A DNA stretch of 64,000 bases, from positions 328,176 through 392,175 of the forward strand of contig JOKI01000001.1 of assembly GCA_000722615.1 (NCBI GenBank). Direction: 5' to 3'. The translations under genes were made by a program, and so were the position numbers. Below the pieces are notes generated by a model. That model searched no databases and had not been told where the DNA came from. It saw only the letters and a program-made list of their open reading frames with translations. Below, piece after piece: positions 1 through 64,000 of this stretch; within the stretch, counting starts at the first letter, position 1; every line of letters starts with the position of its first letter. Source of the DNA: Pseudorhizobium pelagicum. Its GTDB lineage: Bacteria > Pseudomonadota > Alphaproteobacteria > Rhizobiales > Rhizobiaceae.

Positions 1-451
1 AGTTGAAGGGCGTGATGCCGGCGCCGATGCCGACCGGCTGGCGGATCGAATACATGTCGATGCCGGGGCCGGCGCCTTCGGTAAACTCGCTCTTCGACAG
101 ATGCGGGATGCCGATCACGAACTCGCAGACCTCGAGGCCGCGAATGATGTCGCCCTTGGAATCCTCAATCGTCTTGCCGTGCTCGCGAGACAGGATCTCC
201 GCCAGCTCATTCATGTTGTCGTTCAGCAGCTGCACGAACTTCATGAAGACGCGGGCGCGGCGCTGCGGGTTGGTCGCAGCCCAGGCCGGCTGCGCCAAAC
301 GGGCAGATTCGACGGCCGCGCTCAGCTCTGCTTCGCTTGCCAGGGCGACGGTCCCCTGCACCTCTCCGGTCGCCGGATTGAATATATTGGCCGTGCGACC
401 GCTGGCGCCGGTGATGCGCTTGCCGTCGATGAAGTGACCGATCTCGTACAT
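1..451 (-). CDS. mmsA: methylmalonate-semialdehyde dehydrogenase (CoA-acylating), N-terminal part
   Basis: Only the first 150 codons are in the window; the gene runs off the left edge. The reading frame from the ATG at 451 gives MYEIGHFIDGKRI, then NPATGEV, AQPAWAATNPQRRARV and LSREHGKTIEDSKGDI, then SIRQPVGIGAGITPFN. This is the typical start of the aldehyde dehydrogenase subfamily that converts malonate or methylmalonate semialdehyde to acetyl- or propionyl-CoA in valine and myo-inositol catabolism. The catalytic cysteine lies outside the window. A GGAGG-type ribosome site precedes the ATG. The gene is divergent from a LysR regulator with 107 bp between them, so that protein is the likely regulator. 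The subfamily call is firm; the physiological substrate (valine or inositol route) cannot be decided from this fragment. Confidence 0.88.
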   Translation of the reverse strand, partial: MYEIGHFIDGKRITGASGRTANIFNPATGEVQGTVALASEAELSAAVESARLAQPAWAATNPQRRARVFMKFVQLLNDNMNELAEILSREHGKTIEDSKGDIIRGLEVCEFVIGIPHLSKSEFTEGAGPGIDMYSIRQPVGIGAGITPFN

Positions 452-558
452 GGAATGCTCCTCCGCTCGTGTATGGGTGAGACTGACACTCAAAATTGCA
501 CAATGCAACGCGATAGTTTACGCATCCGCTGTGCATAAATCAGCATCAGGAGACCTGG

Positions 559-1440
559 ATGGATTGGGATGATGTGCGGATGTTCCTGGCGGTCGCCAGG
601 GCCGGCCAGCTGCTGGCGGCGTCGCGTCGGCTCGGCATCAATCATGCCACGCTGGGGCGGCGCGTCACCCACCTGGAAGAGGCTCTGGGAAGCCGGCTCC
701 TGATCCGCCGGACCAATGGCTGCGAGCTGACGCCCGAAGGTGCCGTCCTCTTCCAGGCGGCAGAGCGGATGGAGGCGGAGATGCTGGCCGCACAGGCTGC
801 CACGGGGCGGATCGATACGGCCATTGCCGGTACGGTGCGCATCGGCGCCCCCGATGGTTTCGGCGTTTCATTTCTGGCCTCGCGGCTGAAGGGCCTGACG
901 CAGAGACACCCACAGCTGAGGGTGCAGCTCGTGCCGGTCCCCCGCTCCTTCTCGCTCTCGCAGCGCGAGGCCGATATCGCCATCACCGTCGAGCAGCCCG
1001 TGCAGGGCCGGCTGATCTCATCCAAGCTCACCGACTACTCGCTCGGGCTCTATGCTTCACGCGCCTACCTGGCGGAAAACGGCGAACCGAACAGCATCGA
1101 AGGCCTGAAGAGCCATCCGCGGATCGGCTATGTGGAAGACCTGATCTTCTCGCCGTCGCTCAACTTCACCGGCGAGGTGATGCGGGACTGGGACGCCAGT
1201 TTCGAAATCTCGAGCGCGATCGGACAAACCGAGGCCGTGCGATCGGGTGCAGGCATCGGCATCCTTCACGACTATATCGCCCGGCAGCATCCGGAGCTTG
1301 TCCGCGTGCTTCCGGCCATTGCCATTCGCCGCGCCTATTGGACCACTTATCATGAAAGCAGCCGCGATCTGGTGCGGCTGCGGGTGGTGCTGGATTATCT
1401 CAATGAACTCGTGGAAGCAGAGCGGAGCATCTTCAACTAG
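559..1440 (+). CDS. LysR-family transcriptional regulator
   Basis: A 293-residue protein of normal LysR length. The N-terminal winged helix-turn-helix (residues 1-60) contains FLAVARAGQLLAASRRLGIN and RRVTHLEEALGSRLLIRR. An effector-binding periplasmic-protein-like fold follows (about 85-290). The ATG at 559 follows CAGGAGACCTGG, a good ribosome site. It is divergently transcribed from mmsA, the usual arrangement for a LysR protein acting on its neighbour, so control of mmsA is a reasonable inference. The effector cannot be read from sequence. Its 3' end converges with the small helix-turn-helix gene, leaving only 12 bp between them. Confidence 0.9.
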   Translation: MDWDDVRMFLAVARAGQLLAASRRLGINHATLGRRVTHLEEALGSRLLIRRTNGCELTPEGAVLFQAAERMEAEMLAAQAATGRIDTAIAGTVRIGAPDGFGVSFLASRLKGLTQRHPQLRVQLVPVPRSFSLSQREADIAITVEQPVQGRLISSKLTDYSLGLYASRAYLAENGEPNSIEGLKSHPRIGYVEDLIFSPSLNFTGEVMRDWDASFEISSAIGQTEAVRSGAGIGILHDYIARQHPELVRVLPAIAIRRAYWTTYHESSRDLVRLRVVLDYLNELVEAERSIFN

Positions 1441-1452
1441 GGATCGCGACGT

Positions 1453-1698
1453 TCAGACGCCGACGAAGGTTGCGGCCGGCAATCCAAGCGCGGTGGCGAT
1501 GCGGTGCAGCAGAGCGGCATCGGCACCTTCGCCGTTTTCGACGGCCGTCAGTTGGTCGATAGTCAGGCCGGTGGTAACAGCGAGCTGCTCCAGCGAGTAC
1601 CCGACGGCAAGGCGTGCCTCGGCAACAGCAGCAGCAACCTGCCCGCCCGAGACATTCTTTTCAGATGCAGTTTCAAAGTTGTTCATGGAAATCGACAT
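1453..1698 (-). CDS. small XRE-type helix-turn-helix protein
   Basis: An 81-residue protein that is essentially one Cro/C1-type helix-turn-helix: AAVAEARLAVGYSLEQLA, then TTGLTIDQLTAVENGEGAD and LLHRIATALGLP. There is no second domain. The ATG at 1698 follows AAGGAG with an 8-base spacer. It is a lone regulator with no obvious target and lies between converging LysR and a DUF6894-like gene. It is not part of a recognisable toxin-antitoxin pair, because no toxin-like partner abuts it. Confidence 0.7.
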   Translation of the reverse strand: MSISMNNFETASEKNVSGGQVAAAVAEARLAVGYSLEQLAVTTGLTIDQLTAVENGEGADAALLHRIATALGLPAATFVGV

Positions 1699-1886
1699 GA
1701 GGGCAACTCCTTCAAGAGGGTTTCGCCAAAGCGATATCTTCGGGAATGACAGAAGCAGCGCGCATACAGGGTGCGCCGCACAAAAATAGGTACTTCTGCT
1801 GTAATGACAAGTAGCGCCCGTGCCTAAACGGCAGTCACATCAGGTTCCTTGCAGAAACGCGCCCGGTAGAACGCAGGTTTCGGCAG

Positions 1887-2123
1887 TCACTGCAGCGAGG
1901 CTCGAACGGCGGTCTCCATCTCGAACGTCATCTTGAGACGCCCAACCGGTGTCCGGTTCGCATCGACGACGCGGATCGAGATCGACTCGGGAGGCGGGAA
2001 ATTGCGGCAGACAAACAATGCCATTGCATTATAGCCGACACTCATCGCTTCAGCTTCATCGCTGGCCTCGATCTCGATCTCCGTCTCGCGGTCATTCGAT
2101 ATTTTCAGCAGATAAAGCGGCAT
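1887..2123 (-). CDS. small DUF6894-like protein
   Basis: A 78-residue protein starting MPLYLLKI with an acidic central stretch (ETEIEIEASDEAEAMSVG) and a C-terminal VGRLKMTFEME segment. This resembles the many small DUF6894 proteins of rhizobia, whose role is unknown. The ATG at 2123 is preceded by AGGAGAG. It has no signal peptide or membrane segment. The family assignment is from memory of the pattern and is moderate; no function is claimed. Confidence 0.6.
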   Translation of the reverse strand: MPLYLLKISNDRETEIEIEASDEAEAMSVGYNAMALFVCRNFPPPESISIRVVDANRTPVGRLKMTFEMETAVRASLQ

Positions 2124-2231
2124 CGGGGCTCTCCTGATCCCTTAACTGCCTCCTGCCTGGTTGGTTCCCGATCCCGACATCAGGCGCATGGGTGTGGCAA
2201 GGGGCACGTCGATCGGAGATTGCTGAGCCGG

Positions 2232-3233
2232 TCAGGTGGCCAGCTTCCCGGCCCTCACCTTCAGAGCCACGATGACGCCCTCGCTGGACCAGTTGTAGGA
2301 AATCGCACCGCCAAGCTGACCGGAGATGATCCGCACGAGCATCTTGCTCCCGTATCCATCGGCGGCTTTCGGGGTCTCCACGGAAGGGCCGCCGCGTTCG
2401 GTCCAGACGATGGTGACCTCGTCGTCTTCCAGAGTTCCGGAGATATCGAGTGTACCGGTGTCTGCCGACAGAGCCCCGTACTTCAGGGAGTTCGTCGCCA
2501 GCTCGTGGAAGACCAGCGCCATGGTGGTCGCGGCAATTTCTCCGACGCCCATGCGGGGCACGGCGACGCGGATCCGACCGCTGAATGCCCCCATGTCCTC
2601 GTAGGGCGAGAGCAGGATCGAGATCAGATCCCCCAGGAGCGCCGCCTGCCCCTGATGCCCCGGCAGCGGGCGCACCAGGTCATGCGCCCGTCCGAGTGCC
2701 GTCAGTCGTTCGGTCAGTTCCTTGGCCATTTCCGCGGCCGTGGTCGTGGAGCGCGAGGTGACGTGGGTCAGGCCCGTTGCGACGGCCAGGAGGTTCTTCA
2801 CCCGGTGGCTCATCTCCCCCGCCAGCAGCTCATGGCCTTCTTCCGCCTGCTTGCGGCCGGTCACGTCCAGGAAGACGCCGTACATATGGCGACCATGCAG
2901 GCCTGCGTCATTGCCGATACCGCGGGCCGAGATCCATTTGATCTCCTCCCCCAGCATGATGCGGAAATCGATTTCATAGGGACCGACGATGGCGCGTGTC
3001 GCATTGAATGCGGCCCTGACCCGATCCCTGTCGGCGGGGTGGATATGGGCGGAGAGGTCTTCGAAGGACACTTCCTCATCGTCCTGCTCGACGCCCCACA
3101 GCCGGAAGGCCTGTTCGTCCATGGCGAAATGGTCGGTATCGACATTCCAGATCCAGAGAGCCACGCCGGCAGCCTCTATGGCTCTGCGCAGAGCCTGGGT
3201 ATTCCAGAGGGATTTGGCTTCTTTTGACGACAT
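2232..3233 (-). CDS. PAS-domain HWE-family sensor histidine kinase
   Basis: A 333-residue soluble kinase. An N-terminal PAS domain (about residues 10-130) ends in the usual DVTGRKQAEEG linker. The phospho-acceptor region has the HWE/HisKA_2 signature EMSHRVKNLLAVA with the histidine near residue 143. The ATP domain has FHELATNSLKYGALS and the diagnostic WTERGGP (the W-x-E of the HWE class), and ends with GYGSKMLVRIISGQLGG. There are no membrane segments, so it senses a cytoplasmic signal. No response regulator is adjacent, so it is an orphan. A GTG six bases further upstream would add two residues; ATG 3233 is preferred. In alphaproteobacteria such kinases often feed the PhyR general stress pathway; that is only a possibility here. 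Confidence 0.88.
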   Translation of the reverse strand: MSSKEAKSLWNTQALRRAIEAAGVALWIWNVDTDHFAMDEQAFRLWGVEQDDEEVSFEDLSAHIHPADRDRVRAAFNATRAIVGPYEIDFRIMLGEEIKWISARGIGNDAGLHGRHMYGVFLDVTGRKQAEEGHELLAGEMSHRVKNLLAVATGLTHVTSRSTTTAAEMAKELTERLTALGRAHDLVRPLPGHQGQAALLGDLISILLSPYEDMGAFSGRIRVAVPRMGVGEIAATTMALVFHELATNSLKYGALSADTGTLDISGTLEDDEVTIVWTERGGPSVETPKAADGYGSKMLVRIISGQLGGAISYNWSSEGVIVALKVRAGKLAT

Positions 3234-3648
3234 GATCACTCACTCAAGCAGACAAGGTGGTTAGGTCGGCCCCCGCGGGATGAAGACGGGCGATCCCCGT
3301 CCACCATCATCCCATCGAACCGTCTCCGGATGCGCCAGCGGACAATATCCTTCTGTGCGCTTCGGGACCGAAACTATCATTCGCCACGTCTGTTTGTGCC
3401 AAATGCCAATGTTCTTTTACATCCACCGGCCGGAGCATCTGATCGATGATCCGGATGGATTAGCGCTTCCCGATCCGCCGACGGCGAGAGCAGAAGCGGC
3501 GGACGAATTTCGCTGCAGCATACGCGCTTCCTCCGACAAGGACAGGCGAATTGGTCCAGCCGCTCGTCAAAAACGCGCACTTGCGGCACGGAGCGCCATC
3601 CGCAGACGACGGCTTCGTACCAGGACTTCAAGATTTATAGAGAGAAAA
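3234..3648. other. intergenic region without supported gene
   Basis: About 415 bp between the HWE kinase start and the 3' end of tRNA-His. Short open frames exist on both strands, but none has a convincing ribosome site or a recognisable protein. The part next to 3233 must carry the kinase promoter. The T-rich minus-strand stretch just past the tRNA (3636-3648) could help end tRNA transcription. I saw nothing else. Confidence 0.5.
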
Positions 3649-3725
3649 TGGTACGGTTGGGGGGAATTGAACCTCCGACCTCAGGTGCCACAAACCTGCG
3701 CTCTAACCAACTGAGCTACAACCGC
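3649..3725 (-). tRNA. tRNA-His (anticodon GTG), CCA encoded
   Basis: Read on the minus strand, the 77 bases fold as acceptor GCGGTTG/CAACCGT, D arm GCTC/GAGC, anticodon arm CAGGT/ACCTG with loop TTGTGGC, and T loop TTCAATT, ending A-CCA. The anticodon GTG is at 3689-3691. The gene has no G at position -1, and the discriminator is A73 with a G1-U72 pair, which fits the unusual tRNA-His of many alphaproteobacteria. The T stem (GGAGG/CCCCC) has one A-C mismatch. Confidence 0.93.
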
Positions 3726-3796
3726 ACAAGCACCGTTCCAGGTGCCGTTTCGGGTCCAATACGGCCATCGGACTTGTTTTGCAAGCCCCCGATGGC

Positions 3797-3827
3797 AAAA
3801 CAGGCCTGCGTTTTTCAACCGGCCTGT
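3797..3827 (-). terminator. terminator after the phasin gene
   Basis: On the minus strand, downstream of the phasin stop, ACAGGCC pairs with GGCCTGT across a 14-base loop and is followed by TTTTG. It sits 22 bases beyond the stop codon, so it most likely ends phasin transcription before the tRNA-His gene. Confidence 0.6.
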
Positions 3828-3848
3828 CTCCGTTGTGGCGGACGTGGT

Positions 3849-4295
3849 TCAGGCCGTCTTGAAGGTCGCCATTGCCTTTTCGGCGGCATCCTTGCCCGGC
3901 TGGCTGACCGTCTCGGCCAGCTTGCGTGTGGCTTCCTGCAGGCCCTTGGCCTGTTCGACCGTCAGCTCTGCCTGCTTGCGGATAAACGTCGTCTGCAGCT
4001 CCAGGAATTCCGCGACCGACTTGACGCCGAGCAGCGATTCCATGTGCGCCAGCGACAGATCGGCGTTGGTGCGAAGGGCCTCGATCGCCTTGAGACCGAT
4101 CTCGACGGAACCGGCCTGGGCCGACTGCATCGTGGTCTCGACGGTCTGGCCGGCCTCTTCCGCAGCGGCCTTCATGCGTGCATAGGTTTCGCGGGACTGG
4201 GCGGCGCCCTTTTCAGCAAAGTCGCGGAAATTCTCGGTCAGCTTTGCCGGGTCAAAGGCGCTGAAGGCGAAGACATCATCAGTACGATAAGCCAT
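3849..4295 (-). CDS. phaP: phasin, PHB granule-associated protein
   Basis: A 148-residue, almost wholly alpha-helical, alanine- and glutamate-rich protein. It has the phasin pattern: AFDPAKLTENFRDFAEKGAA, then ETYARMKAAAEEA, SLAHMESLLGVKSVAEFLEL and QAELTVEQAKGL. Phasins coat poly-3-hydroxybutyrate granules in the cytoplasm and control their size and number. The ATG at 4295 has GGGGAG eight bases upstream; longer frames starting further up are not used because they cross the promoter. A clear sigma70-type promoter and a pair of TGC-N3-GCA operators lie 58-104 bp upstream. It is divergent from the cbrA-like kinase, and acetoacetyl-CoA synthetase of the PHB cycle lies about 6 kb away. Confidence 0.9.
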   Translation of the reverse strand: MAYRTDDVFAFSAFDPAKLTENFRDFAEKGAAQSRETYARMKAAAEEAGQTVETTMQSAQAGSVEIGLKAIEALRTNADLSLAHMESLLGVKSVAEFLELQTTFIRKQAELTVEQAKGLQEATRKLAETVSQPGKDAAEKAMATFKTA

Positions 4296-4352
4296 GTATT
4301 CACTCCCCGTGGGTTGGTGATGCTCGGCAGTTGATCCAAGCTTCATGACAAG

Positions 4353-4381
4353 AGTATAATACAAGTTATTGTGCGCTGCAA
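4353..4381 (-). promoter_or_regulatory. phaP promoter (-35 TTGCAG, 17 bp, -10 TATACT)
   Basis: On the minus strand TTGCAG (4376-4381) and TATACT (4353-4358) are separated by exactly 17 bp, a near-consensus housekeeping promoter. Transcription would start near 4345, giving a leader of about 50 bases before the phasin ATG. The -35 element lies inside the operator repeat next to it. Confidence 0.65.
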
Positions 4382-4398
4382 CATTTTTGTGCGGTGCA
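4369..4398. promoter_or_regulatory. two direct TGC-rich operator boxes, candidate PhaR/AniA site
   Basis: Two nearly identical 12-mers, TTGTGCGCTGCA (4369-4380) and TTGTGCGGTGCA (4387-4398), differ at one base and start 18 bp apart. On the minus strand each reads TGCASCGCACAA, with an inner TGC-N3-GCA dyad. Box one overlaps the -35 of the phaP promoter. TGC-rich sites in phasin promoters are bound by the PHB-sensing repressor PhaR (AniA in rhizobia), so that protein is the inferred ligand. Confidence 0.5.
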
Positions 4399-4469
4399 GC
4401 ATTCTGGTTTGTTAACCCTGTGGGACCATAAAGCCGGCCGCTTGTGGACCTGAACCGCACCTAAGGCTA

Positions 4470-4485
4470 TTAACTGTCTGTTAAC
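4470..4485. promoter_or_regulatory. CtrA-type box upstream of the cbrA-like kinase
   Basis: TTAA-CTGTCTG-TTAAC, a perfect match to the CtrA consensus TTAA-N7-TTAAC. It ends 31 bp before the ATG of the kinase gene, close enough to overlap its promoter or leader. The phaP regulatory region is about 70 bp further left. Confidence 0.6.
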
Positions 4486-4516
4486 AACTGACTGCCGCCA
4501 ACAGCGACCTCGGGCC

Positions 4517-7500
4517 ATGTCCATGCCAGTTATCCAGTATCCATTCATCGACGTTGCCGTGCACGACAAAATCCGCGAGCCCTTCGCTGCGGGCAAGGCC
4601 GTGGTTCTGTTTTCCGTCGACATGACCGAGGTGCTCTGGGCCAATGGGCGCGGGGCGCAGGTCTTCGGGTATGGCTCGGTCTACGATCTCCTCGACCGGG
4701 GACCCGCGCGCCAGGACCTGTCCTTCCGGCAGATCGCCGCCGCTGGCCGCCAGTTGCGCGCAGTCGGCGACATGGCTGGCCTCACCATCCGCATTGCTGC
4801 CGGCTTCCAGCGCGCCACCGTGCCCGCCTCCTGCACGCTCATCGACATCTGCGGCGAGACGGCGGTGCTGTTCACGGCGGCGACCGACGCGACGGCCGGC
4901 ACCCCGCAAGCGGCTGCCGCCAGCATGATCGAGGGGCTGGACGACCTCGATACGCATATTGCCATTCTCGACGGCGAGGGTGCGGTGATTGCCGGATCGA
5001 GCGGCTTTGCCGAGCTCGAGCTGACGCAGCAGACCGCCCGCATGCTGGTTACCATGGCCAGCAGCGAGGCCAGCCGCCTGGTCAAGCGCCCGGTCCCCAC
5101 GGCAAAGGGATATCTGCCCGCAGCCATGGGCAGTGTCTCGACCGATCCGGCGCTCCATCTTCTCTTTGTCGTCGAAGCCGTTGCAGCCGGCGTCGACCAG
5201 CCGGTCGCCGATGACGCCGACGACGGCGGACGTGAGCCTGCCGAGGCTGTCGCACAGGCATCTGCGCATCCTGATTTCCAGGAGGCAATCGAGGCGGTCG
5301 CGCATCTGGAAGAGGCTCCGGAGCCGGAAGACATCATCGTGCTCGATCTGCCCGCCGAGGAGCCTGGAAACGGCGAGCCTGAGGTTGCGGAACCTTCGGA
5401 CGAAACCACGGCAGCTTCGATTCCAGCCGAGCCGCCAGCTGCCGATGCTTCGTCCACCGATGAGACCGACGATCAGGCTGTTCACGACGCACCAACCTCG
5501 GCACTTGCGCCGCAAGAGCCGACCGCGGACCGCGCAGACGAAGGTTTCCTCTTTCGCCGCGACGCCCGCGCCACGCGCTTCGTCTGGAAGATCGATGCGG
5601 AGGGCCGCTTCTGCGAGGTCTCCGCAGAATTCGCGAAGATCGTGGGACCCCATGCGGCGGATATCAACGGCATGGCCTTCGGCGATGTCGCCGGGCTGTT
5701 CCACCTTGACCCGGAGGGCAAGATTGCCGAGCTGCTGCGCAAGCGCGACACCTGGTCGGGGAAGACTATCTGGTGGCCGATCGAGGGGACGTCGCTCGTC
5801 GTGCCGATCGATCTTGCGGCGCTGCCGACCTACACACGCACCCGCACCTTCGATGGTTTCCGGGGGTTTGGTATCATCCGGATGAGCGACGCGGTCGAGG
5901 ACCCCCACGCGGTGGGTCTCGTTCTGGGCGGCATTCCGGCAGGCGATGCAGTTCAAGCCGATGAGGAGCCGGACTCCGCGCCCGAAGACGAGGACGTGCC
6001 GGAGATCGTCGAGCATACCGCCGATACGGCAGGCACCGAAGAGCTCGACACTGCGGAGACAGACCTCGCCTCCGAGACGCAGGAGGGGGCCACAGACAGT
6101 GGCGGTCAGCCCGCCGGCGACGATACTCCATCGACAGACGAAGCCGAGGCGCCGCAGCAGTCCGGACGCGAGGCGACGCCGCTTGAATGGCCGACGGGGG
6201 AGCGGCCGGCCCTTCGGCTGGTGGAAACTTCCGTCCCCGCTTCCGAGAAGGTCATCTCGCTGGAGCACCGCCGCAGCCGCAGGGAAAGCCTCTCCCCGGT
6301 CGAACAGGCTGCATTCCGCGAGATCGCCCGCCAGCTCGACAGCTTCATCGGCCGCGACGACAATGCAGGGGTCGATGAGCAGCCGCAGGCGCCGGTAGAT
6401 ACCGCCGCCGAAGACGAGGCGCAGATTTCTGCCGAAGAGCAGGAGACTCACTCTCCCGACAGCGGAGATGACCAGGCCCACGATCTGTCCGTGGCCGCGA
6501 CCAACGCGGCGCCTGCCGAAATCGCGCCCGATGATGACGGCGACGAGCCGGCTCAGTCCACCGCGGAAGAGACGGTCGCTTCAGCTGGGGACGAACCGGA
6601 GCAGCAGCCGGATGCCACAGTTGCGGAGCCGGAGGACCAGCCAGCGGCGCTTACCGTTTCCCTGCATCGCGAACGCAACGGCCTTACAGCCGAGATCCTG
6701 GACCAGATGCCGGTGGCGCTGCTCGTCCACAGCGGCGACCGGTTGATCCATGGCAATCCCGAGTTCCTGCGTCTGACCGGATACAGCTCCGTTGACGCAC
6801 TCGCCGAGGTCGGCGGCCTGGATGCGCTCCTGCAGCGCCAGGAACTGGAAGGGAAAAGGGCCGAGGCCGGCGGCATGGTGGTCGTGCGCGCCGACGACAC
6901 CATCGTTCCGGTGACGGCGCGGCTGCAGTCGGTCCGCTTCGAGCAGGCCGGCGCATTGATGCTGGCGCTGATGCCCATCGCGGCCGAACAGCAGCCCGAT
7001 GATGGCGCATCCGATGCCAGCAAGCTCGTCTCACTCAAGGCTTCGCGCCTTCAGGTGGAGGTGGAGGAGCTTCGCGCCATCCTCGAAACGGCAACCGATG
7101 GCGTGGTCGTGATCGATGCAGGCGGCGACATCCGCTCCATGAACGGAGCGGCCAGCGCCCTCTTCAACTACGATACGACGGAAGCGGCCGGAAAGCCCTT
7201 CGTCATGCTGTTTGCCCACGAGAGCCAGAGGGCGATCGTCAACTACCTGGGCGGCCTGTCGGATCATGGCGTGGCGAGCGTCCTCAACGATGGCCGCGAA
7301 GTCATCGGGCGCGAGGCCTCCGGCGGCTTCATCCCGCTGTTCATGACGATCGGCCGGCTGACCTCCTCGAACGGCTACTGCGCCGTGATCCGCGACATCA
7401 CGCAGTGGAAGAGAACCGAGGAGGAGCTGCGCACCGCCAAGGGCTCCGCCGAGACTGCCAATGCCCACAAGAGCGAGTTCCTGGCCCACGTCAGCCACGA

Positions 7501-8167
7501 GATCCGCACCCCGCTCAACGCCATCATCGGATTTGCCGACCTGATGGCGTCCGAGCGCTTCGGACCGATCGGGCATCCGCGCTACGTCGAATACGCCAAC
7601 GACATCGTCCGCTCCGGTCGGCATGTCCTCGATATCGTCAACGATCTTCTCGACATCTCGAAGATCGAGGCGGGCGAGATGGAGCTCGACTTCAGTGCCG
7701 TGGAGCTCAACGAGACCATCTCCGAGAGCGTTGCACTGGTGCAGCCGCAAGCCAACAGCCAGCGGGTGATCATCCGCACGGCGCTGTCGCAGGCAGTGCC
7801 GCCGGTGGTGGCAGACCTGCGATCGGTCAAGCAGATCGTCCTGAACATCCTGTCCAATGCCATCCGCTTCACGCCATCCGGCGGGCAGATCGTCGTGTCG
7901 ACCGCCTACGAGGCAAATGGCAGCGTTATCCTGCGGGTGCGCGACACCGGCATCGGCATGACCCGCCAGGAACTGGAGATGGCCATGAAGCCGTTTCGTC
8001 AGGTCGCCGGCAACGCCCGCAAGCGCGGTGACGGAACCGGGCTCGGTCTGCCTCTGACCAAGGCCATGGTCGATGCCAACCGCGCGAATTTCTCCATTCA
8101 CTCGGAACCGCGCGAGGGCACACTGGTCGAAATCACCTTCCCGCCCCAGCGAGTGCTTGCGAACTGA
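4517..8167 (+). CDS. cbrA: CbrA-like PAS sensor histidine kinase (PdhS/DivJ/PleC family)
   Basis: A 1216-residue kinase. There are no clear membrane segments. Residues about 1-220 form a degenerate sensor region. About 220-340 and 480-690 are very acidic, Ala/Glu/Asp/Pro-rich and probably disordered, and they flank a PAS-like segment (about 345-455). Further PAS domains lie at about 715-800 and 850-960. The kinase core has FLAHVSHEIRTPLNAIIGFA with His994, then the family-typical GHPRYVEYANDIVRSGRHVL, and NAIRFTPSGG, DTGIGM and GDGTGLGLPL. PdhS-family kinases act on DivK/PleD and so on CtrA. Position between phaP and the acetoacetyl-CoA synthetase matches S. meliloti cbrA as I recall it, so the symbol rests on family plus neighbourhood. 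A CtrA box lies just upstream. The downstream permease gene starts 43 bp after the stop. Confidence 0.75.
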   Translation: MSMPVIQYPFIDVAVHDKIREPFAAGKAVVLFSVDMTEVLWANGRGAQVFGYGSVYDLLDRGPARQDLSFRQIAAAGRQLRAVGDMAGLTIRIAAGFQRATVPASCTLIDICGETAVLFTAATDATAGTPQAAAASMIEGLDDLDTHIAILDGEGAVIAGSSGFAELELTQQTARMLVTMASSEASRLVKRPVPTAKGYLPAAMGSVSTDPALHLLFVVEAVAAGVDQPVADDADDGGREPAEAVAQASAHPDFQEAIEAVAHLEEAPEPEDIIVLDLPAEEPGNGEPEVAEPSDETTAASIPAEPPAADASSTDETDDQAVHDAPTSALAPQEPTADRADEGFLFRRDARATRFVWKIDAEGRFCEVSAEFAKIVGPHAADINGMAFGDVAGLFHLDPEGKIAELLRKRDTWSGKTIWWPIEGTSLVVPIDLAALPTYTRTRTFDGFRGFGIIRMSDAVEDPHAVGLVLGGIPAGDAVQADEEPDSAPEDEDVPEIVEHTADTAGTEELDTAETDLASETQEGATDSGGQPAGDDTPSTDEAEAPQQSGREATPLEWPTGERPALRLVETSVPASEKVISLEHRRSRRESLSPVEQAAFREIARQLDSFIGRDDNAGVDEQPQAPVDTAAEDEAQISAEEQETHSPDSGDDQAHDLSVAATNAAPAEIAPDDDGDEPAQSTAEETVASAGDEPEQQPDATVAEPEDQPAALTVSLHRERNGLTAEILDQMPVALLVHSGDRLIHGNPEFLRLTGYSSVDALAEVGGLDALLQRQELEGKRAEAGGMVVVRADDTIVPVTARLQSVRFEQAGALMLALMPIAAEQQPDDGASDASKLVSLKASRLQVEVEELRAILETATDGVVVIDAGGDIRSMNGAASALFNYDTTEAAGKPFVMLFAHESQRAIVNYLGGLSDHGVASVLNDGREVIGREASGGFIPLFMTIGRLTSSNGYCAVIRDITQWKRTEEELRTAKGSAETANAHKSEFLAHVSHEIRTPLNAIIGFADLMASERFGPIGHPRYVEYANDIVRSGRHVLDIVNDLLDISKIEAGEMELDFSAVELNETISESVALVQPQANSQRVIIRTALSQAVPPVVADLRSVKQIVLNILSNAIRFTPSGGQIVVSTAYEANGSVILRVRDTGIGMTRQELEMAMKPFRQVAGNARKRGDGTGLGLPLTKAMVDANRANFSIHSEPREGTLVEITFPPQRVLAN

Positions 8168-8210
8168 CGTCAGCGGGACTAGCAGTCCTCTGCTGAAAGA
8201 GGATGGAATT

Positions 8211-9878
8211 GTGCAGCTTTCCCGGCAAATGACCAAGCCTGCGATCCGCCGGCCATCGCACGCCCTGTCGCAGGGCGCCCTGCTGACGGCGGCGATCGTC
8301 GCCATGCCAATCCTCGCCGTCCTGTGGATCGCCGTTGCCGGCGGCGACGACAGCTGGCGCCATGTGATGACCAACGTCGTGCCGCGGGCGACGGGGCGCA
8401 CGATGGAGCTTCTGCTTCTGACCGGGCTGGTAACGGCCGTTGTTGGAATCGTGACCGCCTGGCTGGTGACGACCTTCGACTTCCCTCTGCGGCGCCTTCT
8501 GTCGATCGTGCTCGTGCTGCCGCTTGCGATCCCATCCTATCTGGCCGCCTATGCCTTCGGAGAGTTCTTCGACTTTACCGGGCCGCTGCAGAGCGGTTAT
8601 CGCGCGCTCTTCGGCTTCGAGACCTCCCGCGACTACTGGTTTCCAGACATCCGTTCCATGGGCGGCGCCGTGCTCGTGCTGAGCTCGGTGTTGTACCCCT
8701 ATGTCTACCTTGCCTGCCGCTCCATGTTCCTGATGCAGGGCCGCGCGGCAGCGGATGTGGCCAGGACGCTCGGCGCCAGCCCCCTGAAGGTGTTCTGGCG
8801 CATCCAGATACCAATGGCACGACCGGCCATCATGATCGGGCTGACCCTCGTGATGATGGAAACGCTGAACGACATCGGTGCGGTGGAGTTTCTCGGCGTC
8901 AACACGCTCACCTTCTCAGTCTACAGCACCTGGCTGAACCGCGGCAGCCTTTCCGGCGCCGCCCAGATCGCCTCCGTCATGTTCATCGTCGTGGCACTGC
9001 TGATCCTGCTGGAGCGAGCGGCGCGGCGAAGCCAGCGGTTCTCGAGCAACAAGACGACCGCGGTCGTCAACGACATGGTCCGGCCCCGCCTCAGGGGGCT
9101 GCGGGCCGCGGCCGCCGCGACTTTCTGCGCCCTGCCCGTGATCCCGGGCTTTCTCGTCCCGGTCTTCGTTCTGGGTGGGTTTGCGCTGCGGCGGATCGAG
9201 AGCTATGCTGATCCGCGCCTGCTGGACGCTCTCTTCAACAGTATCATCGTTTCTTCATCCGCGGCTCTGGCTGCGGTGACGCTGGGCTTTCTCCTGTCCT
9301 ATGCCGCGCGGTCAGACGGCTCGCCGGGAACGGCCTTGGCCGGACGCGTCGCGTCGATGGGCTATGGGGTTCCCGGGACCGTGCTTGCAATCGGGGTCCT
9401 CATCCCGCTTGCCGGACTGGACAATGCCGTCGACGGGTTTCTCCGCACCCATCTCGGCATTTCGACCGGCCTTCTCCTGTCCGGCAGCGGCTTTGCGATC
9501 GTCTACGCCTGCACGGTACGATTCATGACGATGGCGGAGGGGACGCTCGACGCCGGATTCCAGAAGCTATCGCCGCACCTCGACATGGCTGCGCGCACGC
9601 TTGGGCGTAATCAGAACCAGACGCTGCGTACGGTGCTGCTTCCCAACATGCGGCCTGCCATCATGACGGCGGCGCTGCTGGTGTTCATAGAGACCATGAA
9701 GGAACTGTCCGCGACCATCCTGCTGCGGCCCTTCAACTTCAACACGCTGGCGACGCTTGTCTATGAGGATGCCTCGAGGGCGAAGATCGAGGATTCCTCC
9801 GTGGCGGCGATGATCATCATCGCGGCCGGCCTGATCCCGGTGCTGCTCGTATCCCGGTCCATCGATCGGCAGAGGTAA
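8211..9878 (+). CDS. solitary ABC transporter permease, iron(III)-type (FbpB/ThiP-like)
   Basis: A 555-residue inner-membrane protein with about 12 helices in two fused permease halves. Each half has an EAA loop: AADVARTLGASPLKVFWRI with a following PMARPAI, and MAARTLGRNQNQTLR with a following PNMRPAI. The two-halves-in-one layout is typical of ferric-iron FbpB/SfuB and thiamine ThiP permeases. The chosen start is GTG at 8211, eight bases after AAAGAGG; upstream in-frame codons overlap the kinase gene, and the ATG at 8229 has no ribosome site. Neither a binding protein nor an ATPase gene is nearby, so its partners must be encoded elsewhere. The iron substrate is an inference from family resemblance. 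Confidence 0.82.
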   Translation: MQLSRQMTKPAIRRPSHALSQGALLTAAIVAMPILAVLWIAVAGGDDSWRHVMTNVVPRATGRTMELLLLTGLVTAVVGIVTAWLVTTFDFPLRRLLSIVLVLPLAIPSYLAAYAFGEFFDFTGPLQSGYRALFGFETSRDYWFPDIRSMGGAVLVLSSVLYPYVYLACRSMFLMQGRAAADVARTLGASPLKVFWRIQIPMARPAIMIGLTLVMMETLNDIGAVEFLGVNTLTFSVYSTWLNRGSLSGAAQIASVMFIVVALLILLERAARRSQRFSSNKTTAVVNDMVRPRLRGLRAAAAATFCALPVIPGFLVPVFVLGGFALRRIESYADPRLLDALFNSIIVSSSAALAAVTLGFLLSYAARSDGSPGTALAGRVASMGYGVPGTVLAIGVLIPLAGLDNAVDGFLRTHLGISTGLLLSGSGFAIVYACTVRFMTMAEGTLDAGFQKLSPHLDMAARTLGRNQNQTLRTVLLPNMRPAIMTAALLVFIETMKELSATILLRPFNFNTLATLVYEDASRAKIEDSSVAAMIIIAAGLIPVLLVSRSIDRQR

Positions 9879-9904
9879 AAAAAAGGCGGCCGAAGCCGCC
9901 TTGA
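9877..9904. terminator. bidirectional terminator between converging genes
   Basis: AAGGCGGC-CGAA-GCCGCCTT preceded by eight A residues. Read on the minus strand it is a GC-rich stem with a stable TTCG loop followed by eight T residues, an excellent terminator for acetoacetyl-CoA synthetase. On the plus strand the T tract is only two bases, so it ends the permease transcript less well. Confidence 0.75.
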
Positions 9905-10074
9905 AGTCAATGCTGTTCCAACGGAGTGGATCGAAGACTTCATGTCCTGAAAGCGGCTGCTCGGATCCCGTATACACGAGATGGTTCCGTATTTCTTTAC
10001 TCTTGACCAATCCTCATTAACGTCGGGTTAAAATGGCACAGGTCGGGCCGGCAGGCGCCCCGCCCCTACCGCCT

Positions 10075-12027
10075 CTAGATCCGCAGTTCGCCAAGACCGA
10101 TGAACAGGTCCAGGGCCTCCGGATTGGCCAGCGCCTCCCTGTTCTTGACCGCCCGACCATGCACGACATCCCTGACCGCCAGTTCGACGATCTTGCCGGA
10201 TTTCGTTCTCGGGATATCGGCAACCGCAATCACCTTGGCCGGCACGTGGCGGGGGGTCGCTCCGGTGCGGATGCGGTTCTTGATGGTCTTCACCAGGTCG
10301 TCGTCCAGAGACACACCAGGCGCCAGCCGCACGAAGAGGACGACGCGGACATCGTCCTCCCAGTCCTGGCCGATGCAGATCGCCTCGGCGACCTGCGGCA
10401 GTTGCTCAACCTGATTGTAGATTTCCGCGGTTCCGATACGCACCCCGCCCGGATTGAGCGTCGCATCCGACCGGCCATGGATGACGATGCCGCCGTGCTG
10501 CGTCCATTCGGCAAAATCACCATGACACCAGACGTTGTCGAAGCGCTCGAAATAGGCGGCGCGGTATTTCGATCCGTCCGGATCGTTCCAGAACATGACG
10601 GGCATGGAGGAGAACGGCCTGGTGCAGACAAGCTCACCTTTTTCACCGCGTACCGGCTGGCCGTCATCGTTCCAGACATCGATGGCAAGCCCCAGGCCCG
10701 GCCCCTGGATCTCGCCGCGCCAGACCGGCTTCAGCGGGTTGCCCAACACGAAGCAGGAGACGATGTCGGTGCCGCCGGAAATAGAGGCGAGCTGCACGTC
10801 GGGTTTGATCCCTTCATAGACGAAGGAGAAGCCCTCCGGCGATAGGGGCGAACCGGTGGAGGTCATCAGCCGCAGGTGCGAAAGGTCGTGCGTCTGCCTT
10901 GGCACCAGTCCGCTCTTGCGGACGGCGTCGATATATTTGGCCGAGGTGCCAAAGACGGCAAATTCTTCCTGCTCGGCATAGTCGAAGAGCACCTGCCCGC
11001 TCGGCGCAAAGGGCGACCCGTCGAAGAGGCAGAGGGTGGCGCCAACGGCAAGGCCGGAGACCAGCCAGTTCCACATCATCCAGCCGCATGTGGTGAAGTA
11101 GAACAGCCGTTCGCCGGGGACGATGCCGCAGTGCAGGCGCTGCTCCTTCAGGTGCTGGAGCAGCGTGCCGCCGGCGGAATGAACGATGCACTTGGGGACG
11201 CCGGTGGTGCCGGAGGAGAACAGGATGTAGAGCGGGTGCGCGAACGGCAGCGGCTCGTAGCTGACCGCCTTGACCTCGAAAGGCGCCGTGAAGTCGTTCA
11301 GCGTCCGCCCGTCCGTCAAGGACGCCGCGAGCGCCTCGGCATCACCGGCATAATGGACGACAAGGACCGGGACGGCCAGAACAGCGGATACCGCACGCAC
11401 CTTCTCCGCGGCGTCCTGCAGCTTGCCGTTATACCAGTATCCGTCGCAGGCGATGAAGAGCTTCGGGCCGATCTGGCCGAAGCGATCGAGGACGCCCTGT
11501 TCGCCGAAATCCGGGGAGCAGGACGACCAGACCGCGCCGATGGAGGCGGCCGCCAGCATCAACGCCACCGTTTCCGGCATGTTGGGCATCATCGCGGCGA
11601 TGCGGTCGCCCTTCTCGATGCCGAGATCGCGAAACGCCTGCTGCAGGCGCGAGACGTCCGCGGTCAGCCGGTCCCAGCTCCAGCGGTCGCTCGCCTTGTC
11701 TTCGCCGCGGAAGATGATGGCTTCGGCCTCGCCGTGCTGGCGCAGCAGATTTTCCGCAAAGTTGAGCTGGGCATCGGGGAAGAAACGGGCGTCCAGCATG
11801 ACATCGCCATGGATCAGCACGCGCTCACCGGGTTCGCCCCTGACGTCACAGAAACTCCAGACGGCCGACCAGAATTGTTCGGGTTGCGCGACGGACCAGT
11901 CATGGAATGCGTCATAGTCGTCGCGAGGGCTGTCGTAGCGCTCGGCACACCAGCCCATGAACGCATAGAGCGGTGTCTTCTGCTGTTCAGCCTTCGTCAG
12001 GCTCCACAGCGGCTGTTCATTCGTCAT
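10075..12027 (-). CDS. acsA2: acetoacetyl-CoA synthetase
   Basis: A 650-residue acyl-CoA synthetase that activates acetoacetate with ATP and CoA; in rhizobia it returns PHB-derived acetoacetate to central metabolism. The ANL-family core motif [19 protein letters not shown] is at about residues 260-280, then [17 protein letters not shown] and [20 protein letters not shown]. The C-terminal [10 protein letters not shown] carries the catalytic lysine. N-terminal features (APLYAF-like segment, [33 protein letters not shown]) are those of acetoacetyl-CoA rather than acetyl-CoA synthetase. The ATG at 12027 follows GGAGGAGAT; an in-frame start six codons earlier is less likely. A strong terminator lies 170 bp downstream. 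The symbol follows rhizobial usage. Confidence 0.9.
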
Positions 12028-12185
12028 TGGATCTCCTCCACCCATTGGGCGTTTTATAGCATGCTGCAGCGCGAGATAAAGAGGCTGTCGGGCCCGCCAG
12101 TGTTGTGGATTTGCGCGGCAGGTGGATTTCCTATATCGCCAGTCCCAGTTTCCCCGCCCCGTCTATCAAGGCCGATCTTGAACTG

Positions 12186-14039
12186 ATGAGCAAAGCCAGC
12201 AGAAGCACTCTGGAGCGCGGCACCGGCCATCTGCCGGTCTGGGGGAAGCGCGTCCTGAAGGTGCTGCTGGCAGCCGTTGTCGTGGCCATGCTGCTCTTCG
12301 GCCTCTTCCGGGCCGCGGCACCATTCCTCATCCAGGCGGCCGTCGTGCGCAGCGGCATCGAGCGGGCGATCGCGACGTGGACCGGCCATGACGTGACGAT
12401 CCAGGGGACGCCGTCGATCGCCTTCTGGCCGCAGGCCCGCATCGAGGTCAGCCGGATCACGGTCAGCAAGGCAACGCCCGAAGGTGTGCGGGTCCTCTCC
12501 CGCACGGCCAGGCTATCTGCCGCGTTCAGCCTCTACCAAGCCATCATGGGGCGGGCGGTCTTTCGGGATTTCCAGCTTGTCGAGCCTGAGATCTTCGTCG
12601 TACGGGGTCAAGATGGCCGGCTGGACCTCACGAACGACGGGCTCCTCAGCGCCGCCACGCGAAGCATGGCCGCGTCCGGCGCCCAGGAGCCTCTTGAGCC
12701 GACACTCGACAGTCGTGTCGGGAACGTGACGGTCGTCAACGGACGGATCGAGGTCAAGGATGTCGCATCCGGCGAGACCCTGAGAGCAGCCGCCATCAAC
12801 GGTGCCATCCGCTGGCCCCGGCTGTCGTCAGGTATGGATGCGCAGGTGACGGCGCAGATCAATGGCCGAAGCCTGCAATTGAGCCTCTCCTCGCCGCAAC
12901 CGCTTGCGCTGCTTGCCGGACGGAGCGCGCCGCTCGAAGGAAGCCTGGCCTCCGATGTCCTGTCGGGAGGCTTCGACGGCACTGCAAATATCGCGGAATA
13001 CGGGTTCGTTTCCGGCGACCTGGAGCTTTCCGTCCCGGACACGGCTTCGCTGCTCGACTGGGCCGGCGTCGAGCTCGCCGCGCTTGCTCCCCTCCAGCAG
13101 CTTTCGCTGCGTGCGCAGGTGCTGACCACCGGGGAAACGGTCCGGTTCGATCAGATGGAACTGTCGTTGAACGGATCGGCGGGGCGTGGCCTTGTCGATC
13201 TCCTGCTTTCCGAGGGGGCGCCGCGCCTGACGGGAACGCTTGCCTTCGAGCGGCTGGACCTTGCCGGACTGCTTGGCGCGGTGTCCGCAGCACCTCAGGA
13301 TGGCGCCGGCACCTCGTTGACACTGCCACTGGATCTGGACCTGCGTATTTCCGGAGAGGCGGCGGCAGCCGGCCCCCTGATGCTGAGCGCCATGGCGATC
13401 AGTATCATGACCACGTCCAATGAGGCCCGCATCGACATCCTCGACGGTTCGCTGGGCGGCGGCAGGATCACCGGGCAGTTGATCGGCGACAACGGCAGTT
13501 TCGCATCTGGCTCCCAGGCCCGCGTCTTCCTACGTGATGCCGATCTCGGCGAGCTCTCCGCCCGGCTCGGCCTGGCAAGGCCCTTTCCTCTGGCCCGCGG
13601 CTCGATCGAGACAAGCTTCTCCTCGGATGGTCCTCTTGGTGCCATCGCCCTCGATCGCATTGACGGCAGCCTCAAGGTGACGACAGGACCGGGCTCGATT
13701 CCGGATGCCGACCCGACCGTGATCCTCCAGCGGGTCGGCGACCAGCGCTACTCGCCGCTGTTCAATCCAAATGGCGAGGATTTCGGGTACGAACGCCTGG
13801 AGCTCGAGGCCAGTCTGTCCGGCGGCGTGGCACAACTGCAGCAAGCCACGATCGAGAGCCAGACGACCCGCGTCACGATGATGGGGATCATCGACTATCG
13901 CGACGGCGGATTGGCCCTCTCGGTGGACATTGGCGCACCTTCGGCGGGCTCTGCCGCAGAAAGCATCTTCGTCGGCGGCACGTGGCCCGATCCTGTCGCA
14001 GTCGAAGTTCCTCGCAGGTACCTCGGCGATCCCGGCTGA
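12186..14039 (+). CDS. AsmA-family membrane-anchored protein
   Basis: A 617-residue protein with one N-terminal membrane segment (about residues 20-40, VLKVLLAAVVVAMLLFGLF). A long beta-rich region with the AsmA hallmarks follows: GHDVTIQGTPSIAFWPQARI near the start and repeated amphipathic beta segments to the end. AsmA-like proteins span the periplasm and are now linked to lipid transport to, or homeostasis of, the outer membrane. The start is uncertain: ATG 12186 lies at the expected distance before the membrane segment but has a weak ribosome site, and an in-frame ATG exists at 12105. It is divergent from acetoacetyl-CoA synthetase, with no functional link obvious. Confidence 0.75.
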   Translation: MSKASRSTLERGTGHLPVWGKRVLKVLLAAVVVAMLLFGLFRAAAPFLIQAAVVRSGIERAIATWTGHDVTIQGTPSIAFWPQARIEVSRITVSKATPEGVRVLSRTARLSAAFSLYQAIMGRAVFRDFQLVEPEIFVVRGQDGRLDLTNDGLLSAATRSMAASGAQEPLEPTLDSRVGNVTVVNGRIEVKDVASGETLRAAAINGAIRWPRLSSGMDAQVTAQINGRSLQLSLSSPQPLALLAGRSAPLEGSLASDVLSGGFDGTANIAEYGFVSGDLELSVPDTASLLDWAGVELAALAPLQQLSLRAQVLTTGETVRFDQMELSLNGSAGRGLVDLLLSEGAPRLTGTLAFERLDLAGLLGAVSAAPQDGAGTSLTLPLDLDLRISGEAAAAGPLMLSAMAISIMTTSNEARIDILDGSLGGGRITGQLIGDNGSFASGSQARVFLRDADLGELSARLGLARPFPLARGSIETSFSSDGPLGAIALDRIDGSLKVTTGPGSIPDADPTVILQRVGDQRYSPLFNPNGEDFGYERLELEASLSGGVAQLQQATIESQTTRVTMMGIIDYRDGGLALSVDIGAPSAGSAAESIFVGGTWPDPVAVEVPRRYLGDPG

Positions 14040-14145
14040 GGCGACCGGAGGCTATCTGAGGGGAAACGACACAATCCGACACGGGTCGGGGAACAACGGC
14101 CTGCAAAGGCTGTTCGGCATGCTCGAACCCCACAGGAGATCGTCC

Positions 14146-14388
14146 ATGCGCATGCTCAACATCATCACCCTCATTCTCATCATTGTCGGCGGCCTCAACT
14201 GGCTGCTGGTCGGCATTGCCGATTTCGACCTCGTTGCCACTCTCTTCGGCGGCCAGGATTCGGCGCTCGCCACGATCGTCTACGTGCTCGTCGGTCTCTC
14301 GGCACTCTGGCAGATCATGCCGCTCGTGAAGGCCATGTCAGTCGGCGAAACCGCTGCGGAAGCCGACATCGGTCGCACCCACCGCTAA
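14146..14388 (+). CDS. small DUF378-type membrane protein
   Basis: An 80-residue protein with two membrane helices: NIITLILIIVGGLNWLLVGI and TIVYVLVGLSALWQIMPLV, joined by FDLVATLFGGQDSA. The GGLNWLLVGI-to-LVGLSALWQI pattern is that of DUF378 (YuzA-like) proteins, whose role is unknown. ATG 14146 follows CAGGAGATCGTCC. A strong terminator follows, so it is probably transcribed on its own. Confidence 0.75.
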   Translation: MRMLNIITLILIIVGGLNWLLVGIADFDLVATLFGGQDSALATIVYVLVGLSALWQIMPLVKAMSVGETAAEADIGRTHR

Positions 14389-14409
14389 TCAGCGACCTTA
14401 ATCGCACCG

Positions 14410-14444
14410 AAGGCATCGGTCCCCGAAGGACCGGTGCCTTTTCT
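14410..14444 (+). terminator. rho-independent terminator after the DUF378 gene
   Basis: AAGGCATCGGTCC pairs with GGACCGGTGCCTT (one mismatch) around a short CCGAA loop, followed by TTTTCTTG. It lies 22 bases after the DUF378 stop and can also act, less well, on the converging pot operon. Confidence 0.75.
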
Positions 14445-14448
14445 TGTT

Positions 14449-15267
14449 TCAGCTAGAGCCGCGCAGGGCGACGTGCTCATCACGGATGCGGCGCAGTTCG
14501 GTACGCTTGGATGCAAGCGACGCGGCAACCACTCCGATCGTCACGAGCCCGATCAGGATGGTGCAGATCGCGTTGATTTCCGGCGTCACGCCGAGTCGCA
14601 CCTGCGAATAGATCTTGATCGGCAGAGTGGTCGCGCCCGGGCCGGTGGTGAAGCTTGCAATCACCAGATCGTCGAGCGAGAGCGTGAACGCCAGCATCCA
14701 TCCCGCCACGACCGCCGGCAGGATGAGCGGCAGGGTGATCTTGAAGAAGGTCTTGACCGGCGGGCAGCCGAGATCCTGGGCCGCCTCCTCCAGGCTGCGG
14801 TCGAAGGTGAGCAATCTGGACTGCACGACGATGGCGACATAGCACATGGTGAAGGTGGTATGGGCGATTGTCACCGTCCAGAAACCCCGATCCACCCCCA
14901 CCGCCACGAACAGCAGCAGCAGCGACAGCCCGGTGATGACCTCGGGCATGACGAGCGGCGCATAGATCATTCCGGAGAAGAGGGTCTTGCCCGGAAAGCG
15001 GGCGTAGCGCACAAGCGCCAGTGCCGCCATGGTGCCGAGAACGGTGCCAATGCTGGCGCTCAGGACCGCGACCCGTGCCGTCACCCAGGCCGCATCCATC
15101 AGGCCCTGGTTCGACCACATCTCCCGATACCATTGCAGCGAAAACCCGCCCCAGACGGTCACCAGACGGGAGGCGTTGAAGGAATAGATCACCAGGATGA
15201 TGATCGGGATGTAGAGGAAGGCAAACCCGAGCGTCAGAACCACCGGGTCGAAGCGAGACGACTTCAT
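14449..15267 (-). CDS. potI: putrescine ABC transporter permease PotI
   Basis: A 272-residue, six-helix inner-membrane permease. It begins with FLYIPIIILVIYSFNAS, typical of PotC/PotI, and has the EAA loop EEAAQDLGCPPVKTFFKI. GWMLAFTLSLDDLVIASFT near the C-terminus is a PotC/PotI hallmark. It is the last gene of potFGHI, starting three bases after the potH stop. It pairs with PotH to form the membrane channel energised by PotG. Confidence 0.92.
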   Translation of the reverse strand: MKSSRFDPVVLTLGFAFLYIPIIILVIYSFNASRLVTVWGGFSLQWYREMWSNQGLMDAAWVTARVAVLSASIGTVLGTMAALALVRYARFPGKTLFSGMIYAPLVMPEVITGLSLLLLFVAVGVDRGFWTVTIAHTTFTMCYVAIVVQSRLLTFDRSLEEAAQDLGCPPVKTFFKITLPLILPAVVAGWMLAFTLSLDDLVIASFTTGPGATTLPIKIYSQVRLGVTPEINAICTILIGLVTIGVVAASLASKRTELRRIRDEHVALRGSS

Positions 15268-15270
15268 GGG

Positions 15271-16179
15271 CTAGCCCACCTTCTGCTGCTGGTTCTGGAA
15301 GATCATGATCGGCACCACGAGCACCAGGAGGAGAAGAACGGCCACCGCCGATGCGAGCGGCCAGTCGCGATTGCCGAAGAATTCGGTCCAGAGCGTCTTG
15401 CCGATCATCAAGGTCTCGGCGCCGCCGAGCAGGTCCGGGATGACGAACTCGCCGGTGATGGGGATGAAGCAGATCATCGCGCCGGCGATAACGCCCGGCA
15501 GCGACAGAGGGAAGGTGATCCGCCAGAAGGCCTTCAGCGGTGGGCAGCCCAGATCGTTTGCGGCCTCCAGCAGCGTGCCATCCATCTTCTCCAGCGCGGC
15601 ATAGAGCGGCAGCACCATGAACGGCAGATAGGAATAGACGATGCCGATGAAGACGGCTGTGTCGGTGCGGTAGATCTGCACCTGTTCCTCGGGTCCCATC
15701 AAACCGATCGCCTGCAGCAGGACTGTCAGCAGACCCTCCGGCTTCAGGATGCCGATCCAGGCGTAGACGCGGATGAGGAAGGACGTCCAGAACGGCAGGA
15801 TCACCATCATCACCAGCGTCGGCCGCCACCGCGTCGGCGCCCGGGCCATGGCCAGCGCCATCGGGTAGCCGATCAGCAGCAACAGGACGGTGGAGATGAA
15901 GGCCATCCGCAGCGACGACAGATAGGACTGGATGTAGAGCGGATCTTCGGTCAGGAAGGCATAGTTCTCGAAATCGAGCTGCGAGAGAAAATCGCCGATC
16001 CCGCCGAAACCGTCCAGGAGCGGCGTATAGGGCGGCATGGCGATCGCCGTGTCGGAGAGCGAGATCTTCAGAATGATCAGAAATGGCGCGACGAAGAACA
16101 GCAGCAGCCAGACATAGGGAACGGCGACGACCAGCCAACGGGCAGGACCGGCATGGGGGCTCGTGGAAATCTCAGCCAT
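15271..16179 (-). CDS. potH: putrescine ABC transporter permease PotH
   Basis: A 302-residue permease with about six helices. YVWLLLFFVAPFLIILKISLSD at the N-terminus and LLEAANDLGCPPLKAFWRI (EAA loop) are PotB/PotH features, and FIPITGEFVIPDLLGG follows as in this subfamily. It lies between potG (12 bp gap) and potI (3 bp gap), so the three are co-transcribed. It partners PotI in the inner membrane. Confidence 0.92.
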   Translation of the reverse strand: MAEISTSPHAGPARWLVVAVPYVWLLLFFVAPFLIILKISLSDTAIAMPPYTPLLDGFGGIGDFLSQLDFENYAFLTEDPLYIQSYLSSLRMAFISTVLLLLIGYPMALAMARAPTRWRPTLVMMVILPFWTSFLIRVYAWIGILKPEGLLTVLLQAIGLMGPEEQVQIYRTDTAVFIGIVYSYLPFMVLPLYAALEKMDGTLLEAANDLGCPPLKAFWRITFPLSLPGVIAGAMICFIPITGEFVIPDLLGGAETLMIGKTLWTEFFGNRDWPLASAVAVLLLLVLVVPIMIFQNQQQKVG

Positions 16180-16191
16180 CTCTGCTCTCCC

Positions 16192-17349
16192 CTATCTGGT
16201 CAGAACCAGCCCGGCGTCCTTCGGCCACGTCAACCAGACCATGTCGCCAAAGGTGATCGGACGATCCACCAGACGAGAGACGTTGGCCTGGGCTGCGCGA
16301 ATGATCCTGCCATCGGCAAGGCTGACCAGGAAGACGGAGAAGTCGCCAAGATAGCCGATATCCCAGACCTCGCCATAGGCGGCATTGGACGCCGTATTCT
16401 CCGGCTGGTCGAGCGTGATGCGCACCTTCTCCGGCCGGATCGCGAAGGCCACCCGGTCGCCGGTCGTCGCGGCACACTCCTGTTCCACCGTCACCGGCAG
16501 GCCGTCGCAGTCGAGCGTGACGACCGGCGCTTGCCCCGGCTCCGCGGATTTCGAGACGATGCCGCCTTCCATGATGTTGATGTCGCCGATGAAGTCGGCG
16601 ACGTACCGGCTGTTGGGCGCCTCATATATTTCGGCCGGCGTATCGACCTGGACGATGACGCCCTTGTCCATGACCGCGATGCGGTCCGAGACGGTCATGG
16701 CCTCCTCCTGGTCATGGGTGACGATCAGGAAGGTGAGGCCCAGCGTGTGCTGGATGTCCATGAGCTCGAACTGCGTCTCTTCGCGCAGCTTTCTGTCGAG
16801 AGCGCCCAGAGGCTCATCGAGGAGAAGCACCTTGGGACGCTTGGCCAGCGAACGGGCGAGCGCGACACGCTGGCGCTGGCCGCCGGAAAGCTGCCCCGGC
16901 TTGCGCTTGGCAAAATCCTCCAGCTTCACGAGCTTCAGCATTTCCTGAACCCGCGCGGCAATTTCGCCTTTCGACAGATTGTCCTGCTCCAGGCCGAACG
17001 CGATGTTCTTCTCCACGCTCATATGCGGGAAGAGCGCGTAGCTCTGGAACATCATGTTGGTCGGCCGCCGGTGGGGCGGCACGCCGGAGATATCATGCCC
17101 TTGCAGGAGAATGCGACCTTCGGTCGGCTCCTCGAAGCCGGCGAGCATGCGCATCAGGGTGGTCTTGCCGCAGCCGGAAGGGCCGAGCAGCGAGAAGAAT
17201 TCCCGCTCATAGATATCCAGGTTGAGATTGCTGACCGCGGTGAAGTCGCCGTAGCGCTTCGTGATGTTTTCGAATCGGATGAAAGGAACTGCGTTCGGAT
17301 CCGTCCATGGGGCGAATTTGCGTTTTACGGGTCCGAGAGTTTTCGCCAT
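16192..17349 (-). CDS. potG: putrescine ABC transporter ATPase PotG
   Basis: A 385-residue ATPase. It has Walker A LLGPSGCGKTTLMRM, signature LSGGQRQRVALARS, Walker B LLLDEPLGALD and switch histidine in FLIVTHDQEEAM. The C-terminal TOBE-like region (about 290-385) is as long as in PotA/PotG. ATG 17349 is chosen because GGGGAT lies just ahead; an upstream TTG would add only four residues. It energises PotH/PotI. A hairpin in the gap after potF may lower its expression relative to the binding protein. Confidence 0.92.
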   Translation of the reverse strand: MAKTLGPVKRKFAPWTDPNAVPFIRFENITKRYGDFTAVSNLNLDIYEREFFSLLGPSGCGKTTLMRMLAGFEEPTEGRILLQGHDISGVPPHRRPTNMMFQSYALFPHMSVEKNIAFGLEQDNLSKGEIAARVQEMLKLVKLEDFAKRKPGQLSGGQRQRVALARSLAKRPKVLLLDEPLGALDRKLREETQFELMDIQHTLGLTFLIVTHDQEEAMTVSDRIAVMDKGVIVQVDTPAEIYEAPNSRYVADFIGDINIMEGGIVSKSAEPGQAPVVTLDCDGLPVTVEQECAATTGDRVAFAIRPEKVRITLDQPENTASNAAYGEVWDIGYLGDFSVFLVSLADGRIIRAAQANVSRLVDRPITFGDMVWLTWPKDAGLVLTR

Positions 17350-17393
17350 GCCGATCCCCAAATGAGCTGTGTTCCGTCAGCAACAAGAAAGAA

Positions 17394-17418
17394 GGGGCAG
17401 GTCCGTGCCTGCCCCTTT
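17394..17418 (-). terminator. intercistronic hairpin between potF and potG
   Basis: GGGGCAGG pairs perfectly with CCTGCCCC across six bases. On the minus strand it is followed by TTCTTTCTTG, a moderate T tract. It lies 10 bases after potF and about 45 bases before potG, so it is likely a partial terminator or an mRNA-stabilising stem that favours the abundant binding protein. Confidence 0.6.
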
Positions 17419-17425
17419 TGTATGC

Positions 17426-18523
17426 TCAGCGTCCGGTCTTGATCTGGGTCCAGAGCCGGTTCAGGACGCGCTGTTCGCGCGGCCCGTAGGGAGAGATGGT
17501 GAAGAGCTTGGCAACCGTCTCGGCTGGCGGATAGACGGCCGGATTTTCCAGGACTTCCTTGTCGAGCAGTTCCTGCGACGCCAGGTTGCCATTGGCATAC
17601 TGGACGTAGTTCGAGGCCTTGGCGATGACATCCGGCTTCATCAGGAAGTTGATGAACTCATGCGCTTCCTCGACATTCTTGGCATCCGCCGGGATCGCCA
17701 GGTTGTCGAACCACATGTAGGTACCTTCCTTGGGGATGACGTATTCGACATTGACCCCATTGCCGGCCTCTTCCGCCCGCGCCTTGGCCTGCAGGATATC
17801 GCCCGACCAGCCCATGGTGATGCAGGTGTCGCCATTGGCAAGCTCGTCGATGTAGGCCGAAGAATTGAACGTCTTCACATGCGGCCGGACGTTCATGTAG
17901 ACCTCGGCGCCCGCTTCCAGATCGGCGGTTTCCTTGCTGTCGGGGTCCAGCCCGACATAGTTCATGCCGATGGCGAAGGTCTCATCGGATGCGTCGAGGA
18001 TGTTGATGCCGCAGGAGGCGAGCTTCTCGGCATTCTCCGGCTTGAAGAGGATATCGAAGCTGTCGACGGGAACGTCGCCGAGGGCGGCCTTCACCTTGTC
18101 GACATTATAGCCGATGCCGGTCGTGCCCCACATGTAGTTGACGGCATATTCGTTACCGGGGTCATATTTCGCCAGCCGTTCCGTAATCTCCGGCCACATG
18201 TTGGAGAGGTTCGGCAGCTTCGACTTGTCGAGCTTCTGGAAGACGCCGGCCTGGATCTGACGTGCGAGGAACGGCCCGGTGGGAACGACGACGTCATAGC
18301 CCGACCCGCCGGCAAGTAGCTTGGTCTCCACAAGTTCATTGGAATCGAAGACGTCGTAGACGACCTTGATGCCGGTCTCCTTGGTGAACTCCTCGAGGAC
18401 GGATTCGTCGATGTAGTCGGACCAGTTGTAGACATGGACCACGCGCTCCTGAGCGGTGGCGGCGGTGGCGGCAATCATGGTGCCGGCGGCAAGTGCCGCA
18501 AGGTGGAGCAAACGGGTTTTCAT
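17426..18523 (-). CDS. potF: periplasmic putrescine-binding protein PotF
   Basis: A 365-residue protein with a cleavable signal peptide (about residues 1-24, ending ATAATAQE). The mature start VVHVYNWSDYIDESVLEEF is the standard polyamine-binding signature. Further family motifs are GSGYDVVVPTGPFL, YMWGTTGIGYN, ITMGWSGDILQA and YVIPKEGTYMWFDN. It delivers polyamine, most likely putrescine, to PotGHI. It is the first gene of the operon, 114 bp downstream of the ScfR-like regulator on the same strand. Putrescine versus spermidine preference is inferred from closeness to PotF rather than PotD. Confidence 0.92.
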   Translation of the reverse strand: MKTRLLHLAALAAGTMIAATAATAQERVVHVYNWSDYIDESVLEEFTKETGIKVVYDVFDSNELVETKLLAGGSGYDVVVPTGPFLARQIQAGVFQKLDKSKLPNLSNMWPEITERLAKYDPGNEYAVNYMWGTTGIGYNVDKVKAALGDVPVDSFDILFKPENAEKLASCGINILDASDETFAIGMNYVGLDPDSKETADLEAGAEVYMNVRPHVKTFNSSAYIDELANGDTCITMGWSGDILQAKARAEEAGNGVNVEYVIPKEGTYMWFDNLAIPADAKNVEEAHEFINFLMKPDVIAKASNYVQYANGNLASQELLDKEVLENPAVYPPAETVAKLFTISPYGPREQRVLNRLWTQIKTGR

Positions 18524-18637
18524 GATCTCTCCTGTTCCAGCTTTTTATCGGCAGCCTCGGCCACCGTTGTTCCCCTGCAATGGAGACTAAAAAGGAAAGG
18601 CGGTCGCCACAAGCGAAAATGTGCAGCGCATCATCGG

Positions 18638-20056
18638 CTACTGGAAATCGAAGGCGCTCAGTCCCGTCACCATCTCGTCGAGGCCGAGGGGACGCGTCAG
18701 GGGCGGCTCGGCACGGGCAAGGCAACCGCGCCGTTCGCAGAGACGACATGCCGTTCCCCCCAGGACCTTCGATGACTGGTCGCCGGCAGCGGGAGCGTAG
18801 ACCGTCTCGATGCCATGCGGCAGCTCGCAGCCGAGCAGGACCGCCGTGCGCCTCAGCCTTTCGCCGAACGCCGCCTGCGGCCCCTCGATGGTGCGGGAGA
18901 CGGTCAGGAAGGAACTGCCGTCCAGCATCTCCACAGCCTCCGCCAGAATCTGGCCCGGCTGCGCAAATGCCGAATGGATGCCGAGCTTGGGACAGAAGCC
19001 GCCGAACGCGGCCCTTGGGAAGCCATGAGCCCCTGCCCTGCGGATCGCGTTGCCAGCATGGTCCAGCTCCAGCAGAAACCATGGAATTCCGGCGGCGCCA
19101 GGCCGTGCAAGGGTCGTCAGCCGGTTGGCGGCCTGCTCGAACGAGACATCGAAGCGCGACCTGAGGACATCCACATCGTAGCGCACCCTCTGTGCCGCGG
19201 TCAGGAAGGCGCCGTAAGGCATCATCAACGCGTGGGCAGCATAACGGGCAAGCTCGAACCGCGCGATGCGGCGTGCTTCAGGACCCGAGAGGGACAGGGC
19301 ATCAAGCTCCGCTGCGATCTCCGGTCCCAGCGCAAGGAGGGCAACCTCCATCGCAAGCTCCCTTGCCCGGTCGAAGGGCGACAACCGTTCCGACAGGAAC
19401 AGCCGCATCGAATGCCGATCGTAGCGCCGGCGCAGGTTCGGCATGGCGTGCACGGGCAGGGTCCGCACCGCAATTCCGTGCTGCGCCTTCATCCACGCCT
19501 TCAGCGCCCCCTGCAGATCCTCGGTCCCGACCGTGCGCTGCGCGAAATCTTCGGCTGCATCCTCAATGCGGGGAAAGAAATTGGCACGACGCTCCAGATG
19601 CTCGCGCACCTCGTCGATCGGCAGCCGGGCGCCAGCCACCGAAGTTTCATGCCCTTCCCGCGCCAGCATATCGGCCAGATCCGTCAGGCGCGCGGCCTGC
19701 TCCCGATAGGCACGGTAGAGCTTCACCATGGCCATGGCGGCGTTCGGGGCAGCCTCCGAGACTTCGATGATTTCCTGATCGCCGGGGATCTCTCCCGCAA
19801 GCAGGGGATCGGAGAAGACCTCCCGCAGCTGGCCGGTGGTCCCACCGCCCTCGCCCTGCAGCATGTCGAGGTCGATCTTGTAGACGGAGGCGAGCTTGAG
19901 CAGGAGCTGGACGGTCAGCGGCCGCTGGTTGCGCTCGATGAGATTGAGGTAGGAGGGCGAAATGCCCAAGGCTTCCGCCATGGCGGTCTGGGTCAGGCCC
20001 ATTCCCGAGCGGACACGGCGGACACGCGGTCCTGCAAAAATCTTACGCTCGGCCAT
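18638..20056 (-). CDS. XRE-family short-chain acyl-CoA-type regulator (RamB/ScfR-like)
   Basis: A 472-residue regulator. An N-terminal helix-turn-helix (VRRVRSGMGLTQTAMAEALG, SPSYLNLIERNQRPL) is followed by an IrrE/ImmA-like middle domain whose zinc-peptidase HExxH has decayed (ARELAMEVALLALG). The C-terminal DUF2083-type domain contains FCPKLGIHSAF and the Cys-rich CRLCERRGCLARAEPPLTRP. This architecture is that of RamB/PrpC-type regulators, which respond to acetyl-, propionyl- or other short acyl-CoA and control aceA and related genes. It is divergent from aceA, matching that role. A cluster of TTTACA repeats lies in the shared 216-bp promoter region. Confidence 0.87.
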   Translation of the reverse strand: MAERKIFAGPRVRRVRSGMGLTQTAMAEALGISPSYLNLIERNQRPLTVQLLLKLASVYKIDLDMLQGEGGGTTGQLREVFSDPLLAGEIPGDQEIIEVSEAAPNAAMAMVKLYRAYREQAARLTDLADMLAREGHETSVAGARLPIDEVREHLERRANFFPRIEDAAEDFAQRTVGTEDLQGALKAWMKAQHGIAVRTLPVHAMPNLRRRYDRHSMRLFLSERLSPFDRARELAMEVALLALGPEIAAELDALSLSGPEARRIARFELARYAAHALMMPYGAFLTAAQRVRYDVDVLRSRFDVSFEQAANRLTTLARPGAAGIPWFLLELDHAGNAIRRAGAHGFPRAAFGGFCPKLGIHSAFAQPGQILAEAVEMLDGSSFLTVSRTIEGPQAAFGERLRRTAVLLGCELPHGIETVYAPAAGDQSSKVLGGTACRLCERRGCLARAEPPLTRPLGLDEMVTGLSAFDFQ

Positions 20057-20066
20057 CTGTCACCAT

Positions 20067-20206
20067 TTTTACAGCCATCGCCGGCTCATTTAATTTTACA
20101 ACATTTACATCTTCACAGCGTCGAATGTCAATCTTCGAACATCGTGACCCTTTTACTGCAGCTGTTTCCATATCTTTTCTGGCTGTCACGCGTTCGTTTC
20201 TGTAAA
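20067..20206. promoter_or_regulatory. TTTACA repeat cluster in the regulator/aceA divergent promoter region
   Basis: TTTTACA occurs at 20067-20073 and 20094-20100, TTTACA at 20104-20109, TTTTACT at 20151-20157, and the inverted form TGTAAA at 20201-20206. In a GC-rich genome this density is notable and could form the operator of the divergent regulator. No protein is known to me to bind this exact motif. Confidence 0.3.
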
Positions 20207-20272
20207 TCCAGTCACACCAGCCAGCGCAGAAGCCGCTGACCCGGATGTCGCAGTCAAAAGGGAGACACAGAG

Positions 20273-21562
20273 ATGACCGATTTTTACAATCTTGTTCCGA
20301 ATGCACCGAAGGGCCGTTATGACGGTATCGAGCGCCCCTATACGGCAGAGGACGTGAAGCGCCTGCGCGGATCGGTCGAGATCAAGTACTCGCTGGCCGA
20401 GATGGGTGCGAACCGGCTCTGGACGCTGATCGACGAGGAACCCTTCATCAATGCGCTGGGTGCCCTCTCCGGCAACCAGGCCATGCAGATGGTCCGCGCC
20501 GGGCTGAAGGCGATCTATCTCTCGGGCTGGCAGGTTGCCGCCGACGCCAATACGGCGTCTGCCATGTATCCCGACCAGTCGCTGTATCCCGCAAACGCGG
20601 CGCCGGAGCTGGCAAAGCGGATCAACAAGACGCTGCAGCGCGCCGACCAGATCGAGACCGCCGAGGGGAAGGGGCTTTCCGTCGACACCTGGTTTGCGCC
20701 GATCGTCGCCGATGCCGAGGCCGGTTTCGGCGGACCGCTGAATGCGTTCGAGATCATGAAGGCCTTCATCGAAGCCGGGGTTGCCGGGGTTCATTTCGAA
20801 GACCAGCTGGCGTCGGAAAAGAAATGCGGCCATCTCGGCGGCAAGGTCCTGATCCCGACGGCGGCCCATATCCGCAATCTGACCGCTGCGCGGCTTGCCG
20901 CCGACGTCATGGGGGTACCGACTCTGATCGTCGCCCGCACCGACGCGGAGGCCGCCAAGCTCCTGACCTCCGACATCGACGAGCGCGACCAGCCTTTCGT
21001 CGACTATGACGCCGGACGGACGGCGGAAGGCTTCTACCAGGTCAAGAACGGCATCGAACCCTGCATCGCACGTGCCGTCGCCTATGCGCCCTACTGCGAC
21101 ATGATCTGGATGGAGACCGGCAAGCCGGATCTGGATCAGGCCCGCAAGTTCGCCGAAGCCGTGCACAAGGTCCATCCGGGCAAGAAGCTCGCCTACAACT
21201 GCTCGCCGTCGTTCAACTGGAAGAAGCATCTCGATGACGCGACGATCGCCAAGTTCCAGAAGGAGCTCGGCGCGATGGGCTACAGGTTCCAGTTCATCAC
21301 GCTCGCCGGCTTCCACCAGCTGAACTACGGCATGTTCGAGCTCGCCCGCGGCTACAAGGATCGCCAGATGGCCGCCTATTCGGAACTGCAGGAGGCGGAG
21401 TTCGCAGCCGAGGTCAACGGCTACACCGCGACGAAGCACCAGCGCGAAGTCGGCACCGGCTATTTCGATGCAGTCTCCATGGCCATCACCGGCGGCCAGT
21501 CGTCGACGACGGCGATGAAGGAATCGACCGAAACGGAGCAGTTCCGTCCGGCGGCGGAGTGA
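20273..21562 (+). CDS. aceA: isocitrate lyase
   Basis: A 429-residue enzyme that splits isocitrate to glyoxylate and succinate in the glyoxylate shunt, needed for growth on acetate, fatty acids or PHB. The catalytic loop [11 protein letters not shown] holds Cys185. Metal- and substrate-binding segments include [37 protein letters not shown] and YNCSPSFNW. The length is that of the compact bacterial form. ATG 20273 follows AGGGAGACACAGAG. It is divergent from a RamB/ScfR-like regulator; a long hairpin after the stop separates it from a small gene. Confidence 0.96.
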
Positions 21563-21568
21563 GGATCA

Positions 21569-21617
21569 CCCCTCCCCAACTCCTCCTCGTAAGGGGGAGG
21601 GTTCGGGAGGGGCTTTT
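21569..21617 (+). terminator. long imperfect hairpin after aceA
   Basis: CCCCTCCC (21569-21576) pairs with GGGAGGGG (21605-21612), and an inner CTCCTCCT/AGGGGGAG adds a second stem; TTTT follows. It can act as a terminator or attenuator before the small downstream gene. It also resembles the CCTCCCC-GGGGAGG palindromes often scattered between rhizobial genes. Confidence 0.5.
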
Positions 21618-21666
21618 CGAAGCAACTGAAGTCTCAACAACCCCAGACAACAAGAGGAGAAATGCC

Positions 21667-21903
21667 ATGAACGTCCAGACCCGAGTCAAGGAACGCGCGG
21701 AAGAACAGTCGACCGCCATGTCCGCCGACCAGCAGGCAGCGATCCGCACGCTGGCCAACGACCTGCATCGTCTCAACCATGCCGTCATGAAGGCGGTCGA
21801 GGCCGGGGTTTCCGTGGAGCTGGTCCGCTCTGCCCGTCACCATGGCGGCGGCGGCAACTGGGGCGATTTGCTGATCCCGGTCATCGTGACGCAGGCGCAG
21901 TGA
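21667..21903 (+). CDS. unknown small protein downstream of aceA
   Basis: A 78-residue protein I do not recognise. The first 50 residues are predicted helical and charged (TRVKERAEEQSTAMSADQQ, then LHRLNHAVMKAVEAGVSVEL). The tail RHHGGGGNWGDLLIPVI is glycine-rich and ends hydrophobic. ATG 21667 follows AGAGGAGAAATGCC, a strong ribosome site, so it is very likely translated. It has no signal peptide or cysteines. It lies 104 bp after aceA, beyond a hairpin, so read-through from aceA is possible. No function is proposed. Confidence 0.6.
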   Translation: MNVQTRVKERAEEQSTAMSADQQAAIRTLANDLHRLNHAVMKAVEAGVSVELVRSARHHGGGGNWGDLLIPVIVTQAQ

Positions 21904-21955
21904 TTGCGCGGCTTCGGAAGGAAAGGGCCTGGCTCAGCCGGGTTCTTTTCCTGTC

Positions 21956-22465
21956 TCATCGAAGGTTGTAGCGATAGACCAGATCATGAGGATCAGTCCT
22001 CGGCGCCAGTGGATCGAGACTTCCGCCGATCCGCACCGCGACAGCTTGCGAAGCGATGTTGTCCGGATCAACGTAGCTGACCAGCGATGCTGGTCTCAGC
22101 TCGACCAAAGCCCAATCCAGCAGTGCAGCGGCCGCCTCGGTCGCATATCCCCGCCGCTCATGGCCATCGTAGAGAAACCAACCCAGTTCCTTTTCCGGAA
22201 ACAGCGGGCCGTGGTTTATGCCGACCTGCCCCACGCATTCGCCGGAAGCCTCGATATCGATCATAAACGCCCCATGACCGAAGAGCTGCCACTGCGCGAC
22301 ATCGTGGCAGAACATTCCCCAGGCAGCCCGCACGTCGAAGGGGCCGCCCATGCCGACAGCACGCGGCGAGGCCATCAGACGGAGATAGGCGTCGAAATCC
22401 TGCACGACCGGCATGCGCAGCGTCAGTCGCTCGGTTCTCAGCAAGGCCTTGCTGTAATCTGACAT
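21956..22465 (-). CDS. GNAT-family N-acetyltransferase (RimJ/RimL-like)
   Basis: A 169-residue GNAT protein. It opens with LLRTERLTLRMPVVQDFDAY, has the acetyl-CoA loop region YDGHERRGYATEAAAALLDW (motif A, Q/R-x-x-G-x-G/A form) and ends with the SYVDPDNIASQAVAVRIGG segment of motif B. This is the branch that includes ribosomal-protein and aminoglycoside-like acetyltransferases; the substrate is unknown. ATG 22465 follows GAGGG at a good distance; an in-frame ATG four codons earlier is possible. Confidence 0.85.
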   Translation of the reverse strand: MSDYSKALLRTERLTLRMPVVQDFDAYLRLMASPRAVGMGGPFDVRAAWGMFCHDVAQWQLFGHGAFMIDIEASGECVGQVGINHGPLFPEKELGWFLYDGHERRGYATEAAAALLDWALVELRPASLVSYVDPDNIASQAVAVRIGGSLDPLAPRTDPHDLVYRYNLR

Positions 22466-22511
22466 CGTTGCCCTCATGATCCGGCGTTTGGAAGCGGCTG
22501 TCCAACATTGA

Positions 22512-22548
22512 AAAAGGCGGCAGCTGAATTCTCAACCTGCCGCCTTTT
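22512..22548 (-). terminator. terminator after the chemoreceptor gene
   Basis: AAAAGGCGGCAG (22512-22523) and CTGCCGCCTTTT (22537-22548) form a 12-bp stem around a 13-base loop. On the minus strand it ends in TTTTT and lies 20 bases after the chemoreceptor stop codon. It is symmetrical enough to work in both directions. Confidence 0.8.
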
Positions 22549-22567
22549 GCGATAAAACCGACTAAGT

Positions 22568-24409
22568 TTACGCCGCCCGTGTAAAGCCCGCTCTCGACGT
22601 CTTGTCGGCGTCGATGCGGAACTGATCCACCAGTTCCATCAAGGCGTGAGCCTCGCTTGCCAGACGCGTGCTGGATTCGCTGGTTTCGGCGACCATCGCA
22701 CCATTCTGCTGGGTCATCTGGTCCATGCGGTTGACGGCCCCGTTGATCTCCTGAAGTGCCGCCGACTGGTCCTGGCTGGCGGTGGCGATCGTTTCCACGT
22801 GCTGGCTGATGGCGGTGATCTGCAGGCTGATCGAAGCAAGGACGCGCCCTGCCTCCTGCACCAGGCCGGAGCCGGTGCTGACCTCGTGCGTGGACTGGTG
22901 GATGAGGCCCTTGATCTGCTTGGCCGCATCGGCGGAGCGCTGCGCCAGTTCGCGCACCTCCTGAGCGACGACGGCAAATCCCTTGCCAGCATCGCCCGCA
23001 CGCGCAGCCTCGATGCCGGCGTTCAGCGCCAGCAGGTTGGTCTGGAAGGCGATCTCATCGATGACCTCGATGATCTGCTCGATCTTCTTCGAAGCATCCT
23101 CGATGCGTCCCATGGCGTCCACGGCATTGTTGACGACCGTCCCGGAATCGTCGGCGCTACGCTTGGTTTCGGCAACGGCAGCATTGGCCTCCTTGGCTCT
23201 TTCCGCGGAGGATTTGACCGTGGCCGTGATCTCTTCCACGGCCGCCGCAGTTTCTTCCAGCGAGGCTGCCTGGCTTTCGGTGCGCTTGGAAAGATCGGAG
23301 GACGATTCACTGAGGTCCGAGCTGTTTCGCTGGATCGCCAGGGTGCTGTGGCGGATCTGCGAAAGCGTATCGCGCAGGCGCAGGATGGAGCCGTTGAAGT
23401 CCACCCGCAGCTGCTCGAGGCGGCCGGAGAAACTGCGCTCGATCGTGACGGACAGGTCGCCCTGCGACAGACGGGCAAGCGCCGTCGCCAGCTCTGTCAC
23501 CGCGTGGTCGATCTGCGCGTCCGTCTGCTGCTTTTCGGCGTCGTTACGCTGACGCTCGGCCTCGGCTGCGGCACGCTCCTCAGCGCTGCGGCTCTCGATG
23601 GCCTGTTTTTCGCGGGCGTTATCCCGGAAACCCTCCAGGGCACGGGCGATGTTGCCGAACTCGTTCGACCGGTCGCGATAAGGAATGTGGGGCGGATGTT
23701 CGCCGTTGGCCATCGCCACAACAGTGCCGGTCAGTACCTGGAGCGGCCTGATCTGTGCGCGGATCGCCAGGAAGCCGACCACGCCGACCAGGAGCAGCGC
23801 CGCAAGCGAGCTGCCGATGATGACGTACCCGGAGGCAGCGATGTGGTCGAAGTAGACCGCCATCGGGATGCCGATGAAGAGGATGCCGTTGACGCCGCCG
23901 CTTGCATCCTTGGTCGGGAAATACCCGGTCATGAAGTCCTTGCCGAACAGTACCGCAGGGCCGTAGTAGGCCTCGCCGCGTGCCAGGAGAGCCTGGGCGG
24001 GGTGTTCGGGCGCGAGCTTGGTGCCCGTGGCGCGATCGCCATTTTCCTTCTTCACGTTGGTGGAGATGCGAACAAACTCATTCGCCTGCTTCTCGAACAC
24101 CGTGGCCACACCGCCGATGGACGCGGCCGTGCGATCGACCAGGGCATGGTCCTGCAGGTCGCCCTCACCGGCACGGATGCCGGTCACCACCTCTTCGGAG
24201 AGCGTGACGCTCGCCCCTGGCGCTTCCAGCTCGTAGAGCAGTCCCATGACCCTCACCGCCTTCTGCGCATCCACCACCGCCGTCTGCATCACATCGTTGT
24301 AGATGTGTCTGTAGGCCAGTCCACCAACGGCGGAGACTGTGACCAGGATCAAGAAAAGACAGAGAAGCAGTATTCGGCTGACGACCGATGAAGGTAAAAT
24401 CTGAAACAT
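22568..24409 (-). CDS. methyl-accepting chemotaxis protein with periplasmic Cache domain
   Basis: A 613-residue chemoreceptor. Membrane helix one is at about residues 10-30 ([22 protein letters not shown]), a Cache-type periplasmic sensor at about 32-185, helix two at about 187-210 ([20 protein letters not shown]). HAMP follows, and the methyl-accepting signalling domain begins near residue 330. The signalling tip [40 protein letters not shown] is canonical. There is no C-terminal CheR-binding pentapeptide; the protein ends [12 protein letters not shown] 24409 is preferred over the frame start five codons earlier. It would feed the flagellar motor encoded in the same window; its ligand is unknown. 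Confidence 0.9.
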
Positions 24410-24863
24410 AGCCCCACGCCCCATGAGTTAAACTAAGGGACCGGTATATGCCTGACACGTGAAATTTGGCTTAATTTGCGATTTGGCAGGTTTCCTACCG
24501 CGGCTACACTTCAGCCGGGTGGACGTCAGCACGACGCCTTGGGCACGCGTCGGCAGGACGCTCGGCCAACGGAAAGGAGAGATCGGGAGGCAGGCGCTAG
24601 AGGAAGGCTGGCAGAGCCAGAAGAGCAGCGGTGGCGCCGACAGCGATCACAAGAAGACGAAGACGCATCGTCTTTGCCAGATCTTGCGTCTGGGCGATGG
24701 CAACGGCTCGGGCACGGCGGGCTTTGTGCATGGCAGATCCCCAACTCTCTTCGTTACGCGTACAGCCGATTGCGGCGGCGCTTGACCATCACCCATCACA
24801 GGATTTCGATGTCAATGAGGCAGGATTGCTCACGCGCGTTAAAAAGAACTGAATCCCTGAAGG
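24410..24863. other. gap between chemoreceptor and flavoprotein genes
   Basis: About 450 bp. The left part (24410-24480) is AT-rich and must hold the chemoreceptor promoter. The only open frame I would consider is the 44-codon minus-strand frame at 24597-24731, listed separately. I saw no RNA gene or repeat. Confidence 0.4.
24597..24731 (-). CDS. possible 44-residue membrane peptide
   Basis: The frame from ATG 24731 reads MHKARRARAVAIAQTQDLAK, then TMRLRLLVIAVGATAALLAL-PAFL. It has a basic N-terminal half and one hydrophobic segment at the C-terminus, as small membrane proteins often show. GGGGAT lies 5-10 bases before the ATG. It is unrecognised, and its length alone gives no statistical support; codon use (GCC, CTG, CGT) is compatible with the genome. 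Confidence 0.35.
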   Translation of the reverse strand: MHKARRARAVAIAQTQDLAKTMRLRLLVIAVGATAALLALPAFL

Positions 24864-26048
24864 TCAAATTGCCTCACCACACACATGGCCCGACGCCCAG
24901 GCCCACTGGAAGTTATAGCCGCCCAGCCATCCGGTGACATCGACGCATTCGCCAATGAAATGAAGGCCGGGAACGCGCCTTGCCTCCATGGTCCGGGAAT
25001 CCAGCTCACGCGTATCAATCCCGCCGAGCGTCACCTCCGCCGTCCGGTAGCCCTCCGAGCCGGCGGGCACGATCTGCCAAGCCTGGATTTCCTGACACAG
25101 GGCCTCCAGGGCGCGATCCGGCATCTCCGCCAGGGGAACGGCTGTGTTGGCCTTTTCCGCCAGCAGTTGCGCGAGCCGCTTCGGCAATATCTCCCCCAGG
25201 GCCGTCTGCGGCGCCTGTCGACCGTTCTGCCGGCGCGCTGCCTTCAGCATTGCGAGGATATCAAGATCGGGTTCGATCTTGAGGGTGATGCCATCGCCCT
25301 CCCGCCAGTAGGAGGAAATCTGCAGGATGGCGGGACCGCTGAGGCCGCGGTGGGTGAAGAGAAGCGCTTCCCGGAAGCTCGTCTTTCCGCACCGCACCTC
25401 GGCGGGGACGGCGATGCCGGACAAGGGCGCCAGCTTCTCCAGAAGCGCCGGATCAAGCGTCAGCGGCACGAGGCCGGGGCGCGTTTCCACAAGACCGAGG
25501 TCGAACTGCTCGGCAATCCGATAGGCGAGACCGGTTGCGCCCATCTTCGGGATCGATTTTCCGCCGGTGGCGATCACCAGGGTCGGCGCCTCGACCGTCT
25601 GCCCGCCGGAGATGTTCAGCCGGTAGCCGTCCGGCGTCTTCTCGACGGACAGGATCTCCTGCTGCAGCTCCATCGTCACACCGGCCGCTTGCATTTCCGA
25701 AAGCAGCATCCGGATGATGTCCTTGGCACTGTTGTCGCAGAACAGTTGGCCCAGGGTTTTTTCGTGCCAGGAGATGCCGTGCCGCTCCACCAGGTCGAGG
25801 AAGTCGCGCGGCGTGTAGCGGGCGAGCGCCGACTTGGCGAAATGCGGATTGGCCGACAGGTAGTTTGCCGGCGTCGTGTTGATGTTGGTGAAGTTGCAGC
25901 GGCCTCCGCCGGAAATGCGGATCTTTTCACCCGGAGCCCTGGCATGATCGAGCAGCAGCACGCGCCGCCCGCGGCTGCCTGCCCGGATCGCGCACATCAT
26001 GCCGGCGGCGCCTGCCCCGAGAATTATCGCGTCGAACTTGCGGGCCAA
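24864..26048 (-). CDS. HI0933/BaiN-type NAD(P)/FAD-dependent oxidoreductase
   Basis: A 394-residue flavoprotein. The Rossmann motif AIILGAGAAGMMCAIRAGSR lies at the N-terminus, then the family-specific EKIRISGGGRCNFTN, VIATGGKSIPKMGATG, and the C-terminal VTLGGIDTRELDSRTME and CVDVTGWLGGYNFQWAWASG. These define the HI0933/YhiN family, whose reaction is not established. The start is a TTG at 26048, six bases after AAGGAG, which puts the Rossmann strand in the usual place; the open frame extends about 118 codons further, into the puuA-like gene on the other strand, without family similarity. It is divergent from the puuA-like gene. Confidence 0.85.
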   Translation of the reverse strand: MARKFDAIILGAGAAGMMCAIRAGSRGRRVLLLDHARAPGEKIRISGGGRCNFTNINTTPANYLSANPHFAKSALARYTPRDFLDLVERHGISWHEKTLGQLFCDNSAKDIIRMLLSEMQAAGVTMELQQEILSVEKTPDGYRLNISGGQTVEAPTLVIATGGKSIPKMGATGLAYRIAEQFDLGLVETRPGLVPLTLDPALLEKLAPLSGIAVPAEVRCGKTSFREALLFTHRGLSGPAILQISSYWREGDGITLKIEPDLDILAMLKAARRQNGRQAPQTALGEILPKRLAQLLAEKANTAVPLAEMPDRALEALCQEIQAWQIVPAGSEGYRTAEVTLGGIDTRELDSRTMEARRVPGLHFIGECVDVTGWLGGYNFQWAWASGHVCGEAI

Positions 26049-26172
26049 CTGAAACTCCTTGTCTCTATTCCTGCTGTTTTCGATCCTCCCCTGAAAGTCA
26101 ATGCTGCACCCCCTCGCCAATTGAGGATCTCCGACTATGATGGTGTTCCCATCAATCAACCCACGGTGAGTC

Positions 26173-27621
26173 ATGCCACGCAAAGAAACCGCATCCACGC
26201 CGCCCGCGAGCAGCGTCCTGAAGTCGACCGGCCATACGCCGGTGCAGCCGGCGATGACTTCACTGCGGGGCGCGACGGACTGGCGGGAAGCGGCACTGTG
26301 GCTGCGGACCCGCGGGATTGAGGACGTCGAATGCATCACGCCCGACCTTGCCGGGGTGCCGCGCGGCAAGATGATGCCATCGTCGAAGTTCACCTCGAAC
26401 ACCTCGCTGGCACTTCCTTCCGCCCTCTACCGGCACACGATTTCCGGTGAGTACCCGGAAGAGACCGCCAGCTTCCGCTATGAACCGCGCGACAGCGACC
26501 TGAAACTGGTTCCCGACCTTTCGACGCTCTCGGTCGTTCCCTGGGAAACGGATCCCACCGCCCAGGTGATCTGCGATGTCGTCGGCACCAGCGGCGAGAA
26601 CATCTCCTACACGCCGCGCGCCGTGCTGCGGCATGTCGTCGAGCTCTACCGCGAGCGTGGCTGGAAGCCGGTGGTGGCGCCGGAGATCGAATTCTACCTG
26701 GTCGCCAAGAACGACGATCCCGATTACCCGCTGCATCCGCCGAAGGGTCGCTCCGGACGCGCCATTCTCGGCGGCCAGGGCTATTCGATCGCCGCGATCA
26801 ACGAGTTCGACGAGTTGATCGACGATATCTACCATTTCTCCGAGAAGCAGGGGCTGGAGATCGACACCCTGATTCACGAGGAAGGCCCGGCGCAGCTCGA
26901 GATCAACCTGCGCCATGGCGATCCCATCGAGCTCGCCGACCAGGTATTCATGTTCAAGCGGACAATCCGCGAGGCGGCGCTGAAACACGGCATCTATGCA
27001 ACCTTCATGGCCAAGCCGATGCAGCGTCAGGCGGGGTCGGCGATGCACATCCACCAGTCGGTGGTCGACATCGAAACCGGCCGCAACATCTTCTCGAACG
27101 AGGACGGAAGCCCGTCCAAGGAGTTCTTCCACTTCATCGGCGGCATGCAGCAGTATGTGCCGAAGGCACTGGTGATGATGGCGCCTTATGTGAACTCCTA
27201 CCGTCGCCTGACGCCGGATATGGCAGCGCCGGTCAACAACGCCTGGGGCTACGACAATCGCACCACGGCGTTTCGCGTCCCGGTCTCGGATGCCTCGGCA
27301 CGCCGGGTCGAGAACCGGTTGCCGAGCTCGGATGCCAATCCCTATCTGGCGCTTGCGGCCTCGCTCGGCTGCGGCCTGCTCGGCATCATGAAAGGCATCG
27401 AGCCGGAGCCGCCGACGGAGTACAGCGCCAACGAGGGCTCCATCGACCTGCCGCGCGGTCTTCTGGAGGCGGTGTCGGAGCTCGAGGCCGAGCCGGCGCT
27501 GACGGAAGTGTTCAGCCAGGAATTCATAGGGCTCTATGCCGGCGTGAAGCGGGGCGAGTTCGAGACCTTCATGCAGGTCATCAGCCCTTGGGAGCGGGAG
27601 TTCCTGCTTCTCAACGTGTGA
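26173..27621 (+). CDS. puuA: glutamine-synthetase-family enzyme, gamma-glutamylputrescine synthetase-like
   Basis: A 482-residue glutamine-synthetase fold. It has PEIEFYLVAKNDDPDYPLHP, EEGPAQLEINLRHGDP (metal and glutamate binding), GSAMHIHQS (ATP site), NNAWGYDNRTTAFRVP and the RVENRLPSSDANPYLALAA segment. The second gene of the pair is a PuuB-like oxidase, so gamma-glutamylation of putrescine or another amine is the best guess. It lacks the tyrosine adenylylation loop of GlnA. ATG 26173 has GGTGAG upstream; a later in-frame ATG at 26254, just before the conserved region, is the alternative start. The symbol is by similarity and context. Confidence 0.78.
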   Translation: MPRKETASTPPASSVLKSTGHTPVQPAMTSLRGATDWREAALWLRTRGIEDVECITPDLAGVPRGKMMPSSKFTSNTSLALPSALYRHTISGEYPEETASFRYEPRDSDLKLVPDLSTLSVVPWETDPTAQVICDVVGTSGENISYTPRAVLRHVVELYRERGWKPVVAPEIEFYLVAKNDDPDYPLHPPKGRSGRAILGGQGYSIAAINEFDELIDDIYHFSEKQGLEIDTLIHEEGPAQLEINLRHGDPIELADQVFMFKRTIREAALKHGIYATFMAKPMQRQAGSAMHIHQSVVDIETGRNIFSNEDGSPSKEFFHFIGGMQQYVPKALVMMAPYVNSYRRLTPDMAAPVNNAWGYDNRTTAFRVPVSDASARRVENRLPSSDANPYLALAASLGCGLLGIMKGIEPEPPTEYSANEGSIDLPRGLLEAVSELEAEPALTEVFSQEFIGLYAGVKRGEFETFMQVISPWEREFLLLNV

Positions 27622-27631
27622 GGAGATGGGC

Positions 27632-28921
27632 ATGACCGACTGGCAGAGCCCCATTGCACCGGGAGTTTCCTGGTATCAGGCGACCGTGGGAGAGCGGCCG
27701 AGCTATCCGGCTCTGGATGGCTCGCGGTCTGTGGACGTGGCCATCGTCGGCGGCGGCTTTACCGGTCTGCAGGCGGCCTACACCCTTGCCAGGCGTGGCA
27801 TCTCGGTGGCCTTGCTGGAAGCCTATCGGTTCGGAGACGGAGCATCGGGCCGCAACGGCGGACAGTTCGGCACGGGGCAGCGCGCCTGGCCGGAGGATCT
27901 GGAAGCGAAGATAGGTTTCGAGCGGTCCAAGGCACTGTTCGACATGGCCGAGGCGGCCAAGCACTATCTGCTCGACTTTGCCGCCGAGCACGACATCGAC
28001 ATGGAATACATGCCGGGACAGATGAACGTGTCGCACAAGCCCGGGCATGACAAGGAATACCGAGCCAATGCGGAGATCGCGGCCGAGCGCTACGGCTACC
28101 CGCATCTCACCTATATGGACCGGGCGGAGACGGCAGAGCGCCTCGGCTCCAGCCACTACCACTGCGGCGTACGCGATACCGGCACCGGCCACATCCATCC
28201 GCTGAAACTCCTGATCGGCCTTGCCGGCTCCGCGCAGGCCGCCGGCGCTGAACTCTACGAGATGACGAAGGTCACCCGCCTGCGGCAGGCGGGCGGCAAG
28301 ACGATCCTGGAGACGGCGCGGGGCAGCGTTTCCGCAGACCGCGTGCTCCTGGCCACGAATGCCCATGTCGACAAGCTCGAGCCGGTCACCGCGGCGCATG
28401 TGATGCCGATCGGCTCGTTCATCGCCGCCACCGAACCGCTGGACGATCATCCGCGCGTGCTGTCCGGCGGCGAGGCGGTGGCGGATTCAAGGTTCGTGGT
28501 GCGCTACTTCCGCAAGACGCGAGACAACCGGCTGCTGTTTGGCGGCCGCGAGGTCTACTCCTCCAAGAACCCGGAAGACACGGCAAACTTCATCCGGGAG
28601 CAGATCGTCGAGACCTATCCGGAGCTGAAGACCGTTCGCATCACCCACGCCTGGGGCGGCTATGTCGGCATCACCATGTCGCGGCATCCGTTCGTCCGCG
28701 AGGTGATGCCGGGCGTCACCTCGATCGGCGGCTACTCCGGCCACGGCGTGATGCTGTCAAACTACTGTGGCAAGCTCTATGCCGATCGGATCGCCGGCGC
28801 GGCGCCGGAACTGGACGGCCTCGAAGCGCTCGACGTGCGAGGCTTTCCCGGCGGGCGCCGCTTCCGCGACCCGCTGCTGTTTCTCGCCCTCACCTGGTTT
28901 GCCCTGCGCGACAGGCTTTGA
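27632..28921 (+). CDS. puuB: FAD-dependent oxidoreductase, gamma-glutamylputrescine oxidase-like
   Basis: A 429-residue DAO-family flavoprotein. VDVAIVGGGFTGLQAAYTLA is the FAD dinucleotide-binding motif, followed by GDGASGRNGGQFGTGQR, the R-N-G-G-Q signature of PuuB/OrdL proteins. The C-terminal GGYSGHGVMLSNYCGKLYAD closes the FAD site. ATG 27632 follows GAGGAG, and a second ATG lies two codons upstream. It starts 10 bp after the puuA-like stop, so the two are co-transcribed and probably catalyse successive steps. In polyamine use the product would be gamma-glutamyl-aminobutyraldehyde, ammonia and peroxide. Confidence 0.8.
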   Translation: MTDWQSPIAPGVSWYQATVGERPSYPALDGSRSVDVAIVGGGFTGLQAAYTLARRGISVALLEAYRFGDGASGRNGGQFGTGQRAWPEDLEAKIGFERSKALFDMAEAAKHYLLDFAAEHDIDMEYMPGQMNVSHKPGHDKEYRANAEIAAERYGYPHLTYMDRAETAERLGSSHYHCGVRDTGTGHIHPLKLLIGLAGSAQAAGAELYEMTKVTRLRQAGGKTILETARGSVSADRVLLATNAHVDKLEPVTAAHVMPIGSFIAATEPLDDHPRVLSGGEAVADSRFVVRYFRKTRDNRLLFGGREVYSSKNPEDTANFIREQIVETYPELKTVRITHAWGGYVGITMSRHPFVREVMPGVTSIGGYSGHGVMLSNYCGKLYADRIAGAAPELDGLEALDVRGFPGGRRFRDPLLFLALTWFALRDRL

Positions 28922-29012
28922 TGTCGCAGCAAAAGTGATGAGCCAGGGGTAGAATTTTTCAATCGATTAGATTATTGAGACCCGTACTCTCAGAAGAGGA
29001 AAGAACACGTTC

Positions 29013-30474
<1,462 letters not shown>

Positions 30475-30485
<11 letters not shown>

Positions 30486-31188
30486 AACCATGGAACTGTC
30501 GCTGCACGAATTCGCGGATGGTGCGACCCTTGCCGAGAAGCTTGCAGACCAGGTGGCGCATCGGCTGGCCGCCGCCATCGAAGCCAAGGGCAGCGCAAGC
30601 CTCGCGGTCTCGGGAGGCTCCACGCCGAAGAAGTTCTTCCAGGCGCTTTCCGGCCGCAAGATCGACTGGTCGAAGGTTACGGTGACGCTCGTCGACGAGC
30701 GGTTCGTGCCGGCCGACAGCCCGCGATCCAATCATCTTCTGGTGAAAGAGAACCTGCTCCGCAACGAGGCCTCCTCGGCGCGGTTCATACCGCTCTTCCA
30801 CGATCGTCCGAGCGTCGATGAAGCGGCTGCGACGGCGACGCAGGAAACCGCCAGCATCGGCAATCCGTTCGACGTCGTCATTCTCGGAATGGGCGGCGAT
30901 GGCCACACGGCATCCTTCTTCCCGCATGGCAACCACCTCAGCCAGGCCCTCGATGAAGAAGGCCCGCGCTGCGTGATGCCGATGGAAGCCGAAGGTGCCG
31001 ACGAACCGCGGCTGACATTCTCCTTCTCGAGCCTCACCGATGCGGGGCTGCTCGTGCTTCACGTCGAAGGAGAAGCGAAGAAGGACGTTCTCAAGACGGC
31101 GCAATCCGGCACGGACGAAGCCGAGATGCCGATCCGCGCCGTGCTCAACCGGGCCACGTCGCCGGTGGAGATCTACTGGGCTCCCTGA
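30475..31188 (+). CDS. pgl: 6-phosphogluconolactonase
   Basis: A 237-residue DevB/SOL-type lactonase that hydrolyses the Zwf product to 6-phosphogluconate. Motifs are [34 protein letters not shown] and [17 protein letters not shown]. The ATG at 30475 overlaps zwf by 11 bases, which suggests translational coupling; a second in-frame ATG at 30490, just after the zwf stop, is equally possible. The position between zwf and edd is diagnostic. Confidence 0.94.
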
Positions 31189-31274
31189 GGCCCGACACGA
31201 AGTATTCATCCGGAGCAATCCGGGCGGCATCTGCCGCTCCCAGCCGGCTTGCTCCCGAACCGAAGGACATGGCC

Positions 31275-33095
31275 ATGGCTGCGCACGCCAGCATCGAAGC
31301 AATCACAGCCCGCATCGTCGAGCGTTCCAGGCCTCATCGCGAGGCCTATCTCGCCCGCGTTCGCGGCGCGATTTCGCGCGGGCCGCACCGCTCGGTGCTG
31401 TCCTGCGGCAACCTCGCCCACGGCTTTGCCGCCTGTTCCCCCTCCGACAAGGCAGGCCTTGCCGGAGACGTGACCCCGAACATCGGCATCATCACAGCCT
31501 ATAACGACATGCTGTCGGCGCATCAGCCGTTCGAGACCTATCCGCAGATCATCCGTGACGCGGCGCGGGAAGCCGGCGGCATTGCGCAGGTGGCCGGCGG
31601 CGTTCCGGCGATGTGCGACGGTGTCACCCAGGGGCAGCCGGGGATGGAGCTCTCGCTGTTTTCACGCGACGCGATCGCGATGGCGGCGGGCATCGGCCTG
31701 TCGCACAACATGTTCGATGCCGCCGTCTATCTCGGTGTCTGCGACAAGATCGTGCCCGGCCTGATGATTGCCGCGATGACCTTCGGGCACCTGCCCGCCA
31801 TCTTCATTCCGGCCGGACCTATGACGACGGGGCTGCCCAACGACGAGAAATCGCGCATCCGCCAGCTCTATGCCGAAGGCAAGGTCGGGCGGGACGAATT
31901 GCTGGAAGCCGAATCGAAGTCCTATCACGGCCCCGGCACCTGCACCTTCTACGGCACGGCCAATTCCAACCAGATGCTGATGGAGATCATGGGCTTTCAC
32001 CTGCCCGGTGCGTCCTTCATCAATCCAGGCACGCCGCTGCGCGACGCGCTGACCAAGGAGGCAACCAAGCGGGCGCTGGCCATCACCGCGCTTGGCAATG
32101 AATTCACGCCGGCCGGCGAGATGATCGACGAGCGCTCGATCGTCAACGGCGTCGTCGGCCTGCATGCGACCGGCGGCTCCACCAACCACACGCTCCACCT
32201 CGTCGCCATGGCGCGGGCGGCGGGCATCCACCTGACATGGCAGGACATTTCCGAGCTCTCCGACGTCGTGCCGCTGCTGGCCCGCGTCTATCCGAACGGG
32301 CTCGCCGACGTGAACCATTTCCATGCCGCCGGCGGCATGGGCTTCCTGATCAAGCAGCTCCTGAAGGGCGGACTGCTGCATGACGACGTCCGCACCGTCT
32401 TCGGCCATGGGCTGGAGGCCTATACGATCGAGGCGAAGCTCGGCGAGAACGGCACGGTGGCCCGCCAGCCGATTCCCGACGAGAGCGGCGACCCGAAAGT
32501 ATTGGCGCGGATGGAGGCCCCCTTCCAGTCGAACGGCGGCCTGAAGATGCTGACCGGCAATATCGGCAAGGCCGTCATCAAGATCTCGGCCGTCAAGCCG
32601 GAGCGGCATATCGTCGAGGCCCCTGCCATGGTCTTCCAGGACCAGCAGGCCCTGCAGGATGCGTTCAAGGACGGTCGCCTCAACCGCGACTTCGTGGCGG
32701 TGGTCCGCTTCCAGGGACCGAAGGCCAACGGCATGCCGGAACTGCACCGGCTGACGCCGCCGCTCGGCGTGCTGCAGGACCGCGGGTACAAGGTTGCGCT
32801 TCTGACCGATGGACGCATGTCGGGTGCATCAGGCAAGGTGCCGGCCGCCATTCACGTCACGCCGGAAGCCTGCGATGGCGGTGCGATCGCCCGGATCAGG
32901 GACGGCGACATGATCCGTCTCGACGCCGTCAAAGGCACGCTCGAAGTGCTGGTGGATGCTGCGGAATTTGCTGCGCGTCCGCTCGCCGAGGCCGATCTGG
33001 AGGCCAATGAATTCGGCATGGGGCGCGAGCTTTTCGCACCGTTCCGCCGGAATGCAGGGCCCGCAGATCAGGGCGGGAGCGTGTTCTTCTCCTAG
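31275..33095 (+). CDS. edd: phosphogluconate dehydratase
   Basis: A 606-residue iron-sulfur dehydratase of the IlvD/Edd family that makes KDPG in the Entner-Doudoroff pathway. The [4Fe-4S] and metal ligands lie in [20 protein letters not shown] and [20 protein letters not shown]; the conserved end is [19 protein letters not shown]. The length is normal for Edd and longer than IlvD. ATG 31275 has AAGGA at a suitable distance; the ATG two codons earlier overlaps that site. It lies 86 bp after pgl. No eda (KDPG aldolase) gene follows here, so it must be elsewhere. Confidence 0.95.
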
Positions 33096-33201
33096 CCATT
33101 GGTGCATCCCTTGCGGCAGGGTGCGAGAGCGGAGCGAAGGCGTCACAGTAATGTAGTGCGCTCCTGCTACTCGCAGCTATTTCCTCAAGGGGTGCCATTC
33201 C

Positions 33202-34557
33202 ATGCAGCTCAATCGCCGCTCTCTTCTCGCTCTGATTTCCTCGACCGCATTGCTTCCATTGACAACGGGCCTCGTGAAGGCCGCCGATGATGGTGTCGAT
33301 TTCATCATCCTCTCCGATCTCCACTCCGCCTATGAGCGGATGGCACAGATGCTCCATCTGATCGAGACACGGGTCGCCGCAGCACAGCGCCCGCAGGTCA
33401 TCCTGATCAATGGCGACCTGTTCGAGGCTGGCAATGTCGTGGCGGCACGCTCCGGAGGCGAGGCAGACTGGGCGTTTCTCGACGCCTTGGCAAAACTTGC
33501 GCCCACCGTCTTGAACATCGGCAATCACGAGCCTGATTTCGAGAATGACCTCGCGCGCGTCGTCGAGACAGCCCGTGGCCTTGGGGTCACCGTGCTCACC
33601 AACATCAACGACACGCGGACGGGCAAGCCTTATGCAGAGGCGTCGGCAAGCCTTTCCGCCGGTGGAATGACCATCAATATTGCGGCTCTGGCAACGACCG
33701 CGGTCAATACCTATCCCAAGGCGACGCGCGAGATGATCGACGTGCCGCAGCCGGTGGAGTGGGCAAAAGCCAACCTTCCGGGCATGCTGACGGGAGATGC
33801 CATCAACATCGTGCTCAGCCACGCCGGCGTGGTGGCCGATCGCGATATTCTGCCGGTGGTGCCGGATGGCACCCTGATGATCGGTGGGCATGATCATCTG
33901 ACGCTTGTCCACGAAGCCGGCAACACCCGCTATGTTCACACCGGCTCCTGGGCGTCGCTTCTGACGGTGGCCACGATCAGTGCGCCCGGCAAAGCAGCAG
34001 ACCTTGAGCGGATCACAGTCGACCGCGATGCACCCGCCTCCCCTGCTCTCGAAGCGATGATCTCCAGCCTCATGGAGACGCATCTGACGGCGGAAGACGG
34101 CAGTGTGGTGGCCCGGACGACGCACTCCATGACGCTTGGCGAGACGGCGCGGTTCGCCGCAGCTGCCATCGCCGCATCGGCTGGCGCGGATATCGGCTTC
34201 ATCGGTCACACGTCGTTTGGCACCGGACTGCCGCAGGGGGACGTCCGGCTTTTCGACTACAACGCCGCACTGCGCTTCGAAGGCAAGATCATGAAGGCGG
34301 AAGTGGATGCCGCGACGCTGCGTGCCATCATGGCCCGCTGCAATCAGGATGGGGACACGCCCCTTTCCGCACGCACCGGCGATTTCCTCTATGCCGCTCC
34401 GGCGCAGCCGCCTGAGAAAGAGCGCTATGTCATTGCCTGCAACGACTGGTCCGCGATCAACCGCAAGGTCTATTTCGGTCGCGAGGATCTCGCCTTCTCC
34501 GAGGTCGCAGGTCTGCAGCTGAAATCACTGGTGCTCGAGGCGCTGAACGGCGTCTGA
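33202..34557 (+). CDS. exported metallophosphoesterase, 5'-nucleotidase-like
   Basis: A 451-residue protein. The N-terminus QLNRRSLLALISSTALL-PLTTG is a signal sequence with a twin-arginine start, and cleavage is probable after VKA. The metallophosphoesterase motifs follow in order: DLHSAYERM, LINGDLFEAGN, IGNHEPDFEND, LSHAGVVAD and GGHDHL. The C-terminal half (about 290-450) resembles the 5'-nucleotidase C-terminal domain of UshA-type enzymes, with NDWSAINRKVYFG near the end. A periplasmic phosphatase that releases phosphate or nucleosides is likely; the substrate is unknown. It is 106 bp downstream of edd on the same strand and not obviously linked to sugar metabolism. Confidence 0.82.
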   Translation: MQLNRRSLLALISSTALLPLTTGLVKAADDGVDFIILSDLHSAYERMAQMLHLIETRVAAAQRPQVILINGDLFEAGNVVAARSGGEADWAFLDALAKLAPTVLNIGNHEPDFENDLARVVETARGLGVTVLTNINDTRTGKPYAEASASLSAGGMTINIAALATTAVNTYPKATREMIDVPQPVEWAKANLPGMLTGDAINIVLSHAGVVADRDILPVVPDGTLMIGGHDHLTLVHEAGNTRYVHTGSWASLLTVATISAPGKAADLERITVDRDAPASPALEAMISSLMETHLTAEDGSVVARTTHSMTLGETARFAAAAIAASAGADIGFIGHTSFGTGLPQGDVRLFDYNAALRFEGKIMKAEVDAATLRAIMARCNQDGDTPLSARTGDFLYAAPAQPPEKERYVIACNDWSAINRKVYFGREDLAFSEVAGLQLKSLVLEALNGV

Positions 34558-34590
34558 GGATCAACAAGCTGATGACACCACCCGTGAGAC

Positions 34591-34616
34591 AGGGCGGCGC
34601 GTTCCGCCGGCCCTTT
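34591..34616 (+). terminator. possible terminator after the metallophosphoesterase gene
   Basis: AGGGC-GGCG and CGCC-GGCCCT can form a GC-rich stem with one bulge, followed by TTTGTC. It lies in the 74-bp gap between the converging metallophosphoesterase and PilZ-like genes. The T tract is short. Confidence 0.4.
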
Positions 34617-34631
34617 GTCACGACGCATTCG

Positions 34632-34988
34632 TTACCAGGAGCGGATGTCGAGCACACGATCGCGGTGCGCCGGGTGTGTGCTGAACACGAAGATGCGGTC
34701 CAGCTCCTTCTGCGTCAAAAGGCTCAGGAAGCGGACCTCGACCGTGTTGTTGGCGTAGGTGCGCATCAGCAGGCATCCGACCTTCGAAATGCGGGCGTCG
34801 GGAATGTCCAGGTAGAACTGCTCGGGCAGCTTGTACTGGGTCAGGAGGCTGAGGACGGCACCGCTCATCGAGATGCGCACGACGTCGCAACGGCGGGCGG
34901 CCATGTTGAGCACGCCTTTTTCGGTGTACTCGATGCGCGCCGCATTCATCGTGTCTTCCATGCGATACCGCGTTTCGCGGTCGTACAT
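34632..34988 (-). CDS. small PilZ-like protein
   Basis: A 118-residue single-domain protein. The pattern AARIEYTEKGVLNMAARRCD then VRISMSGAVLSLLTQYKLPE and FYLDIPDARISKVGCLLMRT matches the beta-barrel of PilZ domains as seen in rhizobia. ATG 34988 follows GGAAGAG; a longer frame upstream lacks similarity. The c-di-GMP motifs are poor: there is no clean R-x3-R before the barrel, and the D/N-x-S-x2-G motif reads I-S-M-S-G. It may therefore not bind c-di-GMP. It is downstream of, and on the same strand as, aglK, with a 177-bp gap. Confidence 0.62.
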   Translation of the reverse strand: MYDRETRYRMEDTMNAARIEYTEKGVLNMAARRCDVVRISMSGAVLSLLTQYKLPEQFYLDIPDARISKVGCLLMRTYANNTVEVRFLSLLTQKELDRIFVFSTHPAHRDRVLDIRSW

Positions 34989-35165
34989 GAAGGACTCTTC
35001 CTTGTTCAGAAAATGATTTTTGCCGCGGCTCTGGACACTCACGCCCCGTCTCCCTTTTAAAATGTAGAAAGGGTACAAGCCGAAGTTTAACAGAGGATGA
35101 TCCGTTCCCATTTCGGCACAAATCTGTGAATCTCTCAGATTTTATGCCTAATCATTCCTGAACGT

Positions 35166-36254
<1,089 letters not shown>

Positions 36255-36273
36255 GGTGTCCCCCCTTATTGCT

Positions 36274-37929
36274 TCAGGCGCGACGGGCGAAAAACGCCCC
36301 CCAGGCCGGCAAGTTGATGCGGTTGTCTTCAACGCTGCTTTCGAACCCATGTCCTCCGAGCGCTTCCCAGTCGCCCGCCGGCGGTTCAACGACCATCGCC
36401 TCCGGGCTCATGTTGAACATGCACAGGACGATCTCATTGCCATTGCGGCGCTCGTACTGGAGAAGCGGCGCCTCCGCCGGGAGAAACACCATATCACCTC
36501 TCGCCAGCGCCGGATGCTGTTTGCGGAACGCCAGGAAACGCCGATACTGCTCCAGAACGGACTCGGGATCGCCGTATTGGGCGCTGACGGCTTTCAGCTG
36601 ATGCTCCACCGGGATCGGCAGCCAGGTCTTTTCCGCTGTGGAAAAGCCCGCCTGCAGTGCCTGCGCATCCCAGACCATGGGCGTGCGGCAGCCATCGCGG
36701 CCCTTGAACTCCGGCCAGAACTGGATGCCGTAGGGATCCTGCAGATCGGCATAGGCGATGTCGGCCTCCGTCAGTCCCAGTTCCTCTCCCTGATAGATGC
36801 AGATCGACCCTCTCTGGGTCATCAGAATTGCGGCCAGCATCCGGACATAGGCGTCGCGATCCAGAACCTCCATGCCCCAGCGGCTGGCATGGCGCACGAC
36901 GTCGTGGTTGGAGAATGCCCAGCAGGCCCAGCCTTCCGATGCCGCAGCGGAGAAAGCCGTCTGAACTTCCGAGACACGCGACGGCGTCAGCGCGTCGGGG
37001 GCAAGGAATTCGAAGGCGTAGCACATGTGCATCTTGTCGCCGCCGGAGGTGTATTCGCCGACGATCTCCAGACCGCGCTGGCTGTCGCCCACTTCGCCCA
37101 CCGCGGCGATCGCCGGAAACTCGTCCAGCAGGGCGCGGAAGCGCTTCAGGAAGTCGATGTTTTCCGGCCGGTTCTTGTCGTAGATGTGCTCCTGGAAATT
37201 GTAGGGATTGACCGCCGGCGCCGTCGAGGCGTTGCGGCGCGACGGCTCAAGCGCCGGGTTGTCGCGCAGGTCCCGGTCGTGGAAGTAGAAGTTGATTGTA
37301 TCTAGCCGGAAGCCGTCGACGCCCCGCTTCAGCCAGAAGCGCGTCATGTCCAGCAGCGCGTCCTGGACCTCGGGATTGTGCAGGTTGAGATCCGGCTGCG
37401 AGGTCAGGAAGTTGTGCATGTAGTACTGCATGCGCGTCGGGTCCCAGTGCCAGGCCGAGCCGCCGAAGATGGACATCCAGTTGTTCGGCGGCGTGCCGTC
37501 CGGCTTGGCGTCCGACCAGACGTACCAGTCGGCCTTCGGATTGACGCGGCTCGACCGGCTCTCGATGAACCAGGCGTGCTGATCCGAACTGTGCGACATC
37601 ACGAGGTCGATCATCACCTTGAGGCCGAGCCGGTGTGCCTCGTGGATGAGCCCGTCGAAATCCGAGAGCGTCCCGAACATCGGATCCACTTCCGTGTAAT
37701 TGGAGACGTCGTAGCCGAAATCCTTCATCGGCGACGGGAAGAAGGGAGAGATCCAGATCGCATCGGCTCCGAGTGCCGCCACATGCTGCAGGCGCGCCGT
37801 GATGCCCTTCAGGTCGCCGATGCCGTCGCCGTTGGAGTCCTGGAAGGATCGGGGGTAGATCTGATAAATGACAGCGCCGCGCCACCAGTCCTTGTCGGGT
37901 GTCGCCGTCGTTGCAGTGTGAATGGTCAT
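36274..37929 (-). CDS. aglA: alpha-glucosidase AglA (GH13)
   Basis: A 551-residue cytoplasmic glycoside hydrolase family 13 enzyme. It begins WWRGAVIYQIYPRSFQDSNG and carries the four conserved regions: DLVMSHSSDQH, DGFRLDTINFY (nucleophile Asp), AVGEVGDSQRG (acid/base Glu) and FSNHDVVRHASRWG (transition-state Asp). There is no signal peptide, fitting hydrolysis of sucrose, maltose or trehalose after import. It sits between aglG and aglK in the operon, the same order as the characterised S. meliloti agl operon. Confidence 0.94.
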   Translation of the reverse strand: MTIHTATTATPDKDWWRGAVIYQIYPRSFQDSNGDGIGDLKGITARLQHVAALGADAIWISPFFPSPMKDFGYDVSNYTEVDPMFGTLSDFDGLIHEAHRLGLKVMIDLVMSHSSDQHAWFIESRSSRVNPKADWYVWSDAKPDGTPPNNWMSIFGGSAWHWDPTRMQYYMHNFLTSQPDLNLHNPEVQDALLDMTRFWLKRGVDGFRLDTINFYFHDRDLRDNPALEPSRRNASTAPAVNPYNFQEHIYDKNRPENIDFLKRFRALLDEFPAIAAVGEVGDSQRGLEIVGEYTSGGDKMHMCYAFEFLAPDALTPSRVSEVQTAFSAAASEGWACWAFSNHDVVRHASRWGMEVLDRDAYVRMLAAILMTQRGSICIYQGEELGLTEADIAYADLQDPYGIQFWPEFKGRDGCRTPMVWDAQALQAGFSTAEKTWLPIPVEHQLKAVSAQYGDPESVLEQYRRFLAFRKQHPALARGDMVFLPAEAPLLQYERRNGNEIVLCMFNMSPEAMVVEPPAGDWEALGGHGFESSVEDNRINLPAWGAFFARRA

Positions 37930-37956
37930 CTAAAATCCTGTCGTCATCAAAAATGC

Positions 37957-39120
37957 TCAGCCGCCCTTGACCGAACCTGCCAGCAGGCCGCGGACCAGAT
38001 ATCGCTGAAGGCCGAAAAATACCAGAAGCGGAATAATGATGGTGATGAAGGCGGAGGCCGTCAGGATTTCCCAGTTGCCCCCGCGCGATCCGAGCAGCGC
38101 ATTCAGGCTGCCGGTCAGGACCAGCTGGTCTCGCCCGGTGCCGAGGAAGACGATGGCGATCAGGAGATCGTTCCAGACCCAGAGGAACTGGAAGATGGCG
38201 AAGGAGGCAAGCGCCGGGAACGACAGCGGCAGGACGATCTTCATGAAGATCTCGAAATCGCTGGCGCCATCGACCCGGGCCGATTCGATGATCTCCTTGG
38301 GCAGGCCGGCAATGTAGTTGCGCAGCAGATAGATCGCCAGCGGCATGCCGAAGGCGGTGTGCGCCAGCCAGATGCCGGCATAGGTCTTGGAGGGCACGCC
38401 GAACAGGATGCTGATCTCGTTGTAGAGCCGCAGCAGCGGGATGAGCGACATCTGCAAGGGCACGACGATCAGGCCGATGATGGTCGCCAGGATCAGCGCC
38501 CGACCGGGGAACTGCATCCACGAGAGGGCGTAGGCCGCAAAGGCCGCAATCAGGATCGGGATGATCGTCGCCGGGATCGTCACCGTCAGAGAATTGATGA
38601 AGGACTGCCCCAGCCCTTCGGCGGCGATCACCCTTTCATAGTTCTCGAGGGTGAACTCGGGAGCGCTCGCGACGCTCAGATAGACGCGCTGGCCGCGGCT
38701 GCCCTCGAAGGGGGCTGTGCTGGCGTGAACATAGGAGCCGTCCTCGTTCACCGTCAGCGTCTCGCCATCGCCGATCTCGGCGGCCTCGCCCGCTTCGAAG
38801 GCCGCCGGCTCCTGCACGCGAACGCCGAAGGCGCGAACAGTTCCTGCTGCACCTTCCTCGAAGACATTGCCGGCAATGACGTAAGCGGCGCCCTCCTGCC
38901 GCTGCTCCGAGGGGTCGCCGAGGCGTGCGGCAGATGTCTGAACCGAACTGCTGAAGGCGGTCCACCAGCCAGATGTCGTGATCTGGTCGCGGTCGCGGAC
39001 GGAGGTGACCAGGATGCCGAGTGTCGGGATCAGCCAGATGATGACGATCAGCAGCACCGACAGATGGACGGCCAGACGGGGAAGCCCGATGCGGCGGATG
39101 CGCGTTGCCAGTGCGGTCAT
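37957..39120 (-). CDS. aglG: alpha-glucoside ABC transporter permease AglG
   Basis: A 387-residue permease with an N-terminal helix (LAVHLSVLLIVIIWLIPTLG). A long extra-membrane insertion at about residues 45-155 follows (AAYVIAGNVFEEGAAG, EIGDGETLTVNEDGSYVHAS), beta-rich and acidic. The five-helix core follows, with the EAA loop ESARVDGASDFEIFMKI and LVRGLLAGSVKGG at the end, as in MalG-type proteins. It is one base downstream of aglF. The insertion resembles in position the periplasmic loop of maltose permeases, and may contact the binding protein. Confidence 0.92.
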   Translation of the reverse strand: MTALATRIRRIGLPRLAVHLSVLLIVIIWLIPTLGILVTSVRDRDQITTSGWWTAFSSSVQTSAARLGDPSEQRQEGAAYVIAGNVFEEGAAGTVRAFGVRVQEPAAFEAGEAAEIGDGETLTVNEDGSYVHASTAPFEGSRGQRVYLSVASAPEFTLENYERVIAAEGLGQSFINSLTVTIPATIIPILIAAFAAYALSWMQFPGRALILATIIGLIVVPLQMSLIPLLRLYNEISILFGVPSKTYAGIWLAHTAFGMPLAIYLLRNYIAGLPKEIIESARVDGASDFEIFMKIVLPLSFPALASFAIFQFLWVWNDLLIAIVFLGTGRDQLVLTGSLNALLGSRGGNWEILTASAFITIIIPLLVFFGLQRYLVRGLLAGSVKGG

Positions 39121-39121
39121 C

Positions 39122-40135
39122 TCAGTGGCCCTCGGATTCGCGGTTCGCCTGGCGGATGTTCCATACCATGATCGGCGTCACCGCCGCCATGATGACGAGA
39201 GCGATGACGGCGCTTCGGCCGCTGTCACCGCCGCCGCGGAACATCCAGTCGAACATCAGGTTGGCGAGCACCATGGTATCCCACTGGCCATTGGTCATGG
39301 TCAGGACGATGTCGAAGACCTTGAGCACGAGGATGGTGATGGTCGTCCACACGACGGCAATGGTGCTCCAGATCTGCGGCACCATGATCTTCCAGAAGAT
39401 CTGCCAGCCGCTGGCGCCATCGATGACCGCCGCCTCGATCGTCTCCTCGGGAATGCCGCGGAGCGCCGCAGACAGGATGACCATGGCAAAGCCGGTCTGG
39501 ATCCAGATCAGGATCGCCATCAGGAAGAAGTTGTTCCAGAAGGGCAAGGCGATCCAGACCTGCGGGTCGCCGCCGAAGAAGGTCACGATCGCATTGAGCA
39601 GGCCGATCTGCGTCTCGCCTGCGCCGCGGTACTCGTAGATGAACTTCCAGATGACCGATGCGCCGACGAAGGAAATGGCCATCGGCATGAAGACGAGGCT
39701 CTTGGCGATATTGCCCCACCAGATGCGATCCGTCAGCACGGCGATGACAAGGCCCAGGAAGGTGCAGGCGGCCGGCACGACCAGGAGCCAGAGGAAATTG
39801 TTGAAGATCGACTGCCGGAAGCCGGCATCCGATATCGCCCAGCGGTAGTTGGCGAGGCCGACGAAAACGTCGCCTGAACGTCCGTAGAAGGAGAGTATGA
39901 CGGTGGCCACCACCGGATAGACCAGATATACGCCGAGCAGCAGCAGGGCCGGGCCGAGAAAAAGCCAGGGGCGGATGACGGCGCGGCGATTGAGGTTTCG
40001 CGAGGCCAGCTGGACGTCGCCGGATGGCGTGGGCAGGACGACCTGGAGGATCTTGTCGGACAGCCAGTAATAGAGAGCGCAGGCGAAGACGCCGACGACC
40101 ATCACCCCGACGGCCGATATGATCTGCGATGCCAT
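39122..40135 (-). CDS. aglF: alpha-glucoside ABC transporter permease AglF
   Basis: A 337-residue MalF-like inner-membrane permease with about eight hydrophobic segments. AVIRPWLFLGPALLLLGVYL-VYPV marks the start of the core, and the EAA loop is EAAVIDGASGWQIFWKI. It partners AglG. A 114-bp gap with a stem-loop separates it from aglE. Confidence 0.92.
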   Translation of the reverse strand: MASQIISAVGVMVVGVFACALYYWLSDKILQVVLPTPSGDVQLASRNLNRRAVIRPWLFLGPALLLLGVYLVYPVVATVILSFYGRSGDVFVGLANYRWAISDAGFRQSIFNNFLWLLVVPAACTFLGLVIAVLTDRIWWGNIAKSLVFMPMAISFVGASVIWKFIYEYRGAGETQIGLLNAIVTFFGGDPQVWIALPFWNNFFLMAILIWIQTGFAMVILSAALRGIPEETIEAAVIDGASGWQIFWKIMVPQIWSTIAVVWTTITILVLKVFDIVLTMTNGQWDTMVLANLMFDWMFRGGGDSGRSAVIALVIMAAVTPIMVWNIRQANRESEGH

Positions 40136-40210
40136 CCTTACCTCCCCACCCCGAGCAAGCCCTGCCTCGTGCCTATCCTGCTGCCGTCAGCGGCAGGCAT
40201 GCCACAAGGA

Positions 40211-40234
40211 CCCCGCCTGCTGTGCAGGCGCGGC
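40211..40234 (-). other. stem-loop between aglE and aglF
   Basis: CGCCTGC-TGT-GCAGGCG is a perfect 7-bp stem with a three-base loop, extendable by further imperfect pairs. No T tract follows on the minus strand, so it looks like an mRNA-stabilising hairpin protecting the aglE part of the transcript rather than a terminator. Confidence 0.5.
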
Positions 40235-40249
40235 CCTTGATTTTTTGCA

Positions 40250-41611
40250 TCAGTTCAGGCCGTCCCATGCCTGCTGGATCTCCGTCGCGACCGTCTCGGC
40301 ATCCTTGCCGCCGACATAGTCGACCATGCCGGTCCAGAAGGCGCCGGCGCCGATCTTGCCGGGCATCAGGTCGGAGGCATCGAAGCGGAACGTGGTCGCC
40401 GACGTGAGGATGTCTCCCTGCTTCCGCAGCGGATCATTGGCATAGGCCTCGACATTTACCCCCTTGTAGGGCGTCAGGAATGCGGCCTGCGCCATCCAGA
40501 CCTCGTGGGCGATCGGTGTCTTCAGGAACTCGATGAACGCCTGGGCCGCGGGCGTATCCCGGGTAATGGACACCAGCGTTCCCGCACCGAGCACGGGCGT
40601 CCCAAGGTCGGCCTTGGACGCATAGGTCGGCATGTAGAAGAAGTCCGCATCCGTGCCGAGCTCGGTTCCTTCGGGGAAGAAGGATGGAACAAAGGACGCC
40701 TGGTGGTGCAGGTAGCACTTCGGCGGGATGTCGAAGAGGCCCTTGGGGCTGTCCCGGAAGTCGGTGGAGGCGACGGCGGCGACGCCGCCGCTAACGTATT
40801 CCTCGTTCTTGGCGAACTTGCCGAATTCCTCGATGGCGCCAACGACGGCAGGATCATTGAACTTGATCTCATTGCTCACCCACTTGTCGTAGGTTTCCGC
40901 CGGCTGCGTGCGCAGCATCATGTCCTCGACCCAGTCGGTCGCGGGCCAGCCGGTTGCGCCGCCCGAGCCAAGGCCGATGCACCAAGGCACGCCGCCGTCC
41001 TCGACGATCTGGTCGCTGAGCGCGATCAGGTCTTCCATCGTCTCGGGGATTTCGTAACCCGCTTCCTCGAAGTTTTCCGGCACGTACCAGACCAGCGACT
41101 TGACGTCGGCCTTGTAGGGGAAGGCATAGAAATGTTCTTCGCCTTCCGGGCCTTCGTAGGTGCCATAGCCGACCCAGCTTTCACCCGCGCCGTAGTTTTC
41201 CTTTACCCAGTCTGCCGTTTCACCGCCCAGCGGGGTCAGGAAGCCCTTGTCGGCCAGATCGGCCAGAAGGCCAGGCTGCGGCAGGATCGCGATATCGGGC
41301 GGCGAGCCAGCCTGGGTGTCGATGACGATCTGCTGCTCGTAGTTTTCCGAAGAGGAGTAACGGGCATCGACGCCGGTCGCTTCGCGGAAATAGGCAAGCA
41401 CGCTGTTGAAGAGGATCTCGTCGTCACCGCGCCAGGGGCCGAACAGCGTCAGGCTCTGGCCCTGCAGATCGCCATGGGACGACTTGAAGTCCTCGAAGCT
41501 CTGCCAGTTGAAGCGGGAATCCTCCCCCGGGGCAAATTTCAGTTCCTGCGCGCCGGCGCTGCCGGCGACAAGAGCCGCAACTGCAACGCCCATCCAAAAG
41601 GTCTTCCTCAT
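40250..41611 (-). CDS. aglE: periplasmic alpha-glucoside-binding protein AglE
   Basis: A 453-residue solute-binding protein with a signal peptide (MRKTFWMGVAVAALVAGSAG, cleavage about AGAQE). Family-1 features include LTLFGPWRGDDEILFNSVLA, EQQIVIDTQAGSPPDIAILP, GVPWCIGLGSGGATGWPATD and FFYMPTYASK. ATG 41611 follows GGGAGG with an eight-base spacer; an upstream in-frame codon is not used. It is the first gene of aglEFGAK. In S. meliloti a LacI-type aglR gene precedes aglE; here folD occupies that side. Confidence 0.92.
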   Translation of the reverse strand: MRKTFWMGVAVAALVAGSAGAQELKFAPGEDSRFNWQSFEDFKSSHGDLQGQSLTLFGPWRGDDEILFNSVLAYFREATGVDARYSSSENYEQQIVIDTQAGSPPDIAILPQPGLLADLADKGFLTPLGGETADWVKENYGAGESWVGYGTYEGPEGEEHFYAFPYKADVKSLVWYVPENFEEAGYEIPETMEDLIALSDQIVEDGGVPWCIGLGSGGATGWPATDWVEDMMLRTQPAETYDKWVSNEIKFNDPAVVGAIEEFGKFAKNEEYVSGGVAAVASTDFRDSPKGLFDIPPKCYLHHQASFVPSFFPEGTELGTDADFFYMPTYASKADLGTPVLGAGTLVSITRDTPAAQAFIEFLKTPIAHEVWMAQAAFLTPYKGVNVEAYANDPLRKQGDILTSATTFRFDASDLMPGKIGAGAFWTGMVDYVGGKDAETVATEIQQAWDGLN

Positions 41612-41843
41612 GCCAATACCCTCCCTGGTATCCAATACCGTCTTGCGATGACCGCGCTGCCGCGGTCGTCTCCGTTTTCTTGGTCATAGTGATGTGTTCT
41701 TCTACTCTATGGAGTCAAGCCCCCCGCACGCGCGCCAGAGCTGGCAGCCGTCGACCTGCAGGGGCACACCGGCGCGCCTTCATTCCAAGGGTATTCAGGC
41801 CGCCCGCAGAGCGGCCCCACCACGGAATGGCATCCGCGCAGAC

Positions 41844-42743
41844 CTAGAATTTCGGGAGCGGGCGGCCGGCAGCACGATGCGCCGCGACGACGGTATTGGC
41901 CATCAGCATCGCGATGGTCATCGGCCCGACCCCGCCCGGAACCGGCGTGATCGATCCGGCAACCTCGGCGCATTCGTCGTAGGCGACGTCGCCGGTGATC
42001 TTCGTCTTGCCCTCGCCCTTTTCGGGCGCCGGAACCCTGTTGATCCCGACATCGATCACCGTTGCGCCCGGTTTCACCCAGTCTGCCTTGACCATGTGAG
42101 GACGCCCGACTGCAGCAACGAGAATATCGGCGCCACGGCAGATGGCGGGGAGATCCTTGCTGCGCGAATGGGCCATGGTGACCGTGGCATTGGCGGAGAG
42201 CAGCAGCAGCCCCATCGGCTTGCCGAACAGGTTCGAGCGCCCGATGACGACAGCGTTCAGGCCGGAGAGATCCGGCCCGTGGATCTTGTTGATGAGGATC
42301 AGTGCGCCGGCCGGCGTGCAGGAGATCAATCCGCTCGCCAGGTCGCCGGTCGCGAGCTTGCCGGCATTGACGACGTTCAAGCCGTCGACGTCCTTTTCGG
42401 GTGCGATCAGTTGGATGACCGGTTCGGACGCAAGGTGGCGCGGCAATGGCAGCTGGACCAGGATGCCGTGAATGGCAGGATCGGCGTTGAGTTCTGCGAC
42501 CAGCCGCTCCAGGTCTTCCTGCGCCGTCATCTCAGGCAGGTTGTGCTGAATGGAATTGAAGCCGCACTGCTTGGCCATCTTGCTCTTGGAGTTGACGTAG
42601 GCGTGGCTTGCCGGATCATCACCGACGATGACGACGGCGAGGCCGGGCTTGATCCCCCCTTCCCGCTCCAGTGTCTGCGTTGCCTCGGTTACCGTTGCGA
42701 TGACCGACGCCGCGGCCTGCTTTCCGTCGATGATGTGCGCCAC
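41844..42743 (-). CDS. folD: bifunctional methylenetetrahydrofolate dehydrogenase/cyclohydrolase
   Basis: A 299-residue FolD that interconverts 5,10-methylene- and 10-formyl-tetrahydrofolate with NADP. Motifs are [19 protein letters not shown] (active lysine and tyrosine), [38 protein letters not shown] (NADP site) and [15 protein letters not shown]. The start is GTG 42743 after AGGGGACAGGGC, giving the usual family length and start ([11 protein letters not shown]); longer in-frame starts exist at 42764 and 42803. Confidence 0.94.
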
Positions 42744-42944
42744 GCCCTGTCCCCTGTCCAACATGAAGCCCGGTCCAAGGCTCCTGGATACCTGTTCCGG
42801 CACAAGCCTTAGCTTCGCACTGCGAACAATTGCAAGGCGGTTGCGACAACAATCACGCGAAATGCCGAAGACGGGGTCTGCTTCGCCAGCCGGAGCATCA
42901 TCGTATAGTCGACGCTGCCGATTCCACAGGACGGATGGGGCCGC

Positions 42945-43628
42945 TCAGGCCGCTTTGGAACGAGCCGCGCTGACAGCCGTGGAAAGGCTGGACCTGCCGA
43001 CCGAGGGAGCGCTGGTCTCCGCAAACCGCTCAAGCCCCTTGCCTGCAAATATCACCAGGCTGGCTGAAACGGCCGAGAGCCGCACACGATCCGTCACGTC
43101 AAGATGCGGCTTCGTCACGACCACCAGATCGACGGCGGGCGTGGGTTGGAGACGATCGATGGTTGCGGGCACCACCCGGTGCCAGGGTGCATGGTCCTGG
43201 AGGCGGGCCTTCAGTTTTTGCCCGTCCTGACCGTTCTCGCCGATCAGCAGGACGTTCAGCGGCCGCTCCACATAGGTCAGAAGTGCCGGCACCAAGGTGT
43301 CGGGAGAAAAGTCCACGGCGGGTCGGCGCCCGATCAACATGTCGACAAGACCGGCGAGGCCACGTCGCGAGGGCAGAAGAACCTGCTGGGACAGCCACCT
43401 GCGATTTTCCGAGTCGATCAACATCGTGGCGAGCGTCGCATCGTCGAGAAACGAGATCTCGGTTCGCGTCCCGCGCCGCGAAAGCGCGGCCTCAGCCCTT
43501 GCAAGCATCTCCGACCAGCCCGTGTCGAGAACCGACAGCCCGAACACCGTGCGCGCCGCACCGGAAGTGGCCGGCACCTGCGCTGCGTGTCTGTCAGCGC
43601 GCGATTGAATGAACGAGAAGATACGCAT
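42945..43628 (-). CDS. unknown protein, remotely WecG/TagA-like
   Basis: A 227-residue protein I cannot place. FGLSVLDTGWSEMLARAEAA then EISFLDDATLATMLIDSENR and YVERPLNVLLIGENGQDGQK-LKARL recall the strand-loop order of WecG/TagA/CpsF glycosyltransferases, but the usual central donor-binding segments are missing or degenerate. The tail (about 195-227) is Ser/Ala-rich. No signal peptide or membrane helix is seen. ATG 43628 follows GGAGG at six bases, a strong site. It is the gene beyond the flagellar cluster on the same strand, 116 bp after the FliL-like gene, with a perfect inverted repeat between them. Confidence 0.6.
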   Translation of the reverse strand: MRIFSFIQSRADRHAAQVPATSGAARTVFGLSVLDTGWSEMLARAEAALSRRGTRTEISFLDDATLATMLIDSENRRWLSQQVLLPSRRGLAGLVDMLIGRRPAVDFSPDTLVPALLTYVERPLNVLLIGENGQDGQKLKARLQDHAPWHRVVPATIDRLQPTPAVDLVVVTKPHLDVTDRVRLSAVSASLVIFAGKGLERFAETSAPSVGRSSLSTAVSAARSKAA

Positions 43629-43700
43629 GCACAGCCTCCACCGCTTTCCATGGTCGGCCAGAGACCTAGCAGACGGCGGTGAACGGGGGCCCAAGGGGAC

Positions 43701-43716
43701 CGCTAAAGATTTAGCG
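43701..43716. promoter_or_regulatory. inverted repeat upstream of the unknown 227-residue gene
   Basis: CGCTAAA-GA-TTTAGCG, a perfect dyad of two 7-base arms 73 bp before the ATG at 43628 and 29 bp after the FliL-like stop. With a two-base centre it is a better protein-binding site than an RNA hairpin. No regulator is assigned. Confidence 0.3.
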
Positions 43717-43744
43717 ATCCCTGTATTTTCTGTTTCTGGGAGAA

Positions 43745-44284
43745 TTAGTGAGCGGCCGGGGCAGGCTCTTCGACAGTGGCGCCTTCGACGATCTTCGTCG
43801 CCTCGACGGGACGCTTGCCTTCGCGTGCGACGTTGGTGCGGATGTCTTCCTTCGACATGAAGTCAAGCTGTTCGACCAGCACCTCGGAGATCATCCCCTC
43901 GCCCAGGTGGCGGTTCATGTCATCCTTGATCCGTGTCCGGAAGGTTTCCAGATCGAAAGCGCCGGGATTGCCAAGGTCGATCATCTTGTCGCCGACGAGG
44001 AGGGTGAACAACTCGTCGGTCGTCAATTCTGTCATCGGCAAATCGACACCCTTGATCTTCTCCTTGTCCATCATGAAGGAGAAGCGGCCGAGGAAATAGC
44101 CGGTGACCATGCCGTCGGAGATCACCGGGATGGTCAAGGCCTCTCCACGGACGAGTTCGAACGCTTCCTTCTTGGCGGCCTCTTCGTCGACAGGCGGCGG
44201 CGGCGCCGACATCTGCACGGAGAAGTAAACCGCCGCCAGCGTGACAATGCAGACCCACAGGCCGGTGAGAAGGAGCTTCAGCAT
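43745..44284 (-). CDS. FliL-like membrane-anchored protein of the flagellar cluster
   Basis: A 179-residue protein with one N-terminal membrane helix (LLLTGLWVCIVTLAAVYFSV), a proline-rich neck (SAPPPPVDEEA) and a periplasmic domain. The stretch TTDELFTLLVGDKMIDLG, then FRTRIKDDMNRHLGEGMISE-VLVEQL, resembles in order and length the C-terminal stator-facing domain of FliL. Its start shares one base with the FlgN-like stop (TGATG), so it is translationally coupled to the flagellar operon. A second, canonical fliL would be expected elsewhere in rhizobia. The FliL relation is an inference from layout, not a firm match. Confidence 0.6.
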   Translation of the reverse strand: MLKLLLTGLWVCIVTLAAVYFSVQMSAPPPPVDEEAAKKEAFELVRGEALTIPVISDGMVTGYFLGRFSFMMDKEKIKGVDLPMTELTTDELFTLLVGDKMIDLGNPGAFDLETFRTRIKDDMNRHLGEGMISEVLVEQLDFMSKEDIRTNVAREGKRPVEATKIVEGATVEEPAPAAH

Positions 44285-44649
44285 CAGTTCTCGCTGTAGA
44301 GGAATTGTTCCTGGGTGTAGGTGCCGTCGCCGTCGGCTTCACGCGCGGCGTTCTTCAGCAGATCCGCCACGGCACGAACCGCATGCAGATGCGCTTCGAC
44401 CCGGCGGGCATTCACGGCAAGCTTCTGCTTCAGTGCGTGCATCTGGTCGATGTGGGCGACCGCCAGTTCCTTGGGGTCGGTGCTGCGGAACAGCATCGTC
44501 AGTTCGTAGAGGCAGCGGCTCTTGTGTGCGTTCGATACCTTGAGATCGAACTGCGGGTCGCTGCCGATCCTCTGGTTTTCGTTGTCGACGATCATTTCAA
44601 GCCGACCGAGAACGGTCTTGATCCGATGATCGTTGGATACAACTTCCAT
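44284..44649 (-). CDS. FlgN-like putative flagellar export chaperone
   Basis: A 121-residue all-helical protein: RIKTVLGRLEMIVDNENQRI, SNAHKSRCLYELTMLFRS and QKLAVNARRVEAHLHAVRAVADLL. The repeated long amphipathic helices with a central N-x-R-x-V segment and a polar tail (GDGTYTQEQFLY) fit FlgN, the chaperone for the hook-associated proteins FlgK and FlgL, both encoded in the same cluster. ATG 44649 follows GCAGGAAAC and lies 25 bp after the flgJ-like stop. Confidence 0.6.
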   Translation of the reverse strand: MEVVSNDHRIKTVLGRLEMIVDNENQRIGSDPQFDLKVSNAHKSRCLYELTMLFRSTDPKELAVAHIDQMHALKQKLAVNARRVEAHLHAVRAVADLLKNAAREADGDGTYTQEQFLYSEN

Positions 44650-44674
44650 GTTTCCTGCCCCAATTTCTCTCATG

Positions 44675-45247
44675 TCAGGCTTCGCTTTCCTTGGCGGCCG
44701 AGAGGCCGAGGACCTGACGTTCAAAATCCGTGATCATTCTCATTGCGCGGTCGCGATCACTTTCATCCGTGGTCGCGTTGACGACCCTGCCTTCGCTTCT
44801 GGCAAGCGCCTGCGAATACATCTGCTCGGCAATGCCGACGCCGCCGGTCTTCGACATGCTGTCGGCGATCTGCTCAGCCATCATGCTCTTCCAGAATTCA
44901 CCGGCGGAGCCCTTGCCGTAGACTTCCTCCGTATCCTTCGGCAGCATCGAACCGATGAAATTCTGCAGGATGCTCGCCTCGAACTGGCGATACTCGTCCG
45001 GCATTTCCGCCATCTGCTTGCTGGGCTCTGCATTGCCGAGGCCCGCCTTGGAGGCAGGGGTCGACAGGATATCCATCGCCGCACCAAAGCCGGCTCCGAC
45101 TTCGGCAAGGCTGGAGGCCGCATAGGCGGCCCGTGTCGCCTTCAGCTTCGCCTGCGCAGCCTGCACTTCCGTCGGATCCGCAGCGCGCACGACATCGAGG
45201 ACAAGGTCGCTTGGAGGAGAGATCGCCACGTCAATTCCTTTCGCCAT
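44675..45247 (-). CDS. flgJ: rod-binding protein, FlgJ N-terminal-domain type
   Basis: A 190-residue protein lacking the muramidase half of enterobacterial FlgJ. The core YRQFEASILQNFIGSMLPKD and GEFWKSMMAEQIADSMSKTG and GVGIAEQMYSQAL is the rod-binding (FlgJ-N/CheL) domain that caps or scaffolds the growing flagellar rod. The peptidoglycan-cutting function may be supplied by the separate transglycosylase at 55553-56140. It lies between the FliJ-like and FlgN-like genes. Confidence 0.8.
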   Translation of the reverse strand: MAKGIDVAISPPSDLVLDVVRAADPTEVQAAQAKLKATRAAYAASSLAEVGAGFGAAMDILSTPASKAGLGNAEPSKQMAEMPDEYRQFEASILQNFIGSMLPKDTEEVYGKGSAGEFWKSMMAEQIADSMSKTGGVGIAEQMYSQALARSEGRVVNATTDESDRDRAMRMITDFERQVLGLSAAKESEA

Positions 45248-45351
45248 GACTATTGCGCGTCAGCCCGCAGACTGCAGCAGCGCAAGGACATTTCGATTTA
45301 TGGTGCATGCCGGAACGCCTTCATCAGGCGCCGGTCATACCGTGGAAGAGA

Positions 45352-45765
45352 CTATGGCTTCTGAAGCTTGCTGGAGGCTGGCGCGGCCAGCGTTATTTCA
45401 AGAAGATCGTATATAGCCTGATCGGAAGCCTCACGGTCTTCCAGATCTCGGGCATCCTTCATGTGTTCATCCAGACGGTCCCCCTTGGTGCGCTCCTTCA
45501 GAACCTTGTTTTCCTGGAACTGCTGCACGTTCTCCAGCTGCTGATCCTTGATCCTCAGACGGCCATAGCGTTCGGCATAGTTATGGGAGAACTGGCGATG
45601 CACCGGGTCCATGGAGCCGATGGCCTCGATGACCACCTCCATCGACTGCGCAACCTCTTCCCGGTGGCGCGTCGTTGCGGCCAGATCGCTCTCCGCCATT
45701 TTCTCCAGATGCCGCTGGACCGTCACCAGCCGCTTGAGTTTCTTCGAACGGTTCTGCTCTGCCAT
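45352..45765 (-). CDS. FliJ-like flagellar export protein
   Basis: A 137-residue protein, nearly all coiled coil: KKLKRLVTVQRHLEKMAESD, HREEVAQSMEVVIEAIGSM, YAERYGRLRIKDQQLENVQQ and DEHMKDARDLEDREASD. Length, charge and coil pattern match FliJ, the stalk component of the flagellar export ATPase. ATG 45765 follows GAGG and lies seven bases after the fliR stop. Sequence conservation in FliJ is low, so the call rests on structure and place. Confidence 0.65.
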   Translation of the reverse strand: MAEQNRSKKLKRLVTVQRHLEKMAESDLAATTRHREEVAQSMEVVIEAIGSMDPVHRQFSHNYAERYGRLRIKDQQLENVQQFQENKVLKERTKGDRLDEHMKDARDLEDREASDQAIYDLLEITLAAPASSKLQKP

Positions 45766-45772
45766 GGCGACC

Positions 45773-46525
45773 TCAGAAGGACAGGAAGACCGTGGCAAAG
45801 CCATCCGCAAACTGGCGGATGAATGCTGCGATCGACAGATAGAGAAGGAAGAGCCCGCCCGCGAGCAGGAACGGCGTGGAAATGAAGAAGACGGGGATTT
45901 GCGGCGCCAGCTTGTTGATGAGGCCGATGGCGACGTTGAACATCAGTCCGTAGATCAGGAAGGGGCTGGCAAGGCGCAGCATCAGGTCGGTGGTCGCCCG
46001 CAGCGTGTCCGTCAGGGTGATCAGCATCTTCTGCGAATCGATGACACCGCCGACGGGCGTTGCCGTGTAGGATTCCACCAGCGCGCGGAAGATCACATGG
46101 TGGAAATCGAGCATGAACAGCATCAACAGCGCGCTGAAGCTCAGCATGTTCGTGAGCTGGTTTTCCGAGGTATCCTCGAGAACATCCATTCCGCCAGGCG
46201 CGGTGAAGCCGATCGACATCGTCAGGATCGCGCCCGCGTACTGCATGCCGAGCGTGTAGAGCCGAGCGATCAGGCCGTAGACCACGCCCACCATGGTCTC
46301 GCTGACAATCAGGCCGATATAGATCGGCGCCGGCGAGGAAACGCGGGGATAGATCACGTCCCACAGCAGCGGGAGCACGGCCATCGAGACCGCGATTGCG
46401 ACGATCAGCCGGACATTGGTCGGAATCCGGGCGCTGCCGAAGCCGGGGAGCACCATGATGCAGCCACCCATGCGACAGAACGCCAGGAACAAGGCAAGAA
46501 TGGTCCCTTGCGGGTCGAGAAGCAT
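45773..46525 (-). CDS. fliR: flagellar biosynthesis protein FliR
   Basis: A 250-residue membrane protein with about six helices, beginning LLDPQGTILALFLAFCRMGG, then PGFGSARIPTNVRLIVAIA and SIGFTAPGGMDVLED, and GLMFNVAIGLINKLAPQIPV-FFISTPFLL, the conserved FliR end. It is part of the FliPQR export gate. ATG 46525 has AAGGGAT at eight bases; a GTG two codons upstream is too close to that site. It follows flhA by 26 bp. Confidence 0.92.
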   Translation of the reverse strand: MLLDPQGTILALFLAFCRMGGCIMVLPGFGSARIPTNVRLIVAIAVSMAVLPLLWDVIYPRVSSPAPIYIGLIVSETMVGVVYGLIARLYTLGMQYAGAILTMSIGFTAPGGMDVLEDTSENQLTNMLSFSALLMLFMLDFHHVIFRALVESYTATPVGGVIDSQKMLITLTDTLRATTDLMLRLASPFLIYGLMFNVAIGLINKLAPQIPVFFISTPFLLAGGLFLLYLSIAAFIRQFADGFATVFLSF

Positions 46526-46551
46526 CAGCACGATCCCTTACGGGTCGGTCA

Positions 46552-48639
46552 TCAGGAGATGGCGCCCAAAATCTTGATCTCGAGTCCCTTTGCAAGCTCC
46601 ACGTGGGATAGGACAGGAAGCGTGGCGAACAGCCGCTCGATGATCATCCGCACATAGGACCGTGTTTCGGGCGAGGTTACAAGGACGAAGGGTAGTCCGC
46701 GGTCCATGAATTCACGGATAACTTTCGTCGCCTGCTCGCTGAACTCTTCCAGGCTGCGCGGATCGATGTCGAACTCGACGACCTCGCCCTTGGCGTCGCG
46801 CTTCAGCGCCTGGTGGAAGATCATGTCCCACTTGGTGCCGAGGCGCAGCACGCGAAGCACGCCGTTGTCGGCAAGGTCGCCGCAAAGCTGCTGGGACATG
46901 CGGATGCGGACATGTTCGACGATCTGCTCGGTCTTGCGGACGTGCGGGGCAAGCTCGGCCACGGCTTCCAGGATGAGATGGAGGTTGCGGATCGACACGC
47001 GTTCCGCGAGCAGAAGCTTGAGCACGGCCTGCAGGCCAGAATAGGACATGTGCGACGAGCAGATCTCGTCCGCCAGCTTCTTGTATTCCGGATCGAGACG
47101 GTCGATCAGGATCTTGACGTCCTTGTAGGACAGGAGCTGCGGCAGGTTGTTGCGGATCACCTCGGACAGATGGGTCAGCACCACCGAGACGTTGTCGATG
47201 GGGTGGAAGCCCTCGCGCTTCAGATCTTCCGCGAAGGTTTCCAGAATCGAGACCGCCGGCATGCCGAAAGCCGGTTCGCGGATCTCGTCGCCCGGAATGC
47301 TCGGCTTGCGGCCGGCCCCGGTCACCACCAGAACGTCGCCCACACGCAGCGTGTTGGATGCGATCGTCGTGCCGTGGACGCGGATCTGGTAGGACTTCTC
47401 CTGGATCATGATGTCGTCGGTGACCTTGATCTCCGGAACCACGAAGCCGTACTGCGAGGCGAACTTCTTGCGCATCTTGCCGACGCGGAAGGCAAGCTCC
47501 TGATGGGCGCCGAGCAGGCGGGTGGAGACCTGCTTGCCGAGCGCCAGTTCGATCTCGGCGGTGCGCAGCGCGCTCTTGACGGAATCCTTCTCGGCTTCCT
47601 TGTTCTGGACGACCTTCTTCTCCTCATCCTCGCGGCGCACCTTGTTTTCCGCTTCCAGCTGGCGCGGGATGATCCATGCACCAAAGCCCATGACGGCGCC
47701 CAGCGCCGCGAACGGGACCAGGGGAAGGCCCGGCACCAGTGCCAGCATGCCCATCAGGCCTGCCGACATGAAAAGCGCGCGGGGATAGCCGCTCAACTGG
47801 TCGAGGACGGCCTTGTCGGTCGATCCCGCGGTCCCGCCGCGGGAAACCAGAAGGCCGGCCGCCAGCGAAACGATGAGGGCCGGAATCTGCGACACGATGC
47901 CGTCGCCGACGGAAAGCTTGACGAAAACGTCTGCGGCTTCGCCGATTTCCATGCCATAGCGGAAGTAACCGATAATGATGCCGCCAAAGATGTTGATCGC
48001 CGTAATAATCAGGCCGGCGATGGCATCGCCACGCACGAACTTGGAGGCACCGTCCATGGCGCCGAAGAAGGAACTTTCCTGCTCCAGTTCCGAGCGGCGG
48101 CGCTGCGCCTCCTTTTCATCGATCATGCCGGCGGAAAGATCCGCGTCGATCGACATCTGCTTGCCGGGGATGGCATCGAGGGTGAAGCGGGCGCCGACTT
48201 CCGCGATACGGGTGGCACCCTTGGTGATGACGATGAAGTTGACCGTCACCAGGATCATGAAGACAATCACCCCGATGACGAAGTCGCCCGACATCACGAG
48301 GCTCGCAAACCCGGCGATCACGCCGCCGGCAGCGTCGTGGCCCTCGTTGCCGTTGGAAAGGATCACGCGGGTCGTCGCGATGTTGAGCGACAGCCGGACC
48401 ATCGTCGAGATCAGCAGAATGGTCGGGAAGGAGGAGAAGTCCAACGGCCGCTGGATCCACAGCGAGACCATCAGGATCAGGACCGAAAAGGCGATCGAGA
48501 AGGCCAACCCCATGTCGATGAGGAAGGTCGGTATCGGCAGAAACAGGACACAGAGGATCGCAATGATGCCGGCGGCAAAGCCGAGATCCCGCCCGTTTGG
48601 TGCGACTTTGGGTATTACGAGTGCGGGTGGTTGCGCCAT
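46552..48639 (-). CDS. flhA: flagellar biosynthesis protein FlhA
   Basis: A 695-residue export-gate protein. Eight N-terminal helices (residues about 15-330) include [20 protein letters not shown]-type motifs, the FHIPEP-like segment [20 protein letters not shown] and [19 protein letters not shown]. The cytoplasmic half (330-695) has [16 protein letters not shown]-like and [20 protein letters not shown] motifs and binds export substrates and chaperones. Length and order are normal. Minus-strand gene, 102 bp after fliQ. Confidence 0.96.
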
Positions 48640-48741
48640 GGTGCATCCGTCTCTTCATGAGAGGGGGCAGACAAGTCTGCCAGTTCACCACCTGCTTAGA
48701 ATGCGAAGCTTGTGCGAGGATGTGCGCAATGCGGACAGCCG

Positions 48742-49008
48742 CTAGAAGCCTGACTGCACCCTCGAAAAGACGAGGGTCGCGAAGAGATTGATCTGGGCGC
48801 CGATGAAAGGTGCCGTCACGCCGAGCGCCACCATGATGGCGACGATCTTGGGGACGAAGGTGAGGGTCATCTCCTGCACCTGCGTCAACGCCTGCAAAAG
48901 AGCGATACCAACGCCCACGATCATGGCCGTGAGCACGGCGGGACCTGATGCCACGAGGATGGTCCAGATCGCCGCCTGCATGATGTCCAGGGCGTCGGCT
49001 TCGTTCAT
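48742..49008 (-). CDS. fliQ: flagellar biosynthesis protein FliQ
   Basis: An 88-residue protein with two membrane helices: AAIWTILVASGPAVLTAMIV and KIVAIMVALGVTAPFIGAQI, with the loop GVGIALLQALTQVQEMTLTF typical of FliQ. ATG 49008 (MNEADALDIMQ) is the family start. It joins FliP and FliR in the export gate. It lies 39 bp after flgD. Confidence 0.93.
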   Translation of the reverse strand: MNEADALDIMQAAIWTILVASGPAVLTAMIVGVGIALLQALTQVQEMTLTFVPKIVAIMVALGVTAPFIGAQINLFATLVFSRVQSGF

Positions 49009-49047
49009 GTCGCCTGCTCCAGCCCGAATCATTCGAGCCTTGGTTGA

Positions 49048-49536
49048 TTAGCCGGTTGTACCGCCGGTGGAGTCGTCCGTCGAGCCGTCGGTGGTCTCGT
49101 CGGTCGGGGTCTTCACGATTGTCTCGTTCGAGATGACCACGCCCGCCTGCAGCAGGACCTTGTCGCCCGCATCGGTAATGGCGATGACGCCATCGGAGTA
49201 GACTTCGACTTCCTTGATCTTGCCCATGACCGTGTCATCGGCACTCTGCACGTATTTGCCGACAAGGTCGCCGGCCCGCGTCAGCGCTTCGGCCTGCAGC
49301 ATGCTGCGCAGATGCGAGTTGGTCTGGATGGTCTGCTCGACCTGCGAGAACGACGCGAGCTGGGACATCTGCTGGCCCGCATCCATCGGATCGGTCGGAT
49401 CCTGGTTCTTCATCTGGGCGATGAGAAGCTGCAGGAAACTGTCGTAGTTGAGGCCCGCCTTGTCGGCGTCCGCAGAGGTTGCAGCGGCATTGGCCCAGGG
49501 ATTGGACGCAGCCGTTGTTACGGGATCTACCGCCAT
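49048..49536 (-). CDS. flgD: flagellar hook assembly protein FlgD
   Basis: A 162-residue FlgD. The conserved start is [40 protein letters not shown] and [14 protein letters not shown]. The rest is a small beta domain ending in a Thr/Asp/Ser/Gly-rich tail ([14 protein letters not shown]). It is the scaffold for hook polymerisation. ATG 49536 follows AAGGAGATCGCTCC, and the gene overlaps the flbT end by 10 bases. Confidence 0.92.
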
Positions 49537-49976
49537 GGAGCGATCTCCTTGCGGATTTGTTCAATGGTTGCCGGCGTCATTTCCTGGTTGTTCAGGATCC
49601 GGTCCTCGATGGGATAGAGCCCCCGGATCGCCTTCAGAGCGTCAAAGGCCCTGCCGGATGCCACCAGACCGTCGATCCGCTTCAGCTCGGCGAGAATCTC
49701 GTCGTTCTGGAAGCAGTTGAGCAGCATGCTCACCGACTTGCGGAAGAGTGCCAGGGACTGGTCCTTGCCTTCCGGATTGATCAGCATCATCTGGGCGATG
49801 AAATAGAGCTGGCGGAGTGGCGTATTGGCATCTTCGGGCTGAAGAACGTGGTTCTCCAACAGGAAGGTGACGTCGTTGAGGAATTCCAAAGCCACCTTGC
49901 GATCGACGCGCAGCACTGCGCCGTTGATGAAGATTCGCTCGCCGGATTTCAATGAGATGCGCAGCGTACTTTTCAT
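49527..49976 (-). CDS. flbT: flagellar biosynthesis repressor FlbT
   Basis: A 149-residue FlbT. The N-terminal [20 protein letters not shown] and [20 protein letters not shown], then [20 protein letters not shown], are the standard signature. FlbT binds flagellin mRNA in Caulobacter and links filament synthesis to hook completion; in rhizobia it often acts positively. It overlaps flaF by four bases and flgD by ten, so the three are translationally coupled. Confidence 0.93.
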
Positions 49977-50320
49977 TTAAGTCCATCCCTGATGATGGTG
50001 GTCACGTCGATGATGCCCTGGTAGTTGGTGGACTGCCGCTTTCTGATCCGCTCGCACTCCTTCAAAATCCAGATGGCGATTGAGATAAGGTTGGCGCGCA
50101 GTTCGGTCGCAAGCTCGTTGTCCGGCTGCTTGAGATCTTCGATGAAGCTGATCCAGACGCGCCGCGTGTAGTAGATGGCGTCAATCGTCGCGCGGGAGTA
50201 ATCGCCGGCATTCATCGCGGCCGTCAGAAGTTCTATCGATCGGTCCAGCGCCTGCCGTTCACGGTCCTTGGCGTCAGCGACGCCATCCTCCATGATCTCG
50301 GCATATGAAAACTGGTACAT
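49973..50320 (-). CDS. flaF: flagellar biosynthesis regulator FlaF
   Basis: A 115-residue helical protein with [40 protein letters not shown] and [36 protein letters not shown], the FlaF pattern. With FlbT it regulates flagellin translation and secretion in alphaproteobacteria. The ATG at 50320 is preceded by AAGGA. It lies 36 bp after flgL. Confidence 0.92.
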
Positions 50321-50356
50321 TCATGTATCCTTCATTTTCACGGACTTCCCTCTTCA

Positions 50357-51451
50357 TCAAAGGAAGTTGACTAGGCTCAACTGCTGCAGGCGGGCGGTCA
50401 GCGTGTAGGCTGTCTCGACCAGCGCCTCGAGGCCCTTCACTCTCGTCGAAGCCTCGTAAGCATCCACGGCTTCGAGATCGTTGAGATGGACCTCAATGAT
50501 ATTCATCTGGGCGTCGAGGGTCTCGTCCGCCTTCTTCACACGCTCGGCCGACAGACCGAGCGTCGCACGCTCACCGGTCAGCCCGGACATGGCCTGGCCG
50601 ATGTAACCGGTGGAGCGGCTGACCGCTTCCTCCTTTGCCACGTCCGACATGTCCGAGGTCAGGAACTCAATCGAGACGAGGGAGGTCAGCACGAACTTGC
50701 GCATGCCCTGGCTGTTGGCATTCGTCGAAGTCTGGACGATCTCGCTTTGCGTGATCCGGCTCTTCATATTGTCGTCGGAGGCGCTGGACACAAACGTGCT
50801 CCAGAAGTCCTGTCCGGCCACGGCTGGATCATGAGGCGGATCGGTCAGTAGCGATGTTCCGTCCAGCTTCGCCTCCATCTCCGTCAGGAAGGCATCCATG
50901 TCGGCCTTGGTCATGTCCGACTTGGACGCGATGCCATTGTTCGTCATGAAGAAGTTCAGCTCCGCACCAAAAGCGGTAATTGCTGCAGAGCCTTCCTTGG
51001 CAACATCTTCGAAAGGTTTTACGTCGGTGTTAATGCCGGAGAACAGGTATTCGCCGTTGACGGATGTATTGGCGAAGTTCGAGAACGTATCGAGCGAGTT
51101 CTGAATTGCCGTGCGCGCAACATCGAGATTGGTCGCGTCACTACTGGAGCCGATGCCAACGAGTGAATCCAGAACCTTCTGGCCCAGCTCTGCCATTTTC
51201 GACAGCGCTTCTTCGGAGGACTCGAGCCGTTGCGTGGCCAGCGAGTTCGTCGTGAGCATCGACTTGATGCGCAGCACGTCCCGCGTCAGGTCGAGGCTGC
51301 GAGCGGTGGTTGCACCGAGAGCCACCCCGACGTCGGCATGACGGCCCGTGGTGACCTCCTGCTGGGCCGCCACCATGTCCTGCTGCGCCTTGGCGACTGC
51401 GGTGCGCATCGTCGTCTGGAGGCTGAGGGATGATACGAAGGATGTTTTCAT
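50357..51451 (-). CDS. flgL: flagellar hook-associated protein FlgL
   Basis: A 364-residue flagellin-like junction protein. The N-terminal SLQTTMRTAVAKAQQDMVAA and QEVTTGRHADVGVALGATTA and the C-terminal EVHLNDLEAVDAYEASTRVK and QLSLVNFL pair as the D0/D1 coiled coil. It lies between hook cap FlgK and filament. It starts three bases after the flgK stop. A FlgN-like chaperone is encoded in the same cluster. Confidence 0.9.
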   Translation of the reverse strand: MKTSFVSSLSLQTTMRTAVAKAQQDMVAAQQEVTTGRHADVGVALGATTARSLDLTRDVLRIKSMLTTNSLATQRLESSEEALSKMAELGQKVLDSLVGIGSSSDATNLDVARTAIQNSLDTFSNFANTSVNGEYLFSGINTDVKPFEDVAKEGSAAITAFGAELNFFMTNNGIASKSDMTKADMDAFLTEMEAKLDGTSLLTDPPHDPAVAGQDFWSTFVSSASDDNMKSRITQSEIVQTSTNANSQGMRKFVLTSLVSIEFLTSDMSDVAKEEAVSRSTGYIGQAMSGLTGERATLGLSAERVKKADETLDAQMNIIEVHLNDLEAVDAYEASTRVKGLEALVETAYTLTARLQQLSLVNFL

Positions 51452-51454
51452 CGG

Positions 51455-52918
51455 TTAGCTCGCTGCTGCCAGGAGTGCCTGCATCATCTCGTCCACGGTG
51501 GACATGAGCTTGGCTGCTGCTTTGTAGGACTGCTCGATGTCGAGCAGCAGCGAAAGTTCCTCATCCAGGCTGACGCCGGTTTCGCTCGAGTAAGCGTCGT
51601 TGGCACGGCTGAGCATGGCGAGCTTGTTTTCGGTCGCCGAGGTGGCCGTGCTGCGTCGCATTTCCAGCCAGCCCATGGAGTCTGCGGCGAATTCCTGGAC
51701 CGACAGCGACCCGCCGATTTCGGTGCCGTCGTCAAACACGATCTTTGCGTCGAAAGCGTCATCAAACTTGTTGAGGAGATCGGAATATCCGGTCGACTGG
51801 GTGGTGTTGACGATATAGCCAACCCCGTTGATGCCACCGTCGCGGATCAGGCTGGGATCACCGGTCGGCGGAATGACCGCAGGATTGATGCTGATCGTGC
51901 CTGCCAGACCAGGCTCCACGATCCCGTCGGCCGGCATTACCCCCAGCGAACTGCCGGTGAAGAGACCTGGCAGCGTCGGAAGCACCGCAGGGTCGGCCGG
52001 ATCGCTCTCCGCGAAGGCGATAATCAGGCCGCGCGCCACTTCGTCGAGCTGGCTCTGGAAGAGCGGCGCCACTTCGTCGCGGATCTGAAGAAGGGCCTGA
52101 AGCGAGCCTTCGGCATTGGTATCGGAACCCTTGCCCGCTCTCACCGCGACGCCATCGATATAGACTGCGTTGCCGACCGTTGCCGCGCTATAGGCAACCG
52201 TTGGAGCAAAGGTCACCGTCCGGGGCCCTGTTTCAAACAGGGTCGTTCCCTCCGAGGTGTAGAGAACCATGTCCTGATTTTCGCGGACAGACGAATTGAC
52301 GCCGACAATCTCGGAGATCTGCTTCAGCAGGGTGTCGCGTTCGTCGAGCGCGTCGTTGGGGTTGCCGCCGACGGCGACTTCCTGCTTGACCTTGTTGTTT
52401 GCGACTTCGAACTGGGAGAGCAGCGCATTGAGGGAATCGACGCTCTGGGCGATCTCGTCATCCGCGCGATTGCGGATGGCCTGCAGTTCGTTCGAGGCCG
52501 TGTTGAGCCCCTTGGCAAGATCCTGCGCCGTGGACACAACCGTTGCGCCGAGTGTGCTCTCGTTGGGCTTGCTCGCCCAGGTCTGCAGGTTGTTGCGCAG
52601 GTTGCCAATGAGAGCATGGGGCGAGGTCTCGTAGTCGTTGCCGCCCATCAGCGACTTCATTTCCTCCAGCCCCGCCAGAAGCACGGCCTGACCGCTGTAG
52701 ATGGACGAACTTTCGATGGTCTGGCGCTGCAGGGCGACGTTCTGAGATCGCTCTATGCCAACCACGAGCGCGCCATTGCCGCTGCTCGTCAGCACCGCAG
52801 AGCGCCGGACGTAGTTGGCGTTCTGGGCATTCGCAATGTTCTTCGAGGCAACTCCGGATTGAATTCCGGTGTTGTTAAAGACTGACTGCGCCGTGTTAAG
52901 TGCTGACGAAAGGGTCAT
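51455..52918 (-). CDS. flgK: flagellar hook-associated protein FlgK
   Basis: A 487-residue protein beginning LSSALNTAQSVFNNTGIQSG and VASKNIANAQNANYVRRSAV, as in FlgK, with AVGGNPNDALDERDTLLKQI-SEIVGVN in the first third and LDEELSLLLDIEQSYKAAAK-LMSTVDEMMQALL at the end. These ends form the axial coiled coil. It lies between flgE (28 bp gap) and flgL. Confidence 0.93.
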   Translation of the reverse strand: MTLSSALNTAQSVFNNTGIQSGVASKNIANAQNANYVRRSAVLTSSGNGALVVGIERSQNVALQRQTIESSSIYSGQAVLLAGLEEMKSLMGGNDYETSPHALIGNLRNNLQTWASKPNESTLGATVVSTAQDLAKGLNTASNELQAIRNRADDEIAQSVDSLNALLSQFEVANNKVKQEVAVGGNPNDALDERDTLLKQISEIVGVNSSVRENQDMVLYTSEGTTLFETGPRTVTFAPTVAYSAATVGNAVYIDGVAVRAGKGSDTNAEGSLQALLQIRDEVAPLFQSQLDEVARGLIIAFAESDPADPAVLPTLPGLFTGSSLGVMPADGIVEPGLAGTISINPAVIPPTGDPSLIRDGGINGVGYIVNTTQSTGYSDLLNKFDDAFDAKIVFDDGTEIGGSLSVQEFAADSMGWLEMRRSTATSATENKLAMLSRANDAYSSETGVSLDEELSLLLDIEQSYKAAAKLMSTVDEMMQALLAAAS

Positions 52919-52946
52919 GGTGAATGCCTCTGGGAATTAGTCCCCG

Positions 52947-54494
52947 TTACCTTTTCAGGTTGACGAGAACTTCCATAAGTTCGGAACCGGTCTGGAAGAC
53001 CTTGGAGTTGGCGGTGTAGTTGCGCTGGGATTCGATCATCGAGGTAAGCTCCTCGGCGATATCGACGTTGGAATCCTCAAGCGCGTTCGAGATGATCGTG
53101 CCGTAGCTGCCGTTTCCAGCGTAACCCATGACGATGATGCCCGAGTCATTGCTCTGCGTGTAGACGTTGCCTGCCAGCGGGTTCAGCTGGTCGGGGCTCT
53201 GCACGTCCGCCACCGCAATGCGATACTTGGGGACCAGGTCGCCGTTGGAGTACTTCAGGTAGACGATGCCGTCTTCGCTGATTTCATGGCCAACGACGTT
53301 GCTGGCGGCATTGCCATCGATCTTGCCGTTACCGACCTTGAATTCGGAAGACAGCTGCGTCGAGCCGTCGATGCTGATCGTCAGACTGTTGAACTCAGCC
53401 CCACCAAAGGCCATGGCCTGCGTCGTCAGGGAGAGCGGCGTGATGATCTTGCCGAGTGCATCGAACTCCATGGTCGGGATCCTGCCGATACCATTGGACG
53501 GCGAGTTGACGCCCGTTTTTCCAGGGTCAGACGTGACTGCGGAGAAGTCGATGGTCATGGCTCCGAGAGTGCCGGTCGCCGGAATGACCAATGCACCGCC
53601 GGGAATAGCGAAGGGCGCCGCATTCAGCGGTGTCGTCGACGTCATCCCATCATAGACATTGACGCTCCAGCCTGTCGGACCCTTGATATAATCGTAGCGC
53701 AGGGTTCTTGCGTCGCCGTTCAGATCATAGGCGATCTCGGAGCCCTGGAACTTCGTGCCGTCGGCGGCGATCGAGTCGAGGTTACCGACCGCAGTCGCAT
53801 CCGTCGTCGCGTCGGCCAGCGGGTCGAATTCCCGGCTGAGGAGCGACGTGCCTTCGTAGGCAACGTCTACGGTCCAGGAGTTGTCGGCGAGCTTCGTGTA
53901 GGTGATGTCGAGAAGACGGGTATTGCCCTGCGTGTCATAGGCCTTGAGCGAAGTCTTCTTCTCGTAACCGACAGCTTCCTGCGAGGGCAGATTGACGTCA
54001 AGGATGCCGCCGACTGACGGAGTGGCGTTCAATGCACCGGAGGAGAGGTTCACCTCCGTCAGGCCATCAAAGCCGTTGATGACGATCGTCGGATCCTGCC
54101 CTTCCACATACTCGTAACCCATCAGCGTGAAGCCGGCCGCGTTCTGCAACGATCCGTCGGACATGCCCGTGAAGTTGCCGGCGCGCGTCAGGTACTCTAC
54201 GCCGTCGGTGCCTTGAACGATGAAGAAACCGCGGCCGTTGATGGCGAGATCGGTTGCCGACGTCGTGTAGGTGAAGGTGCCCTGCGAGGAGATCGAGTAA
54301 CGCACGTTGGTGGTGACGCCGCCCGAGTTGTACGACCCCTCTCCCGAAGGCAGGATCAACGATGAGAACTGCGTGGATGCCTTCTTGTAACCAGCGGTCG
54401 AGGCGTTGGCGATGTTGTCGCCGACCGTGCTCAGCCGATTGGCCTGTGCATTCATGCCGGACACGCCGGTTCTCATAGTTCCGTAGAGGCTCAT
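52947..54494 (-). CDS. flgE: flagellar hook protein FlgE
   Basis: A 515-residue hook subunit. The start MSLYGTMRTGVSGMNAQANR, LSTVGDNIANASTAGYKKAS and the end AEELTSMIESQRNYTANSKV-FQTGSELMEVLVNLKR are the conserved terminal helices; NGRGFFIVQGTDGVEYLTRA is the FlgE/F/G segment. The central variable domains lie at about 150-430. ATG 54494 is the family start; the open frame running past it reads the antisense of rem and is not coding. It is the next gene after rem, 103 bp downstream. Confidence 0.95.
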   Translation of the reverse strand: MSLYGTMRTGVSGMNAQANRLSTVGDNIANASTAGYKKASTQFSSLILPSGEGSYNSGGVTTNVRYSISSQGTFTYTTSATDLAINGRGFFIVQGTDGVEYLTRAGNFTGMSDGSLQNAAGFTLMGYEYVEGQDPTIVINGFDGLTEVNLSSGALNATPSVGGILDVNLPSQEAVGYEKKTSLKAYDTQGNTRLLDITYTKLADNSWTVDVAYEGTSLLSREFDPLADATTDATAVGNLDSIAADGTKFQGSEIAYDLNGDARTLRYDYIKGPTGWSVNVYDGMTSTTPLNAAPFAIPGGALVIPATGTLGAMTIDFSAVTSDPGKTGVNSPSNGIGRIPTMEFDALGKIITPLSLTTQAMAFGGAEFNSLTISIDGSTQLSSEFKVGNGKIDGNAASNVVGHEISEDGIVYLKYSNGDLVPKYRIAVADVQSPDQLNPLAGNVYTQSNDSGIIVMGYAGNGSYGTIISNALEDSNVDIAEELTSMIESQRNYTANSKVFQTGSELMEVLVNLKR

Positions 54495-54597
54495 CTTAAA
54501 TCCTCGTTGCAGCTTATACCAGGAGAGTAGGCGGTGGGCCTTGCGTGAAGCTGTCTGGTTTCCGCTTCCCTGTCGGGAGGCGGAAACTGTGGAGGCT

Positions 54598-55269
54598 TCA
54601 GCTCCAGTCGATGCAGTAGCCAAGGAATCGCTTGGAATCGACCGGATCGTGGCCGAGGCGCTTGCGCAGCTTCTTGCGGAGCTTGCTGATGTGGCTTTCC
54701 ACGACGTTCTCTTCAACTTCCTCGTCGAAGATGCCGTAGATCGCGTTGAAGATCTGGGTTTTCGAGACGCGGCGGCCGCGGTTGGCGACCAGGTATTCCA
54801 GGATACGTCGCTCACGGCGCGGCAAGGCGAAAATCTCGCCTGCGATCTCCGGATCACGGCCATCAGAGAAGACCCGGATCTGCCCGACGTCGGTGTAGTT
54901 GGCAATGGCCTTGAGGCGGCGACGGATCGCAGCGGCCCTGGCCAGAATCTCACGCGGATGGACCGGCTTGCGCACGACGTCGTCGACGCCACTGTCGAAG
55001 AGCGCCAGGGTCGCATCCAGCGAGGGATGATCGCTGACAGCGATCACGGGCGCCTGGGATCGGTCCCGGATCGTCCGCGGCAGTTCGAGCATGCGATCGC
55101 CCTGACCGATCAGGAAGGCTTCCACGGCATGGATGTCGCCATCCGCTGCCGTGCTGACCCATTCGGCAAACTCTGCCGGGTCAAAGCCGGTGGAAGGGAT
55201 GCCCTCGCGGCCAAAAAGGGATGTATAGCCGTCTTTAACGAGCTCGCGCTCATCAACCACTACGATCAT
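54598..55269 (-). CDS. rem: OmpR-type flagellar transcription activator Rem/FtcR
   Basis: A 223-residue regulator with a receiver-like domain (1-115) and a C-terminal winged helix (about 130-223). The winged helix contains [53 protein letters not shown] and [12 protein letters not shown]. Size and place, downstream of motBCD and just before flgE, match Rem of S. meliloti and FtcR of Brucella, which activate late flagellar genes. The receiver keeps an acidic pair (DE, residues 6-7) and the lysine of RKP, but the position of the phospho-acceptor Asp appears to be Gly55. A CtrA box lies about 95 bp upstream of the ATG. Confidence 0.9.
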
Positions 55270-55363
55270 TCGTCCGCCTCCGAATCAGTTGTGGTGCTTC
55301 AATGACCCTATGGGTACGAATCGCGGGAATCGGGCACAAGCTGCAGGAAGTTAACTAAACAAA

Positions 55364-55379
55364 TTAATAGTTGATTAAC
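55364..55379. promoter_or_regulatory. CtrA-type box upstream of rem
   Basis: TTAA-TAGTTGA-TTAAC, an exact TTAA-N7-TTAAC match, in an AT-rich stretch 95-110 bp upstream of the rem ATG. The 283-bp gap between rem and the transglycosylase gene is the only sizable gap in the middle of the flagellar cluster, consistent with a separate promoter here. Confidence 0.6.
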
Positions 55380-55552
55380 CATTGGACTGCGATTTGCGCT
55401 AGATATAGTGTCTCGCGACGCAGACAGGCACAATTATCCGGTGGATAACGTTAAGACTTTACTCATAAAGGGATTGCCTGACTAGTTTTCGCCCCAAACG
55501 CGCCACACATCGGCATGCGAGTCTCGGGGGTCGGCGATTCAATCCAGAATTG

Positions 55553-56140
55553 TCAGTTGTTGCAGAACTGACTGGCGTTCGCAGTCCATTTTCCGTAGCC
55601 GGTCGCGACCAGATTGCTGATGACACGGCAGACATATTTCTTCTGCGCGGGGTCGTTGTTCGGCCCAGCATGGTATCTTGCTACCGCCATCGTCCAGGTT
55701 TCGTGACGCTGGTGGAGGTTGTAAAGAAATTTGGCTGCGTACTCGACGTTGCGCCGAGGCTCGAACATCTCGGCCGCTGAAGCAAAGTTCTCGCCATGGA
55801 AATGGTGGTTGATCTGCATGCAGCCGATGTCGATGAGCTTGCGCCCTTCCCGTCTGGCTGCGTCGAACACGCCCAGGGCATCGCCTTGCGAAGAGGGATA
55901 ATAGGCCTTGCCCTCCACGTTCATCGCATAGGGGTAGAGGCTTCCTTTGCGGCCCGTTTCCGTCAGTCCCACCGAGTACAGGATACCCTCGGGTACACCG
56001 TATTTGGCGGCAGCGGCCTGGATCTCTTTTTCACAGGCCCCGGCTGACGCCGCCACCGCCTCAGAGATAGAGCTGCCCAGCGCGAGTGTCGCCAGCAGCG
56101 CCAGGACCGAAGGCTGCCGAAGTATCCAACGAAGAGTCAT
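55553..56140 (-). CDS. lytic transglycosylase (SLT domain) of the flagellar cluster
   Basis: A 195-residue exported protein with a signal peptide (WILRQPSVLALLATLALGSS, cleavage near AVAAS). A lysozyme-like SLT domain follows: EIQAAAAKYGVPEGILYSVG-LTETGRKGS (catalytic Glu in LTETG), then DIGCMQINHHFHG and YNLHQRHETWTMAVARYHAG. Such enzymes locally open peptidoglycan for the flagellar rod, which would complement the muramidase-less FlgJ here. ATG 56140 is favoured, so the gene starts inside the 3' end of motD, overlapping by 80 bp. Confidence 0.88.
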   Translation of the reverse strand: MTLRWILRQPSVLALLATLALGSSISEAVAASAGACEKEIQAAAAKYGVPEGILYSVGLTETGRKGSLYPYAMNVEGKAYYPSSQGDALGVFDAARREGRKLIDIGCMQINHHFHGENFASAAEMFEPRRNVEYAAKFLYNLHQRHETWTMAVARYHAGPNNDPAQKKYVCRVISNLVATGYGKWTANASQFCNN

Positions 56141-57458
56141 TGTCGAAATTCCTGCTATCGCCCGTCTGATCGAAGCGTTGACCGGACTGTTCCCGGTTGG
56201 CTTCACCCTGCCGCTCACCGCTGCCGGTCATCTGTTGGCCGTTCTGAGCCCCCTGCTGACCCTTCTGGCTGTCCGTGTCGGCCGTCGGTGCGACGCTGAT
56301 CGTCACCTGGTCCACCGAGAAGCCCTGGGCTCGCAAGGCATCGAGCATGCCGCTGCTGTCATCGCTCAATTGCTGAAGGGCGGCACGGGTCTCCACCGTC
56401 AGATGAACATGAAGCTGCTCGCCGCTCATCTTCAGCATGGCTGTGACCGAACCCAAGTCATGAGGGTTCATCTGAAGCTTCAGCATGTGGACCACGGAGC
56501 CGGAGCTGCTCTGGGCGGCGGTATTGGACAGCGTCGCATCCGGCTGCATCGCCGAAGACCAGCTCTGGTCGCCGACCATGGCTGCCATGATCGAGGCGCT
56601 GTTGGATCCGCTCGGCAGACCGACGATACGGCGCGAATCCAGGACCATGACGGTCTCAGTCGATGAGGAGGCCGTCTTGGAGTCGGACCCGCCTTTCTCG
56701 TTCGACTGAGCCGCTTGCGTCAGTTCAGCATTGATGCTGCCGTTCTTGGCGTTGATAAACTTGAAATTTCGCTCGGGTCCGACGTCCGCCTCATCGGCAG
56801 ACGGCATGTCGAGGACGGCTTCCGCGGTCGCACCCCTGTGCGTGGCATCGGTAGCCGAACCGGTCTTCTCCGCGCCCTCGCCACTCGAGCCTCTGCGTCC
56901 ATCGCCTGCGGGCGCTGGACGCGAGGAGCCGGCATTGACAGCCGATGCGGCGGCTGCCGAGTTCAGTCCGGCCAGAATGCTCAGCAGGTCTGCAGCGCCT
57001 CTGACTTCGCCAGTTCCCTCTTCGGCCGTCTCGCTTGCGGTTTCGTCATCATCCGCGACCGGTTCTGCGTCTTCAGCAGCGGGAATGACGACGCTGTTAC
57101 TGCTGTCCTGCAGGTGGCGCTGAACCTGCCCCTTGGTCGTCGGGAAGATCGAGGAGACAGAGGTTCTCGTCGTCTCACCTTGGTCTTCGACCGTATGCTC
57201 GCCGGCTTTATCCAATGCCGTTCTGACGGAACGCCTGCCACTTTCCGCCGCCGGCGTGTCCGCACCGTGGGCCGTCGTCTGGTGAGACATGCGCCCCTCA
57301 CCGTCAGTGGCATTTTCATCAGACGAGGTGCCACGTCCGGCCTTGGACAAAGCGGTAGAAAAGCCGTCGGTTCCGCCTTCCGTTTCACCCGCACCGCGCC
57401 CGGTTCTCTTCTGCGAGCGGTCTGCTGGCGCAGGTGATGAAAGAACCTCAAGCGTCAT
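56061..57458 (-). CDS. motD: MotD, FliK-type hook-length control protein
   Basis: A 465-residue, low-complexity Ser/Ala/Glu/Asp-rich protein up to about residue 300. It carries a FliK C-terminal domain: VVHMLKLQMNPHDLGSVTAM, LKMSGEQLHVHLTVETRAAL, MLDALRAQGFSVDQVTI. In rhizobia the gene was named motD but acts as FliK, measuring the hook and switching export specificity. It overlaps the motC stop by four bases. The downstream transglycosylase gene begins within it. Confidence 0.88.
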   Translation of the reverse strand: MTLEVLSSPAPADRSQKRTGRGAGETEGGTDGFSTALSKAGRGTSSDENATDGEGRMSHQTTAHGADTPAAESGRRSVRTALDKAGEHTVEDQGETTRTSVSSIFPTTKGQVQRHLQDSSNSVVIPAAEDAEPVADDDETASETAEEGTGEVRGAADLLSILAGLNSAAAASAVNAGSSRPAPAGDGRRGSSGEGAEKTGSATDATHRGATAEAVLDMPSADEADVGPERNFKFINAKNGSINAELTQAAQSNEKGGSDSKTASSSTETVMVLDSRRIVGLPSGSNSASIMAAMVGDQSWSSAMQPDATLSNTAAQSSSGSVVHMLKLQMNPHDLGSVTAMLKMSGEQLHVHLTVETRAALQQLSDDSSGMLDALRAQGFSVDQVTISVAPTADTDSQKGQQGAQNGQQMTGSGERQGEANREQSGQRFDQTGDSRNFDNDSSLDTSAAFGPGAAGDTRAGQLYL

Positions 57459-58741
57459 GGTGTTGTACCTTCTTCCTTCAGAAGATCATCGATGGCACTG
57501 AGCTTGGAACGGCCGGTGTCGACAAAGGTCTGGAATTCTGCGTCGAATTTGACACCGCTCGCCGCCGGCGCGGATTCCGCAACCTCGGCAGATCCCGGCG
57601 CTTCATCGCCGGGAGACGCATTTGCTAAGCTTGCGTCCGGTGTCGTGGGCATTGTGCGCGGCGCATCTTGCGCCAGGCTTTCGCTCACGGGTCGACGCAG
57701 CACCTCCTCCGCAACGGCCTGCGCTGCTTGACGAAGGGCGCGATCCCGAGGGGAGAGCTGGTCGTCCTCTATCTGGGAGATATCCTGCATCGCCGCATCG
57801 ACGTTGGCCGTCGACACGTTGGCGAGCCCGCTGTAGAGGCGCGCGAGCGCCTCGGGTGCCTCCGCATCCAGACCCGACAGGGCGGCAGCGCGCCCGGACG
57901 CAAGCCGAGCAAGATCGTTCTTGCCCGATACTGCGGCACTTCTGGCGATCCTCAGAAAAACCTCGCGCCGCCGGCCGACGTCCATGAACTCGACTGTGCC
58001 ATCGATGTCGGCTTCGACGATCTTCGGATAATGTTCGACGACCAGTTGCACGAAGAAATCCGCGAACTGGCTGGCATAGGGAGAGTGAACAAAGCGGCGG
58101 GCATACTTGCGCGAATAGTCCAGCCCCTTGTCGACGAGGTCGGCGTCGACGGCGATGGCGACGGATCTGCGCAGTGCGGCTTCCTCGACGATCGTGCCGG
58201 GTGCGGCAAGCCGGGCCATGTCGTAGAAGGCCAGGGCCCCCGTCGGATCGGTCGGCACCATCACATTGCCGCTGACGAGCGCGATGTAGGCACCTATCTT
58301 CTGGTCTCGATACTCGGTTGCCATGTCGCCGAGGGACTTGGCAACAAGCGTTCCCTTTCCTGCCAGGTACTTTCGCAAGGCATCGGCCACGCGGCTATCG
58401 AAGTTGCCGGCCACGTCGCGGCCGACCAGGTATTCCAGGGTCGCGGGATTGCCACCGCTCATGGCGTAGATCAGCGCTGCGTCGACGTTGCGGGTATCCT
58501 CGAAGATCGCCGGATCCGCCGTCCGAAGCCGCTGATCGATCTTGCCGAGCATGAACCGCTGCATCTCGCCCGCAGAGTGGTCACCGGCGACCACCGTGTC
58601 CTGCACGAACTGCAACGAGCGCAGCATAATGTAGGGAGCAAGGGCGGCGTCTTCCTGAGCCACCGCCTGCGCCGGCAATATCGCCAGGGCGACCGCTGTG
58701 GCAAGGACGAACGGCCGAAGTACCGCCAGGGCCATCGTCAT
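57455..58741 (-). CDS. motC: periplasmic motility protein MotC
   Basis: A 428-residue protein with a signal peptide ([20 protein letters not shown], cleavage about AVAQE). A helical body includes [60 protein letters not shown] and [20 protein letters not shown]. MotC is a rhizobial stator accessory that binds MotB in the periplasm and keeps motors running. It overlaps motB and motD by four bases each. Confidence 0.92.
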
Positions 58742-60021
58742 CCCTCGCCTGCCTGCAGAAGAATCTCGATCCGCCGGTTGCCGGCCGCGAGGGGATCGTC
58801 GGGAAGCTGGAGACGCCGGTCGGCAAAGCCTGAAACCTGCTTGACGCGCCCCTCATCAAGTCCCCCACGCACCAGCATGTAATAGGCGCTATGGGCGCGA
58901 GCCATGGACAGGCGCCAGTTGTCGTTCTCCGTCCCCTGGAACTGTCGACCGTCCGTATGCCCGCGCACGAGGATGTCGCCCTGGCGACCTTCCAGGATCT
59001 TGCCGATCTTTTCCATCGCAATGACCATTTCCCGCCGCGGGACAGCGGAGCCCACGTTGAACATCGGATCCAGGTTCTGGTCCGAAATCGTCACGAGCAG
59101 ACCGCCCTCGGCCGGCGTGACCACCAGGCCCTCCGCAAGCTTGCCTGCAACACCCTGGATCTGGGCTGCAATCTGCTCGCGGAGCTGTTCCGCCGCCGTT
59201 TCGGGGTCTGCCGGCTCGGCGTCCGCTTCCGGTGGAGGAGCATCGTCGCTTACCGCCGCCTCTTCCAGATCCTTCTCCTGCTCTTGCGCCTTTTCGGCAC
59301 TCTCGCTCGCCGGCACGTCAGGAAGCGCCGTATCGATGCGCGGCTGCGGCATCGCCAGAGCCACGTCCTGCTCTTCGGCCGGCGCAAGCTCCTGCGCACT
59401 CTCTAACTGAACCTCGGCCGCTTCCTTGCGATCCTCGGCGCTTGTTACCTGCACCTGCTCAGTCCAGAAGTCCGGATCGAACGGATCGCGATAGGCTTCG
59501 CCGCCATCTGCTCCCGTTGCCGGTCCCGATTCTGCCGCGCCACCCTCGCCCTTGGCGCTGACGTTTGCCTGCTGGCCCACTTCCTGGGCGATCTCGGCCA
59601 GCACCGAATACGGGTTCTCGAAGTAATCGGCTTCGGAGTAATTGGTTTCGTCGCCGGAGGTGGAGGTCATGTCCTCACCGGTCGCGGCAGCCGCGCCGAT
59701 GGTCTCGCCGTCTGCCTTGACCTTGGAGCGTTCGCTCTGCTCCTCCCCTTCCGCCTGGTCGACAGGCTTCTCGAGCCCCTTTTCGGCCGGCGTTTCGTCG
59801 GAAAGCTTGATCGGGTTGAAATAGCTGGCCATCGAGGCCTTGGTTTCCTCGTTGGCGGCATTGACGAGCCACATCACGAGGAAGAAGGCCATCATCGCCG
59901 TCATGAAGTCGGCGTAGGCAATCTTCCAGGCACCGCCATGGGCGCCATCGTGGTCACCCTTATGGCGCTTGACGATGATGATCTCGTTCTTGCCATGGTG
60001 ATGGTTTTCGCCGTCGCTCAC
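58738..60021 (-). CDS. motB: flagellar stator protein MotB
   Basis: A 427-residue stator subunit. The single membrane helix contains the proton-carrying aspartate ([20 protein letters not shown], Asp38). A very long acidic linker follows (about 70-300, rich in Glu, Ala, Asp and Pro). The C-terminal OmpA-like peptidoglycan-binding domain has [14 protein letters not shown] and [20 protein letters not shown]. The linker is much longer than in enteric MotB and fits the use of MotC as a partner. motA is not in this window. It overlaps motC and the FliH-like gene by four bases each. Confidence 0.94.
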
Positions 60022-60665
60022 GCCAGCACCTCCCGCAGCCGAGCCGCCCAGGCCGACAGACGCGTCACGATGGCGGAATCACCGATCTCCGCCGAGATAT
60101 CCAGATCGTTCGCCTCGATGTGGCGCAGCAGCGTCGCGTGGTTCTCGCCCAGCGCCGCCGTCAGTTTTTCAAACAGGTTGAGAGGCCCGCGAAGCGTGAC
60201 CACCGCCACCTCACCTTCCAGGATTGCGGCACGAAGGAGCTCGGCCAGGTCTGCAACCGCCTTGGCGATCAGCACCTGCTCGACGACCGGCGCCAGCACC
60301 TTGGCCGTCTGATCGCTCACCGCTTCTGCAATGAGCAGGGCGGCCTCGCTCATCTTCTTCTCCACCAGGGTGGAAATCTCATGCTCGTGCAATGCCTTGG
60401 TCGCCGCCAGTTCGTCGGCATGCGCCTTCAGGAGCTGATCGCGCTCCTCGTGCCAGGCGCGCTGCGCCTCCGCGGTACCCGCTTCATAGCCTTGCGCATG
60501 CGCCTCGGTGCGCTCGGCATCGATATCGACAGGCACTTCGACCGGGACTTCCGGAAAGTCGAGGTCTCCACCAAAGTCAAAGCCGCCCACGTCGTCGGCC
60601 AGGATCGGAGGCGGTGGAGGCGCCTCGCCAAAGTCCTTCAAGTAGCGGGCAATCGAGGCCGTCAT
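60018..60665 (-). CDS. FliH-like protein upstream of motB
   Basis: A 215-residue protein: a proline- and aspartate-rich N-terminus ([20 protein letters not shown]), then a long coil with [38 protein letters not shown], and a C-terminal globular part ([19 protein letters not shown]). This arrangement resembles FliH, the regulator of the flagellar export ATPase FliI. It overlaps motB by four bases, so its translation is coupled to the stator genes. Sequence similarity to known FliH is weak; the assignment is from architecture and neighbourhood. Confidence 0.55.
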
Positions 60666-60871
60666 AGCTTTTCCTGCTCTTTACTGTCCTGCCACGAAAT
60701 CTCGGCATCGCTCCCGACTTTGGGCGAACCTGCGCTTCCGCTGCTCCTTGCGCGCGAATGCGCAGTCCAAGGGATTGCCGAAACGGTAACGGATCAAACT
60801 TGCGCGAAGATGAATGTGTTGGGACAAAAGCCTGGCGTTGTACCAACACCTCAACCCTGGTCGAACGCTGA

Positions 60872-62152
60872 CTACTGCCGGAAGAGCGTGAGGATGCTCT
60901 CCGCGTTGGTATTGGCGATCGACAGCGACTGGATGCCGAGCTGCTGCTGTGTCTGGAGCGCTTTGAGGCGTGTGGATTCCTCGTTCATGTCCGCGTCCAC
61001 CAGTCGGCCGATACCCTTGTCGATGACGTCGACGAGGGAGGCGATGAAATCCTCCTGCAGGTCGACGCGGCTCTGGATGGAGCCAAGGCTCGACGCGGCG
61101 CTCGTCATTGCAAGCAGTTGCTTGTCGACGAAGCTCGTCATGATGTCGAGGACTTCCTGGTCCTCGGCAATGGATCCCGGGACCAGAGCGTTCAGGGATG
61201 CCGCCATCACGTCGAGCGTGGTGATGTCCAGCGTGACGACAGACATGTCGACCTTGCGGCTGTCCAGGCTGTTGGCGGCGGAGACCACGAAGAAGAAATC
61301 GTCGGTACCGTCGTTGTGGACGGACGTGGTGACGGCGGGAAAGGCGGCCGGATCCGTCGTCGTGACTTCGACCCACTTGTCGTCGGTCACCTTGAAGTAC
61401 GAGGAACCGCCGACATCGTAGATGGAGGCATCCGCGTTTCCGTCCGCTCCGAGCGCGGCCAGATCGGCGTCAGAGAACGTCGGGACCGCATACTGGCTGT
61501 TCGTCGTGATGCCCGTGTCCGTTTCCGACACCGTCACAGCCAACTCGTTCGCCGCGACATAGGCGAGATCCTGATCCAGAATGCCGAGCTTGCCGCCGCT
61601 CGTATCAAACAGGACGGTGCTGGAATTGAGGACGTAGTCGACGGTGGTTACGGCGACCTCGCCGGAGGGACCGCGGGTAAAGGCGGATACGACCTCCTTG
61701 ATCTGCGGGCTTGGCGTCGCAGGGCTGCCGCCGTCGCTGATCCGTCCCTGGATCCAGTTTTCGCCCGAGAAGCTCGCGGATTCGGAAATGCTGCTGAGCT
61801 GCTCCTGCAGCTGGGTGATCTCTTCCTGGATCTTCGAGCGGTCCACGCCAACGCCGTAGGCTGCGACGAGCTTCGACTTGATCTCCTGGACGGTCGCGAT
61901 CGCGCTTTCCATCGCCTCATAGGCCGTATCGACCTTGGCGGCTCCGAGACCGAGGGCGTCCTGGACGGTCGAAAGCGTGGAGCTGTCGGACCGCATGGTC
62001 GTCGCGATGGACCAATAGGCGGCGTTGTCCTCGGCTTTCTCCACCCTCAACCCGGAAGACACGCGCGCCTGGGTCGTCTCGAGGTTGCGATCAATCGATC
62101 GAAGCGTCTGGAGCGCCGCCATGGCGGCGACATTGGTGAGGATGCTGGTCAT
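60872..62152 (-). CDS. flagellin (second complete paralogue)
   Basis: A 426-residue flagellin. The D0/D1 N-terminus is MTSILTNVAAMAALQTLRSI, then LETTQARVSSGLRVEKAEDN-AAYWSIATTMRSD. The C-terminus is LVDADMNEESTRLKALQTQQ-QLGIQSLSIAN and ends TLFRQ. Residues about 170-330 are the variable exposed region and differ strongly from the neighbouring flagellin. ATG 62152 is the shared family start. A tandem CtrA box array lies about 115-140 bp upstream. Confidence 0.95.
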   Translation of the reverse strand: MTSILTNVAAMAALQTLRSIDRNLETTQARVSSGLRVEKAEDNAAYWSIATTMRSDSSTLSTVQDALGLGAAKVDTAYEAMESAIATVQEIKSKLVAAYGVGVDRSKIQEEITQLQEQLSSISESASFSGENWIQGRISDGGSPATPSPQIKEVVSAFTRGPSGEVAVTTVDYVLNSSTVLFDTSGGKLGILDQDLAYVAANELAVTVSETDTGITTNSQYAVPTFSDADLAALGADGNADASIYDVGGSSYFKVTDDKWVEVTTTDPAAFPAVTTSVHNDGTDDFFFVVSAANSLDSRKVDMSVVTLDITTLDVMAASLNALVPGSIAEDQEVLDIMTSFVDKQLLAMTSAASSLGSIQSRVDLQEDFIASLVDVIDKGIGRLVDADMNEESTRLKALQTQQQLGIQSLSIANTNAESILTLFRQ

Positions 62153-62266
62153 TGCCTGTTGCCTCTGTCGTGGATGCACGATCCTCCCGCAAAGGAGGGC
62201 GACGACGAGGAAGCTTCATGCCTAGCCGCCCGTTCAGTCCCATCATGGGGGGCGATCCGTCGTTCG

Positions 62267-62293
62267 TTAACAAATCATTAACGAGCAGTTAAC
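62267..62293. promoter_or_regulatory. tandem overlapping CtrA boxes upstream of flagellin 60872-62152
   Basis: Three TTAA half-sites at exact 11-bp steps: TTAA-CAAATCA-TTAA-CGAGCAG-TTAAC. The first and second halves make one perfect TTAA-N7-TTAAC (62267-62282), and the second and third make another (62278-62293). The array is 115 bp from the ATG. Confidence 0.6.
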
Positions 62294-62373
62294 AGTCGAG
62301 GCTTGCGTCTGGCAATCTTTCAAATCTTTCCTTCTGGCCAACGGCAGGTTTCACGCAAGCTCCGGACGAGCGA

Positions 62374-62401
62374 AAACCGCGCCCCTGGTGGAGCGCGGTT
62401 T
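62374..62401 (-). terminator. terminator after flagellin 62460-63650
   Basis: AAACCGCGC and GCGCGGTTT form a perfect 9-bp stem around a 10-base loop; on the minus strand it ends in GGTTTTCG. It lies 59 bases after the flagellin stop. Confidence 0.75.
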
Positions 62402-62459
62402 CCATCCGAATACCTGCCTGTCAGCGGCGGGACGAAACCACCCCAGCCTAGGGCGCCGC

Positions 62460-63650
62460 CTACTGACGGAAGAGTGACAGGATATTTTCGGAAGCGGTAT
62501 TGGCGATGGAGAGCGACTGGATGGCCAGTTGCTGCTGGGTCTGCAGCGCCTTCAGTCGTGTCGATTCCTCGTTCATGTCGGCGTCCACCAGACGGCCGAT
62601 GCCTGAGTCGATCGAGTCGGTAAGGGCTGCGATGAACTCTTCCTGCATCCCGATACGCATCGCGATGGATCCAAGATCGGCTGTGGCGCTGATCATAGCC
62701 TCCAGCGCAACGTCCGTTGCCTGTACCATGACATCCAGTTCTTCATTCGTCAGAGCCGTGATATCTACCAGATCCAGCGAATTCGGCGCTTCGACAGTCG
62801 TTCCCGCCGGAATCGGCGTGGTGTCGACAGACCAACCCACCGGACCCGCGCTGGTTGCCGCCACTTCCTGACCCGGAACCGTGGTGGAATCCACGGCCTT
62901 GACCCACACCCCCTGAACCTTGACGTAGTCGGCTGCGGGAGTCGCTGTGTTGGCGTAGTTGCCCTCGAAGGTGGCGCCATCAGCGATCAGGGCGTCGATC
63001 GTGTAGGCCAGGACGGTATGCTTGGACGTGACGCCGTTGGTATTGATGTCCAGCGTAACTGATGAAGGCGTGACGTTGAAGGTCCGGTCGAGGATGCCGA
63101 GATCGCCGCCATCGTCGAACAGCACAGTGTTGCCGCTCAGGTCATAAATGATCTTCTTGACAGCGACCGTGCCATCTTCAGAGCGAATGAAAGAGCCCAC
63201 GACGTTCTTCTGAACGGTGTTGCCGGTGGCGTTGGTAAGATCGGCCTGCATCCAGTTCTCTCCGGAGAAGGAAGCTGCCGATGCGATGCTGCGGAGTTGT
63301 TCCTGCAGCTGCTCGATTTCCTCCTGGATTTTTGCGCGGTCAACACCTTCTTCGGTTGCCGCTACCATTTTCGCTTTGATTTCCTTGACGACTTCCACAG
63401 CGCTTTCCATCGCTGCATACGCCGTATCGACCTTCGCCGCGCCCAGTCCCAGGGCATCCTGAACAGCCGAGAGCGCCATGTTGTCCGACCGCATGGTCGT
63501 TGCAATCGACCAGTAGGCGGCGTTGTCGGACGCTGTTCCTACGCGCAGACCGGTGGAGACCCGTGCCTGGGTTTCTTCCATGCCGTCGTCGATGGAACGG
63601 AGGGTCTGAAGTGCAGCCATTGCTGCTACGTTAGTGAGAATGCTTGTCAT
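62460..63650 (-). CDS. flagellin (first complete paralogue)
   Basis: A 396-residue flagellin. The N-terminus MTSILTNVAAMAALQTLRSI is identical to that of the neighbour, followed by MEETQARVSTGLRVGTASDN-AAYWSIATTMRSDN. The C-terminus carries LVDADMNEESTRLKALQTQQ-QLAIQSLSIANTASENILSL. The central surface region (about 165-300) is unlike that of the other copy, except for SFSGENWMQ and its surroundings. ATG 63650 follows GGGGCAACCACC. Each flagellin gene here has its own terminator, so they form separate transcription units. Confidence 0.95.
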   Translation of the reverse strand: MTSILTNVAAMAALQTLRSIDDGMEETQARVSTGLRVGTASDNAAYWSIATTMRSDNMALSAVQDALGLGAAKVDTAYAAMESAVEVVKEIKAKMVAATEEGVDRAKIQEEIEQLQEQLRSIASAASFSGENWMQADLTNATGNTVQKNVVGSFIRSEDGTVAVKKIIYDLSGNTVLFDDGGDLGILDRTFNVTPSSVTLDINTNGVTSKHTVLAYTIDALIADGATFEGNYANTATPAADYVKVQGVWVKAVDSTTVPGQEVAATSAGPVGWSVDTTPIPAGTTVEAPNSLDLVDITALTNEELDVMVQATDVALEAMISATADLGSIAMRIGMQEEFIAALTDSIDSGIGRLVDADMNEESTRLKALQTQQQLAIQSLSIANTASENILSLFRQ

Positions 63651-63830
63651 GGTGGTTGCCCCTTTATTGGCTAGATGAGGGACATCCCGGAAGCGCCGGG
63701 AACGATGGTCTGGCCTAATGCCGTTAACCGCTTCTTCGTCTAGGTTAACCCATCGTTACGATGATTGCAGTTAAGCCAGCCATGGTTAACAAAACCTAAA
63801 CGGGATCGCAGAAAGTTAATAAAATGCGAA

Positions 63831-63852
63831 AGGCCGCCCTTGCGGGCGGCCT
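63831..63852 (-). terminator. terminator after the partial flagellin
   Basis: AGGCCGCCC pairs perfectly with GGGCGGCCT around a TTGC loop; on the minus strand it is followed by TTTCGCATTTTATT. It lies 26 bases after the stop codon of the flagellin that enters from the right edge. Confidence 0.8.
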
Positions 63853-63877
63853 CGATGTTCGGAATTGCTGTGTCGGA

Positions 63878-64000
63878 TCAACGGAAGAGCGTGAGGATGC
63901 TTTCCGATGCGCTGTTGGCGATGGACAGCGACTGGATGGCCAGCTGCTGCTGCGTCTGCAGGGCCTTCAGGCGGGTCGACTCTTCGTTCATGTCAGCGTC
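63878..64000 (-). CDS. flagellin, C-terminal end only
   Basis: The last 40 codons of a third flagellin, cut by the right edge. Read on the minus strand it ends DADMNEESTRLKALQTQQQL, then AIQSLSIANSASESILTLFR, matching the conserved C-terminal D0 helix of the two complete copies but lacking their final Gln. By synteny it would be the first gene of the flagellin row (flaA in related species), but this cannot be shown from 123 bases. Confidence 0.9.
   Translation of the reverse strand, partial: DADMNEESTRLKALQTQQQLAIQSLSIANSASESILTLFR

Follow-up and report, generated by a model that had tools for sequence, protein, structure and literature searches.

A conserved CtrA box and a probable -10 hexamer within the three-half-site array upstream of a Pseudorhizobium pelagicum flagellin gene

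Introduction

Do three TTAA half-sites, evenly spaced upstream of a flagellin gene, form one regulatory unit? The question is raised by a locus in a stretch of 64,000 nucleotides from Pseudorhizobium pelagicum (the window). An earlier note on this DNA had proposed that a spacing of one helical turn between the half-sites could allow cooperative binding of CtrA in rows, and that the gene might thereby gain cell-cycle or stage-specific expression of its own. The gene, which we label fla1 (60872..62152, - strand), encodes a flagellin of 426 aa with Flagellin_N and Flagellin_C domains and adjoins p215-motB. The gene order fla1, p215, MotB was found at 13 of the 13 loci tested.

Results

The array and the N7 spacing in the genome

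The array is real and exact. A pattern search found TTAACAAATCATTAACGAGCAGTTAA at 62267-62292 of the + strand once in the window and in none of 100 shuffles, and this is the sole exact three-half-site array of the 5,134,606-base (5.13-Mb) genome. Its layout is TTAA-N7-TTAA-N7-TTAA, with the half-sites at 11-bp steps as the earlier note had described. On the strand of fla1 the array reads GTTAACTGCTCGTTAATGATTTGTTAAC and spans the stretch from 140 to 115 bp before the start codon (ATG at 62152).

The spacing within the array is also favored elsewhere in the genome. TTAA-N7-TTAA occurs 35 times genome-wide, and the reversed control pattern occurs 8 times. Over all spacings from N3 to N16 there are 105 TTAA pairs, 70 of them at the 13 spacings other than N7, which makes N7 strongly over-represented between TTAA half-sites (35 versus 70 over 13 other spacings, Poisson P = 2e-17). 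Such a bias is expected for CtrA. A chance origin of the N7 box was rejected on the strength of this bias. The genome also encodes one CtrA (G000:C9:49032-49703; 424 bits against a curated cut-off of 350), and the fla1 promoter has the TTAA-N7-TTAA(C) box that a CtrA-bound promoter would be expected to carry.

The window holds 31 TTAA in its 64 kb and five of the 35 genomic N7 boxes, two of which make up the array. At this density, by our own arithmetic, chance would place an additional TTAA at exactly 11 bp from any of the 35 boxes about 0.03 times, a figure qualified by the clustering of TTAAs near boxes. The 20 of 35 boxes listed include five cases of another TTAA that overlaps or lies next to the box, with spacings of N4, N7, N9, N9, and N15; a third TTAA is thus common, and N7 is not favored for it.

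Elsewhere in the window, N7 boxes were found at 4470-4484, before a gene for a PdhS-like sensor kinase (972 bits against a curated cut-off of 2000), at 10017, before a gene without family matches, and at 55364, before the gene of an OmpR-type regulator that we took for rem by its place and domains. This rem-like gene has three half-sites upstream, arranged as TTAA-N7-TTAA-N9-TTAA (55351-55378). The box at the PdhS-like kinase gene could possibly provide feedback onto the CtrA pathway.

Conservation of the gene-proximal box

We compared 50 rows, comprising 35 distinct fla1-type promoters from named genomes and from the same genus. The gene-proximal box, TTAATGATTTGTTAA (62267..62281, - strand), is exact in 34 of the 35, mostly as TTAACGATTTGTTAA, and the one exception (L017) has a single mismatch. 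The full three-half-site array was found in only one of the 35, the window itself. In the nearest relative (G002, with a fla1 protein 83% identical) the sequence is TTAACTGTCCGCGTTAACGATTTGTTAAC, which places the distal TTAA at N9 instead of N7, and the distal element of the other orthologues reads ATAACT, CTAACT, TTACCT, GTACCT, or TTACGT. An array of at least three half-sites in 11-bp steps is accordingly not a shared feature of these promoters, and its absence from orthologous promoters belongs to what the earlier note had named as speaking against its reading.

Judged by this comparison, the array is made of two unrelated parts, an old box at 62267-62281 and a distal TTAA (62289-62292) that has not been kept as a half-site. 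The N7 bias, the single CtrA gene over the curated cut-off, and the deep conservation of the proximal box together leave the assignment to CtrA in good standing: the box at 62267-62281 is very probably a CtrA site. An inverted repeat around the box (CTGTC...GACAG) was present in Neorhizobium and, by eye, absent in Agrobacterium, and was dropped as a candidate.

The distal TTAA as a promoter element

The distal TTAA lies within the hexamer TTAACT (62287..62292, - strand), which follows TTGCCA (62310..62315, - strand) at a spacing of 17 bp; TTGCMA is found in 30 of the 35 distinct promoters. We measured these distances in 39 fla1-type promoters, namely the differing ones of the 35-distinct set and four motB-linked flagellin loci (L081, L071, L070, and L061), seeking both hexamers by free pattern search and leaving out flaA-type loci. 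TTGC[ACT]A and the second hexamer were found together in 30 of the 39, and the spacer was 17 bp in all 30, a constancy to be read knowing that the promoters are related and that the hexamer patterns were first noticed in the same alignments. Four further spacers of -3 were not counted, as they came from another TTGCTA that overlaps the hexamer. In the same 30 promoters the CtrA box follows the second hexamer at a distance of 6 bp in 25, 7 bp in two, and 5, 4, and 3 bp in one each. To produce these five lengths, four or more changes are needed, and the protein tree agrees with repeated change. The outlying lineage L061 reads TTGCTA-N17-TTAATA, at a distance of 7 bp from the box.

The hexamer pair was not matched in nine of the 39 promoters. 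In L033 a 17-bp spacing separates TTGCAA from TTACGT, a pair that the search pattern does not cover, and L017 and L018, the second and third nearest relatives, have degenerate hexamers. The other six (L031, L063, L084, L081, L071, and L070) are without TTGC[ACT]A and have two boxes each, 24-25 bp apart. Both boxes are exact in five of the six, and in L071 the second box has one mismatch; of the two, it is the downstream box that is conserved.

The distal element thus stands at a constant 17 bp from TTGC[ACT]A and at no constant distance from the box, a pattern that does not support the earlier claim of a cooperative row of three half-sites. Most simply, the distal element is probably a -10 element and the third half-site a promoter element in disguise, with TTGCCA and TTAACT as putative -35 and -10 hexamers. 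A strict scan for the sigma-70 consensus (TTGACA/TATAAT) found no promoter at fla1, so it is the comparative spacing that carries the promoter assignment. A flagellar sigma-28 promoter for fla1 was rejected, as the genome gave no FliA over the cut-off and four weaker matches.

The neighboring flagellin gene and flaA-type promoters

The neighboring gene, which we label fla2 (62460..63650, - strand), encodes a flaA-type flagellin of 396 aa. The earlier note had held that fla1 alone has the array and that no N7 box precedes the other complete flagellin. For exact boxes this stands, since none was found in the 350 bases available before fla2, but it fails for a degenerate box: the fla2 promoter carries the CtrA-like box TTTAGGTTTTGTTAAC (63785..63800, - strand), that is, TTTA-N7-TTAACCAT with one mismatch in the first half-site. 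After 10 bp this box is followed by TTAACT (63769..63774, - strand), the predicted -10 hexamer of fla2.

The same box and 10-bp spacing recur in flaA-type promoters. A script found a YTA motif exactly 10 bp after TTAAC in 17 of 20 such promoters, which were picked for their visible layout and with other flagellin paralogues outside the sample; a further locus (L047) without promoter-like sequence had been dropped. In the remaining three (L045, L056, and L066) the script took another frame, and the same 10 bp was seen by eye in the alignment. fla2 and the 17 promoters thus have a -10-like hexamer about 10 bp after the box, as taken here to mark a CtrA-activated promoter, and the fla2 layout would match activation from a box at -35. 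No such hexamer follows the box of fla1, where the stretch is GC-rich by eye, as it is in the orthologues read. The contrast between fla1 and fla2 is one of geometry, and not of whether a CtrA box is there.

By eye, the leaders of fla1 (62153-62230) and fla2 (63651-63760) contain GCATGA and CCGG-containing blocks common to fla1-type and flaA-type genes, which may be a target of FlbT-like translational control. A third flagellin gene (63877-64000) is cut by the contig end, which lies 207 bases after the window.

Multi-half-site arrays elsewhere in the family

An exact triple occurs in 67 of 394 genomes of the family. In the 90 genomes in which a control was counted (G057-G110 and G205-G240), 21 genomes carried a triple and 23 the reversed control pattern, so enrichment over the control was not found for triples as a class.

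We fetched 30 array loci and read ten of them for their neighbors. Six of the ten, from four genera (L125, L132, L135, L139, L140, and L141), lie about 90-130 bp before a gene for a class A penicillin-binding protein; the product at L135 has Transgly and Transpeptidase domains, and the family search supports this name and no narrower one. We then took 30 class A penicillin-binding protein promoters (L157-L186) from 104 matches in 111 genomes. Among them, 25 have an exact N7 box and three have an exact triple; in 12, another TTAA follows the box by 14 bp, a possible place for a -10. The genome of the window has a single box before its class A penicillin-binding protein gene, and G084 has, by coordinates, four half-sites there. 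At L127 and L128, exact triples have a CitMHS-type transporter gene nearby, whose product carries TrkA_C domains (tested for L128).

One of the 30 fetched loci, L138 of G165, has four half-sites in 11-bp steps (L138:1501-1537) with a flagellin start 139 bp away, and its gene-nearest box lies 10 bp before TATATT in an activator layout. In G057, which shares its genus label with G165, four half-sites at 11-bp steps precede an open reading frame for a glycine-rich product of 106 aa (L137:1501-1537). Tandem CtrA arrays may well exist, and fla1 is not their best candidate: L138 is a better one for a cooperative CtrA row than the array of the window.

Discussion

Predicted repression of fla1

We propose that fla1 has a promoter with one conserved CtrA operator and no three-half-site array. 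Its core promoter would be TTGCCA-N17-TTAACT, running from 62315 down to 62287 on the - strand, and the CtrA box TTAATGATTTGTTAAC, which begins 5 bp after the second hexamer, would then cover about +1 to +15. The distal TTAA would be the -10 hexamer, TTAACT in this species, placed 11 bp from the box by a change in length. CtrA~P bound at this box would block RNA polymerase, and fla1 would be held down at high CtrA~P and made at low CtrA~P. At fla2, a box at -35 with fixed phasing would instead let CtrA activate. On balance we think it probable that fla1 is such a one-operator promoter, with a repressing CtrA box over its start.

In Caulobacter, a full CtrA site near -35 is reported to activate and a site over -10 to repress (PMC4287350, PMC6180460). 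If TTGCCA-N17-TTAACT is the fla1 promoter, for which the strict consensus scan was negative, the CtrA site overlaps the -10/+1 region, and by the Caulobacter rules a box over the predicted start site would sit in a repressor position. The loose phasing of the fla1 box also fits steric repression, whereas a phased activator box of the flaA type keeps its distance. Repression by CtrA is known in the Rhizobiaceae from the report that mutating predicted CtrA sites raised the reporter activity of dgcB and Atu3318 in A. tumefaciens (PMC7003649). The layout of fla1 hints that CtrA switches the gene off rather than on. The earlier note's expectation of control distinct from the neighboring flagellin is thereby borne out as a prediction from layout, with fla1 and fla2 opposite.

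In Agrobacterium the locus tag is taken to be Atu0567, and in S. meliloti the gene at the place of fla1 is taken to be flaC. A literature search on the tag found no papers, and among the literature matches listed, seen as titles and abstract openings, the phrase 'CtrA represses' did not occur with flagellin and rhizobia. In S. meliloti, flaC is listed as a direct CtrA target (PMC4433202), and flaA, flaC, and flaD are each preceded by a predicted CtrA motif (PMC3616915). Some reports run counter to repression, however. Flagellar genes are described as unchanged in an A. tumefaciens pdhS2 mutant (PMC7003649), and most CtrA-dependent genes of S. meliloti as activated (PMC4433202). CtrA sites in agrobacteria are also reported to lie further upstream than in Caulobacter, so the Caulobacter position rules may not transfer to fla1 (PMC10469942).

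Alternative readings

CtrA could instead activate fla1 from a start further downstream, with the box near -35 and the TTGCMA-N17 hexamers being something else. The reported role of CtrA in S. meliloti as mostly an activator, motility genes included (PMC4433202), would agree with this, as would the leader blocks that, by eye, fla1 shares with flaA-type genes. We consider it unlikely, since the would-be -10 stretch is GC-rich by eye in fla1 and in the other orthologues read, and the layout that it requires is shown by flaA-type promoters and absent in fla1. Activation from a box at -35 was rejected for fla1 because no AT-rich hexamer was seen by eye at the right place.

A cooperative row of three half-sites with its own cell-cycle timing for fla1 draws on the exact 11-bp steps, unique in the genome, on the multi-half-site arrays that seem to exist at the G165 flagellin and class A penicillin-binding protein genes, and on the report that half-sites can act for CtrA in Caulobacter (PMC4287350). 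It is harder still to sustain for fla1, given that the array occurs in one of 35 orthologous promoters and gives way to N9 in the nearest relative, that the distal element tracks TTGC[ACT]A and not the box, and that third TTAAs stand near boxes at various spacings. The least plausible reading, which we regard as very improbable, is that a regulator of similar taste other than CtrA uses the box as its operator (Rem-like or MucR/Ros-type). In its favor, the Rem-like protein of the window (54598-55269) matches the CtrA model at 69 bits, far below the cut-off of 350, and in Caulobacter some promoters targeted by CtrA are reported to have MucR as well (PMC4287350). Against it, N7 boxes stand before non-flagellar genes, among them those for a PdhS-like kinase and for class A penicillin-binding proteins, as expected for CtrA, and S. 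meliloti flagellin promoters are reported to be bound by CtrA (PMC4433202).

Implications for rhizobial flagellins

The fla1 element is of an ordinary kind, a CtrA box at a rhizobial flagellin, with an interesting geometry. On the repressing reading, CtrA should act in opposite directions on the adjacent genes fla1 and fla2, a prediction relevant to the question of why these bacteria maintain several flagellins. More tentatively, and with less confidence than we place in repression itself, Rhizobiaceae might wire neighboring flagellins to CtrA with opposite signs, the flaA-type being activated at -35 and the motB-linked type repressed over the start. The cell might then produce the two subunits at separate stages of its cycle and place them in different segments of the filament, an arrangement that would be conserved across Agrobacterium, Neorhizobium, and Pseudorhizobium relatives.

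The comparison corrects the tempting reading of a cooperative CtrA row and carries a warning: TTAAnT -10 hexamers can pass for CtrA half-sites beside real boxes. Class A penicillin-binding protein promoters are notable among the better places to study multi-half-site CtrA arrays.

Comparison with known CtrA-regulated promoters

Like fla1, flaA of S. meliloti is a rhizobial flagellin gene with an N7 CtrA box, reported to be bound and activated by CtrA (PMC4433202). It is fla2 of the window that matches flaA; the box of fla1 would lie after the predicted -10 at a variable distance, and not 10 bp before it. The site position predicted for fla1 is that of Caulobacter ctrA P1 and mipZ P2, where a CtrA site at the -10/start region is reported to repress (PMC4287350). 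Those promoters have a half-site, whereas at fla1 a complete N7 box closely follows the predicted -10, and its repression is a prediction.

Among fla1-type promoters, it is those of Sinorhizobium and Shinella, with their two boxes, that Caulobacter hemE Ps most resembles, as it has CtrA sites at -35 and over -10 (PMC11264516). In fla1 of the window the upstream box is missing, whether by loss or from the outset, and its place is taken by TTGCCA. Caulobacter pilA is also a surface-organelle gene, with four reported CtrA sites of which the upstream ones repress (PMC11264516). The pilA sites are separate and irregularly spaced, with no half-sites shared at 11-bp steps, while at fla1 it is a single box that has been conserved.
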